Part shown: positions 1 through 48,137 of the stretch, one piece after another
How the letters are laid out: each line of letters begins with the position of its first letter
Position numbering within the stretch: position 1 is the first letter of the stretch
Origin: Clostridiales bacterium
Lineage (GTDB): Bacteria; Bacillota; Clostridia; Christensenellales; Aristaeellaceae
Assembly (NCBI GenBank): GCA_016930575.1
Contig: JAFGGL010000005.1
Coordinates: forward strand, 1 to 48,137
Direction of reading: 5' to 3'
Length of the DNA: 48,137 bases
The notes under the pieces: model-generated
What the model saw: the letters and a program-made list of their open reading frames with translations, nothing else
Told to the model about the DNA's origin: nothing
The model's database searches: none
Made by a program: the position numbers and the translations under genes

Positions 1-48
1 AAGCGCTGGACAATGATGTGCAGACGTTCACAGTAACGGGCGGGAAAA

Positions 49-1005
49 TTAAACTGCCGCAATCTTGGCAGTTAGCTCGGCCGCCTGCGCCGTGGTAATG
101 GTTTCCGCGGGGAAGATGTTGGTCGAGCCGGTGCCGTCCAGTTCGGTATACAGCGTCATACGGCATACGCCGTCACTGTCCGCATCGCCGAAGATCCAGC
201 CGGGGCCGATGATCTTAGCTTCGGTCGTTTCCGCGATACGCGCCTTGTAGATCTTGCCGACTTCACCGGCGTACATCTGGTCCGGGTTTACGTACTTGTT
301 CCATTCGCTCCACTCGGTGCTGCCCATAATGTCGCTGGATACGTCCGGATGCACGATGCCGGCAAAGAACCCGTCCCCGAAAGGACTGGTATTGAACCGT
401 TTCAGCGCGGTAATCGCGGCGCGGATCACCTTCGGGGTCAGCAGGCACAGCGTAGTAATGCTGCTGCGCAGGAGAACGGCCGTTTCCGTTCCGTTGCTGG
501 CCACGCTCGGCGCGTACATTACGTTGGTACCGCCGTTGAGCACCTCGCGGGTGATCGTGTCCAGCGTGCGCCCGCTCTGGGAACCCAGCAAGATCGTCGC
601 TTCGTCAATGTTGCGGTCAATGGCCGTCACTTCGAGCAGGTCGGTCAGTTCCACATAATCTCCGTACTGCTGGATCGTTGCCAGCACAGTCGATACGTTC
701 AGTTTCTTTCCGGTCGGTTTCACGCCTTCCGTGATCGCCGTCAGCGCTTTGGCCAGCGGCGAATACTTGCGGAATTCGATCGTTTTGCCGTGCCCGGCGG
801 GAATCGGGTACTTGCTGCCGAACTGGTCATGCACCAGGTTCGGTTCAGCGTTGTCGATCAGTTGGTCGTGATAGTACGTTTTCATTTCGGCGCTCAGGTC
901 ATTGCCCGTAGTGCCGGTGGTGTCCGCGGTCGTGTTCGCCGTGAACAGCGTCAGATCAAGCAGCATCAGGCTGCCCGTCTGTTCCTCATATAGCATGGTT
1001 TTCAT
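49..1005 (-). CDS. Phage major capsid protein, N4-gp56 family (possibly C-terminally truncated)
   Basis: This 318-residue protein resembles the N4-gp56 family of major capsid proteins, which assemble the phage head. The family-like block is residues ~40-260: an early AEMKTYYHDQLIDNAEP segment, then LVHDQFGSKYPIP, GKTIEFRKY, LTEGV-like and VLNGGTNVMYAP motifs, then EVGKIYKARIAETTEAKI. The ATG at 1005 has GGAGG about 7 nt upstream. It follows the scaffold gene by 12 bp on the same strand, the usual scaffold-coat order. From memory, family members continue with a further C-terminal domain (a YGVTE-type motif). Here the frame stops at 49-51, and the -1 frame continues with plausible residues to the window edge, so a frameshift or early stop is suspected. 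The family call comes from motif recognition only. Confidence 0.8.
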   Translation of the reverse strand: MKTMLYEEQTGSLMLLDLTLFTANTTADTTGTTGNDLSAEMKTYYHDQLIDNAEPNLVHDQFGSKYPIPAGHGKTIEFRKYSPLAKALTAITEGVKPTGKKLNVSTVLATIQQYGDYVELTDLLEVTAIDRNIDEATILLGSQSGRTLDTITREVLNGGTNVMYAPSVASNGTETAVLLRSSITTLCLLTPKVIRAAITALKRFNTSPFGDGFFAGIVHPDVSSDIMGSTEWSEWNKYVNPDQMYAGEVGKIYKARIAETTEAKIIGPGWIFGDADSDGVCRMTLYTELDGTGSTNIFPAETITTAQAAELTAKIAAV

Positions 1006-1017
1006 GGTTTTGCCCTC

Positions 1018-2043
1018 CTAGAGAACAATGCGTTCTCCTCGTCGTACGCGTCTTGATACTTCCGCACGATCAGCTTTCGTCCATGAGGTTGGGTCGCTTT
1101 TGACGGTCTTTGCGGCAGCTGCGCCGCTTGCACCGTTTTCTGACGGCCGCATCCCCCTGGCTTTGATCGTGTCCGTTGTCTTTTTCTGTGTGGTTTGCAC
1201 AGCCTGCCGTATGGCCCCGCCCAGCAGATCGTTGATGTGCACCGTCTTATAGGCGGTCTCCACGTCAATCCCTGATTTCAGGAGCCGCTGGAACCGCTGC
1301 CCCGTTTCCGCATGGTTCCACTCGCCCGCAAAGTCGAAGCTCCGATACACTTCCTTGCACTTGGCCGATTCCTGCTGCCAGCGCTGCGTGATCTGGTTGG
1401 CGGCTTCCCGCTTCTCCATCTCCTCACGCGCCTTGCTCAGCCGTTCGTTTTCACGTTTCAGCTGATTGACTTCCTTGAGCTGTTCGACCGTGTACCCTTT
1501 ATCCGCGGCTTCGTTCTCGTAAAAGCTGTCATCGCTGTCGATGGCCTTTGCGATCTTATCCACGTCACCGGGGTCCACGCCCATCTTGCTCCCGAGGGCT
1601 TCCAGAATCGGCTGTACCTTTTTGAGCAGTTCTTCGTTCTGCTTGTGCGCTTTGAACCTCGCGTCAAACTCGCGCTGGAATCGCTTGGTGAACTGATCTT
1701 TGTACTTGCTCTTGATCAGTTCTTCAAACTCGTCATCAGGCGATCCGCCCGCGGTTTCCTCCGTGCCTTCGGCATTCGCATCTTTCGGCTCCCTTTCCGC
1801 GGCGTCTGCCGCCGGTTCCGTTGCCTGCTTTCCGTATTGCACGTTATTCAATGCGTTTTTGGCGCTCTTTTTCTTTGCAGCGCCAGGCGTCGTGCTTTCC
1901 GCCGGCTTGGCTTCCGCAGCAGGTGCTCCCGGTGCGCTTGTCGCACCAGTCGCCGCGCCTCCGCCGCCTTCCCCGTCAAACAGCCGCAAGTCCAGCTCCA
2001 TATCCGGCAGTTGGTTCTCCAACACATATGCATGCTTGTCCAT
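1018..2043 (-). CDS. Phage scaffolding-like protein
   Basis: This 341-residue protein lies between portal and coat, the place of a capsid scaffolding protein. Its composition fits: an Ala/Gly/Pro-rich low-complexity N-terminus (residues ~25-110) is followed by a long, charged, predicted coiled-coil helix (~110-240: KSKYKDQFTKRFQREFDARF, then LKRENERLSKAREEMEKRE), and the C-terminal tail is basic (RRVRRGERIVL). Scaffolds fold the capsid shell and are later lost or cleaved. The start is ATG 2043, with GGGGAGGG 6 nt upstream; the in-frame GTG five codons earlier overlaps that ribosome binding site. The array of repeated hairpins at 2056-2120 ends immediately before the ribosome binding site. Function is inferred from position and composition. 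Confidence 0.72.
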   Translation of the reverse strand: MDKHAYVLENQLPDMELDLRLFDGEGGGGAATGATSAPGAPAAEAKPAESTTPGAAKKKSAKNALNNVQYGKQATEPAADAAEREPKDANAEGTEETAGGSPDDEFEELIKSKYKDQFTKRFQREFDARFKAHKQNEELLKKVQPILEALGSKMGVDPGDVDKIAKAIDSDDSFYENEAADKGYTVEQLKEVNQLKRENERLSKAREEMEKREAANQITQRWQQESAKCKEVYRSFDFAGEWNHAETGQRFQRLLKSGIDVETAYKTVHINDLLGGAIRQAVQTTQKKTTDTIKARGMRPSENGASGAAAAKTVKSDPTSWTKADRAEVSRRVRRGERIVL

Positions 2044-2055
2044 AAGCACCCTCCC

Positions 2056-2120
2056 CACCGTCTATCCGGCGTGTCTATAATCACCGTCTTTCCGGTGTGT
2101 CATGCGCGGTCTATCCCGCG
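2056..2120 (-). repeat. Array of three RNA-like hairpin repeats in the scaffold-gene leader
   Basis: Read on the minus strand, three 16-nt units each have a 5-bp stem closing a hexaloop. They are CGCGG-GATAGA-CCGCG (2120-2105), CACCG-GAAAGA-CGGTG (2097-2082) and CGCCG-GATAGA-CGGTG (2071-2056). Linkers are also repeated: TGTCTATAAT, TGTCATG and TGTCTAAAAT on the plus strand. Stem positions 2 and 4 change in both arms together, and one pair is G-U only on the minus strand, so an RNA made from the minus strand is favoured. The last hairpin abuts the scaffold Shine-Dalgarno sequence. Confidence 0.75.
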
Positions 2121-2146
2121 TGTCTAAAATCACCGTATCAGATACA

Positions 2147-2180
2147 CAAAAAAAATGCTCCCCGGTTTTAGGAACATCTT
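2147..2180 (-). terminator. Intrinsic terminator after portal and small ORF
   Basis: On the minus strand, ATGTTCC (2177-2171) pairs with GGAGCAT (2161-2155), with one G-U pair, and is followed by a run of eight T. It lies after the 39-codon ORF and before the hairpin array, so scaffold and coat would need read-through or their own promoter. Confidence 0.6.
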
Positions 2181-2201
2181 TTTGATGCCGTTCAATAGCA
2201 G

Positions 2202-2321
2202 TTATCTCGCGATTTTGACCGTCACATTCTGCGGGTATCGCTTTTCCAGCAACCGGAACCCGGTCACGATTACGCCCATCATCAGGCTCGCCTGTTCATC
2301 CGTCGAGCGATACCGGATCAT
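2202..2321 (-). CDS. Small phage protein translationally coupled to portal
   Basis: This short ORF encodes 39 residues, starting MIRYRSTDEQASLMMG and ending VTVKIAR. Its ATG (2321-2319) overlaps the portal stop codon in a TGATG arrangement, and AAGGAG lies 6 nt upstream inside the portal gene. The peptide is basic, with a central hydrophobic stretch, and matches no family I recognise. The overlap, the good ribosome binding site and the terminator downstream support a real gene. Position suggests a minor head or neck accessory protein, but that is only a guess. Confidence 0.55.
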   Translation of the reverse strand: MIRYRSTDEQASLMMGVIVTGFRLLEKRYPQNVTVKIAR

Positions 2322-3499
2322 CACCCGCTCCTTCTCGTATGCCCATTCGGCATACTGTTTGCGCTCGCGTTTTTACGCGCTTCCCCGGCCTGTGCTCCCC
2401 GCGCTGTCTGAAACGCATCCCCCAGCGCGTTGGCACGCATGCCGCCCGTTCCTCCTTCGCCAGCTTCCGGTGTGTTCTGCACCTCCATGCCGAGGATCTG
2501 CGCAATCTGCGGCGTATAGTTCGTTCCCTTGTACATGTCCAGCTCCTGCGCCAGCTGGATCACCAGCGGCGTAATCTGCTGCATCTTCTGGAACAGCAGA
2601 CCATTGCGTCCGATCCGCTCACGCACATCATCAATGCCCTCAAACTGCATCATGCTGAGAGCCGCATACGACTGATCCGCCAAGTCCGGCCGGAAGAACC
2701 CGGCGCTGTACAGCTCTTTAGCCGTCTCGTTCTGCACTACTGTTGAAAACGGGCTCTTGCGCTGCGCCACAACCTTGATGTCGAACACCGGAACGCGATA
2801 GCTTTCCTGGATAAAACCGTCCTGCGTCGCTTGCTCCGCCATGCGGTTTCCCTGGAACTCCCGGAACTTCATTTCTCCGTTCTTCCCGATCACACGGAAG
2901 ATGCGCGGCTCATTGTAAAACTGCCGCATCAGCTCAATGCACAGATACCCGACCTCCTGGAACGCCTGGTACCCGCGCCCTATCATGTCGCGGCTCGTCT
3001 TGCTTCCAGCCTCCTGCAGCGCCGCGATCGCGCTTGCGGCCGTTACGCCGCTCGCCGTGCTTCCCTGAGAAAAGTCGCGATTCCCGCTGGTCTCTTTGAG
3101 CTCCTCGACCTTCATGTTGCGCACAGCCAGGCTTTCAGCCGGCAGCTGCGCGCTCCCGATCTCCATCAGCATTTCAGACGGCGGCCTTGAGCCTTTGACT
3201 TTGACCACCTGCTTGCTGGTATCCAGGTAATCTTCAACGTTAATCCCGGATCCTTCCGTCTCGAAATACCGCTTCTTTGAGTTCCACTGTGCGGTTTCCA
3301 AGATCGCCTGGTCCATCGCGTCTACAAACGCCTGCGGGTTTTTGCATACGTCAATGTACCCGAACCCCGCCGGGGATCCTTCCACCGGGAACGTCGTGTC
3401 CATGATAAACGGGTATTGCCCATGATCATAATACCCGCGCTCCGCGTATTCTTCCGTATTCGCGCTGGCGTACAATACCTTCCCGCCGCAGAACTGAAC
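2321..3499 (-). pseudogene. Phage portal protein, 5' end missing
   Basis: This is the C-terminal ~390 residues of a phage portal protein, the ring through which DNA enters the capsid. Recognisable segments are VQFCGGKVLYASANTEEYAE, YYDHGQYPFIMDTTFPVEGS, PAGFGYIDVCKNPQ, a TASGVTAASAIAALQEAGSK stretch typical of these portals, and a QELDMYKGTNYT motif near the end. Homology stops around 3499, where the opposite-strand reverse transcriptase begins. The formal ORF runs on to 3604, but those extra residues are the antisense of the reverse transcriptase. The normal N-terminal part of the portal is absent, so the gene is broken by rearrangement or by misassembly. The stop overlaps the small downstream ORF. 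Confidence 0.8.
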
Positions 3500-3505
3500 C
3501 GATGC
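3490..3505. other. Head-to-head junction between truncated portal and truncated reverse transcriptase
   Basis: To the left, the minus strand reads portal (VQFCGGKVLYAS). To the right, the plus strand reads a reverse transcriptase (RCKAHLQKYYRANG). Both genes lose their 5' ends here and neither has a start signal. The breakpoint can be placed only within about 15 bp because a few bases fit both reading frames. Confidence 0.75.
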
Positions 3506-4210
3506 AAGGCGCATTTGCAGAAGTATTACAGAGCAAACGGGTTTTTTAACAGCGGATGGGTGCTGCTGATTGATTTTTCGGGATACTTCGACAATGTAGA
3601 ACACGCGCCGATCCTACGGCAACTGCGCAAGGCGTTTACGGACGAGAGAATCATCCGGCTGGCGTGGCGGTTTGTGAAATGCTTTGGTCAGAAATCGCTG
3701 GGGATCGGGAGCCAGGTATCGCAAATCCTGGCCGTATCGTATCCGGGAGAGGTGGACCATTACGCCAAGGAAGTCCTAGGGCTGCAATACGGCGGACGAT
3801 ACATGGACGATTCCTATTATTTTCACCAGGACAGGGAATATCTGGAGCAATGTATTGAAAAATTGAAAGAAAAGTACGAACCGCTCGGGATCCGACTACA
3901 TCCGCGAAAAACGCAGATCATCCCGATCCAGCGGTTTACGTTTTTGAAGGTACGGTTTTACTTGACGGGAACAGGTGCCGTTGTGATGAAACCGTGCCAG
4001 GCATCGATCACCAGGATGCGACGGAAGCTGCGAAAATTCCGCGTGATGCTGGATAACAAAAGCATGACAATGGACGATATCATGCGGGCGTATCAGTCCT
4101 GGAGAGGATATGTGGGTCATTTGGACAGCCATAAAACCATCCGCGAGATGGATAAGCTGTTCTATGAATTATACAAGATTTGGCCGGAGCCAATGAAGAA
4201 GGGGGCATAA
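3497..4210 (+). CDS. Prophage reverse transcriptase, DGR-like, 5'-truncated
   Basis: About 237 residues of an RNA-directed DNA polymerase remain. Visible fingers/palm motifs are VLLIDFSGYFDNVEHAPI, then LGIGSQVSQILAV, then YGGRYMDDSYYFH with the catalytic YMDD, then KTQIIPIQRFTFLKVRF. The LGxxxSQ motif is the form seen in diversity-generating retroelement reverse transcriptases, whereas group II introns and retrons usually have QGxxxSP. The N-terminal part is missing: homology starts near 3500, and upstream codons of the formal ORF are antisense to portal. It sits directly upstream of tail-end and lysis genes (4 bp to the next ORF). No template or variable repeat is visible in the window, so DGR membership is unproven and the gene is probably inactive. 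Confidence 0.8.
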   Translation, partial: NRCKAHLQKYYRANGFFNSGWVLLIDFSGYFDNVEHAPILRQLRKAFTDERIIRLAWRFVKCFGQKSLGIGSQVSQILAVSYPGEVDHYAKEVLGLQYGGRYMDDSYYFHQDREYLEQCIEKLKEKYEPLGIRLHPRKTQIIPIQRFTFLKVRFYLTGTGAVVMKPCQASITRMRRKLRKFRVMLDNKSMTMDDIMRAYQSWRGYVGHLDSHKTIREMDKLFYELYKIWPEPMKKGA

Positions 4211-4214
4211 GAAT

Positions 4215-4514
4215 ATGAACTGGTTTTACACGGATGAACGCGGGCGCGTGCTGGCGGCGAACCAGAACGACATGAGCGGGAACAGCGGATGGGTGCAGGT
4301 GGAGGCAAGTGCCCCGGATCCGCTTACCAATGCGGACGGCGTACCGCTGTATAGGATCGACGAAGGCGCTATTGTAAGCCGCTCGGGCGAGGAGATCGCG
4401 GCTGACACATTGGAGCCGGATCCGCAGCAGCGGCCGCTGGAGGAGCGCGTGGAAGTGGTTGAGGAAACGACAGAAGCGATCGCGACAGCGGTCAACCAAC
4501 TATTGGAGGGATAA
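4215..4514 (+). CDS. Small acidic phage structural-type protein
   Basis: This 99-residue protein begins MNWFYTDERGRVLAANQNDM and ends in a charged helix (LEERVEVVEETTEAIATAVN) that could form a coiled coil. It begins 4 bp after the reverse transcriptase stop and is followed within 4 bp by another small gene, so it belongs to the late operon. Small proteins of this kind lie between tail-fibre and lysis genes in many Clostridia prophages. No specific family is recognised. Confidence 0.6.
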   Translation: MNWFYTDERGRVLAANQNDMSGNSGWVQVEASAPDPLTNADGVPLYRIDEGAIVSRSGEEIAADTLEPDPQQRPLEERVEVVEETTEAIATAVNQLLEG

Positions 4515-4517
4515 CCG

Positions 4518-4691
4518 ATGAAAAAAACGACGAGCGAACGGCTGACTGAATTATCAGATAGCCTGAAAGCGAAAACGGAAGCCGCAAAGCAGAAAAAGGT
4601 AGCGGCAAAAACCGGGTATGCGGACATGAAAACCGCAACGCAGAAGGTGGATTTCATTGGAAAGCATCTCGGGCTTGAGGATGGAGAGTAG
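4518..4691 (+). CDS. Small lysine-rich phage protein
   Basis: This ORF encodes 57 residues (start MKKTTSERLTELSDSLKAKT, end FIGKHLGLEDGE). ATG 4518 has TTGGAGGG about 7 nt upstream, overlapping the end of the previous gene. The sequence is a charged amphipathic helix with many Lys and Ala. The next ORF overlaps its end by 35 bp. The function is unknown; the arrangement resembles XkdX-type small proteins next to phage tail fibres, but I see no clear XkdX motif. Confidence 0.55.
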   Translation: MKKTTSERLTELSDSLKAKTEAAKQKKVAAKTGYADMKTATQKVDFIGKHLGLEDGE

Positions 4692-4869
4692 AGAAAGCGA
4701 CTTCTACACCATAACCGAACGCGGCGACGGGCTGGTGGACGTGTACTTGCGCGTGCCGGACGGGATACGCGTGGTAAGCGGATTAGAAAACTATCCGGCG
4801 CTGGAGGATGATGTCCGCATGCGCTTTGATGACTGGTGCGCGAGCGGAGAAACGATTGAGGTGAGCTGA
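4657..4869 (+). CDS. Small phage protein of unknown function
   Basis: This ORF encodes 70 residues from TTG 4657, which has AAGGTGG about 6 nt upstream. An internal ATG at 4681 is possible, but its GAGG directly abuts the start, so the TTG is preferred. Residues such as DFYTITERGDGLVDVYLRVP form alternating polar/hydrophobic strands, suggesting a small beta-rich domain. The stop overlaps the next start by one base (TGATG). No family is recognised; the position is between tail-end and lysis genes. Confidence 0.5.
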   Translation: MESISGLRMESRESDFYTITERGDGLVDVYLRVPDGIRVVSGLENYPALEDDVRMRFDDWCASGETIEVS

Positions 4870-5015
4870 TGAAAACGGCATTGATCATCGCGCTGATCGT
4901 GATTGGAATTGTCATACTGCTTGCGGTGATCTGCCCGGTGATTCTTTCCGGGCGGATATCGGAGCGAGAGCGGCAGGACGAGCTTAGGAAGCTCACAAGA
5001 GAAAGGAGCCTATGA
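4869..5015 (+). CDS. Small single-pass membrane protein of the lysis region
   Basis: This ORF encodes 48 residues: an N-terminal hydrophobic helix (residues ~3-27, ALIIALIVIGIVILLAVICP) followed by a charged tail rich in Arg and Glu. ATG 4869 overlaps the previous stop (TGATG), and the stop lies one base before the endolysin start. A short membrane protein directly before an endolysin may assist lysis, but no family is recognised. Confidence 0.55.
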   Translation: MKTALIIALIVIGIVILLAVICPVILSGRISERERQDELRKLTRERSL

Positions 5016-5016
5016 T

Positions 5017-5805
5017 ATGGGTGTTACGGGAGAAATGATCGCAAGCAAAGCGAAAGAACTTTGCACGGAAAAGAAAAACATCTTCGGTACGGTGGTCGGG
5101 TATACACCGCAGGAGATACCCTACGTCGCCGGCGGTGAAACGTTGGCCGGGCTTGACTGTCAGGGACTTGTGGAGTGGGTGCTGCGCGAGCTCGGCATCA
5201 AGTCAAACTACCGGGGAACAAACCATATGTGGCGCAATATGCTGTCCGACAAGGGAGATATCGCGTACGGCGTGGAGAAGCACGGGGAGATCCCGATCGG
5301 CGCGCTGATCTTCATCTGCGACTACTCGACCGTACCGAACGGGTATACGGATGTTCCGGACTGCGAGCATGTGTATATCAAGATTGCGGACAAGTTTCTG
5401 CTGCATGCAAGTTCGAGCAACGGGAAACTGGCCATTCGCGATTTTGCGGACAAGGCGATCCCGAACGGCGGGCCGACTCACTACGGCCTTATCCGCGGCA
5501 TCGGCTATGCAGGCGTTGAGGCGGAAGAAACGAAGCCGGCAGAAGAACCGCAGGCGGAACAGAAGCGAAACTGGAGGCCGCTGTACGATGATATGGCGTT
5601 CAAGATCGGCGGGCTTGGGAACGGAACCAGGGAGATACAGTACGGCCTGAACCGTCTGGATTATGGGCTGAACGTGGACGGCGAGTTCGGGCCGCTGACG
5701 GAAGCGGCCGTGAAGGACTTCCAGGAGAAATACGGCCTGGAAGTGGACGGGATCGTCGGGCGGAAAACGTGGAAGGCACTGATTGACGCCGTGAACGCGG
5801 CATAG
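5017..5805 (+). CDS. Phage endolysin: NlpC/P60 peptidase with peptidoglycan-binding domain
   Basis: This 262-residue cell-wall hydrolase releases phage by cutting peptidoglycan stem peptides. The N-terminal ~165 residues look like an NlpC/P60 cysteine peptidase: LAGLDCQGLVEWVLRELG carries the catalytic Cys, and CEHVYIKI plus LLHASSSNG carry the His region. After a Glu/Pro/Lys linker (~170-190), the C-terminal ~65 residues form a peptidoglycan-binding type 1 domain (VDGEFGPLTEAAVKDFQEKY, then VDGIVGRKTWKALI). ATG 5017 has AAAGGAG upstream. No signal peptide is seen, so export would depend on the holins that follow. The order endolysin, XhlA-like, holins forms the lysis cassette. Confidence 0.9.
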   Translation: MGVTGEMIASKAKELCTEKKNIFGTVVGYTPQEIPYVAGGETLAGLDCQGLVEWVLRELGIKSNYRGTNHMWRNMLSDKGDIAYGVEKHGEIPIGALIFICDYSTVPNGYTDVPDCEHVYIKIADKFLLHASSSNGKLAIRDFADKAIPNGGPTHYGLIRGIGYAGVEAEETKPAEEPQAEQKRNWRPLYDDMAFKIGGLGNGTREIQYGLNRLDYGLNVDGEFGPLTEAAVKDFQEKYGLEVDGIVGRKTWKALIDAVNAA

Positions 5806-5888
5806 CCTATATACCCAACACCACCATCCATTGCTGGCACGCTGGTTGTGCTCGGTATATAACATAACGCGAAAGGAACTGTAAGACT

Positions 5889-6128
5889 ATGAGCGACATC
5901 GTGATCGTAGGCCTGCTGTCGTTGCTAGGCACGTTATCGGGTACCTTTGGGGGCATAATTGTGTCAAATAGACTAACGACCTATCGGATAAAGCAGCTCG
6001 AAAAGAAGCAAGACAAACACAACGCCGTAATCGAGCGAGTGTATCACGCCGAGGAACGCCTGTGCGTGATTGATGAAAAATTTGCGGTAGTCAATCACCG
6101 TATCGACGATTTGGAGAAAGAACAATGA
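5889..6128 (+). CDS. XhlA/DUF7365-like membrane protein of the lysis cassette
   Basis: This 79-residue protein has one N-terminal membrane segment (residues ~4-28, glycine-rich) followed by a coiled coil (IKQLEKKQDKHNAVIERVYH) ending in VNHRIDDLEKEQ. This is the pattern of small holin-associated proteins in Firmicutes phages often labelled hemolysin XhlA or DUF7365. A GAAAGGAA ribosome binding site precedes ATG 5889. The stop overlaps the next gene by 4 bp. The role, assisting membrane permeabilisation at lysis, is inferred from family and position. Confidence 0.7.
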   Translation: MSDIVIVGLLSLLGTLSGTFGGIIVSNRLTTYRIKQLEKKQDKHNAVIERVYHAEERLCVIDEKFAVVNHRIDDLEKEQ

Positions 6129-6397
6129 GAAAGCTGTTTCAGGCCTTGTTCAACCGCGTCGATCAGTTCCTCAAAGGCGCAGTTGTTTTCTGCCTGGGCT
6201 TCTCTGCGTTCATGATTCTGCTGTGCTATATCGGGCGCTGGTTCGGTGTGGACACCTCCCACGAGCTCACGATCACCAGCACCATCTTCGGCGGCAACCT
6301 CGTACTGACGCTCATTATTGAGCTGATCAAACTGAAAAACAAAAAAGACAAATCGGCTGACGCAAAGCCAGTCGAAAGAAAGGATGATACTCTGTGA
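6125..6397 (+). CDS. Two-helix holin-like membrane protein
   Basis: This 90-residue protein has two predicted membrane helices (residues ~17-37, GAVVFCLGFSAFMILLCYIG, and ~47-67) and a short, highly charged C-terminal tail (KLKNKKDKSADAKPVERKDD). That layout is typical of class II holins. It overlaps the preceding XhlA-like gene and the following LLH holin by 4 bp each, so translation is coupled. No named family is assigned. Confidence 0.65.
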   Translation: MRKLFQALFNRVDQFLKGAVVFCLGFSAFMILLCYIGRWFGVDTSHELTITSTIFGGNLVLTLIIELIKLKNKKDKSADAKPVERKDDTL

Positions 6398-6885
6398 AGA
6401 AAAGGATTATATGCTTGACGATGTTTTTGGTCATGGTGTTGACAATGTTTGCACTGCCCGCGATGGCAGAAACGGCGGACACGGCAGCAGCGACGGGGTT
6501 GGGCGACATACTTAGCAAGTTGATCCTGGGCGTAGCGGGGGTGCTCGCTTCCGCGCTGATCTCGCTGATCGGATACCTTGCACAGAAATTCGTAAAGCCG
6601 TGGTTGCAGGAGAAACGATTATTTGATCTGGCCAAACAGCTGGTTGCGGCTGCGGAGGCAGAGCTTGGACGGCATACGGGATCGTTGAAATGGGAGCAGG
6701 TATCCGAATGGCTGGCAATCAAAGGCTTGAATATTGATACGATTGAAGTGCGGCAGGCTGTGAAGGCCGCCTGGCTGGACCTGAACAATGAAATGATTGC
6801 GCTGGGCCTGAAAGAACCGGAAGATCCGCCCGACAATGCGGGCGAGGATCCGTTTATAGGGACGGAAGAACCGGTTCAAGTGTAA
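6394..6885 (+). CDS. Phage holin, LLH family
   Basis: This 163-residue protein has a signal-peptide-like N-terminus (residues 1-25, ending LPAMAET), a second hydrophobic helix (~36-64, ILGVAGVLASALISLIGYLA), and an amphipathic C-terminal half (FVKPWLQEKRLFDLAKQLVA, EAELG, WEQVSEWLAIKG) typical of the phage holin LLH family. It forms or regulates the membrane lesion that lets the endolysin reach the wall. It is the last prophage gene. A terminator follows at 6910, and then comes the probable attachment region next to tRNA-Arg. Confidence 0.75.
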   Translation: MKKRIICLTMFLVMVLTMFALPAMAETADTAAATGLGDILSKLILGVAGVLASALISLIGYLAQKFVKPWLQEKRLFDLAKQLVAAAEAELGRHTGSLKWEQVSEWLAIKGLNIDTIEVRQAVKAAWLDLNNEMIALGLKEPEDPPDNAGEDPFIGTEEPVQV

Positions 6886-6909
6886 AAATATTGTCGCCAT
6901 AAAGAACAT

Positions 6910-6941
6910 CCCGGGTTGATAAGAAAACGGCCCGGGATTTT
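6910..6941 (+). terminator. Terminator at the prophage right end
   Basis: CCCGGG (6910-6915) and CCCGGG (6931-6936) form a stem around a 15-nt loop and are followed by ATTTT. It ends the lysis operon. Confidence 0.6.
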
Positions 6942-7001
6942 GACTACCGTTTTGACTACCGTAATTAGGCGCATTAGGGTCAATTTTGTATAATTAGGCG
7001 C
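6938..7001. repeat. Direct repeats at the prophage/tRNA boundary, possible integrase arm sites
   Basis: Two abutting copies of TTTTGACTACCG occupy 6938-6949 and 6950-6961. Two copies of TAATTAGGCGC lie at 6962-6972 and 6991-7001, 29 bp apart. Short direct repeats next to an attachment core are typical of tyrosine integrase arm-type sites. No integrase is in the window, so this role is inferred. Confidence 0.5.
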
Positions 7002-7017
7002 GTTTTGTTGGAATAAG

Positions 7018-7052
7018 AAAACCCCTGTAACTGTTATGTTACAAGGGTTTTT
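7018..7052. terminator. Bidirectional terminator 3' of tRNA-Arg
   Basis: AAAACCCCTGTAAC (7018-7031) pairs with GTTACAAGGGTTTT (7038-7051), one mismatch, around TGTTAT. A T-run follows on the plus strand, and on the minus strand the stem ends in a T-rich tract, so it can terminate the leftward tRNA transcript. Confidence 0.75.
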
Positions 7053-7055
7053 GCT

Positions 7056-7132
7056 TGGTGAGCCCGGCGGGATTCGAACCCACGACCTTTTGATTCGTAG
7101 TCAAACACTCTATCCAGCTGAGCTACGAGCCC
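7056..7132 (-). tRNA. tRNA-Arg(ACG)
   Basis: The minus strand folds into a cloverleaf. The acceptor arm is GGGCTCG/CGGGCTC with two G-U pairs, the anticodon loop is CTACGAA giving ACG (Arg, CGN), and the T-loop is TTCGAAT. The terminal CCA is encoded (7058-7056). The 3' end faces the prophage, the usual orientation when a tRNA gene serves as a phage attachment site. Confidence 0.95.
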
Positions 7133-7140
7133 ACATGCCG

Positions 7141-7158
7141 TTTTGACAGGTGTCAAAA
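7141..7158. promoter_or_regulatory. 18-bp palindrome in the tRNA-Arg leader
   Basis: TTTTGACA-GG-TGTCAAAA lies between the tRNA-Arg promoter and the mature 5' end. With the preceding CCG it shares the 10-mer CCGTTTTGAC with the repeats at 6947-6956 on the other side of the tRNA. Confidence 0.45.
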
Positions 7159-7168
7159 TTGCTTGCTT

Positions 7169-7197
7169 ATTATAGCAGGAGACTGTGAGAAAAGCAA
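7169..7197 (-). promoter_or_regulatory. tRNA-Arg promoter
   Basis: On the minus strand, -35 TTGCTT (7197-7192), a 17-bp spacer and -10 TATAAT (7174-7169) lie upstream of the tRNA. Confidence 0.65.
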
Positions 7198-7258
7198 CAG
7201 GCGGGCGCGGGATTTCGGCAACGTGCCGGCTTTAGGGCTTACCGGGGCGGTTTATGGG

Positions 7259-7288
7259 TTGTCCGCCCGCGGATGGTTGTGGTAAACT
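7259..7288 (+). promoter_or_regulatory. Candidate promoter for the cupin gene
   Basis: TTGTCC (7259-7264) and TAAACT (7283-7288) are separated by 18 bp, 40 bp upstream of the cupin start. Both boxes are imperfect. Confidence 0.35.
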
Positions 7289-7327
7289 GGCGCTGTACAC
7301 ACGGTATCGCCGAAGGAGGACACGGCC

Positions 7328-7687
7328 ATGGAGAAGATCAGCCTGGAAGAAAAATTCGCACAGTTCAGCGAGCACTGGAGTCCGAAGATCATCGGGGAGA
7401 TCAACGATGCCTGCGTGAAGATCGCCAGGCTGAAAGGCGAGTTCCTCTGGCACACGCATGAGAACGAGGACGAGATGTTCTACGTGTTCAAGGGCGAGCT
7501 GACCGTCAAGCTGCGGGACGGGGACGTTACCCTTGGCGCTGGCGAGTGCGTCATCATCCCCAAAGGTGTGGAGCACATGCCCGTGGCCAATGAGGAAGCG
7601 CAGGTCATGATGATCGAGCCCAAAGGCACGCTCAACACCGGCAACGTGCAAAGCGAGCGCACTGTAGCGGAGCCTGAGAAGATATAG
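7328..7687 (+). CDS. Cupin-domain protein
   Basis: This 119-residue protein is a single cupin domain. Motif 1 is GEFLWHTHENEDEMFYVFKG, with the metal-binding HxH and Glu. Motif 2 is GAGECVIIPKGVEHMP, with the final metal-binding His. It is therefore likely a small metal-binding beta-barrel; members include isomerases, oxygenases and sensor-like proteins, and the substrate cannot be read from sequence. GGAGG lies about 8 nt before ATG 7328. It stands alone between tRNA-Arg and the ribosomal protein operon. Confidence 0.85.
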   Translation: MEKISLEEKFAQFSEHWSPKIIGEINDACVKIARLKGEFLWHTHENEDEMFYVFKGELTVKLRDGDVTLGAGECVIIPKGVEHMPVANEEAQVMMIEPKGTLNTGNVQSERTVAEPEKI

Positions 7688-7718
7688 GGAAGCCATCCCC
7701 GGCAAGGCAAACAAACGC

Positions 7719-7747
7719 TTGACTTGAAGCATCGAATGTGATACCTT
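7719..7747 (+). promoter_or_regulatory. Promoter of rplU-prp-rpmA, with ~85-nt leader
   Basis: -35 TTGACT (7719-7724) and -10 TACCTT or ATACCT (7741-7747) are spaced 16-17 bp. The leader to 7836 contains a small hairpin, CCGCT-CAA-GCGG, and may act as an autoregulatory L21 leader as in other Firmicutes. I could not match it to the known L21 leader fold. Confidence 0.55.
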
Positions 7748-7836
7748 ATTTCGGCAAGCCGCTCAAGCGGGGTTTTCAAGTGCGCCCAAATGCGCCGCCC
7801 GTCGTTTGGCGAGTTCTAGAGTTGGAGGTGCATGCC

Positions 7837-8145
7837 ATGTACGCTGTGATCCAGACAGGTGGCAAGCAATACCGCGTGACCGAAGGGGACATCATCTACG
7901 TTGAAAAGCTCGACCAGGAAGTTGACAGCACCGTGAATTTCGACGTGCTGATGGCGGGCGAAGGAAAGACGCTGAAAATCGGCAAGCCGACCGTCAAGGA
8001 CGTAACGGTGGAAGGCAAGGTTTTAGGCCAGGTCAAGGGCGAGAAGCTGATCGTCTACAAGTACAAGGCGAAGAAGAACTATCACCGCAAGGCCGGGCAC
8101 AGGCAGAACTACACCAAGGTGGAGATCACCGGTATCAGCAAATGA
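7837..8145 (+). CDS. rplU: 50S ribosomal protein L21
   Basis: This 102-residue protein starts [18 protein letters not shown], the hallmark L21 N-terminus, and carries the conserved C-terminal block [21 protein letters not shown]21 binds 23S rRNA in the large subunit. ATG 7837 has TTGGAGGTG 6 nt upstream; an earlier ATG at 7832 is out of frame, and upstream in-frame codons belong to the leader. The gene overlaps prp by 4 bp in the conserved rplU-prp-rpmA arrangement. Confidence 0.98.
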
Positions 8146-8480
8146 CACGCATGGTGATCCGGCGCGAGGGCGGGCGCATCACCCAGCTACAAGCGCTGGG
8201 GCATGCGGGCAAGACGGCCAGGGGGGGCAACCTCGTATGCGCGGCCGTATCCAGCCTGATGTACACGGCAGTCAACGCGCTGGAAAGCGTGGCGGGCGTC
8301 GTGCCCAAAGTCGTCAAAGACGACAAAACGGCGCTTATACAGCTTACATTGCCGGACGGCTGCGAAAGCCGCGACGCGCAGGTTATCCTTCGCACGGTGC
8401 TGCAGGGTTTGACGGATATCTCCAAGGAGTATCCGAAATTGATCAGAATCACCACAGAGGACGGGAGGACCACAACATGA
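8142..8480 (+). CDS. prp: Ribosomal-processing cysteine protease Prp
   Basis: This 112-residue protein sits between rplU and rpmA, the fixed location of Prp (YsxB). The catalytic pair is visible: His in ALGHAG (residue ~21) and Cys in [10 protein letters not shown] (~33). Prp removes the N-terminal extension of L27 in Firmicutes, and the adjacent L27 carries that extension. It overlaps both neighbours by 4 bp, which suggests translational coupling. Confidence 0.93.
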
Positions 8481-8764
8481 TGAAGCTTCAATTGCAGTTT
8501 TTTGCACATAAAAAGGGAATGGGTTCCACCAAGAACGGCCGCGATTCCGAGAGCAAGCGCCTCGGCCTCAAGCGCGCCGACGGGCAGTTTTCCCTCGCGG
8601 GCAATATCCTGGTACGCCAGCGCGGCACCAAGATCCACCCCGGCTTGAACGTCGGCAAGGGCAGCGACGATACGCTGTTTGCGCTGACCGACGGCATCGT
8701 GCGCTTCGAGCGCCTGGGCCGCAGCAAGAAACAGGTGAGCGTTTACCCAGTCGAAACCGCCTAA
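8477..8764 (+). CDS. rpmA: 50S ribosomal protein L27 with Prp-cleavable N-terminus
   Basis: This 95-residue protein starts [20 protein letters not shown]. The LQFFA segment before HKKG is the Firmicutes extension that Prp cuts after FFA so that the mature N-terminus reaches the peptidyl-transferase centre. The rest ([38 protein letters not shown]) is typical L27. GGGAGGAC lies upstream inside prp; ATG 8480 is an equally possible start one codon later. Confidence 0.97.
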
Positions 8765-8891
8765 CCAGCTTGTCCATAATACCTAATCTGCGGCGTTGGC
8801 TGCGTCGGGCTCGAGCATCACTTACGATACGAGTAAGCTCAGCTCTCGCCCTCCTTGCCGCCTTGCATCTTAGGCATTCTGAACAAGCTGG
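8765..8891. repeat. 127-bp imperfect palindrome (REP/MITE-like) after rpmA
   Basis: The ends are perfect inverted arms, CCAGCTTGT (8765-8773) and ACAAGCTGG (8883-8891). Inner imperfect arms (ACCTAA with TTAGG, TGCGGCG with CGCC, GGGC with GCCC) converge on a central CTTAC-GATAC-GAGTAAG. It carries no ORF. It looks like a mobile or repetitive extragenic palindrome; an RNA role is possible. A similar-style element lies at 45382-45551. Confidence 0.6.
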
Positions 8892-8923
8892 AGAGATTAC
8901 CTAGTATAATATCATCATCAGCT

Positions 8924-8949
8924 AAAGCTCCCAATGTGGGAGCTTTTTA
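8924..8949 (+). terminator. Terminator of the rplU-prp-rpmA operon
   Basis: AAAGCTCCCA (8924-8933) and TGGGAGCTTT (8937-8946) form a perfect 10-bp stem with a 3-nt loop followed by T's. Confidence 0.85.
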
Positions 8950-8971
8950 TTTGCCCGATATACATTTAGTG

Positions 8972-9000
8972 TTGACGATATTCGTAAACAATGATATATT
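8972..9000 (+). promoter_or_regulatory. Promoter of the DUF2087 regulator
   Basis: TTGACG (8972-8977), a 17-bp spacer and TATATT (8995-9000) form a near-consensus sigma-A promoter about 33 bp before the GTG start. Confidence 0.8.
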
Positions 9001-9032
9001 ATGTGCATAATTCATGGCAAGGAGGTCTTTGT

Positions 9033-9776
9033 GTGGATTACGGCAAACTGACGCTGACGGAGCTCAAGCAGGGGTACCGCCGCGACGAGCAGGGCGGGGC
9101 TTACGTCTGCAACGTCTGCGGCGAGCGCTTTACGGACGGGCAGGTGTACCCGGTGGACGGCAAGTACTTCACCCCCGAGCACGCAGCCAAACGCCACGTC
9201 TTTGGCGCGCACGGCGGCGGCGCGGCCGTGCTCATTCATTCCGACACGAAGTACAACTCCCTGACGGAGAACCAGAAGGACCTGCTCTCGCGTTTTGCCG
9301 CGGGGGAAAGCGACCGCCAGATCGCCAAAGCGCTTTCCATCAGCGAGGCGACCGTGCGGCGGCAGCGCTTCAACTTCCGGGAGAAGGCCAAGCAGGCCAA
9401 GCACTACCTGGCGGTCTACGAGCGGGTATTTGAAACCGAAGGGAAGGATACCCTCATGCCCATCCACGATAAAGCCGTCTTTCTGGACGACCGCTACGTG
9501 ATCACCGAAACGGAGAGAGCGCGTATCTTGAAAAACGCGTTTGCGAGCCTGAACCCGCCCGTGCTCAAGGCGTTCCCGCCCAAGGAAAAGAAGAAGGTCG
9601 TCATCCTCACCCTGATCGCCGCGCAGTTTGAGAAGGGCAGGCGCTACACCGAGCAGGAGGTCAACCATATCATCAAGCCCATCTATGACGATTACGTCAC
9701 CATCCGCCGCTTCCTCATCATCTACGGCCTTATGTCCCGCACCCGCAGCGGCTCGGAGTATTGGTTGACGGAATGA
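9033..9776 (+). CDS. LuxR-type HTH / DUF2087 transcriptional regulator
   Basis: This 247-residue protein has three visible parts. Near the N-terminus is a possible metal-binding CNVCGERF. A LuxR-like helix-turn-helix follows (~residues 80-115: LTENQKDLLSRFAAGESDRQ, IAKALSISEATVRRQRFNFR). The C-terminal DUF2087 domain reads FPPKEKKKVVILTLIAAQFE, then YTEQEVNHIIKPIYDDYVTI, and ends SGSEYWL. DUF2087 is usually joined to HTH regulators; the ligand is unknown. The start is GTG 9033, with GGAGG 7 nt upstream; an upstream in-frame ATG (8991) lies inside the -10 box and is rejected. It is monocistronic and convergent with the kamA-like gene. Confidence 0.85.
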   Translation: MDYGKLTLTELKQGYRRDEQGGAYVCNVCGERFTDGQVYPVDGKYFTPEHAAKRHVFGAHGGGAAVLIHSDTKYNSLTENQKDLLSRFAAGESDRQIAKALSISEATVRRQRFNFREKAKQAKHYLAVYERVFETEGKDTLMPIHDKAVFLDDRYVITETERARILKNAFASLNPPVLKAFPPKEKKKVVILTLIAAQFEKGRRYTEQEVNHIIKPIYDDYVTIRRFLIIYGLMSRTRSGSEYWLTE

Positions 9777-9782
9777 GGGACG

Positions 9783-9916
9783 ATAGGGATTTCATCCCTA
9801 TAATCCTGATCAGGGGCAGTGCCCCTGAACCCACTATAAAGGCCGCGCAATGCGCGGCCTTTATGATGGGTCAAGGGCAATAGCCCTTGTCGGGGTCTTA
9901 GGGGTGAAACCCCTAA
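9783..9916. repeat. Cluster of five stem-loops between convergent genes, one a terminator
   Basis: Five perfect short hairpins follow one another: ATAGGGAT/ATCCCTAT (9783-9801), CAGGGGC/GCCCCTG (9811-9827), AAAGGCCGCGC/GCGCGGCCTTT (9838-9862), CAAGGGC/GCCCTTG (9872-9889) and TTAGGGGT/ACCCCTAA (9898-9916). The third is a good bidirectional terminator. The others have 3-4-nt loops and no T-run. Confidence 0.7.
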
Positions 9917-9928
9917 ACATCTTCCGTT

Positions 9929-10999
9929 CTAGTTATACCAGCACTGGTCTGATTCGGTCTTGCGGACGACGAGCTTCCCGTAATCGCTGGGATCCGCCGC
10001 TTCGTGGTATTTGGTGACCATATCGCCGGTTTCGGTGACGCCTAAAAGCTCAATCTTCCCCGTTGGGTGCGACATGCAGTAGTGCAGGTGCTTGCCGAAG
10101 CCGTTTTGCATGGCTTTGGCGGCCTCCACGATATGATACCCCTCGCGCAGCGGCACCTGAAAGCCGCCCTTCACGCCCTTGACCGGCCTGCACTGGAAGA
10201 TATAGTAGGGCATGCAGCCGATCGCGGTCAGCTTCCGCAGCAGCGTGCCCAGGGTATGCGCGTCGTCGTTTACGCCGCGCAGCAGCACGGTTTGGTTTTT
10301 CACGATCATGCCCGCGCTTCGCAGTGCCTTCACCGCCTTTACGGACTGGCCGGTGATTTCCCTTGGATGGTTGAACTGCGTGACGATGCAGATCTGTTTC
10401 TTTGCGCCGAATTCTTTGAATATCCCGACCAGTTCAGGGTTTTCGTTGACGCGCCGCGGAAAGGTGACGGGGATGCGCGTGCCGAAGCGGATGAAATCCA
10501 GGTGCTTCATCGGCGTCAGCGCGCTGAGATAGCGCCGGACCATCGCGTTTGCGATCAGCAGCGAATCCCCGCCCGAGATCAGCACGTTGGTGATTTCCGT
10601 ATGCCTTCGTATATAGTCGATGATCGCCTCGAAGTTGGCGGCGATCTCTTTATCGCCGTCGCCGCCCACAAGCCGCTTGCGGAAACAATGGCGGCAGTAC
10701 ATGGCGCACTTGCTGGTGGACAGGATCAGCGCCGTTTGCCCGTATTTGTGCTGCAGGCCCGGAAGCACGGTGTTTTCGTGCTCGCCGCTGGTATCGAAGC
10801 TTCCGTCCTTCTGCGCTTCGAAAAAAGAAGGAACCGCCATCTTCCGGATGGGGTCCTCCGGATCATTCGGATCGATAAGGTTCAGGTAATAGGCCGGAAT
10901 CTGCATCGGGTATTTGGCGACGATAGGTTCCAGCCGGTCGATTTCCTCCTGCGTCAAATGCAATTTCTGGGCGAGTTTGGTTACGCTCCGGTAAAACAT
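9929..10999 (-). CDS. KamA-family radical SAM protein (lysine 2,3-aminomutase-like)
   Basis: This 356-residue enzyme has the radical SAM cluster motif CAMYCRHCFRKR (CxxxCxxC) near residue 100, followed by GGDSLL. The C-terminal half keeps family features (QFNHPREIT, KNQTVLLRGVND, YYIFQCRPVKGVKGGF, CMSHPTGKIELLG). KamA-type enzymes use [4Fe-4S], SAM and PLP to move an amino group on lysine or related amino acids; this shorter subgroup is not assignable to one substrate. The start chosen is ATG 10999 with GGGAG 11 nt upstream; an in-frame ATG at 11053 has no ribosome binding site. The gene stands alone. Confidence 0.85.
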   Translation of the reverse strand: MFYRSVTKLAQKLHLTQEEIDRLEPIVAKYPMQIPAYYLNLIDPNDPEDPIRKMAVPSFFEAQKDGSFDTSGEHENTVLPGLQHKYGQTALILSTSKCAMYCRHCFRKRLVGGDGDKEIAANFEAIIDYIRRHTEITNVLISGGDSLLIANAMVRRYLSALTPMKHLDFIRFGTRIPVTFPRRVNENPELVGIFKEFGAKKQICIVTQFNHPREITGQSVKAVKALRSAGMIVKNQTVLLRGVNDDAHTLGTLLRKLTAIGCMPYYIFQCRPVKGVKGGFQVPLREGYHIVEAAKAMQNGFGKHLHYCMSHPTGKIELLGVTETGDMVTKYHEAADPSDYGKLVVRKTESDQCWYN

Positions 11000-11180
11000 G
11001 AAGATAAAAACTCCCACGGCTTTGGCAAGCCTTTTGTCCTTCTTTTGTAACATATTCTGTACGGAAAGTCAATCTTACGGGGCGGCGCGGGTCCTATGAG
11101 AGGGAAAACCACAGCTTGCGCAGGCCTGTAAAATAGGGTATAAATAGGGGAGCGGAAATGCCTTTTGCGGGAGGAAGCGC

Positions 11181-12347
11181 ATGAAACACAGGTTCGCGCA
11201 CCAGGTTTTGTGGACGGTATTCTACGCCGTGGTCCGTCCGTTTGCGCGGCCGGTTTTTCACTACCGCTATAAGCGGGAAAGGCGAATCGACGGCCCGGCG
11301 GTGATCATGGGAAACCACAACCTGGATATCGACGTAGGGCTGCTGGGGCTTAGCTACAGGCAGGCGATGCGCGTCGTCGCCAGCGAGCATGTGTTCCGCA
11401 AGGGCTTCATCACGTTCCTGATCAAGTTGTTCTACGCGCCGATCGTCCGCATGAAGGGCAAGACCGAGGTGCGCACCGTGCGGGAGATGCTGCGCACCGT
11501 CAAGGCGGGCGGAAACGTGTGCGTTTTCCCGGAGGGCAACCGCAGCTACAACGGGCTGACGGGGGAGATCACCAAGGCGTCGGCGTCGTTCGTGCGCCTG
11601 GCGAAGTGCCAACTGATCACCTACCGCATAGAGGGCGGTTACTTCAGGCATCCGCGCTGGGCCAGAAGCGTGCGCAAGGGGCCCGTCAGCGGGCGTGAGG
11701 TCGGGCGCTACTCCCCGGAGCAGCTCAGCGGCATGGGCACGGACGAGGTGCTTGCGCTCATCTGCCGAGACCTGTACGAGGACGCCTACGCGCGGCAGGA
11801 GCAATCGCCCGCGAAGTATCCGGGCAAAGCCCTGGCCGAAAACATCGAGGCCGCGCTGTACCTCTGCCCCGACTGCGGGCGCATCGGCACCATCCAGAGC
11901 CGGGGCGACCGTTTTTTCTGCCCCTGCGGCCTGGACATGCGCTTCACGGATACGGGGATGCTCAAAAGCATGGGGGAGGGCGAGGCGCGCTTTACCACCG
12001 TGCGGGATTGGGACCTCTGGCAGCAGAGCATGACGGAGGAACTCGTCGGCCGCGCCGGTGACGGATGCATCGCGCAGGACGACGGGATCTCGCTGTACCG
12101 GATCACGCCCTGCAAAAAAGACGAACTTGTGGAAACCGGCACGCTTTCCATCTCCAAAACCGCCCTGGCCTGCGGCCAAACCGTGTTCCCGCTTGCGGAG
12201 ATCTCCGATCTGGCCATCATCGACCTCAATACCCTCGTGTTTGAAACGGCGGACGGCGGCTACTATGAAATACGAAGCGACAGCGCGTACTCGGCGCTCA
12301 AATACAGACGCTTTTTCCTGTACTGTACGACCCGTCCGAACGACTAG
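11181..12347 (+). CDS. PlsC-like acyltransferase with C-terminal zinc ribbon
   Basis: The N-terminal ~190 residues of this 388-residue protein form a lysophospholipid acyltransferase domain. The catalytic HX4D is in MGNHNLDIDVGL, and the acyl-acceptor motif FPEGNRSYNG follows. The remaining ~200 residues are unusual for PlsC: a zinc-ribbon-like CPDCGRIGT...FFCPCG pair near residues 230-255, then a beta-rich end. It probably acylates a glycerolipid at the membrane, but the extension could redirect specificity. GGGAGGAAGCGC precedes ATG 11181. No operon partner is within 100 bp. Confidence 0.8.
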   Translation: MKHRFAHQVLWTVFYAVVRPFARPVFHYRYKRERRIDGPAVIMGNHNLDIDVGLLGLSYRQAMRVVASEHVFRKGFITFLIKLFYAPIVRMKGKTEVRTVREMLRTVKAGGNVCVFPEGNRSYNGLTGEITKASASFVRLAKCQLITYRIEGGYFRHPRWARSVRKGPVSGREVGRYSPEQLSGMGTDEVLALICRDLYEDAYARQEQSPAKYPGKALAENIEAALYLCPDCGRIGTIQSRGDRFFCPCGLDMRFTDTGMLKSMGEGEARFTTVRDWDLWQQSMTEELVGRAGDGCIAQDDGISLYRITPCKKDELVETGTLSISKTALACGQTVFPLAEISDLAIIDLNTLVFETADGGYYEIRSDSAYSALKYRRFFLYCTTRPND

Positions 12348-12449
12348 ACGCCGGGCGTCCCGCATCGGTATCAATCCATTGCGTATGCCCGGGGACCTTA
12401 CAAAAAACGCGAAAGGAGCGTGCGGCGCTCAAGCCGGCGGCGCACAACC

Positions 12450-13844
12450 ATGCATATGGATTTTTCAGCGTTGAACACGGACCTTTGGAATCTGATACTG
12501 CAACTCGGCATCATTGCCGCTATCCTGCTGGCGTCCAACATCCTTCGCAGGAAACTGCCCGTGATCCAAAAACTGCTGCTGCCCACCGCGGTGCTCGGCG
12601 GCTTTCTGCTGCTGGGCCTTCGGCTGACGGGCTGGATACCCATTGATACCAAACTACTGGAAATGCTCACCTACCACGGCCTGGCGATCGGGTTTATCGC
12701 GCTGTCGATACGCACCATCCGCAAGGAAAAGCTGGTAAACGGCGTCGGCCGCGTTGGCATGAAATCGGGCGCGCTGATCGCGAGCACCTACGTGCTGCAG
12801 GGATTTCTGGGGCTTGTGATCTCGGTCGTCCTGGGCTATACGCTGATGCCGGACCTGTTCAAAGCCGCGGGAATCCTGCTGCCGATGGGCTACGGGCAGG
12901 GGCCCGGCCAGGCCAACAACATCGGCGCGACCTATGAGGGCCTGGGCTTTGTCGGCGGGCACTCGTTTGCGCTTTCGCTGGCTGCCGCCGGGTTCCTGAG
13001 CGCCTGCGTCGTCGGCGTGATCTACCTGAATTACCTGCAGCGCAAGGGCGAGATCAAGCGCGTGAAGCAGACCGAAGACGAGGAGATATTGAAAACGGGC
13101 GGCGTGGGCATATTCCAGGACGCCAACGAGATTCCCATCTCGCAGGCCGTGGACAAGCTCACCATCCAGATGGCGCTGGTGCTGACGGTGTACCTGATCA
13201 CCTACGGGGTGATCGTCGGGCTGACGTCGCTGTCCGCGTCGTTTGGCGCGGGACTGTCCGATACGGTGACCAAGCTCCTGTGGGGGTTCAACTTCCTCAT
13301 CGGCGCGCTGATCGCCATGCTGTTCCGGTCGGCGATGTTCCTGCTGCGCAAGACCAAATGGATGACGCACCAGTACCAGAACAACTACCTCCTGAGCCGT
13401 ATTTCCGGGTTCTTCTTTGACCTGATGATCGTCACGGGCATCGCGTCCATCGATATCAAATACCTGGAAACGCTGTGGCTGCCCTTCGTGCTGATGGCGG
13501 TTTCCGGCGCGGTGGTGACGTTCTACTACCTGAAATTCATCTGCAAGCGCCTCTATCCCGATTACTACTACGCGGGGCTCTTGTCGATGTACGGGATGAT
13601 GACGGGCACCATCTCCTCGGGCGTGCTGCTGCTGCGCGAGGTGGACCCGCTGTTTCAGACCCGCGCGTCCACCAATCTGCTGGTGGGCTCGGGCTTTGCG
13701 ATCCTGCTGGGCGCGCCGATGCTGCTTTTGATCGGCATCGCGCCCAATTCCATCGAGATGACGCTTTTGACGATGGGCCTGCTGGTGGTCTACTTCGGGC
13801 TGATGCTGCTGCTGATGATCGGCGGGAAGAAAAAGAAGGCGTAA
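12450..13844 (+). CDS. GltS-like sodium:glutamate symporter family protein
   Basis: This 464-residue polytopic membrane protein has about 11-12 hydrophobic helices. Features resemble the ESS/GltS family: LPMGYGQGPGQANNIGATYE in the first half and a matching YYAGLLSMYGMMTGTISSGV motif in the second, which form the two reentrant loops. Glutamate is only the family's best-known substrate; this divergent member may carry another organic acid. ATG 12450 is chosen; AAAGGAG (12412-12418) lies too far upstream and would suit no in-frame start, so initiation is uncertain. A terminator follows at 13868. Confidence 0.72.
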   Translation: MHMDFSALNTDLWNLILQLGIIAAILLASNILRRKLPVIQKLLLPTAVLGGFLLLGLRLTGWIPIDTKLLEMLTYHGLAIGFIALSIRTIRKEKLVNGVGRVGMKSGALIASTYVLQGFLGLVISVVLGYTLMPDLFKAAGILLPMGYGQGPGQANNIGATYEGLGFVGGHSFALSLAAAGFLSACVVGVIYLNYLQRKGEIKRVKQTEDEEILKTGGVGIFQDANEIPISQAVDKLTIQMALVLTVYLITYGVIVGLTSLSASFGAGLSDTVTKLLWGFNFLIGALIAMLFRSAMFLLRKTKWMTHQYQNNYLLSRISGFFFDLMIVTGIASIDIKYLETLWLPFVLMAVSGAVVTFYYLKFICKRLYPDYYYAGLLSMYGMMTGTISSGVLLLREVDPLFQTRASTNLLVGSGFAILLGAPMLLLIGIAPNSIEMTLLTMGLLVVYFGLMLLLMIGGKKKKA

Positions 13845-13867
13845 GCCCTGTCTGCGGTAACTACAGC

Positions 13868-13900
13868 GGAAGACGGTACCCTTGCCGTCTTCCGGTTTTT
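13868..13900 (+). terminator. Terminator/attenuator directly before the MFS ribosome binding site
   Basis: GGAAGACGG (13868-13876) pairs with CCGTCTTCC (13885-13893), followed by GGTTTTTA. The ribosome binding site GGCGGAGGA of the next gene starts only ~2 bp later, so this either ends the symporter transcript or acts as an attenuator for the transporter. Confidence 0.75.
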
Positions 13901-13915
13901 AGGCGGAGGAACAGT

Positions 13916-15088
13916 ATGATCGGATTGCTGCTAATCATCTACATGGCGTTTATCAGCCTGGGGCTGCCGGATTCGATGCTGGGCACGGCGTGGACGGTCA
14001 TGCACACGGATATCGGCGCGCCGATCACGCTGGCCGGCGTGATCGCTATGGTGATCTGCGGCGGCACGATCATTTCCAGCTTGTTCTCATCCCGCGTCAT
14101 CAACCGGTTTGGAACCTGGCGCGTGGTGACGGTCAGCGTGCTGATGACGGCGTTTGCGCTGTTCGGCTTTTCGGTATCCTCCGCGGTATGGATGCTGCTG
14201 CTTTTCGCCGTGCCGCTGGGGCTTGGCGCCGGGGCGGTGGACGCGGCGCTGAACAACTTCGTGGCCCTGCATTATAAACCCCGGCACATGAACTGGCTGC
14301 ATTGTTTCTGGGGCATCGGCGCGACGGGCGGCCCGCTGGTGATCGCGGCGTTTCTTAGCACGGGCGGCAGCTGGCGCACCGGATACGTGACCATCGGCAT
14401 CCTGCAGGCGCTGCTGGTCGTGGGATTGTGGGCGTCCGGATCCCTGTGGAAACTGCCGGCTGTTTCCGCCAGGGAAGACGCCTCGCGGGACGGCGGATTT
14501 GTTTCCAACAAGGCCGCGCTCAAGATCCGCGGCGTGAAAGCGTCGCTGTTTACGTTTTTTTGTTATTGCTCGCTGGAAATGCTCGCGGGGCTGTGGGCGG
14601 CAAGCTATTTGACCACGCAGCGCGCGGTCACGCCGGCGAACGCGGCGCTCTGGGTTTCGCTGTTCTACGGCGGCATTACGGCGGGCCGGTTTTTCAGCGG
14701 CCTGCTTGCCGAAAAGATCAAAAGCGAAAACCTGATTCGCGGAGGGCTTTTGGTGATCGCCGCCGGAATCGCTTTGTTGCTGCTGCCGCTGCCGGAGTTC
14801 TTTTGCATGATCGGTTTGATATTGATCGGGCTGGGCTGCGCGCCGGTTTATCCCGGCATGATCTATCTGGTGCCCAAACGCTTCGGCAAGGCCGTGTCCC
14901 AGACGGTGATCGGGCTGTCGATGGCCTCCGCTTACGTAGGCACCACCTTTATGCCGCCGCTTCTCGGGGCGGTTTCCACCGTGCTGACGCTCGGCGTTTT
15001 GCCGTATGCGCTTGCGGCGCTGCTGCTTTTGATGGCCATCAGCAGCGAGATGATCAACAAACACAGCGGAGTCGCAGGGAAGAAATAG
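13916..15088 (+). CDS. Major facilitator superfamily transporter
   Basis: This 390-residue protein has twelve hydrophobic segments. The N-terminal half has a conserved LGLPDSMLGTAWTVMH helix seen in FucP/GlpT-distant MFS proteins of gut Clostridia, followed by SRVINRFGTWRVVTV in place of motif A. A central cytoplasmic loop (~175-200) splits two six-helix bundles. The substrate is not predictable; sugar or drug transport is possible. ATG 13916 has GGCGGAGGA 6 nt upstream; longer in-frame sequence upstream is antisense to, or overlaps, the symporter. It ends at a strong terminator (15124). Confidence 0.8.
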   Translation: MIGLLLIIYMAFISLGLPDSMLGTAWTVMHTDIGAPITLAGVIAMVICGGTIISSLFSSRVINRFGTWRVVTVSVLMTAFALFGFSVSSAVWMLLLFAVPLGLGAGAVDAALNNFVALHYKPRHMNWLHCFWGIGATGGPLVIAAFLSTGGSWRTGYVTIGILQALLVVGLWASGSLWKLPAVSAREDASRDGGFVSNKAALKIRGVKASLFTFFCYCSLEMLAGLWAASYLTTQRAVTPANAALWVSLFYGGITAGRFFSGLLAEKIKSENLIRGGLLVIAAGIALLLLPLPEFFCMIGLILIGLGCAPVYPGMIYLVPKRFGKAVSQTVIGLSMASAYVGTTFMPPLLGAVSTVLTLGVLPYALAALLLLMAISSEMINKHSGVAGKK

Positions 15089-15123
15089 GGCAGCGAGCTA
15101 TGTACAAATGCCAAAAACGAAAA

Positions 15124-15151
15124 CCGGCAGGCGTTTCCTGCCGGGATTTTT
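15124..15151 (+). terminator. Terminator of the MFS gene
   Basis: CCGGCAGG (15124-15131) pairs with CCTGCCGG (15137-15144) around CGTTT, followed by GATTTTTTG. Confidence 0.85.
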
Positions 15152-15194
15152 TGATAGAACAAGCAGAAGCCGATCCCGCAATTTAACAAAACAG

Positions 15195-15286
15195 GAAGTA
15201 ATAATATCACATAGTGAGAAGTAATATGCTCACATAATAAGAAGTAAAAGCTTGATATTTTCAGAAGTGAGGAGTATAATAACGAA
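15195..15286 (+). repeat. Four direct repeats with exact 23-bp period over the ATPase promoter
   Basis: GAAGTAA-type units begin at 15195, 15218, 15241 and 15264, exactly 23 bp apart. Units 1 and 2 agree best (GAAGTAATA then TCACATA), and unit 1 contains TCAC-ATA-GTGA. The last two units contain the -35 and -10 boxes of the promoter. A multimeric DNA-binding protein, perhaps the ATPase itself, could bind here. Confidence 0.7.
15252..15280 (+). promoter_or_regulatory. Promoter of the DUF4143-type ATPase
   Basis: TTGATA (15252-15257), 17 bp, TATAAT (15275-15280): near-consensus, embedded in the 23-bp repeats. Confidence 0.8.
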
Positions 15287-15338
15287 ATGGGAAATACCAC
15301 GGATTTATTTCTCGTAGCGTTTGGGGGTGAAGCTATTG

Positions 15339-16610
15339 ATGAATCGCAAGTATTTTAAGCGAATCGCAGATATACAGTTGAGGAACATGCTGGAATCCAG
15401 CGGGGCGGTTTTGATTGAGGGGCCGAAATGGTGCGGGAAGACCCGAACGGCGATGGAAGCGGCTGCGAGCCAGTTGTTTTTACAGGACCCTGACAAACAG
15501 GCTTCTTATTTGAAAGCGGCGGATACAAAGCCATCTCTGCTTCTGAAAGGTGAAACGCCGCGGCTTTTGGACGAATGGCAAATCGCCCCGGTTCTGTGGG
15601 ATGCTGTGCGATTTATGGTTGATCAGCGCGGAGAACCTGGGCAGTTTATCCTGACCGGTTCCGCAGTTCCCAAGGATAATGCCGTCCGGCATACAGGAAC
15701 AGGGCGGATTTCACGTCTGCTGATGCGTCCGATGAGTTTGTTTGAATCGCAGGAATCGCACGGCGATATCTCCATGCGAAAACTTTTCAGCGGCGAAAAA
15801 AACATAGAAGGCCGTTCCGAATTGAGTATTGAGCAAATCGCCTTTGTAATAGCGCGGGGAGGCTGGCCGGCTTCCATAGGTGAAGGTATAAAGGTGTCGC
15901 TTCGTCGTGTAATCGACTATACGGAGGCAATCATTAACGCGGACATATCAAGAGTGGACGGTATTGCGAAAAATCCCATGCGAGTGCGCGCATTGATGCG
16001 TTCGCTTGCCAGAAATATCTCCACACACGCAAAAATCACAACCATTTATCGTGACATTGCAATGCAGGAAACCGATGAGGCTATATCCACAAAAACAATC
16101 GGACAATACCTTGATGCCCTGGACAGAATATTCGTTACGGAAAACATACCCGCCTGGAATCCCGCGATACGTTCAAAAGCGGCAATCAGAACGTCACCGA
16201 AGCGGCAGTTTGTCGATCCGTCTATCGCAATTGCCGTCATGCGTTTAACGCCTGAAAGACTGCTGGAGGATTTTGAGTATTTCGGATTCCTGTTTGAATC
16301 GTTATGCGCAAGGGATCTTCGTATTTATGCCGATGCGAACGACGGGCAGGTGTTTCATTACCTTGACAGCAGCGGATTGGAAGCGGATACCGTGATTTGC
16401 CTGAATGACGGCAGATGGGCTCCCGTTGAAATCAAACTTGGTTCCGCCGAAATTGAAAAAGCGGCGCAGCATCTGCTGATGCTGAAAGAAAAAATCAACA
16501 CAAGCAAAATGCGGGAGCCATCATTTCTGATGGTTTTGACCGGCACGGAATATGCGTACCGCAGAAAGGACGGCGTGTTGGTTGTACCCATCGGGTGTCT
16601 GAAGGACTAA
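15339..16610 (+). CDS. DUF4143-family AAA-type ATPase
   Basis: The N-terminal ATPase of this 423-residue protein has Walker A GPKWCGKT (residues ~29-36), a Walker-B-like RLLDEWQIAPVLWDAVR, and a sensor-like FILTGSAVP. After a helical middle, the C-terminal DUF4143 region has EADTVICLNDGRWAPVEIKL, a pattern like the PD-(D/E)xK nuclease fold. The family is widespread, often solitary, with poorly known roles; a link to mobile elements or defence has been suggested for relatives. Starts possible are ATG 15339, TTG 15336 and GTG 15327; ATG is preferred with GGGGGTG 9-11 nt upstream. Codon use is AT-richer than in neighbours, hinting at transfer. It converges with the kinase-like gene. Confidence 0.85.
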   Translation: MNRKYFKRIADIQLRNMLESSGAVLIEGPKWCGKTRTAMEAAASQLFLQDPDKQASYLKAADTKPSLLLKGETPRLLDEWQIAPVLWDAVRFMVDQRGEPGQFILTGSAVPKDNAVRHTGTGRISRLLMRPMSLFESQESHGDISMRKLFSGEKNIEGRSELSIEQIAFVIARGGWPASIGEGIKVSLRRVIDYTEAIINADISRVDGIAKNPMRVRALMRSLARNISTHAKITTIYRDIAMQETDEAISTKTIGQYLDALDRIFVTENIPAWNPAIRSKAAIRTSPKRQFVDPSIAIAVMRLTPERLLEDFEYFGFLFESLCARDLRIYADANDGQVFHYLDSSGLEADTVICLNDGRWAPVEIKLGSAEIEKAAQHLLMLKEKINTSKMREPSFLMVLTGTEYAYRRKDGVLVVPIGCLKD

Positions 16611-16656
16611 TCCCGCCGGGTAAAACGATGTGCTTTTGCATTTGAGCGTTTGCTTT

Positions 16657-17691
16657 CTACAACGCTACGATTTCCTCCAGCGCGAGAACGGCTTCGTCTT
16701 TGGACGCTTGGTTTTCTGCAAACATCAGCTGCTGCACAAGCCGGTAGCCGAACTTGAACAGGATCATTTCCCGTATAGGGAGTTCGTCCATCGGGGGGAG
16801 TTTTATGCTCTCCCCGATTCCTGTGTAATACGCCGGAAGCAGCCGCCGGTAATACGCGCCGATCTGCCCGGCGGGCGTTTCGTCGGCGACCAGGCTTGCG
16901 ATATCCTCGCCGGGCGCGCTCCAGCCGGCGCAGTCCCAGTCGATTGCGATCACGTTTCCGCCGGATACGAAGATATTCTCCGTCCAGTAATCCCGGTGGC
17001 ACAGCACCCGCGGCAGGCGGGACATGGCCTGGAATATGGCGGGGGATTGTTCCTGGGTAGCGATCAGCATTTGTTTCAGGTGTTGCGGCAGTTCGCAGGC
17101 GTCGGAGCGCAGGTATTTGTACTCCCGGGTGTCCGACGACCACTGCGCGAAATCCCGTTGCATATATTGAAAGTCTGAAAAGCAGTCGATATGCCGCAGG
17201 GTTGTTTCCTGCTGATGGCAGCGCGCCTGAAAGCGGCCGAGTTCTAGGGCGGCCAGCGCCAGGTCGTTCAGCGTGAGCTCCGCTCCGGAGACGCCTTTGA
17301 CGTATTCCATCCACAACCGGTTTTCGCCCTCCGTTTCCTCCGCGCCGAAACACTTCGGCCAGCGGAAGGTTTCCGTAAACAGGGTATGGAACTCCGTCCG
17401 GCACAGATCGTATTCCCTGCGCCAGGAGTTGGGATCGCCGGGGCGTTCCCACTTTTTTTGCGTTTTCATCACGATTTGAAACGGCAGCTCGCGTCCGTCG
17501 GCGGTTTGTGCGCTACCCGTGATCAGCTGCACGTCGCCCAGCGTGCCGCCCTGCAGGGATTGCGCTTTGTATTCGGTGCGCAGCACGGGCGTACCCAATA
17601 GGCTGCCCGCGGCGCGTCGGAGCGCTTCGGGATCGACGGCCGTCTGTTTGGTTTTCAAGGAGATGAATGGATATGGTTCCTGATCGGACAA
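16657..17691 (-). CDS. Aminoglycoside-phosphotransferase-like kinase
   Basis: This 344-residue protein has the APH/choline-kinase fold. The catalytic loop is LCHRDYWTENIFV (HxDxxxxN-type) and the metal site is VIAIDWDCAGWSAPGEDIAS. It probably phosphorylates a small hydroxyl-bearing metabolite; antibiotic resistance cannot be assumed. The start is TTG 17691, 9 nt after GGAGG, which itself overlaps the end of rsgA (GAG GAA TAA). No ATG gives a better start. It is the second gene of an rsgA-led operon, 4 bp downstream. Confidence 0.78.
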   Translation of the reverse strand: MSDQEPYPFISLKTKQTAVDPEALRRAAGSLLGTPVLRTEYKAQSLQGGTLGDVQLITGSAQTADGRELPFQIVMKTQKKWERPGDPNSWRREYDLCRTEFHTLFTETFRWPKCFGAEETEGENRLWMEYVKGVSGAELTLNDLALAALELGRFQARCHQQETTLRHIDCFSDFQYMQRDFAQWSSDTREYKYLRSDACELPQHLKQMLIATQEQSPAIFQAMSRLPRVLCHRDYWTENIFVSGGNVIAIDWDCAGWSAPGEDIASLVADETPAGQIGAYYRRLLPAYYTGIGESIKLPPMDELPIREMILFKFGYRLVQQLMFAENQASKDEAVLALEEIVAL

Positions 17692-17695
17692 CGTC

Positions 17696-18766
17696 TTATT
17701 CCTCCAATTCGTATTTTTGCTTTTCCTTGTTCCACATGGCAATCGACTTGCCCCAGGCCCGCTTGTTTGCCAGGTAGGCGGCCTTGGAGTTTAAGTAGCG
17801 GTTTTCCCGCTGCTGGTCCAGGTAGCTGTCCCAGCGCTCCTGGGAAAGCGTTCCGTCCTTGAGGGCGGCCTTTACGGCGCAGCCCGGTTCGGTCTGGTGG
17901 CGGCAGTCGGAGAAACGGCAGCGCTCAAACAGCGCTTCCACGTCGGGGAAGGCCGTGGCGATGCCCTCGTCCACGTCAAACAGCCCGAGCTCGCGCATGC
18001 CGGGCGTGTCGATCACCATGGCGCCGCCGGGCAGCAGGAAGAGCTGCCGGTGCGTGGTGGTGTGGCGGCCGCGGCTGTCGTCCTCGCGGATCTCCTTGAC
18101 CTCCATCACTTCCGCGTCCATCAGGGTGTTGAGAAGCGACGACTTGCCAACGCCCGACATCCCCAGGAACACGACGGTCTTCCCGGGCTTCAGGTACTGC
18201 CGGAGCGCGTCAAGCCCGTAACCCGTGACGCTGGATACGGCGTGCACCGGTACCTCCGGCGCGACGGCGAGCACCTCGGCCGCCGGCTGTTCCACGTCCG
18301 TGACCAGGTCGGCCTTGGTGAGGATGATTACGGGCTGCGCGCCGGACTGCCCGGTCTGCGTCAGGTAGCGCAGGATGCGGCTTACGTTGAAATCGTAGTT
18401 TAATGACGACAGGATGAACACGTAGTCGAAATTGGCGGCGACCACCTGCTCCAGCACGGTTTTCGCGTAGCCCGCCGCGTGGCCGGACAGGTCGGCGCGT
18501 GAAAACTTGGAGTGCCGCGGCAGCAGCTTTTCGATGCGCGATACGCCGCTTGGATTTCTCTCCAGCAGCACGTAGTCCCCGACGCAGGGGAAGTCCGCGC
18601 GGACTTGATTGTCGTAATAGAATTTGCCTTTCAGCCGCGCGGTGACCTCGCCGGTTTCGGTCATTACGGTGTATAGCTCTCGGCGCAGCTGCGTCACCCG
18701 TCCGGGGACCGTCCCTTCGGGCGGCGTTTCGGTTTCCAGATAACCGTATGTTTTCAGATCAATCAA
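17696..18766 (-). CDS. rsgA: Ribosome small subunit-dependent GTPase RsgA
   Basis: This 356-residue circularly permuted GTPase helps mature the 30S subunit. An N-terminal OB-fold (RGKFYYD-like LKGKFYYDNQVRADFPCVGD) precedes the permuted G domain: G4 ILTKADLV, then G1 GMSGVGKSSLLNTL, then G3 VIDTPGMRELG. The C-terminal zinc domain reads CRFSDCRHQTEPGCAV. The start is TTG 18766, with AAAAGGAG 7 nt upstream; a longer ORF to 18955 runs back through a leader hairpin and is rejected. A 53-nt hairpin (18796-18848) lies just upstream. The next gene is the APH-like kinase. Confidence 0.93.
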   Translation of the reverse strand: MIDLKTYGYLETETPPEGTVPGRVTQLRRELYTVMTETGEVTARLKGKFYYDNQVRADFPCVGDYVLLERNPSGVSRIEKLLPRHSKFSRADLSGHAAGYAKTVLEQVVAANFDYVFILSSLNYDFNVSRILRYLTQTGQSGAQPVIILTKADLVTDVEQPAAEVLAVAPEVPVHAVSSVTGYGLDALRQYLKPGKTVVFLGMSGVGKSSLLNTLMDAEVMEVKEIREDDSRGRHTTTHRQLFLLPGGAMVIDTPGMRELGLFDVDEGIATAFPDVEALFERCRFSDCRHQTEPGCAVKAALKDGTLSQERWDSYLDQQRENRYLNSKAAYLANKRAWGKSIAMWNKEKQKYELEE

Positions 18767-18795
18767 TCGGATTCTCCTTTTTAAATCAATACACA

Positions 18796-18848
18796 ACAAC
18801 ACCGTGGGCACAAGCAGCCAGTTTCCGGCTGCTGTTACACGGTGTTGT
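18796..18848 (-). promoter_or_regulatory. Two-tier hairpin in the rsgA leader
   Basis: ACAACACCGTG (18796-18806) pairs with CACGGTGTTGT (18838-18848), and inside it GCAGCC (18814-18819) pairs with GGCTGC (18827-18832). It lies about 30 bp before the rsgA TTG start. No T-run follows on the minus strand, so it is more likely a leader structure than a terminator. The rest of 18849-19105 shows no gene. Confidence 0.6.
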
Positions 18849-19105
18849 TTCGTGTATGGTGGAACACGGAATTCATTCCGCATTCCGGTAACAGCAATAT
18901 TCAGGAAAGGGTCTTGCGGGCGGCATGGCATACGCGCGGCACCGCGCCTCTGCACGCCAAGATGTGCGGTTCTAGGTCAAAATCACCAGATCGCTATTTT
19001 TCATTCACACACATCCCCTTTCGATGGCAAATCATTCGTGGAACGCTCACAGTGTAACGGATACGGCCTGTGCTGTCAACAGGAATTTATTGCGCGTATC
19101 ATAAT

Positions 19106-19140
19106 ATGACACGATGTTGTCATCATATGTTTGCTATACT
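19106..19140 (+). promoter_or_regulatory. Inverted repeat and -10 box before the frameshifted gene
   Basis: ATGACA (19106-19111) and TGTCAT (19118-19123) form an inverted repeat with a 6-bp centre, 11 bp before TATACT (19135-19140), a good -10 box. The -35 box is not clear. A regulator may bind here. Confidence 0.45.
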
Positions 19141-19173
19141 CCAGCTGCCAATAAACAGAGGGGGGCAAGGGGT

Positions 19174-19761
19174 ATGAAAACGGATGTATGCGGGAAACCT
19201 GCCGGTACGCTTCCGGCAACGGGCAGGATCGGCAGGTTCGTGAAGATACTGGAAACCGAAACGGACGGCGATACCTTCAGGGAGCATGTGAAAAACGCGG
19301 ACCGCTATGCTTCGTATAACGCCGAAGAAAAATCCGCGTGGTGGAACGGCGCTGTCGAAGCGCTGGAAACAAAGCCGGGAAAGGGATAAGGCGATCGGCG
19401 TCATGCACCAGTGCGGGGCGAAATGCTGCGGCAAGGGTCAGCGCAGGACCGCCAAACGGCTGTTTGACGAATCGCAGTCCCTGCGGGATTTTCTGGAAAG
19501 GATCGGCAAACACGACGTTGAGAATGGCGCGCTTCGCTACACGCTGAGGATGAACATACCATCGTCGCGGAGTACCGCCGCTGCTTCTGCCAGCAGGCGG
19601 CGCACGCGAAAGTACCTTTCTGCAGCCTGACATACTGCCGCTGTTCCGAGGAGTTCAACAGGCAGTTTTTCTCCGCCGCGCTGGGAAAGGACGTCCGCGT
19701 CGAAATCCTGCAGTCGATCGTCTGCGGGGCGGACAGCTGCAAGTTCCGCATTACGGTTTGA
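19174..19761 (+). pseudogene. Cysteine-rich protein gene with two frameshifts
   Basis: Three consecutive reading frames together give one plausible ~195-residue protein. From ATG 19174 (GAGGGGGG upstream) frame 1 reads MKTDVCGKPAGTLPATG... to VEALETKPGK. Around 19380-19385 (an AAAGGG run) the sense continues in another frame with DKAIGVMHQCGAKCCGKGQR. Near 19551 it switches again to DEHTIVAEYRRCFCQQ... VPFCSLTYCRCSEEF... ADSCKFRITV, stopping at 19759-19761. The Cys clusters and CKF-type ending resemble DUF6144/V4R-like small-molecule-binding proteins, a weak resemblance. One extra and one missing base compensate. Either the gene is dead or the assembly has two indels. Confidence 0.7.
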
Positions 19762-19773
19762 AAGGAGCATCGT

Positions 19774-20208
19774 ATGGCATACGAAAGGTTTTTGGATAAA
19801 TCGCAGGCGCCTTCGGATGCTGCGATCGAGCGGGCGTCGGGCTCGGCGCGGGAGTTTTGGCTTGACATCCGCCGTTATCTTCGCGCGCAGTATGATTTCC
19901 AGCCGGAGACGGTGTTCTTCACCAAGCAATGCGGCTGGTCGCTCCGGTACAGAAGGGGCAAAAAAACGCTGTGTACCCTGTTTCCGGAATACGGCGCGTT
20001 CACAGTACTCATCATTTTGGGTAAGGAAGAGATCGGCCGGTCGGAGAAGATCAGGGAGGAACTCAGCGAAGCGGTCAGGCGCGTATTCGACACCACGGAG
20101 CAGCTCCACGACGGGCGATGGCTGTGGGTGCGGGTGACGGACGGCGGCGGCGTCCGTTCCGTCAAAGCGCTGCTGGCCGCCAAGGCAAAGCCGAAAGGCG
20201 ACCGATGA
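19774..20208 (+). CDS. DUF3788 family protein
   Basis: This 144-residue protein matches my recollection of the DUF3788 family: a WSLRYRRGKKTLCTLFPEYG strand pair, FTVLIILGKEE, and an ending DGRWLWVRVTD that precedes a short basic tail. The family is uncharacterised, small and cytosolic, often near regulators. AAAGGAG lies 6 nt before ATG 19774, and it starts 12 bp after the frameshifted gene, so both were probably co-transcribed. Confidence 0.75.
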   Translation: MAYERFLDKSQAPSDAAIERASGSAREFWLDIRRYLRAQYDFQPETVFFTKQCGWSLRYRRGKKTLCTLFPEYGAFTVLIILGKEEIGRSEKIREELSEAVRRVFDTTEQLHDGRWLWVRVTDGGGVRSVKALLAAKAKPKGDR

Positions 20209-20209
20209 A

Positions 20210-20239
20210 TTGCGAAAAAGCACAGAACAATGGTAGAAT
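20210..20239 (+). promoter_or_regulatory. Promoter of the flavin reductase gene
   Basis: TTGCGA (20210-20215), 18 bp, TAGAAT (20234-20239), about 60 bp before the start codon. Confidence 0.5.
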
Positions 20240-20300
20240 AGCGTATCGGTGCAATGCCAAATCTACGTAAACTTCGCAATGAGAAGAAACGGAGCGCAGC

Positions 20301-20951
20301 ATGAAAAAAGAATATTCAGCGATCCCGCCCTCGATGACGGCTTTAGAGACCTACGGTTTTTCCTGGATGGATTTCGTCACGGCCATCCCGTCGCCGCTGT
20401 TTGTGGCGACGACCTACAAGCCGGACGGCAAAACCAACGCCTGCCTGCAATCCTGGGCGTGCTTCACCGGCAATACGGACGGCTTTTTCGCCATCCTGTC
20501 CGCCGTCTACAAAAAAGGGCATTTCTACAAAACGCTGAAGGAGACGGGCGTATGCGTTTTGAATTTTCCGTCCGCCGCGTGTTACGACCGCTGCGCGGCT
20601 ACGATCCGCAATAACCAATGGGAGGCGGACGAGATCACGGCCTCCGGCCTCACCGCGGAAGCCGCAGCCGAGGTGAACGCGCCGCGCATCCAGGAGTGCT
20701 TTTTGGCGCTGGAATGCGAGTACCGCTGGGAGAAAGCGCTCATCGAAGGCAGCGACCACACGCTTTTATGCCTGGAGGTCAAAAATATCTGCATGGACGA
20801 AGATCATCTGGACGAGGCCGCGCGGGGCCGCTACGGCGAAACGGGGTACCTGTACAACGTCCATTATCCCGTCGGCCCCGAAACCTTCACAGGAAAAGCG
20901 CACGATTATCTTGCCGTACTGAAGAAATTCCGGGATATGGGGGAGTATTAG
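20301..20951 (+). CDS. Flavin reductase (flavoredoxin) family protein
   Basis: This 216-residue protein is a split-barrel FMN-binding domain. It shows PSPLFVATTYKPDGKTNACL, SWACFTGNTDGFFAIL and KETGVCVLNFPS, the usual FMN phosphate and isoalloxazine contacts, with GLTAEAAAEVNAPRIQECF in the region after the barrel. Such proteins hold FMN and act in electron transfer or as partners of monooxygenases; the partner is not visible here. ATG 20301 has GGAGCGCAGC upstream. It is monocistronic, between its own promoter and a terminator at 20969. Confidence 0.85.
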   Translation: MKKEYSAIPPSMTALETYGFSWMDFVTAIPSPLFVATTYKPDGKTNACLQSWACFTGNTDGFFAILSAVYKKGHFYKTLKETGVCVLNFPSAACYDRCAATIRNNQWEADEITASGLTAEAAAEVNAPRIQECFLALECEYRWEKALIEGSDHTLLCLEVKNICMDEDHLDEAARGRYGETGYLYNVHYPVGPETFTGKAHDYLAVLKKFRDMGEY

Positions 20952-20968
20952 GGAAACCGGATGAAATT

Positions 20969-20998
20969 TAAACGGTCCTTGTTCAGGAACCGTTTTTG
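20969..20998 (+). terminator. Terminator of the flavin reductase gene
   Basis: AAACGGTCCT and AGGAACCGTTT pair with one bulge and are followed by TT, giving a 30-nt intrinsic terminator. Confidence 0.7.
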
Positions 20999-21030
20999 AT
21001 ACCGCCTTGCGTTCCCGTCACACGGTGGTA

Positions 21031-21330
21031 TTATGCCTGTGCCGCAGAGGTCTTCAGGATGTTAATCAATTCGTCCCATTCCCGGATATACAGGTGTTCG
21101 CAAGCCGGAAGCGTTTGATGTTTGCGAGCTTTGTACTCCCGTTCCGTATCATTGTCATACCACACGGGCTAGATTACGACCCGCGCCGCTCCTTCCACAT
21201 CCGCCTGCGGGTTGTCGCTGCAGAACCAGGCGTCTTTGGGCGTTGCGCCGGCCTTTTTGGCTTGCACTCAAAAAGGTACGGGCTGGGCTTGCGAAAGTAA
21301 TATTCGTTTTTGCAAAACCATGCACCTGTT
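21031..21330 (-). pseudogene. Decayed HAD-superfamily hydrolase remnant
   Basis: Minus-strand fragments in shifted frames spell the C-terminal part of a HAD hydrolase. They are YYFRKPSPYLFE (the conserved Lys/Pro region) near 21300-21265, then KAGATPKDAWFCSDNPQADV (motif IV, SDNPxxD) after a frameshift near 21262, then VVI followed by an in-frame TAG near 21166. PVWYDNDTEREYKA to WDELINILKTSAAQA follows, with the natural stop at 21033. The N-terminal catalytic DxD half is not seen. One frameshift and one nonsense mutation indicate a dead gene. The remainder of 21331-21409 holds nothing recognisable. Confidence 0.72.
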
Positions 21331-21409
21331 CCAGCGTCATAATGACCGCCGCTGAAGAAACGTATAAATTTTCCGTCTGCGTGAAGCCGCCGTATAGCCC
21401 GCGACGGTC

Positions 21410-21438
21410 TTGAGATTCACGACCGCATATGGTATAAT
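21410..21438 (+). promoter_or_regulatory. Promoter upstream of the small Cys-rich protein
   Basis: TTGAGA (21410-21415), 17 bp, TATAAT (21433-21438). It leaves a long leader of about 170 nt to the start at 21613. Confidence 0.6.
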
Positions 21439-21612
21439 TTGCTGCGGAGCGAGAAGGCAAAAAGCGTTCATATCCTGCAGGAATTTCCAGTACCGACGAT
21501 GTTGTGGTTGCGTTTTGGACAAGACTCTTTTACGGTTTGTTCAGCGTGTGTCACTGCGTTTTTTCATGTACAGGTATTGCGCGGCAAACTTTTCGGAAAG
21601 GAGGGAAGCTGT

Positions 21613-21849
21613 ATGCCGGAGTATGTAGTCAATAAAACGAGACAATATGACGACAAGGGGAAGCTGTACTACGAAGTCCACCTGTATCCCAAGTCCCAGT
21701 GCGCCAGTCCGGATTATCCCATGATGGAGAACCAGCACCGCATCGGCACGCTGAACAACTGCAAGGAAGCGCTGGCGCGCGCGGAAGCGATGGGATACAA
21801 GAAAGCCGACGGCTGCTACTACTGCTGCAGGGAGTGCCACAAGAAATAG
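21613..21849 (+). CDS. Small protein with Cys-rich C-terminus
   Basis: This ORF encodes 78 residues. The start is ATG 21613, with AAAGGAGGGAAG about 8 nt upstream; the longer frame to 21439 lacks a ribosome binding site. The N-terminal half looks beta-stranded (YVVNKTRQYDDKGKLYYEVH), the middle is helical (NNCKEALARAEAMGYKKAD), and the end CYYCCRECHKK could bind metal. I recognise no family. A terminator-like hairpin lies at 21908. Confidence 0.7.
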   Translation: MPEYVVNKTRQYDDKGKLYYEVHLYPKSQCASPDYPMMENQHRIGTLNNCKEALARAEAMGYKKADGCYYCCRECHKK

Positions 21850-21907
21850 AAGACCGCCGCCGCGCGCGGCTAGAATACCGACAAAAATAGATAGATGGAG
21901 TCCCGTC

Positions 21908-21940
21908 CGGGAAGCGTTTGTTAAAATGCTTCCCGATTGT
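21908..21940 (+). terminator. Terminator after the small Cys-rich gene
   Basis: CGGGAAGC (21908-21915) and GCTTCCCG (21928-21935) form an 8-bp stem with a 12-nt loop, followed by ATTGTTT. Confidence 0.6.
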
Positions 21941-21978
21941 TTACAATTTGATGAAGTATGATGAAGTTTATGGTTTAC

Positions 21979-21999
21979 GCAGATTTAATCTGCTATAAT
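21979..21999 (+). promoter_or_regulatory. -10 box with adjoining operator-like palindrome, ABC importer operon
   Basis: TATAAT (21994-21999) is directly preceded by a perfect palindrome GCAGATT-T-AATCTGC (21979-21993) that fills the spacer. The -35 is poorly conserved, so an activator or repressor at the palindrome may set expression. The leader to the start at 22118 is about 110 nt. Confidence 0.55.
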
Positions 22000-22117
22000 A
22001 GTTGTCATAACAGATATATGATATAGGTAAAGGAGTGCTGAGGAAAACCGGAGCCGTTCCCGGCATTCCGCCTATTCCAACAACACCAAACACAACGGAC
22101 CGTATGAGGTTGAACGG

Positions 22118-23164
22118 ATGGAAGTTAGACTCGATCGGCTTACAAAACGCTTCGGCAGCGTGGTCGCGGTGGACGATCTCAGCCTGGAACTAAACGACGG
22201 GGAGATGATCGGGCTGTTGGGTCCGTCGGGCTGCGGGAAATCCACGACGCTTTTCATGCTGGCGGGGCTTTTAACCCCGGATGTCGGCGAGATCTGGTTC
22301 GGCGACGAAAACGTCACCGCCGTCCCGCCGGAAAAGCGTGGCATCGGGCTGGTGTTCCAGAACTATGCGCTCTACCCGCATATGACGGTGCTGCAAAATA
22401 TCATGTTCCCGCTGATCAACACGAAGGTCCCCAAGCAAAAGGCTGTCGTGATGGCGGAGGAAATGGCGGAGCTTGTGCAGATCAGGGAACTGCTTGCCCG
22501 CAAGCCTTCGGAGCTGTCCGGCGGGCAGCAGCAGCGCGTGGCCATCGCCCGCGCGCTGGCCAAAAAGCCGCGCCTGCTGCTTTTGGACGAGCCGCTTTCC
22601 AACCTCGACGCGCGCCTGCGCATGGAGACGCGCGAGGAGATCCGCCGCATCCAGCGCGAGGTGGGCATCACCTCCGTGTTCGTGACGCACGACCAGGAGG
22701 AGGCCATGAGCATTTCCGACCGCATCGCGGTCATCCGCGAGGGCGCGCTGCAGCAGTTTGAGGAGCCGCAGCTGATGTACAGGAATCCGCAGAACCTCTT
22801 TGTGGCGAAGTTCATGGGCACCCCGGCCATCAATATTTTGGAGGCCGAGGTACACGGCGGCGGGCTGTACTGCGGCGATATCAGGCTGGCCGGCGCGAAT
22901 AAGGCGAAGGCCGGGAAGGTGCTGGCCGGCATCCGGCCGGAATCCTTCGTCGCCGATGCGGACGGCTTTGCGGCGACCGTCGGGCATGTGGAGATGCTCG
23001 GCCGCGACCTGATCGCCTCCTTCGAACTCGGCGGCCAGCCGGTGAAGGCGCTGGTCGACACCGAAACCATCCTCCGTCCCGGCAACGTGCTGAACTTCCG
23101 GGTGAAGGAAGGGCGTATCCTCTGCTTCGACACGGAAACGAAAGAACTGGTGGGCTCGGTATGA
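22118..23164 (+). CDS. ABC transporter ATP-binding protein, MsmK/UgpC type
   Basis: This 348-residue ATPase powers the sugar-type importer encoded downstream. It has Walker A GPSGCGKST, Q-loop VFQNYALYPHMTV, signature [16 protein letters not shown], Walker B RLLLLDEPLSNLDARL and H-loop VTHDQEEA. The C-terminal ~110 residues form a TOBE regulatory domain (VLAGIRPESF). This combination marks the CUT1 family ATPases, which in Firmicutes can serve several importers. GAGG lies about 8 nt before ATG 22118. It overlaps the first permease by 4 bp. Confidence 0.93.
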   Translation: MEVRLDRLTKRFGSVVAVDDLSLELNDGEMIGLLGPSGCGKSTTLFMLAGLLTPDVGEIWFGDENVTAVPPEKRGIGLVFQNYALYPHMTVLQNIMFPLINTKVPKQKAVVMAEEMAELVQIRELLARKPSELSGGQQQRVAIARALAKKPRLLLLDEPLSNLDARLRMETREEIRRIQREVGITSVFVTHDQEEAMSISDRIAVIREGALQQFEEPQLMYRNPQNLFVAKFMGTPAINILEAEVHGGGLYCGDIRLAGANKAKAGKVLAGIRPESFVADADGFAATVGHVEMLGRDLIASFELGGQPVKALVDTETILRPGNVLNFRVKEGRILCFDTETKELVGSV

Positions 23165-24054
23165 TGAGAAAGCGCGGACTGGAATTGGGAAGATGGAAGG
23201 GGCTATTGTACGTCCTTCCGGCGCTCGTCGTCGTCGCCGTGTTTACGGTGTACCCGCTGCTGCGCGCCTTTTTGATGAGTTTCTATACCAAGTACAAATT
23301 TTCCACCGATACCGTGCTTTCCTACGGCATCAACAACTACACCTATATATTCGGCGACAGCGTATTTCAAAAAGCGCTGTCCAACACCTTTATCTACGTG
23401 CTGTTCGTCGTGCCGATCTCCATCGCGATCTCGCTTGTGCTTGCGGTCATGCTCAACGAAAAGATCAGGCTGCGCAGCTTCTTCCAGACGGTGTATTTCC
23501 TGCCCTACGTCACCTCGGTGGTGGCGATGGGCATCGTGTTCGGATGGCTGTTCCACTCAAACTACGGGCTACTCAACTATTTTCTGGGCCTTTTCGGCAT
23601 CCAGCCCGTGCAGTGGCTCAACCGCCCGTCCACCGCGCTGCCGGCGCTGATCATCTTCAGCATCTGGAAAAGCCTGGCGTTCAACATCATCATCTTTCTG
23701 GCGGGGCTGCAGACCATCGGCGCGCACTACTACCAGGCCGCGCGGGTGGACAGCGCCGGCCGCTGGCGGCAGTTCAGCCGCATCACGGTGCCGCTTTTGT
23801 CGCCGATCATCGCCTACGCGTTCATCATCGGGCTGATCAGCTCCTTCAAAGTGTACGCCGAGGTCTACGCGCTGTTCGGCGGCAGAGCGGGCCCCGCGGA
23901 CAGCTGCATCACGATCGTCTATTACCTGTACAGGCAGTTTTACGTCAACTGGAACTTCGGCATCGCGTCCGCCGCGGCGGTCGTGCTGTTCCTGATCATC
24001 CTCGCGTTTACGGTCATCCAGCTCAGGGTGGCCAAGCGCCGGGTGCATTATTAG
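23161..24054 (+). CDS. Carbohydrate ABC transporter permease, MalF/UgpA type
   Basis: This 297-residue protein has six membrane helices, with the first ending in the YPLLRAFLMSFYTKY segment typical of this family. The EAA loop that contacts the ATPase reads YYQAARVDSAGRWRQFSRIT followed by VPLLSP. It pairs with the next gene to form the CUT1-type channel. The start overlaps the ATPase stop (ATGATGA), so translation is coupled. The substrate is not determined. Confidence 0.92.
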   Translation: MMRKRGLELGRWKGLLYVLPALVVVAVFTVYPLLRAFLMSFYTKYKFSTDTVLSYGINNYTYIFGDSVFQKALSNTFIYVLFVVPISIAISLVLAVMLNEKIRLRSFFQTVYFLPYVTSVVAMGIVFGWLFHSNYGLLNYFLGLFGIQPVQWLNRPSTALPALIIFSIWKSLAFNIIIFLAGLQTIGAHYYQAARVDSAGRWRQFSRITVPLLSPIIAYAFIIGLISSFKVYAEVYALFGGRAGPADSCITIVYYLYRQFYVNWNFGIASAAAVVLFLIILAFTVIQLRVAKRRVHY

Positions 24055-24065
24055 GGGGCGGCGCG

Positions 24066-24899
24066 ATGCGTTACAAATCGGCGAAGGCCCTCTCCAAATC
24101 CCTGATCTATCTGGTGCTGACTTTAGGCGCAGTGACCACGATCCTGCCGTTTCTGTGGATGATCCTGACGTCGCTCAAAGGCGGCACGGAAGTCATCCTG
24201 ATGCCCCCGCGCCTCTTCCCCAGCGTCTGGCATTTCGACAACTACAGCCGCGCCATGGAGGCGGCGCCGCTTGCGACGTACTTCGTCAACACCGTCGTCG
24301 TCACGGTCACGTCCACGTCGCTGATGCTGATCGTCACCACGCTGGCGGCGTTCGGGTTCTCGCGGCTCAAGTTTCCGGGGCGGGACGTGGTTTTCGGCAT
24401 TCTGCTGGCCACGCTGATGATTCCCGGCGAAATGCTCATCATCACCAACTTCGTCACCATCTCGCGCCTGGGCTGGATGGATACGCGCGCCGCGCTGATC
24501 GTGCCGTTTATGGCAAGCGTGTTTTATATCTATCTGCTCCGGCAGTTCTTCAGGAAAGTTCCCGATACCCTCTACTACGCCGCGAAGGTGGACGCCTGCA
24601 GCGACTGGCGCTACCTGTGGAAGGTCATGGTGCCCATCAACAAGCAGGCGATGTCCACCATCGCCATCCTCAACGCCATCGCCTGCTGGAACGCCTTCCT
24701 CTGGCCGCTGATGGTGACCAACTCCGAAACCAAGCGCGTTTTGTCCATCGGGCTGGTACAGTTTCAAACGGAGGCGGGCACCGACTACGAGCTGCTGATG
24801 GCGGCCGCGTCGATGCTGGTGCTGCCGATCATCCTAATGTACCTGGTCATGCACAAGCAGATCATCAAGGGCGTGACCCAGTCGGGCATCAAGGGATAG
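24066..24899 (+). CDS. Carbohydrate ABC transporter permease, MalG/UgpE type
   Basis: This 277-residue second permease has six helices. LPFLWMILTSLKGGTEVI after the first helix and the EAA loop YYAAKVDACSDWRYLWKVMV followed by PINKQ are diagnostic. The C-terminus QSGIKG matches the usual ...GIKG ending of MalG homologues. ATG 24066 lies 11 bp after the first permease, with GGGGGCGG upstream. Confidence 0.92.
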   Translation: MRYKSAKALSKSLIYLVLTLGAVTTILPFLWMILTSLKGGTEVILMPPRLFPSVWHFDNYSRAMEAAPLATYFVNTVVVTVTSTSLMLIVTTLAAFGFSRLKFPGRDVVFGILLATLMIPGEMLIITNFVTISRLGWMDTRAALIVPFMASVFYIYLLRQFFRKVPDTLYYAAKVDACSDWRYLWKVMVPINKQAMSTIAILNAIACWNAFLWPLMVTNSETKRVLSIGLVQFQTEAGTDYELLMAAASMLVLPIILMYLVMHKQIIKGVTQSGIKG

Positions 24900-24976
24900 C
24901 CGAACGCACCCTTTCCGGCGTGCAAACCGGAGAGGTTTATATAAAACCCAATGACAATAAAATGGAGGAAAACAAA

Positions 24977-26203
24977 ATGAAAAAGCTTCTTGCCACGTTG
25001 CTGACCGTATGCATGCTGCTGTCGCTTGCCGTATTCACGGGCGCCGCAGCGGATACCCAACCCGTTACCGTTGAATTCTGGCACGCCATGAGCGGCGGGC
25101 TGCAGAACGCGCTGGTCGCCCTGACCGACAAATTCAACGCTGAAAACGGCCTGGGCATCACCATCAACCTCACCAACCAGGGCGGTTACACCGACCTGTC
25201 CACCAAGCTGCTGGGGGCGATCGCCTCCGATACCCTGCCCGACATGGCGCAGGTATACAACAGCTGGATCGCCTCAAGCCTGGACGTCGTGATTCCGCTG
25301 GATGATTTCATCGCCGCCGATTTTGACAATTACGAAGACATCCTGCCGGGGTACCGCGCCGAGGGCGCCGAATTCGGCCCGACCTACACCATCGCGTTCA
25401 ACAAGAGCGTGCAGGTGTTCTTCTACAACAAGACCAAGTACGACGAATTGAACCTGACCGCGCCCACCACATGGCAGGAACTTCATGACGTGACAAAGGC
25501 TTATTATGAAGCGACCGGTATGGCCGCCTTCGGGTATGACGACCTGTTTGGCATGTTCCTGCAGTATATGCTGCAAAACGACGCGGGCTTCGTTGCGGAC
25601 GGCCAAGTCGTCTTTAACAACGAAAAGGGCGTCGAGGCCATGACCTTCCTGCTGGATCTGTTTGCCAACGGCTATGCCCGCACCGCCGGCGAAGACCGTT
25701 ATCTCTCCGGCCCCTTCAACAACGGTTTGGTCGGCGGCTACATCGGTTCCAGCGCCGGCGCGGCCTATGTGAAGCCCGACGGCTTTGAGTACGGCGCCGC
25801 CGCCATCCCCGTGGGCGTGAAGCCCGCCGCCATGCAGGCCGGCACGAACCTTACGATGTTTGCCAAGGATCCCGCCAAGCAGGCCGCCGCGTGGGAGTAC
25901 ATCAAGTTCCTCACCAGCACCGAATCAACCGTGTACTGGGCCATGAACACCGGCTACCTGCCCATCCGGCAGTCGGGCTTTGAGTCCGATGAGTTCCAGG
26001 CGTACATGGAGACCAGCGTGGTCGCCAGGGCCTGCTACGCGCAAACCGCCAACATGGCCTTTGAAAGCGCGTTCCCCGGCGCACAGGAAATCCGCAACAA
26101 GCTGAGCTCCGAGATGGAAGCCGCCATCCTCGAAGGGAAGACCGCCGAGCAGACCATCACTGATATGGCCGCAGCCGCGCAGGAAATCCTGGACAGGCAG
26201 TAA
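24977..26203 (+). CDS. Extracellular solute-binding protein of the CUT1 importer (UgpB-like)
   Basis: This 408-residue protein has a signal peptide (residues 1-25, ending TGAAADTQP) without a lipobox Cys, which is unusual for a Gram-positive binding protein. The mature part starts with the family pattern VTVEFWHAMSGGLQNALVAL, which resembles UgpB/sugar-binding family 1. Further elements are DMAQVYNSWIASSLDVVIPL, TYTIAFNKSVQVFFYNKTKY and FLTSTESTVYWAMNTGYLPI. The ligand may be glycerol-3-phosphate or a sugar. ATG 24977 has TGGAGG 9 nt upstream; the ATG at 24962 overlaps that site. The gene comes last in the operon and is followed by two hairpins. Confidence 0.9.
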   Translation: MKKLLATLLTVCMLLSLAVFTGAAADTQPVTVEFWHAMSGGLQNALVALTDKFNAENGLGITINLTNQGGYTDLSTKLLGAIASDTLPDMAQVYNSWIASSLDVVIPLDDFIAADFDNYEDILPGYRAEGAEFGPTYTIAFNKSVQVFFYNKTKYDELNLTAPTTWQELHDVTKAYYEATGMAAFGYDDLFGMFLQYMLQNDAGFVADGQVVFNNEKGVEAMTFLLDLFANGYARTAGEDRYLSGPFNNGLVGGYIGSSAGAAYVKPDGFEYGAAAIPVGVKPAAMQAGTNLTMFAKDPAKQAAAWEYIKFLTSTESTVYWAMNTGYLPIRQSGFESDEFQAYMETSVVARACYAQTANMAFESAFPGAQEIRNKLSSEMEAAILEGKTAEQTITDMAAAAQEILDRQ

Positions 26204-26206
26204 CCT

Positions 26207-26283
26207 TCGATAAAGCGGAACGCTTTATCGAGCTGAATCCAACGACATACGGGGAAGGGAACTTGTTCCCTTCCCCGTTCTTT
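26207..26283 (+). terminator. Hairpin plus terminator after the ABC operon
   Basis: TCGATAAAGCG/CGCTTTATCGA (26207-26231) is followed by GGGGAAGGGAAC/GTTCCCTTCCCC (26251-26276), then GTTCTTTT. The second is a strong intrinsic terminator; the first may protect the 3' end of the binding-protein mRNA. Confidence 0.8.
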
Positions 26284-26398
26284 TGCTGTGCATTATACCG
26301 GCTGATGGACTCCCCAAGACGGATCACAAGGGATTGCGGATGATTTCCATCGCCGGAAAGCTTTTCCGCCCTGGCCTATACGCGGCATATCGTTCTTC

Positions 26399-26427
26399 TT
26401 GACAACCGTTCGGGCCACACGTATAGT
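26399..26427 (+). promoter_or_regulatory. Promoter of the DUF975 gene
   Basis: TTGACA (26399-26404), 17 bp, TATAGT (26422-26427): near-consensus, 54 bp upstream of the start. Confidence 0.8.
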
Positions 26428-26481
26428 ATAACTTGCGATTTACGATACGCTTGCATTATAAACAATGAAGGAGATGAACCC

Positions 26482-27072
26482 ATGAAATCACGCATTGAGA
26501 TCAAAGAACAGGCGAAGGCCGCCTTCATGCAGCAGCGGGGGATCGCCATACTGGCGTTCGTCCTCTTTACGGTGCTCTCCGGCGTTCTGTCCGGCGCCAC
26601 CGTGGGGATTGCCGCACTGCTGCTGATGCCGCCGCTGACGATCGGCTACGCCTACTTCAGCCTTCGGCTCTACAGGGGCGAAACCTGCGAGATCAGCGAT
26701 ATGCTGGCAACCGGCTTCAGGGACTACGTCAAAAGCCTGGTGGGCATCCTCTGGATGTACCTGTTCACGTTCCTGTGGTCCCTTTTGTTCATCATCCCCG
26801 GCATTATTAAAGGAATCGCTTACTCCATGACGCCGTATATCCTGGCGGAGCGGGACGACGTTTCGGCGCAGGACGCGATCAAGGTTTCCATGGAAATGAC
26901 CTACGGGCACAAGGCGGAGATCTTCGTGATGGCGCTGTCGTTCATCGGCTGGTGGATCCTTTCAGGCCTGACGTTCGGCATCCTGGCGATCTTCTTTACG
27001 GGCCCCTACACGGCCACGAGCTTCGCGGGCCTGTACGAGAAACTCAAGCTGGACCAGGCGGAGCAGGAATAA
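26482..27072 (+). CDS. DUF975 family membrane protein
   Basis: This 196-residue protein has about five hydrophobic helices. The family signature is visible: an N-terminal amphipathic stretch (MKSRIEIKEQAKAAFMQQRG), LMPPLTIGYAYFSLRLYRGE, a loop with ISDMLATGFRDY, then IIPGIIKGIAYSMTPYILAE and a conserved SVEMTYGHK-like SMEMTYGHKAEIFVM. DUF975 proteins are uncharacterised integral membrane proteins common in Firmicutes. GAAGGAG lies 8 nt before ATG 26482. It is monocistronic, with a shared terminator at 27098. Confidence 0.85.
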   Translation: MKSRIEIKEQAKAAFMQQRGIAILAFVLFTVLSGVLSGATVGIAALLLMPPLTIGYAYFSLRLYRGETCEISDMLATGFRDYVKSLVGILWMYLFTFLWSLLFIIPGIIKGIAYSMTPYILAERDDVSAQDAIKVSMEMTYGHKAEIFVMALSFIGWWILSGLTFGILAIFFTGPYTATSFAGLYEKLKLDQAEQE

Positions 27073-27097
27073 CCGGAAAACAACGCAAGTGAAAGAC

Positions 27098-27130
27098 AAA
27101 GCGCACATCCGATCAAGGGTGTGCGCTTTT
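27098..27130. terminator. Bidirectional terminator between DUF975 and aroF
   Basis: AAAGCGCACA (27098-27107) and TGTGCGCTTT (27120-27129) form a 10-bp stem with A and T flanks usable from both sides. Confidence 0.8.
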
Positions 27131-27163
27131 GGCAGGATACAGGGTTTCCTGAGACTGTATTTC

Positions 27164-28171
27164 TCAATCCGCGGGCAGGGCTTCGCGGATCTTCTGCACA
27201 TGCCTGGCGATGTCTTCAAACGCTTCCGGCGTCACGGACTGCGGCCCGTCCGACAGGGCGCGGGGCGGATCGTTGTGCACCTCGATCATCACGGCGTCGG
27301 CGCCGGCGACGACCGCGGCCATCGCCATGGGTTTCACCAGCTTGGCGATGCCGGTGGCGTGGCTGGGGTCCACCACGACGGGCAGATGCGACAAATCCTT
27401 TAAAAGCGGCACGGCGGCCAGGTCCAGGGTATTGCGCATATAGGTCTCGAAGGTGCGGATTCCGCGCTCGCAGAGCATCACGTTCGGGTTGCCTTCGCTC
27501 ATAATATATTCCGCGCTCATCAACAGCTCCTTGAGCGTGTTGGCAAGCCCGCGCTTTAATAGTATCGGCTTTTTGGTTTTCCCGAGTTCCTTGAGCAGGT
27601 CGAAGTTCTGCATGTTGCGCGCGCCGACCTGGATGACGTCCACGTCCTCGTACAGCGGCAGGTGGTTGGCGTTCATGATCTCGGTGACGATCGGCATGCC
27701 GGTCAGCTTTTTGGCTTCCAGCAAAAGCTCTATGCCTTCGGCCTTCAGGCCCTGGAAATCATAGGGCGACGTTCTGGGCTTGAACGCCCCGCCGCGTAAA
27801 AAACCCGCGCCCGCGGCGCGCACGCTCTGCGCGATGCTGAGGATCTGTTCCTTGCTTTCCACGGAGCAGGGGCCGGCGATGAATTGGAAGTGCCCGCCGC
27901 CGATCTTCAGCCCGCCGATGCTGATGACGGTATCGTCCGGATGGAACTTGCGGTTCGCGCTTTTGAACGGCTCGGATATGCGCTTGACCGACTCCACGAT
28001 ATCCAGGCTGCGCAGCAGCTCGACGTCGATGCCGGAGGTATCGCCGATCAGGCCCAGGATGGTGTGGTACTGCCCCACGATCACGCGGACTTCCAGGTTT
28101 CGGGTTTTGAACCATTCGGTCAGATTATCGATTTTCTCCTGAGGAACGCCCGGCTTCAGCACTGCGACCAT
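27164..28171 (-). CDS. aroF: 3-deoxy-7-phosphoheptulonate (DAHP) synthase
   Basis: This 335-residue enzyme condenses phosphoenolpyruvate and erythrose 4-phosphate, the first step of aromatic amino-acid synthesis. Residues ~1-75 form the small ferredoxin-like regulatory domain of the AroA-beta type (MVAVLKPGVPQEKIDNLTEW, then IDVELLRSLDIVESVKRISE). The barrel follows: FQFIAGPCSVESKEQIL, GGAFKPRTSPYDFQGL, QVGARNMQNFDLLKELGKT, MLCERGIRTFE, VVVDPSHATG and MIEVHNDP. The regulatory domain suggests feedback inhibition. The start has GGCGGGG upstream on the minus strand. No other aro genes are adjacent, and no T-box or attenuator is seen. Confidence 0.95.
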   Translation of the reverse strand: MVAVLKPGVPQEKIDNLTEWFKTRNLEVRVIVGQYHTILGLIGDTSGIDVELLRSLDIVESVKRISEPFKSANRKFHPDDTVISIGGLKIGGGHFQFIAGPCSVESKEQILSIAQSVRAAGAGFLRGGAFKPRTSPYDFQGLKAEGIELLLEAKKLTGMPIVTEIMNANHLPLYEDVDVIQVGARNMQNFDLLKELGKTKKPILLKRGLANTLKELLMSAEYIMSEGNPNVMLCERGIRTFETYMRNTLDLAAVPLLKDLSHLPVVVDPSHATGIAKLVKPMAMAAVVAGADAVMIEVHNDPPRALSDGPQSVTPEAFEDIARHVQKIREALPAD

Positions 28172-28379
28172 ACTTTACCCCGCCTTATGTATAATATTCA
28201 AAACATACGGCCCGAAAAACCCATAGTCCTGCATAAATCCCGTAAAAACTTATGTTTATGTCGAAAGGTATCATATTTCACGCGGGATGTCAAAGAAATT
28301 GGGAATCATGCCCAACAGAAGTATTTACATTTTCGACGCCGCAATCGTGGTATACTGAGCGGGGAAAGAAGATGGTTTC

Positions 28380-29387
28380 ATGCGCAAGTTATACCTGATC
28401 ACGGGCGGAACCGGGCATTTGGGACAGAATGTCATTCGCCTGTTGCAAAAGAATAAAGACGCCTCCATCCGCGTGCTTGCCCTGCCGGGCGATCCGACGC
28501 GGCTGCCGGAGGGGGTGGAGCGGGTCTGCGGCGATGTGTGCGATAGAAATTCCCTGCGGCCGTTTTTTGATACAACCGGGTATGACACGGCTGTGCTGTA
28601 CCACCTGGCGGCCTATATCACAATCGCCTCCAAGGCCAATCCGCAAGTTTGGCATGTGAACGTGGTAGGCACGGAGAACGTCATGGACTGCGCCTTGCGC
28701 GGCAATATCGCGCGGGTGGTGTACGTGAGTTCCGTACACGCCATCCCGGAGCAGCCGCGCCCCGACGTGATCGCGGAAACGGCGGCGTTTTCGCCCGACA
28801 GCGTACACGGGCAGTACGCCAGGTCCAAGGCGGCCGCGGCGGACATCGTGCTCAAATACGCGCAAAAGGGGCTCAACGTCAGCATCGTGCATCCGTCCGG
28901 CATCATCGGGCCGGGCGATACGCATAAAAGCAACCACCTAACAAGGACCATCGAAGCGATGGCTTCGGGCCGCATCCCCGTATCGATCGGCGGCGGGTAC
29001 GATTTTGTGGACGTGCGCGACGTGGCGATGGGAATCGTCCAGTGCGAGGGAAAGGGGAAGGCCGGGGAGTGCTACATCCTGTCCGGGCATTTTACGACGG
29101 TCGCCGGATTGATGCGGCTCATCGCCGGGTACACGGGCCGCAGGTTCATGTCCCTGCATATCCCCAAATTTGTCATGAAAGCCGCCGCGGTGCTCGGGGA
29201 AAAAACAGCGCTCCTTTTGCACCGTACGCCGTTGTTTACGCCGTATTCCCTGTTCACGCTCTACAGCAACGCCGTTTTCAGCCACCGGAAGGCGACGCGG
29301 TATCTGGGGTACAAAACGCGCTCGCTCCGCCGGACGGTCCGCAATATGCTGCATTCGCTTGGGTACGGAAGGAAGACGACGATATAA
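28380..29387 (+). CDS. Extended short-chain dehydrogenase / NAD-dependent epimerase-like protein
   Basis: This 335-residue protein has a Rossmann N-terminus, LYLITGGTGHLGQNVIRLLQ, the cofactor-binding TGGTGHLG motif. Further on are LYHLAAYITI, VVYVSSVHAI with the active Ser, and YARSKAAA with the YxxxK pair. IVHPSGIIGPGD is typical of extended SDRs acting on nucleotide sugars, sterols or dihydroflavonols. The C-terminal ~90 residues are basic and partly hydrophobic (TALLLHRTPLFTPYSLFTLY). The substrate is unknown. ATG 28380 follows a weak AAAGAAG. The neighbour aroF diverges; a bidirectional terminator follows. Confidence 0.82.
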   Translation: MRKLYLITGGTGHLGQNVIRLLQKNKDASIRVLALPGDPTRLPEGVERVCGDVCDRNSLRPFFDTTGYDTAVLYHLAAYITIASKANPQVWHVNVVGTENVMDCALRGNIARVVYVSSVHAIPEQPRPDVIAETAAFSPDSVHGQYARSKAAAADIVLKYAQKGLNVSIVHPSGIIGPGDTHKSNHLTRTIEAMASGRIPVSIGGGYDFVDVRDVAMGIVQCEGKGKAGECYILSGHFTTVAGLMRLIAGYTGRRFMSLHIPKFVMKAAAVLGEKTALLLHRTPLFTPYSLFTLYSNAVFSHRKATRYLGYKTRSLRRTVRNMLHSLGYGRKTTI

Positions 29388-29404
29388 TCCATAGCAGGAT
29401 ATTA

Positions 29405-29434
29405 AAACGCGCACCCATTTATGGGTGCGCGTTT
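29405..29434. terminator. Bidirectional terminator after the SDR gene
   Basis: AAACGCGCACCCAT and ATGGGTGCGCGTTT form a near-perfect stem over 30 bp. Confidence 0.8.
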
Positions 29435-29471
29435 CAGACTGACAAAGAACCGCATTCCATAGGAGGTATCG

Positions 29472-29550
29472 GAGGGCCATAGCCCTCTGATTACATTCGT
29501 ATCGACCGGCTTTGCCGGTCGGGCGGGGAGTTTGCGGTATTACCGCAAAC
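29472..29550. repeat. Cluster of three stem-loops between convergent genes
   Basis: GAGGGC/GCCCTC (29472-29487), CGACCGGC/GCCGGTCG (29503-29521) and GTTTGCGGTA/TACCGCAAAC (29530-29550) are perfect short hairpins without T-runs. The cluster resembles the one at 9783-9916 in style and position. Confidence 0.6.
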
Positions 29551-29563
29551 AGTACCCGAACTT

Positions 29564-29590
29564 CAAAAAAGAGGCGAAGCCACTTTTTTG
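29564..29590 (-). terminator. Terminator of the MacB/FtsX-like ABC gene
   Basis: On the minus strand, CAAAAAAGTGGC pairs with GCCTCTTTTTTG around TTC, giving a stem that ends in a T-run 13 bp after the stop codon. Confidence 0.8.
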
Positions 29591-29602
29591 ATTGTAGCGG
29601 AG

Positions 29603-32347
29603 CTACTCCGTGCGCAGCGCTGCGACGGGGTCCTTTTTCGCCGCTTTTCTGGACGGGATGATGCCGGCGGTCAGCGTCAGGCATACGCTGAGGATAACGA
29701 GGATGAGCGCGCTTATGAGGGGCAGCGCCGCGTTGACGCCGGCCGTGCCGATCAGCGCGCGGATAACCGCGTTGCCCGGAATCAATAAGAGGAAGGTGAC
29801 GCCCACGCCGATGATGCCGGCGAACAGCCCGATGATGAACGTTTCCGCGCTGAACACCTGCGAGATGTTTTTCTTGGACGAACCGATGGCTCGGAGTATG
29901 CCGATCTCCTTGGTGCGTTCAAGTACGGAGATATAGGTGATGATGCCGATCATGATGGACGACACGATCAGCGACACGGCAACAAAGGCGATCAGCACGT
30001 ATGAAATCACGTTGATGATCGTCGTGACGGACGACATGATCAGCCCGACGTAATCCGTGTAGGTGATCCGGTCGGCCTGGCTGGCTTGCTCGTTATAGGC
30101 GCTGATGCAGCCGGCGATGGCGTCCTTGTCTTCAAACGAATCGGCATAGATGCTGATGGACACGGGCGCGTCGGGATTGATGACGCCGAACGCCGCCATG
30201 TTTTCGTCATAGGAGCCGGTGGTGATGTATTGGTCGAAAATTTGCAGGAGTATGGTTTGGTCGGGATTTTCAAGGAACATATCCAGCATCGCCGCAAGCG
30301 CGCTTTCATCCTGCTTAAGCAGCATGGTCTGCTGCTGCGGGGAAGCGGCGTAAGCTGCCCGGATGATGTCTTCGCTCATCGCCGCTTTCTGCGAGAGATT
30401 CAACCCGGCCAGATAGTTCGCTGCGTAGTCCGCTTTTTCTGCATCGCCTGACGGGGCAAAGGCAAGGCCGTTGAGGACATTGAGATCCGGCTGCGCCTGC
30501 TGCGCTTTGACGACGGCGCTTTCGTTGGTATGGCTGATGATGTAATCCGTCAGTGCCGCCGTGTACCCGACGGTGCCGGAGATCACCGCGCTGTTGGCGT
30601 CCTCGGCGCGGCGGACGATGCCGGAGATATGCAGCGTGACGGCCGTATCCAGAAGCGCCGCCATGGAGGCGGCATCACCGCCGGTTTTTTCAAACAGCCC
30701 ACCGGCGTTCTCCTCGTAGTAATCACAGGCGGGCAGCAGGGAAAACGTCTGCGCGCCGATCTCTTCATAGCCGATTTCCCGGGTCACCAGCTGAACGCTT
30801 TCGCCGTTTTGGATTCTTGTCATCAAATTGATATACTCCTCCGACGGCAGCAGGCCTAGGTTGTAGAGCGCGGCGGCGGGCACCTCGTTGTTTTCGTCCA
30901 GCACGAGCACCACGTCGCTGAAACTCTCCGGCCAGCTGCCGTACAGCACTTCGTAGTTGGCCGTGATCACGGCGCTGACGAGCGCGCCGCTTTGCCCGGG
31001 GATGAGCTCCTCAAACAGCGAGGAGCCCGATGCGCCGGAAAAGTTCGGCGTACCGGAAACGCCGCCCATGCCCGTGAACCTGCTTATTCCCGCCGTGCCG
31101 GTACCCGACGAAAGCGCCAGCGTACTGCCGTCCGTATTGACGATGGCGCCGTCCGGATCTTCGGCATAGACGTCGTAGCGGATATCGTAGGAATAGATGA
31201 CGCCGTTTTCCCCGAGGTACTGCGCGATCTCGCTGTCCGGATCGTCCAGATATTGCTTGAAGGCGGTCAGGTTGTTCCGGGCGGTGATGCTAGTGGTAAA
31301 GCTGGACGCGAATTTCAGGCTTGTGTTATTGGAATACACTTTGTCCAGACCATGCGTCACCTCGGTGCTGAGTATGTCCCGCCTGGCCGACAGCAAACTG
31401 CTGATGTCCAATGCCTGCGCGTCGATGGTGATGGGATAGGCGGTCATCGTATCCTTTTGTATGGTTTCGATATAGCCGTTCACGCCGTTGGACAGCGACA
31501 GGATCAGCGCGATGCCGATGATGCCGATTGAACCCGCGAACGCGGTGAGCACGGTGCGCCCGATCTTTGTGCGCAGGTTGTTGAAGCTCAGCGACAGCGC
31601 GGTGAAAAACGACATGGACGCCTTGCCCATGTTTTTATGCTCGGGCGGCGAAAGCCCGGCTTCATCCACGTCAAACGGGTTGGAATCGTGTGTGATTCTT
31701 CCGTCGCGCAGCTTGATGACGCGGTTTGCGTAGCGGTCGGCGAGCTCCCGGTTATGGGTGACCAGCACGACCAGCCGGTCCTTCGCCACGTCCTTGAGCA
31801 GCGCCATCACCTGCGTGCTCGTTTCCGAATCCAGAGCGCCGGTGGGTTCGTCCGCGAGCAGCACGTCGGGGTCGTTGATCAGGGCGCGCGCGATGGCGAC
31901 GCGCTGCATCTGCCCGCCGGACATTTGGTTGGGCCGTTTGTGCAGCTGGTCCCCGAGGCCGACGAGCGTCAGCGTTTCCTTGGCGCGCCTGCGCCGTTCG
32001 CGCTTGGAGACGCCCGAGATCGTTAGCGCGATCTCGACGTTGGAAAGAATGGACTGGTGGGGGATCAGGTTATAGCTTTGGAATATAAACCCGACGGTAT
32101 GGTTTCTGTACGAATCCCAATCGCGGTCGTTGTATTTCTTGGTGGATATCCCGTTGATGATCAGATTGCCGGAATCGTAGCGGTCGAGGCCGCCGATGAC
32201 GTTGAGCAGCGTGGTTTTCCCCGAACCGCTGGGGCCCAGGACCGCGACGAATTCGCTGTCCCGCAGGTTGAAGCTGACGTCGTCCAGCGCCGATTGTTTC
32301 AACGGCCCCGTAATATAGGTTTTGGATATATGTTTGATTTGCAGCAT
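29603..32347 (-). CDS. ABC transporter with fused ATPase and FtsX/MacB-type permease
   Basis: In this 914-residue protein, residues ~1-235 form the ATPase: Walker [10 protein letters not shown], signature [20 protein letters not shown], Walker [13 protein letters not shown] and [15 protein letters not shown]. After a linker, a first membrane helix ([20 protein letters not shown]) opens the permease. A large extracellular domain of ~450 residues follows, then three C-terminal helices ([36 protein letters not shown], then the last two). Such mechanotransmission ABC proteins export peptides or lipoproteins or control wall enzymes rather than forming a pore. The start is ATG 32347 with AAGGAG 7 nt upstream. 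No partner two-component system is adjacent. Confidence 0.9.
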
Positions 32348-32515
32348 TGTATGACTCCTTATGCGTTTTATGGTTTCGGACAAATGGAGTATACGCCGCA
32401 ATTCTAAAGCGAATATAAACAAACGGAAGGAAAATGCTGAAATGTAGATTGGATAAACGCGGTTCGAAACGGGTGATCGCAAAAGCGAAAACGATGAGCA
32501 TTGTTTCTTGACGTA

Positions 32516-33271
32516 CTAGACAGAGTTTTGCAAATCATCATAAAATGCTTTGGGAGAAAATCCATAGCGCGCCTTAAATGCGTGGGAGAAGTATAACGGG
32601 TCTTCATAACCGCAATTATAGGCAACCTGCGAAATGCTTATGCTGCCGTGATTGTTGTTGTTCGCGAGCAGCTTTTTTGCATGGGTTAATCGTAAATTGA
32701 TTAAAAACTGCTGGGGACTCATACCTATTTCTTGCTTGAAACGCTTTCTCAGATAGTTTGCGTTGTATTTTTCTTCCTGTTCGAACAGCGTATTGATATT
32801 CAGTGATGATTCGGGAAAATGCTTCAGGATGGAGCCTTTTAATCGTTCTACAACGGGCGAACATCTTTGCATGGAGGAAAGCGCAACTATGAGATTTGTC
32901 AGAAGTTCGCCAAAGCTATATAAAATAACATCTTTGTTGGACACTTCCAGGTTATAAAAATAGTTGATTTGGTTTAGGCATTGGGCAAATACACCCGTTG
33001 CGGTATCGTGGGCAATAAGGATTTTATCTACGGTAAAGGGCAGATTGTCGATGGTCAGATAAATATTGTTGAATTCCGGCGGAACCGCATTGAGATGAAG
33101 GACGTTTGGTTCAATAATGATAAGATCGCCTTTTGTATAATCCTGCGCGACATCTTCAAATTGAATTCTGCCGCTGCCGTTCGTACAGAGCATCAATGTA
33201 AAGTTTTTATGGGTATGCATAGATGTGGCGTAGGATGACGTATGCCTGCTAACCGTTAGAATCGTATTCAT
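32516..33271 (-). CDS. AraC-family transcriptional regulator
   Basis: The N-terminal half of this 251-residue protein is a cupin-type sensor (SMHTHKNFTLMLCTNGSGRI, then YTKGDLIIIEPNVLHLNAVP). The C-terminal ~100 residues hold the two helix-turn-helix units, with the hallmark ISQVAYNCGYEDPLYFSHAF followed by KARYGFSPKAFYDDL. It probably senses a sugar or sugar acid and controls the TRAP operon. ATG 33271 is preferred; an in-frame TTG at 33283 overlaps the gntR stop. The Shine-Dalgarno is weak (GAGAG). It is the second gene after gntR, in AT-rich DNA unlike the flanks. Confidence 0.9.
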   Translation of the reverse strand: MNTILTVSRHTSSYATSMHTHKNFTLMLCTNGSGRIQFEDVAQDYTKGDLIIIEPNVLHLNAVPPEFNNIYLTIDNLPFTVDKILIAHDTATGVFAQCLNQINYFYNLEVSNKDVILYSFGELLTNLIVALSSMQRCSPVVERLKGSILKHFPESSLNINTLFEQEEKYNANYLRKRFKQEIGMSPQQFLINLRLTHAKKLLANNNNHGSISISQVAYNCGYEDPLYFSHAFKARYGFSPKAFYDDLQNSV

Positions 33272-33279
33272 CGGCTCTC

Positions 33280-33984
33280 TCAATCTTTTTTCACGAAAAG
33301 ATAGCTCAAGTCGGTAAATATTCTGTTGCCGAGACGTTTGACGCCGCCGTTTAAGTGTGCTGAAAGACTTTCTTCGATTCCTGTGATGTCCTTGTTGCGA
33401 ATCAAGTCAAACAACGCCTTGTGTTCGGCAATCAGTTCATCATAGTTCTGTTTGTTTTTCATGTCGAGCGCCTTGAAACGGCTGTAATGGGCGTTTTGGC
33501 GTACAAACATGTCCCATATATAAAGCTTGTTGGTAGAAGAAAACCATACCTTGTGCATGTTGTTGTCGATATCGTAGAATTCCATCATCTGCTGATCGGT
33601 CGGAGATATATCCATCGAATCTTTGAGCTTTATGCTTTCCAGGATCAGATGATTGACGGCTTCAATGTCGTATGCGTTGCCGATTTTGATAAAATCTATC
33701 AACACTTTGGTTTCCACTGCAATTCGCTGGTAAATCATCTGCGATACAATGTTAAAGTCAATCGATGTAACCGTTGTTCCTTTGTTGGAACTGATGGTGA
33801 CATAGCCTGTTTGCTGAAGCCTTTGAAGCACACCTCGAACAGGGGTGCGTGAAAGGCCAAACCGTTGGCATAAAAGGTGCTCGCTTAAAACGTCGCCGGG
33901 CAAGTGTTTCAGATAGCAGATTTCATTTACCAGAAGGGTGTAGATTTCGTTGGTTGACAGTTTATTCTCCGTCATTCCATACAC
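33280..33984 (-). CDS. GntR-family regulator, FCD (FadR) subfamily
   Basis: This 234-residue protein has an N-terminal winged helix: LSEHLLCQRFGLSRTPVRGV followed by LQRLQQTGYVTISSNKGTTV. The C-terminal helical FCD-type sensor contains the usual acidic/His metal site pattern (FYDIDNNMHKVWFSSTNK, then YDELIAEHKALFDLIRNKDI). Such regulators bind organic acids and recognise GTATAC-centred palindromes. Four TGTATACA sites lie in the intergenic region that it shares with the divergent TRAP operon, one of them 46 bp upstream of its own start. ATG 33984 is used; a second ATG three codons later is possible. Confidence 0.92.
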   Translation of the reverse strand: MYGMTENKLSTNEIYTLLVNEICYLKHLPGDVLSEHLLCQRFGLSRTPVRGVLQRLQQTGYVTISSNKGTTVTSIDFNIVSQMIYQRIAVETKVLIDFIKIGNAYDIEAVNHLILESIKLKDSMDISPTDQQMMEFYDIDNNMHKVWFSSTNKLYIWDMFVRQNAHYSRFKALDMKNKQNYDELIAEHKALFDLIRNKDITGIEESLSAHLNGGVKRLGNRIFTDLSYLFVKKD

Positions 33985-34028
33985 TTCACTTTTTTTATAA
34001 TCCTATGATATCGTTGTTGACCATCTCA

Positions 34029-34432
34029 TTGTATACAAGATTGAAGAGGTAGTCAATAGTTTTGAAAAAAAACTATTCCCATATATTTCATTTTTCGGGA
34101 TATCTGTTTTCTTGCTGTATACATGTATCGCGCTTGATATATGAAAGAGTAAAATCAAGAGCGATATAAACTTTTGGACATGGTTAAATAAGCGATAATT
34201 CGAACATATTATACAAAAACAGGCTGAAACTTGGGGGAAATATATCATTTGGGACAGATTGTGAATTCCACAACATGTATACAGGTTAGCGGCGGAATAC
34301 CAGAAAAGGTAATAATTATCCATATAATTCGCAAGATATAGCATGGATTTTGAAAGCATACCGTACTAAAATGAAGCTATCGAAAAGCTCCTTGAAACTT
34401 TTAAACGTTAAAAGTTTTGCGGGGTGTATACA
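34029..34432. promoter_or_regulatory. Four TGTATACA palindromes between gntR and the TRAP operon
   Basis: Sites are at 34030-34037 (extended TTGTATACAA), 34116-34123, 34276-34283 and 34425-34432. All four are the same perfect 8-bp palindrome. The first is next to gntR and the last just before the dctP-type ribosome binding site. They are likely operators of the divergent GntR/FCD regulator. The rest of this 472-bp AT-rich gap holds no convincing gene. Confidence 0.75.
34395..34417 (+). promoter_or_regulatory. 10-bp perfect inverted repeat before the TRAP operon
   Basis: AAACTTTTAA (34395-34404) and TTAAAAGTTT (34408-34417) flank ACG. With no proper T-run it is a poor terminator; it may be an AraC or other operator, or a leader hairpin. 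Confidence 0.45.
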
Positions 34433-34456
34433 GCAAAAAATCAGGAGGAAAAGGAA

Positions 34457-35464
34457 ATGAAAAAACTCGTCGCATTGTTACTGGCAACTTTGATGGTTTT
34501 ATCCGCGGCCACATGCTTCGCTGAAGAAACCTATACCATGATCATTGGTCACGTAATGGCCGAAGGTCATCCCCGTACCGAATCCCTGGCGCAATTCGAA
34601 AAGGACGTTGAGGAAAAGACCGGCGGCCGCGTGCAGGTCCAGGTCATGGGCGACGGTATCCTCGGCAATGAGAAAGAAATGCTGGAGCAGGTACTCGGCG
34701 GACAGATCCAGGCCATGCGCGGCGGTCAGATGGACTACACCTCCCGCCTCTATGCCTTCTCTCTGCCGTTCCTGGCAAACACCGGCGAAGAAATTTCCGC
34801 ACTGCTCGCTTCCGACATGGCAATGGAAATCGCACAGGATGCTGCCGATGTATCCGGTCACATTATCATCAACGTTTGCAATTCCGGCGGATTCCGCAAC
34901 TTCTCCAACAATGTTCGTGCCGTACACGTACCCGCCGATATCGTTGGGTTGAAAATGCGCGCTCCCGGCATTGACACCATCGTTTGGACATTGGAAGCCC
35001 TCGGGGCCAATGTGACTTCCGTCCCTTACAACGAATTGTATCAGGCTTTGGCTACCGGCGTTGCCGATGGTCAGGAGAATCCTTGGTCTAACGTTGCTAC
35101 CATGAAGTTCTACGAGCAGCAGAAGTATTTTGCCGAGGTTCGCTATCAGTTCCATCCCGATGCATTCGGCGTCAACAAGCAGTGGTGGGAATCTCTCCCC
35201 GAGGACTTGCAAACCATTATTCTTGAGTGCGCTGCAGACATGGGCAAGCTCAACGACGAGCTTTGTGACGCAAGAGATGCCGAATACAAGCAAATTGCGA
35301 TCGATTATGGCTGCGAAGTCTATACGCCCACCGATGAAGAGATGGAACTTTGGAGAGAGGCTTGCGCGCCGGTATACGACAGAGCGATTGCCGAAGGCCT
35401 GGTTTCTCAGGAAGAAATCGACGCGATGGTTGCGATCGTCGACGGAGTAAGAAACAGCAAATAA
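34457..35464 (+). CDS. TRAP transporter substrate-binding protein, DctP family
   Basis: This 335-residue periplasmic-type binding protein captures an organic or sugar acid. Residues 1-23 form a signal peptide ending ATCFAEE; the Cys does not lie in a lipobox. The mature protein shows the DctP pattern: HVMAEGHPRTESLAQFEKDV, GDGILGNEKEMLEQVLGG, LKMRAPG with the conserved ligand-binding Arg, and VADGQENPWSNV with the second binding region. ATG 34457 has AGGAGG 8 nt upstream. It heads the P-Q-M-aldolase operon. A terminator hairpin after it probably gives it a higher transcript level than the membrane subunits. Confidence 0.94.
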   Translation: MKKLVALLLATLMVLSAATCFAEETYTMIIGHVMAEGHPRTESLAQFEKDVEEKTGGRVQVQVMGDGILGNEKEMLEQVLGGQIQAMRGGQMDYTSRLYAFSLPFLANTGEEISALLASDMAMEIAQDAADVSGHIIINVCNSGGFRNFSNNVRAVHVPADIVGLKMRAPGIDTIVWTLEALGANVTSVPYNELYQALATGVADGQENPWSNVATMKFYEQQKYFAEVRYQFHPDAFGVNKQWWESLPEDLQTIILECAADMGKLNDELCDARDAEYKQIAIDYGCEVYTPTDEEMELWREACAPVYDRAIAEGLVSQEEIDAMVAIVDGVRNSK

Positions 35465-35493
35465 TCCATACCCGATAGGCAAAAACGGAAATG

Positions 35494-35520
35494 AAAAGGG
35501 GAGAGAATATCTCCCCTTTT
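35494..35520 (+). terminator. Internal terminator between TRAP binding protein and permeases
   Basis: AAAAGGGGAGA (35494-35504) and TCTCCCCTTTT (35510-35520) form a perfect 11-bp stem ending in T's. It is likely partial, lowering expression of the downstream permease genes. Confidence 0.75.
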
Positions 35521-35538
35521 CCCCAAAGGAGGATTTTT

Positions 35539-36126
35539 GTGGGAAAGTCAAATTTGTCCTTTGATAAGTTCAAAAGCGGCTATCTCCAATATCAAAAAAT
35601 CAGAGATAAAGTGCTGAAGGCGTATTACTATCTCGGCGTCGCGATACTTGCGCTGATGGCGATCCTGGTCACGTTTGCGGTTGTCATGCGCTACTTTTTC
35701 GATTTGAGCTGGCTGTGGTTGTCCGAGATCAATGTCATTCTGTTCACCTTTACGACTTTCTGGGGTATGGCTGTTTGTATTCGCAAGGAAGAGCATGTAG
35801 GCATTGATGTGCTGTACAGAAAATTCAGTCCCAGGGTCAAGAAAATATTCACCATCGTCAATTACGGCATTGTCTTTGGCGTTCTGATTTTTCTTACATT
35901 TGCTCTGACCAAGTATATGAGTGTTGTTGCGAATCAGAGAAGCCCCGGAATCGTTTTTGCCAACGGCGATCATCTGCCCATGGTCTACATCTATTCGGTA
36001 ATGCCTGTTACGGCGTATGTTTCCATGTTTGTTACGCTTGATAAAATCGTTGAGTTCATCATGCGTCCGGCGGCGTCCTTTGCGAAGGCTGCTGATGACG
36101 AAAACGGGGAAGGAGTGGCAGAGTAA
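35539..36126 (+). CDS. TRAP transporter small permease, DctQ family
   Basis: This 195-residue protein has four membrane helices and the family's characteristic turn LSWLWLSEINVILFTFTTFW, followed by GMAVCIRKEEHVGIDVLYRK. It forms the small half of the sodium-driven TRAP channel with the next gene. The start is GTG 35539, with AAAGGAGG 6 nt upstream; the longer frame from 35491 lies in the terminator. The stop overlaps the next ATG by one base (TAATG). Confidence 0.92.
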   Translation: MGKSNLSFDKFKSGYLQYQKIRDKVLKAYYYLGVAILALMAILVTFAVVMRYFFDLSWLWLSEINVILFTFTTFWGMAVCIRKEEHVGIDVLYRKFSPRVKKIFTIVNYGIVFGVLIFLTFALTKYMSVVANQRSPGIVFANGDHLPMVYIYSVMPVTAYVSMFVTLDKIVEFIMRPAASFAKAADDENGEGVAE

Positions 36127-37409
36127 TGGTCGTATTCATCTTGCTGGGATTGCTTGTCCTTTTTGCAGCCATCGGCGTACCCCTTGCCTTTGCTATCGGG
36201 GCATCCAGCGCTTCCTTTTTAGCAATTGACGCACCCCAATTCCTGATGATTTTGCCCCAAAAGCTTTGGGGCGGCGCTTATTCCGAACTGCTGATCGCTT
36301 TGCCTCTGTTTATGCTTGCAGGAGAATTGATGAACGCAGGCGGAATTACCGACCGGATTATCAAGTTTTGCCTGCACCTTGTGCGTCCCATTCATGGCGG
36401 GCTGGGTGAAGTGAATGTCGTTGCGTCCATGATATTCGGCGGGATTACGGGCTCATCTGTGGCGGATACCTCCGCTTTGGGTTCGATATTGATTCCCGCC
36501 ATGGAAAAGAACGGGTACTCAAAGAGCGCCGCATCTGGCATTACCGTTGCTTCCTCCACCATGGGCATGATTATCCCTCCGTCCATTCCCATGATTGTGT
36601 ATGCCATGATTTCCGGCGCATCCATCAGCGGACTGTTTATCGCAGGCCTTGTACCCGGGGTACTGATCGGCATTTCGCAGATTATTTTGGTGTATATCAT
36701 ATCCAGGAAAAAAGGCTGGCATCCCGCCAAAGGAAAGTTTCATTGGGGTCAATTCCTCAAAGATTTCTTCTACGGACTTCCTGCTATCATCATGCCTGTG
36801 CTGATCGTGCTGTCGGTTTCCTTTGGGATAGCAACTGCTACCGAGTCGGCAGCCATTGCGGCAGTCTATGCTCTCCTCATTGGATTTCTGGTGTACAGAG
36901 AGCTTTCCTGGAAACAGGTTTGGCGTGCTTTAAAGAATGCCTTCAAATCTTCTGCTTCCATTATGCTCATTGTTGCGATCACCTCCATTTTCACATGGAT
37001 CTTGACCATGTACCAGGTTCCGCAGCTCATTCAGGGGTTTTTCCTTGGCATGAACGTTCCCGCCTGGGTAATCGGGCTGATGTTCGTGTTGATTATTCTG
37101 ATTTTCGGTACTTTCATTGACGTTGTGCCGGCTATCACATTGCTGACCCCCATACTGTTTCCCGTTATGACGCGTTTGGGCTTTTCCCCTCTGCAGTTTG
37201 GCGCGATGATGATTACAGGCCTTGCCATCGGGTTGGTAACACCGCCTATCGGCATGTGCCTGAATGCCTGCCATCGAATTAATAAAATGCCCATAATGGA
37301 TATTTTCAAAGGCGCAGTACCGTATATCATTTGTAATCTTATTGTACTGATTGCCGTCACGCTTATTCCCGTACTCACTACCTGGCTGCCCACGATTATC
37401 AGATATTGA
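36126..37409 (+). CDS. TRAP transporter large permease, DctM family
   Basis: This 427-residue protein has about twelve helices. The family motifs are LIALPLFMLAGELMNAGGIT, MIFGGITGSSVADTSALGSI and KSAASGITVASSTMGMIIPP, followed by SIPMIVYAMISGASI. The second repeat ends in TPPIGMCLNACHRINK. It is the main transport subunit, coupling Na+ entry to uptake of the ligand delivered by the DctP-type protein. It overlaps the small permease by one base and the aldolase frame by a few bases. Confidence 0.95.
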   Translation: MVVFILLGLLVLFAAIGVPLAFAIGASSASFLAIDAPQFLMILPQKLWGGAYSELLIALPLFMLAGELMNAGGITDRIIKFCLHLVRPIHGGLGEVNVVASMIFGGITGSSVADTSALGSILIPAMEKNGYSKSAASGITVASSTMGMIIPPSIPMIVYAMISGASISGLFIAGLVPGVLIGISQIILVYIISRKKGWHPAKGKFHWGQFLKDFFYGLPAIIMPVLIVLSVSFGIATATESAAIAAVYALLIGFLVYRELSWKQVWRALKNAFKSSASIMLIVAITSIFTWILTMYQVPQLIQGFFLGMNVPAWVIGLMFVLIILIFGTFIDVVPAITLLTPILFPVMTRLGFSPLQFGAMMITGLAIGLVTPPIGMCLNACHRINKMPIMDIFKGAVPYIICNLIVLIAVTLIPVLTTWLPTIIRY

Positions 37410-37432
37410 AGAATAGGAAGTGTCAAAATAAA

Positions 37433-38227
37433 TTGAATTTTAAGCAAACGGTTAAAAGCGGAAAAATCGTCTATGGTATGGCGTGTTTTACGGGCAATAC
37501 TGCTGTCATTGAGTGCATCGCACAGTCGGGTCTGGATTTTATCTATCTTGATTTGGAACATACCAACTTTATGCTGGATGAAGCGTTTGAAAAACAGATT
37601 ATGGCGGCAAAGCTCCATGATATCGCTATTTTGGTACGCGTTGCAGATGAAAACGAAGTTGTCATTCGGAAAGTCCTAGAATGGGGTGCGGACGGCGTTG
37701 TAATACCGCACTGCAAAAACGAAGAAATGGTGAAAACCGCGGTTGGCGCCGCCAAATTCTTCCCGCTTGGACGGCGCGGCGGCGAATCAATCGTTCGCGC
37801 AAGCGGCTTCGGCTATCAAAATTTCGACTGGAATAACTACATGAAACAACAAAACGAGGATACCCTTGTGATTCCGATGGACGAGGACTTTGAGTTTACC
37901 AACAACATTGATGAAATTTTCTCCGTAGAGGGAATCGATGCTGTCAATTTCGGCCCTGTTGACTATGCCAACTCTCTGGGATTGCCTATTGGATATTCCA
38001 TGGGGGAAGAAGTCAAGGAAGCCTTTAAACTGCTTGTTTCCAAGGCAAAGGAAAAAGGCGGCATCGGCATCCTCGGCCCTGCCATTCCCCCCACACCTGA
38101 AAATATCGAGAATGCCATTTCTTCCGGCTATACCATGCTGATTGTCGGTAACGACCTCTGGCATCTACAGAAATCATTGCGTGATATGATGAACAATGTC
38201 GTTGTGCCGTATAAAAACGGAAACTAA
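37433..38227 (+). CDS. HpcH/HpaI-family aldolase
   Basis: This 264-residue class II, metal-dependent aldolase cleaves a 2-keto-3-deoxy acid to pyruvate and an aldehyde. Family motifs are SGLDFIYLDLEHTNF with the metal-binding Glu region, a WGADGVVIPHCKN strand, KFFPLGRRGGESIVRASGFG with the Arg/Gly substrate loop, and VNFGPVDYANSLG. Being last in the TRAP operon, it probably degrades the imported acid. The start is TTG 37433, because LNFKQTVKSGKIVYG matches the usual MNFKxxLKSGKxxYG start and GGAAG lies 13 nt upstream. A TTG at 37406 overlapping the permease stop has no ribosome binding site. Confidence 0.88.
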   Translation: MNFKQTVKSGKIVYGMACFTGNTAVIECIAQSGLDFIYLDLEHTNFMLDEAFEKQIMAAKLHDIAILVRVADENEVVIRKVLEWGADGVVIPHCKNEEMVKTAVGAAKFFPLGRRGGESIVRASGFGYQNFDWNNYMKQQNEDTLVIPMDEDFEFTNNIDEIFSVEGIDAVNFGPVDYANSLGLPIGYSMGEEVKEAFKLLVSKAKEKGGIGILGPAIPPTPENIENAISSGYTMLIVGNDLWHLQKSLRDMMNNVVVPYKNGN

Positions 38228-38283
38228 GATTAATACCGATTCTGCAATATAACGCGAGGATGTAGAATTATATAGCTTCAATC

Positions 38284-38324
38284 GTCGATAAATCGGCTAG
38301 TTGTGTAAATACCTATCTATCGAC
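38284..38324. repeat. Inverted repeat beside tRNA-Ser
   Basis: GTCGATA (38284-38290) and TATCGAC (38318-38324) flank 27 bp of AT-rich sequence, between the end of the TRAP block and the tRNA terminator. It could be a recombinase site or a weak hairpin. Confidence 0.3.
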
Positions 38325-38330
38325 ACAGAA

Positions 38331-38362
38331 AAACCCTGAAACCGTTATGTTTCGGGGCTTTT
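38331..38362. terminator. Terminator 3' of tRNA-Ser
   Basis: CCCTGAAAC (38334-38342) pairs with GTTTCGGGG (38349-38357) around CGTTAT, flanked by A- and T-rich ends, so it can work in both directions. It closely resembles the tRNA-Arg terminator at 7018. Confidence 0.7.
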
Positions 38363-38366
38363 CCTA

Positions 38367-38457
38367 TGGCGGAGAGTTAGGGATTTGAACCCTAGTCAGG
38401 TTTAAAGCCTGAACACGATTTCCAGTCGTGCGCCTTCGACCACTCAGCCAACTCTCC
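38367..38457 (-). tRNA. tRNA-Ser(GGA)
   Basis: The minus strand gives a class II tRNA of 88 nt plus encoded CCA (38369-38367). The acceptor is GGAGAGT/ACTCTCC, the anticodon loop CTGGAAA (anticodon GGA) sits on a CACGA/TCGTG stem, and there is a long variable arm and a T-loop TTCAAAT. It marks the right edge of the AT-rich TRAP block. Confidence 0.95.
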
Positions 38458-38565
38458 GCGGGGGTTGCCGGGGCGCAACGCGTATATTATAGGGGAACGC
38501 CCAGGGGTTGTCAATGCGCTTTCAGCGTTCGTTTGCGGGTATTCGGTTATGCTTGATTTTCGCCG

Positions 38566-39102
38566 TCAGGAGCTGCAGAATTGCTTCACATACGCGTCCA
38601 GGCTTTTGCGGATCACCTTCTGCGCTTCCGCGTGCCCGTGCAGCTCGTCCACGACCGTCTCCTTGCCCTCCAGGTTCTTGTACACCGAGAAGAAATGCGA
38701 CATTTCCGAGAAGATATGCTTGGGCAGTTCGTCTACGTCCTTGTAGCCGTTGAAGGTCGGGTCTTTGAACGGGATGGCGATGATCTTCTCGTCCGGCCGG
38801 CCCTGGTCCAGCATCGTCAGCACGCCGATGGGGTAGCAGCGCACGAGGCTCAGCGGCTGGATGACCTCGCTGGAGACCACCAGCACGTCCAGCGGGTCCA
38901 GGTCCTCGGCATAGGTGCGCGGGATGAACCCGTAGTTGCACGGATAATGCGTGGAGGTATAGAGGATGCGGTCCAGGATCAGGCTGCCCGTTTCCTTATC
39001 CAGCTCGTACTTCTTCTTCGAGCCTTTTTCGATCTCGATCACCGCGATGAAATCCTCGGGCGTGATCCGCTTGGGCGAGATATCGTGCCAGATGTTGCTC
39101 AT
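38566..39102 (-). CDS. ppa: Inorganic pyrophosphatase, family I
   Basis: This 178-residue soluble enzyme hydrolyses pyrophosphate and drives biosynthesis forward. Conserved active-site elements are KGSKKKYELDKETGSLILDR, PCNYGFIPRTYAEDLDPLDV (with the DxDPxD metal site) and KIIAIPFKDP. The length is usual for the family. ATG 39102 has GGGAGGAG about 10 nt upstream; the in-frame ATG at 39144 does not. It stands alone between tRNA-Ser and the divergent fatty-acid operon. Confidence 0.95.
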   Translation of the reverse strand: MSNIWHDISPKRITPEDFIAVIEIEKGSKKKYELDKETGSLILDRILYTSTHYPCNYGFIPRTYAEDLDPLDVLVVSSEVIQPLSLVRCYPIGVLTMLDQGRPDEKIIAIPFKDPTFNGYKDVDELPKHIFSEMSHFFSVYKNLEGKETVVDELHGHAEAQKVIRKSLDAYVKQFCSS

Positions 39103-39299
39103 GGTATAGGCTCCTCCCGTCGCTCTTTGCCTGCATTGTAGCAAGCCAAAGCCGCTTTGTAAAGCGTGCCGTATCTGTACTTATTTTGTATCGGGACGCG
39201 CCGGTTTCTATCCGATGCAATGCTTGAAAAACCACAGTTTGTAGTGGGTTCCCGCTGCGCCGCATGTACATATTGGGCTGTTTGATTACCTGTGCGCTA

Positions 39300-39327
39300 T
39301 TGACAACGCGCTCCGAACCCATATAAT
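39300..39327 (+). promoter_or_regulatory. Promoter of the fatty-acid synthesis operon
   Basis: TTGACA (39300-39305), 16 bp, TATAAT (39322-39327): both boxes match consensus exactly. Confidence 0.85.
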
Positions 39328-39344
39328 TAGTTAGACTAACGAAT
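39326..39344. promoter_or_regulatory. Operator palindrome overlapping the fab promoter start point
   Basis: ATT-A-GTTAG-A-CTAAC-G-AAT is a 19-bp inverted repeat just after the -10 box, covering the expected transcription start. The first gene is a MarR-type repressor, so this is its likely operator, analogous to FabT control. Confidence 0.7.
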
Positions 39345-39384
39345 GAATTTCAGGGCATAACGCCTACGGAAAGGGGAACGGCGA

Positions 39385-39888
39385 ATGGACGCTTTCAACC
39401 GCGAACTCAACCGGCTGCTGGTGATGGCGTACCGGAAGATCAATAAGCTGGAAGAAGGCATCCTGCACTCGGTCAGCGGCATGGACCTGTCCATCGGCGA
39501 AATGCATCTGCTGGAGGCTGTGGGGGACAAAAAGGACGACGGCATGCCCCTGTACGAGCTCGCCCAGCGCATGGAGCTGTCCCCGCCCACGGTGACCGTC
39601 GCCGTCAATAAACTGTTTAAAAAAGGATTCGTAGCCAAAAGCAAATCGGAGACTGACAAACGAAGCGTGATCGTGAAGCTGACGCGAATGGGTAAAAAGA
39701 TGAACGCCGCGCACCGCTATTTTCATGAGCAGATGGTACGCGATATCGATAAGCTTTTAACGCCCGCAGAACGCGACGGCCTGCTTCGGGGCATGGAACA
39801 ACTCAACCTGTTTTTTCAGGACGCGCTGGATGACCTCGAAGTGAAGGAGCGGAAACGGCGCGTTCAACTACAAAACGAAAGCGTGTAA
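39385..39888 (+). CDS. MarR-family regulator of fatty-acid synthesis (FabT-like)
   Basis: This 167-residue protein is a winged-helix MarR protein. It has DLSIGEMHLLEAVGDKKDDG, then LYELAQRMELSPPTVTVAVN as the recognition helix region, then KSETDKRSVIVKLTRMGKKM as the wing. It heads the fab operon, as FabT does in Streptococcus and relatives, where the repressor with acyl-ACP binds the promoter. The palindrome at 39326-39344 is the likely target, implying autoregulation. ATG 39385 follows GGAAAGGGGAA. Only 4 bp separate it from fabH. The FabT role is inferred from location. Confidence 0.85.
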   Translation: MDAFNRELNRLLVMAYRKINKLEEGILHSVSGMDLSIGEMHLLEAVGDKKDDGMPLYELAQRMELSPPTVTVAVNKLFKKGFVAKSKSETDKRSVIVKLTRMGKKMNAAHRYFHEQMVRDIDKLLTPAERDGLLRGMEQLNLFFQDALDDLEVKERKRRVQLQNESV

Positions 39889-39892
39889 ACGA

Positions 39893-40849
39893 ATGAAAGT
39901 ACTCTCCTTCGGGCATGCGCTGCCCGCCCAGGAAATCCCCAATAACAAGCTCTCGGAGTTCATGGAAACCTCGGACGAATGGATACGGTCCCACACCGGC
40001 ATCGAAAGCCGGTATATCATCTCGGGCGACGAAACCGTAAGCTCCCTCGGCGTGCGGGCGGCGAAAATGGCGCTTGACAGAGCGGGGCTGACTGTGGATG
40101 ATATAGATTACATCCTGTGTGCGACGACCTGCGGGGAGATGATCTTCCCGGCGACCGCCTGCCTGATTCAGCGCAAGCTGGGCGCGAAGTGCCCGGCTGC
40201 GGACGTGAACGCCGGCTGTACGGGCTTTATCTATTCCATGGACATGGCCGACGCGATGCTCCGGCGCGGCAACGTAAAGCACGTGCTGCTCGTGGCGGCC
40301 GAGCAGGTAACCCGGCTGTCGGACTGGGCCGACCGTTCCACCAGCGTGCTTTTCGGCGACGCGGCCGGCGCGGCGGTCTGCACGGCCGGCGACGGGCTCA
40401 AGTCCATCCGCCTGACGGCGACGGGCAGGCCGGACGTGCTCTACGCCAAAATGGACGGCGGCAACTGCCCGTTCAGCGAGCCGAAGATGAAGGCGGTCCC
40501 GCTGCAGATGAGCGGGCAGGAGATTTTCAAGTACGCCGTCACGCAGTCCTGCAAGGATATCCGTTGGGTGCTGGAGCACGGCGGCATGAAAGCAGGGGAT
40601 ATCGACTACTATGTGCTTCATCAGGCAAACCGCCGGATATTGGAGACCGCGCGGTCGCGCCTGAAGCAACCCGCCGGGAAGTTTCCCATGAACATCACAA
40701 CGCACGGGAACACTGGCGCGGCGGGGATACCGGCCCTCCTGTCCGAAATGACGGAGGACGGACGCCTGCAAACGGGGCAAACCCTCGTTTTGAGCGCCTT
40801 CGGCGCCGGGCTGACCTCAGGTGCGGCATTGCTGCAATACAATGTATAG
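39893..40849 (+). CDS. fabH: 3-oxoacyl-ACP synthase III
   Basis: This 318-residue enzyme starts fatty-acid chains by condensing acetyl-CoA or a branched acyl-CoA with malonyl-ACP. The catalytic triad is visible: Cys in VNAGCTGFIYSMD, His in YVLHQANRRI and Asn in THGNTGAAGIP. SDEWIRSHTGIESRY is the typical N-terminal signature. Length is normal. ATG 39893 lies 4 bp after the MarR stop. Confidence 0.96.
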   Translation: MKVLSFGHALPAQEIPNNKLSEFMETSDEWIRSHTGIESRYIISGDETVSSLGVRAAKMALDRAGLTVDDIDYILCATTCGEMIFPATACLIQRKLGAKCPAADVNAGCTGFIYSMDMADAMLRRGNVKHVLLVAAEQVTRLSDWADRSTSVLFGDAAGAAVCTAGDGLKSIRLTATGRPDVLYAKMDGGNCPFSEPKMKAVPLQMSGQEIFKYAVTQSCKDIRWVLEHGGMKAGDIDYYVLHQANRRILETARSRLKQPAGKFPMNITTHGNTGAAGIPALLSEMTEDGRLQTGQTLVLSAFGAGLTSGAALLQYNV

Positions 40850-40861
40850 GAGGAAATTATC

Positions 40862-41083
40862 ATGAGCACTTATGAAACCATCGCGAAACTGCTGGCCGAG
40901 AGTAAGGACATGGACGTCAAAGACATCCGCCCCGATATGGGATTTGCGGAGCTGGAGCTGGACAGTCTGGACGTCGCCGAACTGGTGATGAACCTGGAAG
41001 ACGAGCTGGGCGTGCCCGTGGAGATTGATGAATCGCTTCGCACCATTGCAGACCTGGTGGCGAAAGTAGACAAAGAAAAATAA
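40862..41083 (+). CDS. acpP: Acyl carrier protein
   Basis: This 73-residue acidic helical protein has a LELDSLDVAELVMNLEDELG motif whose Ser carries 4'-phosphopantetheine. It shuttles acyl chains between the enzymes encoded around it. AGGAGG lies 7 nt before ATG 40862. Its place between fabH and fabK matches the clostridial operon. Confidence 0.97.
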   Translation: MSTYETIAKLLAESKDMDVKDIRPDMGFAELELDSLDVAELVMNLEDELGVPVEIDESLRTIADLVAKVDKEK

Positions 41084-41084
41084 T

Positions 41085-42032
41085 ATGATCAATTCAATAC
41101 TGACCGGCGAACTGGGGCTTGCATACCCCATTTTTCAGGGCGGCATGGCGTGGGTTTCGGATGCGCAGCTTGCCGCGGCGGTCTCAAACGCCGGGGGACT
41201 TGGCATCATCTCGGCCATGAACCTGAACGCCGGGTATCTTCGTGAGCAAATCAAAAAATGCAGGACGCTGACGGATAAGCCCTTCGGCGTGAACATCATG
41301 CTGATGAGCCCGTTCGCAGGCGACGTGGCGCAGGTGTGCGCGGAGGAAAGACCCGCCGTGGTCACCACCGGCGCGGGCCTGCCCAACGCCTATATGAAGG
41401 ACTGGCTGGCCGCGGGCATTCGAGTGATCCCCGTCGTGCCGTCCACCGCGATGGCAAAGCTGGTGGAACGCGCCGGGGCCTTCGCCGTGATCGCCGAGGG
41501 CGGCGAATCGGGCGGGCATATCGGCGACCTGTCCACGCTCACGCTCGTGCCGCAGGTCATCGACGCCGTAAACATCCCCGTCATCGCGGCCGGCGGCATC
41601 GCCGACGGGCGCGGCGTAGCGGCGGCGATAATGCTAGGCGCGGTGGGCGTGCAGTGCGGCACGGTGTTCCTATGTGCAAGCGAGTGCAACATCCATGAAA
41701 ACTACAAACAGAAGGTGCTCAATGCCAAGGATATCGATACCATCGTGACCGGCAAGCGCCTGGGCCACGCCGTGCGCTCCATCCGCAACCCTTTCACGCG
41801 CAAGTACGCCAGGATGGAGTATGAAAGCACGACGACCGGCGAAGAACTGGAAGAACTGGGCGTAGGCGCGCTGCGCAAGGCCGCCGTGGACGGCGACCTG
41901 GAAAACGGCTGTTTCCTGGCCGGGCAGTGCAGTGCGATGGTGCATGAGATCCGCCCCGCGAAGGCCATCATCGAAACCATGTTCGCCGAAGCCGAAAGCC
42001 TGCTGAAAGGCGCGCCCGCATGGGTAAAATAG
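41085..42032 (+). CDS. fabK: Enoyl-ACP reductase II (FMN-dependent)
   Basis: This 315-residue flavoprotein performs the last reduction of each elongation cycle. It has the nitronate-monooxygenase-like barrel: YPIFQGGMAWVSDAQLAAAV at the start, PFGVNIMLMSP, TTGAGLPNAYM, IAEGGESGGHIGDL with the catalytic His, and VIAAGGIADGRGVAAAIMLG binding the FMN phosphate. FabK replaces the NADH-dependent FabI and is intrinsically insensitive to triclosan. No fabI is in the window. It starts 1 bp after acpP and overlaps fabD by 13 bp. Confidence 0.95.
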   Translation: MINSILTGELGLAYPIFQGGMAWVSDAQLAAAVSNAGGLGIISAMNLNAGYLREQIKKCRTLTDKPFGVNIMLMSPFAGDVAQVCAEERPAVVTTGAGLPNAYMKDWLAAGIRVIPVVPSTAMAKLVERAGAFAVIAEGGESGGHIGDLSTLTLVPQVIDAVNIPVIAAGGIADGRGVAAAIMLGAVGVQCGTVFLCASECNIHENYKQKVLNAKDIDTIVTGKRLGHAVRSIRNPFTRKYARMEYESTTTGEELEELGVGALRKAAVDGDLENGCFLAGQCSAMVHEIRPAKAIIETMFAEAESLLKGAPAWVK

Positions 42033-42946
42033 CCTTCGTATTCGCGGGCCAGGGCGCGCAGTACGCCGGCATGGGGCAGAGCGCATACCGGGCTTTCCCC
42101 GCCGCCAAAGCGCTGATGGACAAGGCGGAAAGCCTGCGGGAAGGCACGCTGCCGCAGTGTTTTTCCGCGCCGATGGAAGACCTCAGCCTGACCGTCAACG
42201 CGCAGCCCTGCCTGATGGCGGTGGGCTGCGCCTGCGCCGTCGCGCTTGTGGAAAACGGCGTCGTACCCGACGGTCTTGCGGGTTTTTCGCTCGGCGAGAT
42301 TGCGGCTTTGGGAATGAGTGGTATAATAAGCTTTGAACAGGCGTTCAAACTGGTGATGAAACGCGCGGAATTCATGCACGCGTGCGCGCGGGAAAACCCG
42401 GGCGGAATGGCCGCCGTGCTGAAGCTTTCAGACGAACAGGTGGAAGCGCTATGCGAGGCGCACGGGGCGTATCCCGTGAACTACAACTGCCCCGGGCAGG
42501 TCGTATGCGCGATGCCGGAAGATACAATGCAGCCGTTTGCCGAAGCCGTGAAAGCGGCGGGCGGACGGGCGCTGCCTTTGAAGGTCTCAGGCGCGTTCCA
42601 CAGCCCGCTCATGAAGGACGCCGCGCAGAAGCTGAAAGACTATGCACGGACCTTGACTTTCTCAGAACCGGACTTACCGACGTACGCCAACGCGACGTGC
42701 GGCCTCTACACCGCAAAGGAAGCGCCCGCGCTTCTGTCCATGCAGGTGGACCATCCCGTGCGTTTTACTAAGCTCATCCGCGATATGCTCAACGCTCATT
42801 ATACGGACTTTATAGAAGTCGGCCCCGGCACGGTGCTCTCCAGATTGATTGGAAAGATCGGCGGGGCGGACTATATCGGGCATGCTGAGGATGAGGACAC
42901 AATCAAATATGTCATCAGCCACTACAGGGAGGGCACAGCATGCTGA
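42020..42946 (+). CDS. fabD: Malonyl-CoA:ACP transacylase
   Basis: This 308-residue enzyme transfers malonyl groups from CoA to ACP. IAFVFAGQGAQYAGMGQSAY is the oxyanion-hole region, GFSLGEIAAL carries the nucleophilic Ser, and KVSGAFHSPLM carries the catalytic His. ATG 42020 lies inside the end of fabK, so translation is coupled; it also overlaps fabG by 7 bp. Confidence 0.95.
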   Translation: MGKIAFVFAGQGAQYAGMGQSAYRAFPAAKALMDKAESLREGTLPQCFSAPMEDLSLTVNAQPCLMAVGCACAVALVENGVVPDGLAGFSLGEIAALGMSGIISFEQAFKLVMKRAEFMHACARENPGGMAAVLKLSDEQVEALCEAHGAYPVNYNCPGQVVCAMPEDTMQPFAEAVKAAGGRALPLKVSGAFHSPLMKDAAQKLKDYARTLTFSEPDLPTYANATCGLYTAKEAPALLSMQVDHPVRFTKLIRDMLNAHYTDFIEVGPGTVLSRLIGKIGGADYIGHAEDEDTIKYVISHYREGTAC

Positions 42947-43680
42947 CGGGAAAAACGGCGCTGGTGTCCGGCGGCAGCCGCGGCATCGGGCGGGCGATTT
43001 GCCTTGCGCTGGCGGCGCAGGGCGCCGATATCGCCTTTGTGTACGCGCATAACGCGGCCAGGGCGGAGGAGACCGTCGGTCTTCTTAAAAAGCACAAGGT
43101 GCGCGCAAAGGCCTACGCCTGCGACGTCGCGGATTTCTCCGCGACGCAGCGGCTTGTGCAGTCGGTGATCGCGGATTTCGGACAAGTCGACATCCTTGTC
43201 AACAACGCCGGGATCACGCGCGACATGCTGTGCATGCGCATGAGCGAACAGGATTTTAACGCCGTGATCGACACCAATCTGAAAGGCGCGTTCCATCTCA
43301 TCCGGCATACGTCGATGCAGATGATCAAGCAGCGCGCCGGACGGATCGTGAATATCACCTCCGTAGCGGGACTGATGGGCAACCCCGGCCAGGCGAACTA
43401 TTCCGCCGCCAAGGCGGGCATGATCGGCCTGACCAAGACCATTGCAAAGGAGCTTGCGTCGCGGGGAATCACCTGCAACGCCGTGGCGCCGGGCTTCATC
43501 CAAACGGACATGACGGACGCCATGCCGGAAGGGATTTTGCAGAAGGCCATCGAATTTATCCCGCTAAAGCGGATCGGCGCCGCCGAGGACGTCGCACACC
43601 TGGTTGCTTTCCTCTGTTCAGAGGAAGCGGCCTACATTACCGGCCAGGTACTCCAGGTGGACGGCGGCCTTCGCATGTAG
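42940..43680 (+). CDS. fabG: 3-oxoacyl-ACP reductase
   Basis: This 246-residue classical SDR reduces 3-ketoacyl-ACP with NADPH. ALVSGGSRGIGRAICLALAA binds the cofactor, and VDILVNNAGITRDMLCMRMS is the family's NNAG block. The catalytic residues are Ser in NITSVAGLMGNPGQ and the Tyr/Lys pair in NYSAAKAGMIG. The ending YITGQVLQVDGGLRM is typical FabG. It overlaps fabD. Confidence 0.96.
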   Translation: MLTGKTALVSGGSRGIGRAICLALAAQGADIAFVYAHNAARAEETVGLLKKHKVRAKAYACDVADFSATQRLVQSVIADFGQVDILVNNAGITRDMLCMRMSEQDFNAVIDTNLKGAFHLIRHTSMQMIKQRAGRIVNITSVAGLMGNPGQANYSAAKAGMIGLTKTIAKELASRGITCNAVAPGFIQTDMTDAMPEGILQKAIEFIPLKRIGAAEDVAHLVAFLCSEEAAYITGQVLQVDGGLRM

Positions 43681-43711
43681 CCGATTCGGGACAAACGGAG
43701 GAGGATAACGC

Positions 43712-44956
43712 ATGAACCGCGTTGTGATCACCGGCATGGGCGTCATAAGCCCCGTCGGTTTGACTGTGGATACATTCTGGGACGCATTGGTATCGGGCAA
43801 ATGCGGTGTGGACAGGATCTCGCGCTACGACCCGTCGGAGATGAAGGTCACGCTTGCCGCGGAGGTCAAGGGCTTCGATCCCGAGAACCATGGTATCGAA
43901 AAGAGTGCCGCGCGCAAGCTGGACTTATTCGTGCAATACGCGTTGGCCGCGTCGCTGGAGGCGATGGAGCAGTCCGGGCTCAAATCCGGGGAGAACATCC
44001 CGGCGGAGCGCCTGGGCGTGTACATCGGTTCGGGCATCGGCGGCATCCTCACTTTTATGGAGGCAGCCACACGCTGCAACGAGAAGGGACCGGAAAGGAT
44101 CTCGCCGCTTTTCATTCCCAAGCTGATCGCCAACATGGCTACCGGCCACGCTGCGATCACCTACGGCGCGAAAGGCCCGACTTTGCCGGTGGTCACCGCC
44201 TGTGCGACCTCAAACCACGCCGTGGGCGAGGCCTTCCATGCCATCAAGGCCGGATATGCCGACGCGATACTCGCGGGAGGCACCGAAGCGACCATCTGTC
44301 CGCTTGCGGTCGGCGGGTTTACCAACTGCATGGCGCTGACGACCGCGACCAATCCCCTGGCGGCCAGCCTGCCGTTTGACAGCCGCAGGGGCGGCTTCGT
44401 GATCGGCGAGGGCGCCGCGATGCTGGTGCTGGAAAACGAGGAACACGCCAGGAAGCGCGGCGCGACCATCTTCGGCGAGATCTGCGGGTACGGCAACACC
44501 TGCGACGCCTTCCACATCACCGCGCCGGACCCGTCCGCCGAAAGCGGCGCGCGGGCCGTGCGCCTGGCGATGGAGGAAGCCGGATATAAAGACGGCGAAA
44601 GCGTGTACATCAACGCGCACGGCACGGGTACGCAATTAAACGATGGCACCGAGACCCTGGTCATCAAGAAAGCCCTGGGTGAGGAAGCCGCGCGGCGCGC
44701 GATGATTTCGTCCACCAAATCGGTGACCGGGCACATGCTGGGCGCGGCGGGGGCCGCGGAATGCATCGCGTCCGCGCTGGCGCTTAAAACGGGCGTGCTG
44801 CCGCCGACCATCGGGCTGACGTCGCCGGACCCCGAATGTGATCTGGACTATATTCCGCTTGTGAAACGGGAAACGCAGTGCGACCTGGCGCTGAATATTT
44901 CCCTTGGCTTTGGAGGACACAACGCGTGCGTCGCGTTACGGAGGGCTGAACAATGA
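43712..44956 (+). CDS. fabF: 3-oxoacyl-ACP synthase II
   Basis: This 414-residue enzyme performs chain elongation. Active-site Cys is in VVTACATSNHAVGEAF, and the two His are in YINAHGTGTQLNDGTE and STKSVTGHMLGAAGAAE. RVVITGMGVISPVGL is the standard N-terminus and GFGGHNACVALRR the C-terminal loop. A clear GGAGGAG precedes ATG 43712. The stop overlaps accB (4 bp). Confidence 0.96.
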   Translation: MNRVVITGMGVISPVGLTVDTFWDALVSGKCGVDRISRYDPSEMKVTLAAEVKGFDPENHGIEKSAARKLDLFVQYALAASLEAMEQSGLKSGENIPAERLGVYIGSGIGGILTFMEAATRCNEKGPERISPLFIPKLIANMATGHAAITYGAKGPTLPVVTACATSNHAVGEAFHAIKAGYADAILAGGTEATICPLAVGGFTNCMALTTATNPLAASLPFDSRRGGFVIGEGAAMLVLENEEHARKRGATIFGEICGYGNTCDAFHITAPDPSAESGARAVRLAMEEAGYKDGESVYINAHGTGTQLNDGTETLVIKKALGEEAARRAMISSTKSVTGHMLGAAGAAECIASALALKTGVLPPTIGLTSPDPECDLDYIPLVKRETQCDLALNISLGFGGHNACVALRRAEQ

Positions 44957-45384
44957 AGATAGACGACGTAAAGGCGCTGGCTGAGATCATGTCGCAGTCG
45001 GACTTATCGGTGCTTGAATACAGGGAGGGCGATTTTTCCGTCCGGATGGAACGCGCTTCCGCGTGCCAGCCGCCGTCCCCGGGAAACGATGCCGCCGTGC
45101 CCGTCGCAGGGCCTGCCGACGACGTGGAACAGCTCAACGACTTCAACAACATGCACGAGCTGAAAGCGCCGATGGTGGGCGTGTTCTACGCGGCGCCAGC
45201 GCCGGACGCCGAACCGTTCGTCAAGGTCGGCGACCACGTGGAAAAGGGCCAGGTGGTGTGCATCCTGGAGGCGATGAAGCTGATGAACGATATCACCGCG
45301 CCCGTCACCGGCCGCATCGTGGACATCTGCGCGCAAAACGGCGTCGTGATGGAATACGGCCAGACTATTATGAAGATCATTTAG
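44953..45384 (+). CDS. accB: Biotin carboxyl carrier protein of acetyl-CoA carboxylase
   Basis: This 143-residue protein has an N-terminal recruiting helix (VKALAEIMSQSDLSVLEYRE), a Pro/Ala-rich linker (~residues 40-60) and the biotinyl domain from APMVGVFYAAPAPDAEPFVK to the end. VCILEAMKLMNDI contains the biotinylated Lys. It carries CO2 for malonyl-CoA formation. The stop codon forms part of the outer arm of a long palindrome that separates it from fabZ. Confidence 0.95.
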   Translation: MKIDDVKALAEIMSQSDLSVLEYREGDFSVRMERASACQPPSPGNDAAVPVAGPADDVEQLNDFNNMHELKAPMVGVFYAAPAPDAEPFVKVGDHVEKGQVVCILEAMKLMNDITAPVTGRIVDICAQNGVVMEYGQTIMKII

Positions 45385-45551
45385 GCAAATACTGACCAAA
45401 TCCCTCGCGCGCTGCCGGTCGCATTTCCCCCAGCTTGCACCCGCGGGAACTTCGCAGTAGCGCTGCTACGGCTTCAGCCCCCGCAGGCACAATCTGAAGA
45501 AAATGCAACGCGGCATCGCACAAGTGCTTTACTCATCATTTACCTAAATGA
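45382..45551. repeat. ~165-bp imperfect palindrome between accB and fabZ
   Basis: The outer arms TTTAGGCAAAT (45382-45392) and ATTTACCTAAA (near 45540-45550) include the accB stop. Inner arms pair imperfectly (CTGCCG with GCGGC, GCATTT with AAATGC, CCAG with CTG, CCGCGGG with CCCGC) around a central GTAGC-GCT-GCTAC. No ORF is present. It resembles the palindrome at 8765-8891 in style, and interrupts an otherwise tightly packed operon. Confidence 0.6.
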
Positions 45552-45619
45552 TTGTCGGGTTATACCGTACGAAAAACGTGGTGTATATCTTGGAGTAATC
45601 AGTTACGGAAGGTTGAACA

Positions 45620-46048
45620 ATGAACAGGGAAGAGATTAAGGAATTGATACCGCATCGGGAGCCGATGCTGTTGGTGGACGAAATCGTCCTGGACGGGGAA
45701 TATGCCAGGGCCACCTATACCGTACGCGGCGACGAGTGGTTTTTACAGGGGCATTTTCCGAACAATCCCGTCGTGCCCGGCGTGGTGCTGTGCGAGATCA
45801 TCGCGCAGGGCGCCGCGCTGCTTTTGCAAAAGCAGCTCATCGGCAGGGTTCCGTTTTTCGCCGGGATGAATAAGGTGAAATTCCGGCACACCGCGCGCCC
45901 CGGTGACCGGCTGGATATCACCGCCCGTATCATCCGCCACAACGGCCCGTTTGTCATCCTCCGGGGCGAGGCGCACGTGGGGGACACCAAGGTCGTCGAA
46001 GGCGAATACACCATAGCGTTGATCGATAAGAACGAAGCCTATTCCTGA
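45620..46048 (+). CDS. fabZ: 3-hydroxyacyl-ACP dehydratase
   Basis: This 142-residue hot-dog-fold enzyme removes water from 3-hydroxyacyl-ACP. The catalytic pair lies in WFLQGHFPNNPVVPGVVLCE, with the family His and the Glu a few residues later (LCEIIAQGAALL). IPHREPMLLVDEI is the usual N-terminus. GGAAGG lies 7 nt before ATG 45620. It stands 235 bp after accB, a gap filled mostly by a palindromic element. Confidence 0.96.
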   Translation: MNREEIKELIPHREPMLLVDEIVLDGEYARATYTVRGDEWFLQGHFPNNPVVPGVVLCEIIAQGAALLLQKQLIGRVPFFAGMNKVKFRHTARPGDRLDITARIIRHNGPFVILRGEAHVGDTKVVEGEYTIALIDKNEAYS

Positions 46049-46063
46049 CTAGAGGGAGGATCC

Positions 46064-47401
46064 ATGTTCTCCAAAGTATTGATCGCCAACCGCGGGGAGA
46101 TCGCCATCCGCATCATCCGCGCCTGCAAGGAAATGGGTATCGCCACCGTCGCGGTCTTTTCGGAAGCCGACCGCGCTGCCCTGCATGTATCGCTTGCCGA
46201 TGAGAGCTATTGCATCGGGCCCGCGCCCGCCGCGAAAAGCTATTTGAATAAAGACGGTATTTTGATGATCGCCCGCTTCTGCGGCGTACAGGCCATCCAT
46301 CCCGGATACGGCCTGCTGTCGGAAAACCCGGAATTTGCGGAATTGTGCGAGAAAGACGGCATCGTGTTTATCGGCGCGCCCGCGGAGGTCATGCGCAAGA
46401 TGGGCGATAAGGATACCGCGCGCCGCACCATGCGCGCCGCCGGCGTGCCCGTCGTGCCCGGCTGCGACCTGGTGGAGACTTTGGAAGACGCGCGGAAGGA
46501 AGCCAAGACCATCGGGTTTCCCCTGTTGCTGAAAGCCAGGGCTGGCGGCGGCGGCCGCGGCATACGCCGCGTGAACGATGAAAACGAACTGGAGCCCGCG
46601 TTCCGTTCGGCGGCCGCGGAGGCCGGGAGCGCGTTCGGCGACGGCGCGCTGTATATGGAAAAACTGATGACCGGCGTCAAGCACATCGAGGTGCAGCTGC
46701 TCTGCGACAACTTCGGAAACATCGTTTGCCTTGGCGAACGCGACTGCTCCATGCAGCGCAAGAACCAGAAGGTCATCGAGGAAAGCCCGGCGATGTGCGT
46801 GTCGGGGGAACTGCGGCGGAAGCTGATGGAAACCACCGCGCTTGCCGCGAAGAAAGCGGGGTACGTCGGCGCGGGCACGATCGAGTACCTGCTCACAAAG
46901 GACGGGCGGTTTTACTTCATGGAGATGAACACGCGGCTGCAGGTAGAGCACCCCGTGACCGAGATGGTCACCGGCGTGGATCTGGTGAAAAGCCAGATTC
47001 GCATCGCCAACGGCCAGCCGCTGATGATTACGCAAAAGGACGTGCACATCGACCACCACGCCGTCGAGTGCCGCATCAACGCCGAAGACCCCCTCAACGA
47101 CTACCGCCCGAGCTGCGGGCAGATCAGCCTTTTGCACATCCCCGGCGGGCCGAGCGTGCGCTTTGACACGGCGCTTTACCAGGGCTACTCCATCCCGCCG
47201 TTTTACGACAGCATGATCGGCAAGCTGATCGTCTCGGCGAGAACGCGCGAGGACGCCATCCGTAAAATGCAGGCGGCCCTGTGCGAGATGGTGATCGAGG
47301 GCGTGAACCACAACGCCCAGATGCACATCGACCTGCTCTGCGAACCGGCGTTCACCGACGGCAGCTATACGACGGATTACCTGTCCAACCGAAAGGCATA
47401 G
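46064..47401 (+). CDS. accC: Biotin carboxylase of acetyl-CoA carboxylase
   Basis: This 445-residue ATP-grasp enzyme carboxylates biotin on AccB. KVLIANRGEIAIRIIRACKE is the N-terminal domain signature. LLLKARAGGGGRGIRRVNDE is the ATP-binding glycine loop. EMNTRLQVEHPVTEMVTGVD contains the conserved Glu and Arg of the active site. The length matches stand-alone AccC. GAGGGAGG precedes ATG 46064. Confidence 0.97.
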   Translation: MFSKVLIANRGEIAIRIIRACKEMGIATVAVFSEADRAALHVSLADESYCIGPAPAAKSYLNKDGILMIARFCGVQAIHPGYGLLSENPEFAELCEKDGIVFIGAPAEVMRKMGDKDTARRTMRAAGVPVVPGCDLVETLEDARKEAKTIGFPLLLKARAGGGGRGIRRVNDENELEPAFRSAAAEAGSAFGDGALYMEKLMTGVKHIEVQLLCDNFGNIVCLGERDCSMQRKNQKVIEESPAMCVSGELRRKLMETTALAAKKAGYVGAGTIEYLLTKDGRFYFMEMNTRLQVEHPVTEMVTGVDLVKSQIRIANGQPLMITQKDVHIDHHAVECRINAEDPLNDYRPSCGQISLLHIPGGPSVRFDTALYQGYSIPPFYDSMIGKLIVSARTREDAIRKMQAALCEMVIEGVNHNAQMHIDLLCEPAFTDGSYTTDYLSNRKA

Positions 47402-47412
47402 GAGCGTAAACG

Positions 47413-48137
47413 ATGGCACTGTTCAACAAGCTGCTGTTTAAAAAACCGAATATCCAGCTGGAGGGCGAAAACCCGGAAACCCCGCAGGCGGATGCGGACG
47501 TCGCGCTGGTGCACTGCTCCGAGTGCGAGGTGTCCGTACCGGTTAAGGTCATGCGCAAGCAGGACTACGTCTGTCCGCACTGCGGCGCACTGCAGAAGAT
47601 ATCCGCGCGCGACCGTATGCGTTGGCTGTGCGACGAAGGCAGCTTCAAAGAAATGGACAGGGACATGCAGCCCGTCGACCGCCTGGGATTTCCCAAGTAC
47701 GCCGAAAAACTGAAAAAATCCGCGCAGGAAAGCGGCGAGCCCGAGGGCGTGATCACCGGCACGGCGAAGATCGACGGCATGCGCTGCGCCGTGTTTTTCA
47801 TGGACCCGTTCTTCATCATGGGCTCGATGGGCGTCGTGGTGGGCGAGAAGATCACAAGGCTGTTCGAATACGCCGCCAAACGCAAGCTGCCGGTGATCGG
47901 CTACACGGTATCGGGCGGCGCGCGCATCCAGGAAGGCGTGTTTTCGCTGATGCAGATGGCCAAGACCTCCGGCGCGGTGCTCCGGCACAGCCAGAAGGGA
48001 CTGCTCTATATCGTGGTGCTCACGCACCCGACCACCGGCGGGGTGACGGCCTCGTTTGCCATGGAGGCGGATATCATCCTGGCCGAACCCAAAGCGCTGA
48101 TCGGCTTCGCGGGCCCGCGCGTGATCGAGCAGACCAT
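47413..48137 (+). CDS. accD: Acetyl-CoA carboxylase carboxyltransferase subunit beta (3'-truncated by window edge)
   Basis: The first 241 codons are present and the frame is open at the right edge. A four-Cys zinc ribbon lies near residues 35-58 (CSECEVSVPVKVMRKQDYVC, then PHCG), as in bacterial AccD. The crotonase-type carboxyltransferase fold follows: MGSMGVVVGEKITRLFEYAA, VIGYTVSGGARIQEGVFSLM, VVLTHPTTGGVTASFAMEAD and ALIGFAGPRVIEQT. It transfers CO2 from biotin to acetyl-CoA together with AccA, whose gene is expected next. GGAGCG lies 7 nt before ATG 47413. Confidence 0.95.
   Translation, partial: MALFNKLLFKKPNIQLEGENPETPQADADVALVHCSECEVSVPVKVMRKQDYVCPHCGALQKISARDRMRWLCDEGSFKEMDRDMQPVDRLGFPKYAEKLKKSAQESGEPEGVITGTAKIDGMRCAVFFMDPFFIMGSMGVVVGEKITRLFEYAAKRKLPVIGYTVSGGARIQEGVFSLMQMAKTSGAVLRHSQKGLLYIVVLTHPTTGGVTASFAMEADIILAEPKALIGFAGPRVIEQT

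Follow-up and report, generated by a model that had tools for sequence, protein, structure and literature searches.

What is the array of small hairpins that directly precedes a putative scaffold gene in a clostridial prophage fragment, and is it as RNA that this array is conserved? The sequence analysed here, which we refer to as the window, comprises 48,137 nucleotides (positions 1 to 48,137 of a Clostridiales contig), and the prophage fragment occupies about the first 7 kb of this contig. The initial annotation had described three units in the leader of the gene that share a GAUAGA/GAAAGA hexaloop and a repeated linker and have different stems with compensatory changes. Reading of the window sequence confirms this description: the array consists of three hairpins with constant loops and compensated stems (Table 1).

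Table 1. Head genes of the prophage fragment and elements of the leader in the window (coordinates in window positions; elements listed 5' to 3' on the gene strand after the genes)
Feature	Coordinates	Strand	Sequence or match
Major capsid protein, N4-gp56 family	49..1005	-	TIGR04387, E = 1.1e-57; phrog_1357
Scaffold-position protein, 341 aa	1018..2043	-	phrog_13908, a family of unknown function
Portal gene (P22_portal), 3' part, broken at ~3494-3499	2321..3499	-	P22_portal, E = 3.7e-21
Linker plus 3' arm of a possible decayed fourth unit	2121..2136	-	ACGGUGAUUUUAGACA; repeat family D2
Hairpin unit 1	2105..2120	-	CGCGG-GAUAGA-CCGCG
Linker between units 1 and 2	2098..2104	-	CAUGACA; same in L010, L104 and L110
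Hairpin unit 2	2082..2097	-	CACCG-GAAAGA-CGGUG
Linker with conserved GACA ahead of unit 3	2072..2081	-	AUUAUAGACA
Hairpin unit 3, abutting the Shine-Dalgarno sequence	2056..2071	-	CGCCG-GAUAGA-CGGUG
Shine-Dalgarno sequence	2050..2055	-	GGGAGG

The gene downstream of the array is placed between the portal and capsid genes, and phrog_13908 is the only family that its product matches. The predicted structure of this protein (mean pLDDT 68.6, with residues 1-99 below 50) is all-helical with long helices, and from its position and make-up we infer that the gene encodes the scaffold. Comparison of the model to solved structures gave no match at E = 0.001, so that no RNA-binding fold is indicated for the protein. 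The portal gene, on the minus strand, abuts head to head at 3494-3499 with a plus-strand reverse transcriptase gene (RVT_1, phrog_1423). Each of the two genes lacks its N-terminal half, and no second match for either was found in the same assembly; the junction reflects either a misassembly or a prophage that is rearranged and defective. A tRNA-Arg gene (7056-7132) is located at the apparent prophage end, adjoining the host L21 leader, and positions 7746-8764 contain what by eye appears to be an L21-Prp-L27 ribosomal operon.

On the minus strand, unit 3 ends at 2056, the GGGAGG Shine-Dalgarno sequence starts at 2055, and the ATG occupies 2043-2041. Across the three stems, the second pair is G-C, A-U or G-U and the fourth is G-C or C-G, and because these two pairs vary, two double changes separate unit 1 from unit 2. 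The linker GAUU(U/A)UAGACAC occurs twice in the window, inside a 28-nt repeat (family D2; 93% identity, 49 nt spacing), and the segment adjoining unit 1 on the far side from the gene may be the remnant of a decayed fourth unit. Units 1 and 3 with the linker, taken as a pattern with at most three mismatches, matched only two sites in the 48-kb window, namely the sites from which the pattern had been drawn (0.00 matches expected in shuffles).

On the gene strand, the predicted folding of the window leader is more favourable than that of all 200 shuffled sequences (z = −3.92). In the predicted minimum-energy fold, unit 1 is kept and units 2 and 3 swap arms, with the Shine-Dalgarno sequence in an internal loop; the inner four pairs of unit 1 have probabilities of 0.82-0.89, and the hairpins proper to units 2 and 3 have pair probabilities of about 0.5. 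A fold in which units 2 and 3 merge and bracket the Shine-Dalgarno sequence could be read as a structural switch that works by the swapping of tandem arms, with no trans factor involved. Arm swapping, however, is expected from any repeats, and among the 64 leaders that carry a unit under the strict rules described below, only 17 have two or more units by rule and the other 47 have a single unit that cannot swap; a switch of this kind appears very improbable.

To compare the array with its counterparts in related phages, we gathered homologues of the scaffold-position protein from 29 other genomes (300 genomes of the bacterial family were searched), from 42 plus 80 virus loci, and from 28 loci of named Bacillota genome bins, mostly from rumen and gut; the latter are partly the same as the family-genome loci and were merged by duplicate removal. 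Scanning of viral contigs with a single protein found nothing, whereas alignments of nearer sequences did find matches. Of the 161 loci, 4 with fewer than 70 nt upstream were dropped and the remaining 157 collapsed to 116 non-redundant leaders. Among the 42 virus loci, 17 were dropped (16 with identical leaders, and L070, which is incomplete), and L114, which lacks a start, was also dropped. Start codons were set by script or by hand via the Shine-Dalgarno sequence and an LQxF motif at the N-terminus, a choice that may favour neat Shine-Dalgarno spacing, and some starts are surely wrong (L179, and L046 in the first pass). In tblastn searches, three scaffold proteins retrieved 3, 9 and 9 records, every one an unannotated human faecal contig, and no cultured phage was met among these matches.

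Units of the window form (class I) were selected by the loop GGANAGAC alone, with the stem ignored, which yielded 26 distinct units in leaders. At each of the two positions that follow the closing pair, all 26 units form a Watson-Crick pair (CG 16, GC 8 and TA 2 at the first; TA 12, CG 11, GC 2 and AT 1 at the second), compared to 34% and 33% in the 98 distinct copies of the same loop elsewhere in these loci on both strands. Altogether, 63 of 78 pairs were observed vs. a permutation maximum of 49. In the class I alignment (A6, 25 distinct rows), the covariation score was 0.545 vs. 0.169 in shuffles (0 of 500 as high), and 28 cells were changed on both sides vs. 8.6 in shuffles; softer measures were weaker (4 double-change pairs vs. 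2.7, 17/500; 9 pair types vs. 7.2, 29/500). The inner three pairs are formed in 75 of 75 cells, and G-U pairs make up 3 of 105 paired cells. Ahead of the stem, the G, the first C and the second C of GACAC are kept in at least 90% of the 26 aligned units. Ten of the 26 units have a stem of only 3 bp (−2.2 to −2.8 kcal/mol) and still keep the loop, and within single leaders (the window, L102, L110 and L123) the arms differ among units and the loop is constant.

These findings support the earlier claim of selection on RNA structure and not on sequence, in that the stems of the relatives covary and their loops are constant. Judged from sequence comparison, RNA selection on the hairpins is well supported, and the element is almost certainly a conserved RNA hairpin. 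Constant loops combined with arms that vary among the units of an array fit the recognition of an RNA hairpin rather than of an operator in duplex DNA; a dimer bound to duplex DNA would need constant arms, which suggests that the loop is read and that the stem presents it. A DNA element, whether single-stranded DNA hairpins or a series of dyad operators bound by a dimeric DNA-binding protein, would be consistent with the even spacing of units in the window clade, where 9 of 13 intervals measure 23 nt, with the few G-U pairs of class I and with the capacity of dyad half-sites to covary. Half-sites that vary within an array around a fixed spacer are, however, the reverse of a dimer operator, and the elements are strictly tied to one Shine-Dalgarno sequence; we accordingly disfavour a duplex-DNA dyad operator for its differing arms, and DNA elements in general appear very improbable.

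A second form, class II, follows the scheme UC-stem-loop-stem-AGA (pattern TC-N4-loop-N4-AGA). All four pairs were formed in 29 of 56 leader candidates, vs. 12 of 3,164 elsewhere on the same strand and 10 of 2,564 on the other strand. This is the fair figure for class II, given that the set of 42 units was selected for four Watson-Crick pairs and is paired by construction. Within that set, double changes occur at all four stem positions, the softer covariation measures gave 40/500 (double-change pairs) and 78/500 (pair types), and G-U accounts for 0 of 168 paired cells, Watson-Crick pairs being required by the selection. The rarity of G-U pairs is of no help in telling RNA from single-stranded DNA. 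The loops of the sister clades read RCN..AC or CCCGAAA, and that of the window form GANAGA; the loops are of 6 nt in class I, a length set by the selection, and of the permitted 5-9 nt in class II. A shorter form, GUG-ACCUAC-CAC (class IV), was found in 5 leaders, and a loose regular expression (class V) matched 11. In a separate clade (L169, L171 and L175), the scaffold leaders contain a hairpin of the GUGUCCG-GUAUG-GACAC type farther from the Shine-Dalgarno sequence. The leaders of L024, L027 and L035 contain a long hairpin resembling CUUC-A-CCCG-GAAA-CGGG-GAAG and lack a class I or II unit next to the Shine-Dalgarno sequence.

Under strict rules, the 116 leaders comprise 21 with class I, 40 with class II, 3 with both (64 in total) and 52 with neither, and after the addition of two looser classes, 36 of the 116 remain without any class. 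In a tree of the 116 scaffold proteins built by a quick method, hairpin class clusters strongly, with 34 changes compared to a shuffled mean of 61.3. The window clade (SH-aLRT 95) has nine members, all nine of which carry class I, each with 2-4 tandem units. The interpretation in the initial annotation is supported in part: the stems of the relatives covary and the array is present throughout the window clade, but 36 leaders have no class. Some relatives also show what the initial annotation had named as evidence against it, hairpins that are absent or pairing that is broken: among human faecal relatives, the leaders of L184 and L185 are readable and contain no class I or II unit (a third, L183, was left out because its start was unreadable), and in class I, 20 of the 50 cells of the outer two pairs fail to pair.

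Comparison of scaffold leaders to other sequences shows how specific the hairpins are. When hairpins were chosen by structure only, a GANAGA loop was found in 10 of 116 scaffold leaders, compared to 1 of 252 leaders of other ORFs, 5 of 2,259 random windows and 0 of 2,320 shuffles; for the class II loop, the corresponding numbers were 27 of 116, 4 of 252, 33 of 2,259 and 26 of 2,320. Hairpin energy separates scaffold leaders from shuffles (p = 7 × 10−17), but hairpins at or below −5 kcal/mol occur in 58 of 116 scaffold leaders vs. 108 of 252 other ORF starts in the same loci (p = 0.14), and energy alone was rejected as a marker for this reason. Because energy fails to separate scaffold leaders from other ORF leaders, the special feature is the loop with its covarying stem and not stability.

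Stability is nevertheless central to one explanation to which we assign a real, if minor, share of the probability, namely that a hairpin at the 5' end of the mRNA, combined with a strong Shine-Dalgarno sequence, blocks a 5' exonuclease and thus stabilises the message or boosts initiation, with no specific protein. Stabilising leaders of such a sort are known in Bacillus (aprE and ermC). An extended −10 box (at most two mismatches) is present upstream in 14 of the 64 leaders vs. 8% in base-shuffled segments, and because this −10-like box is enriched, the transcript may begin shortly before the hairpin, which keeps a stabiliser in play; in L036, L040, L043 and L046, the transcript start predicted by eye precedes the stem by ~7 nt. 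In the window itself, a rule-based search of positions 1900-2450 detected no promoter-like site. Against a stabiliser, loops are conserved among hairpins that were chosen regardless of loop, 3-bp units at −2.2 kcal/mol, which are weak for a pure stabiliser, keep the loop, and tandem units have differing arms.

The position of the units relative to the gene is equally specific. That the last hairpin touches the Shine-Dalgarno sequence, as initially annotated, is true in the window, and as a geometry it is general, with the end of the last hairpin within −2 to +3 nt of the Shine-Dalgarno frame in 46 of the 64 leaders. In 26 virus contigs (13 and 13; 388,713 and 388,517 bases), the class I pattern had 17 matches and the class II pattern had 8, and all 25 (17/17 and 8/8) were located 29-96 nt before a scaffold start; the reversed control patterns had 3 and 0 matches, and the narrow patterns found nothing in 2 and 5 of the contigs, respectively. 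These matches fall in one array per contig, which would also suit an antitermination site of the nut or put type, placed where the head operon begins, that modifies RNA polymerase. A hairpin that lies near a promoter and whose loop is specific to the phage resembles a boxB or put site, and the lambda boxB and HK022 put RNAs are likewise small hairpins with phage-specific loops near an operon start. The hairpins described here are, however, tightly spaced to the Shine-Dalgarno sequence of one structural gene, and no boxA-like element was noticed by eye in the leaders inspected, so that antitermination appears quite improbable.

In 308 genomes of the family, the class I pattern had 9 matches in 7 genomes (reversed control, 1), of which 6 were in scaffold leaders, two were inside open coding frames, and one was L191 (G050:C8:11902-11921, minus strand), a class I-like GCAUGACAC-CCCG-GACAGA-CGGG about 115 nt before an 80-aa ORF. 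This distribution shows no sign of a host regulon, which speaks against a host RNA-binding protein that regulates the phage gene through the hairpin. The class I loops include GGA, the core of CsrA sites, as a consequence of how the units were selected. The class II loops, in contrast, lack GGA, and CsrA (PF02599) was detected in none of the 7 host genomes that contain such leaders vs. 3 of 14 control genomes, two of the 7 being at least 90% complete and little contaminated. CsrA was rejected as the ligand because it was not found in these 7 hosts, and we consider regulation by a host protein unlikely.

The strict class II pattern had 0 matches in 391 genomes of the bacterial class, which means either that those genomes lack the phages or that so narrow a pattern misses them. 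Permissive scans of 15 loci with Rfam 15 gave no match overlapping a leader, and at gathering scores the window yielded two tRNAs and L21_leader only. We recognised no comparable element in the literature, as judged from titles and abstract openings, and the accessible sections of a 2010 catalogue of 104 structured RNAs (PMC2864571) contain no phage, head-gene or rumen match. The hairpins make up a family of structured RNAs in a broad set of uncultured gut and rumen phages, and none of the scanned leaders matched Rfam 15.

How might such an RNA act? A regulatory reading of the array is plausible, and the hairpin probably acts on the scaffold mRNA, through translation or decay. We lean towards a function that requires a loop-binding protein, and regard as evenly poised the more specific proposal that the array is a translational operator in the scaffold leader read by such a protein. 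The array would then act in cis, as part of the scaffold mRNA leader, with the loop as the recognition surface and a stem that only has to pair. A protein bound to the loops of units beside the Shine-Dalgarno sequence would alter the rate at which ribosomes start at the scaffold gene, and several units would allow several copies of the protein to bind. The protein, its target and the direction of control are inferred: the scaffold is a tentative candidate, coat is a doubtful one, and a host protein equally so. In the most speculative step, free scaffold, or another head protein, would be the ligand and repress its own synthesis, as is reported of P22.

In P22, free scaffold lowers its own synthesis after transcription, and we know of no established RNA target of this autoregulation. 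The window shares with P22 the portal-scaffold-coat gene order and a P22-like portal family, and the array is located where the work on P22 points for control of scaffold synthesis, so that a decades-old question, namely which RNA, if any, is recognised by a scaffolding protein, becomes testable. Autoregulation of the P22 scaffold is a published finding (Wyckoff and Casjens 1985, as cited in the accessible text of PMC5744158). The leader of P22 gene 8 (L181, 3852-3868) contains CGGC-AGUGUA-GCCG-AGA within the 3' end of the portal gene, and in Escherichia phage APC_JM3.2 (L182) a hairpin of the P22 type is kept with the loop changed to GGAGUA. The expected number of 4-bp hairpins with AGA directly after them is 0.017 per 25-nt zone, the zone having been picked after the P22 case was seen, and as a single case within coding sequence the P22 hairpin is only suggestive of a related element.

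Our working analogy is the coat operator of the MS2/R17 type, a hairpin that likewise lies where translation of a phage gene begins and is partly recognised through its loop. In single-stranded RNA phages, this operator is a hairpin at the start codon with a bulged A and a four-base loop. The elements described here differ from this layout in that they belong to tailed phages with double-stranded DNA, occur as tandem units and end upstream of, or at, the Shine-Dalgarno frame of the scaffold gene. A C-[A]-G step underneath the stem is found in all 42 class II units, but the selection built it in, so it does not point to a bulge. A further precedent is the autogenous gene 43 operator of T4 and RB69, which, in the accessible text of PMC3014915, is also an mRNA hairpin upstream of the ribosome-binding site in a double-stranded DNA phage, and in which the top ten bases, including the loop, are identical between the two phages and the size of the hairpin differs. 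That operator serves to repress DNA polymerase and consists of one hairpin, and its loop (UAAC) and protein are unrelated to those considered here. Should the array be read by a head protein, operator hairpins recognised by structural proteins would extend from RNA phages to tailed DNA phages.

A further elaboration, which we consider improbable, is that the array is an assembly sensor, in which scaffold or scaffold-coat complexes bind several loops on the scaffold's own mRNA. Head assembly would then be coupled to the scaffold message, and perhaps nucleated on it, as by the packaging-signal hairpins of RNA phages, and the loop and the protein surface that binds it would have diversified together across phage clades.

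The surroundings of the scaffold gene show one further recurrent feature. A phage Prp cysteine protease is encoded just upstream of the scaffold gene in, for example, L003, L013, L043, L049 and L103; PF04327 (Prp) was detected in 5 of 6 ORFs scanned upstream of scaffold genes, and a regular expression identified Prp-like ORFs in 46 of 103 loci. The 52-aa ORF at this place in the window, upstream of the scaffold gene, had no PF04327 match. The LQxF motif, present at many scaffold N-termini, resembles the start of L27 in the window.
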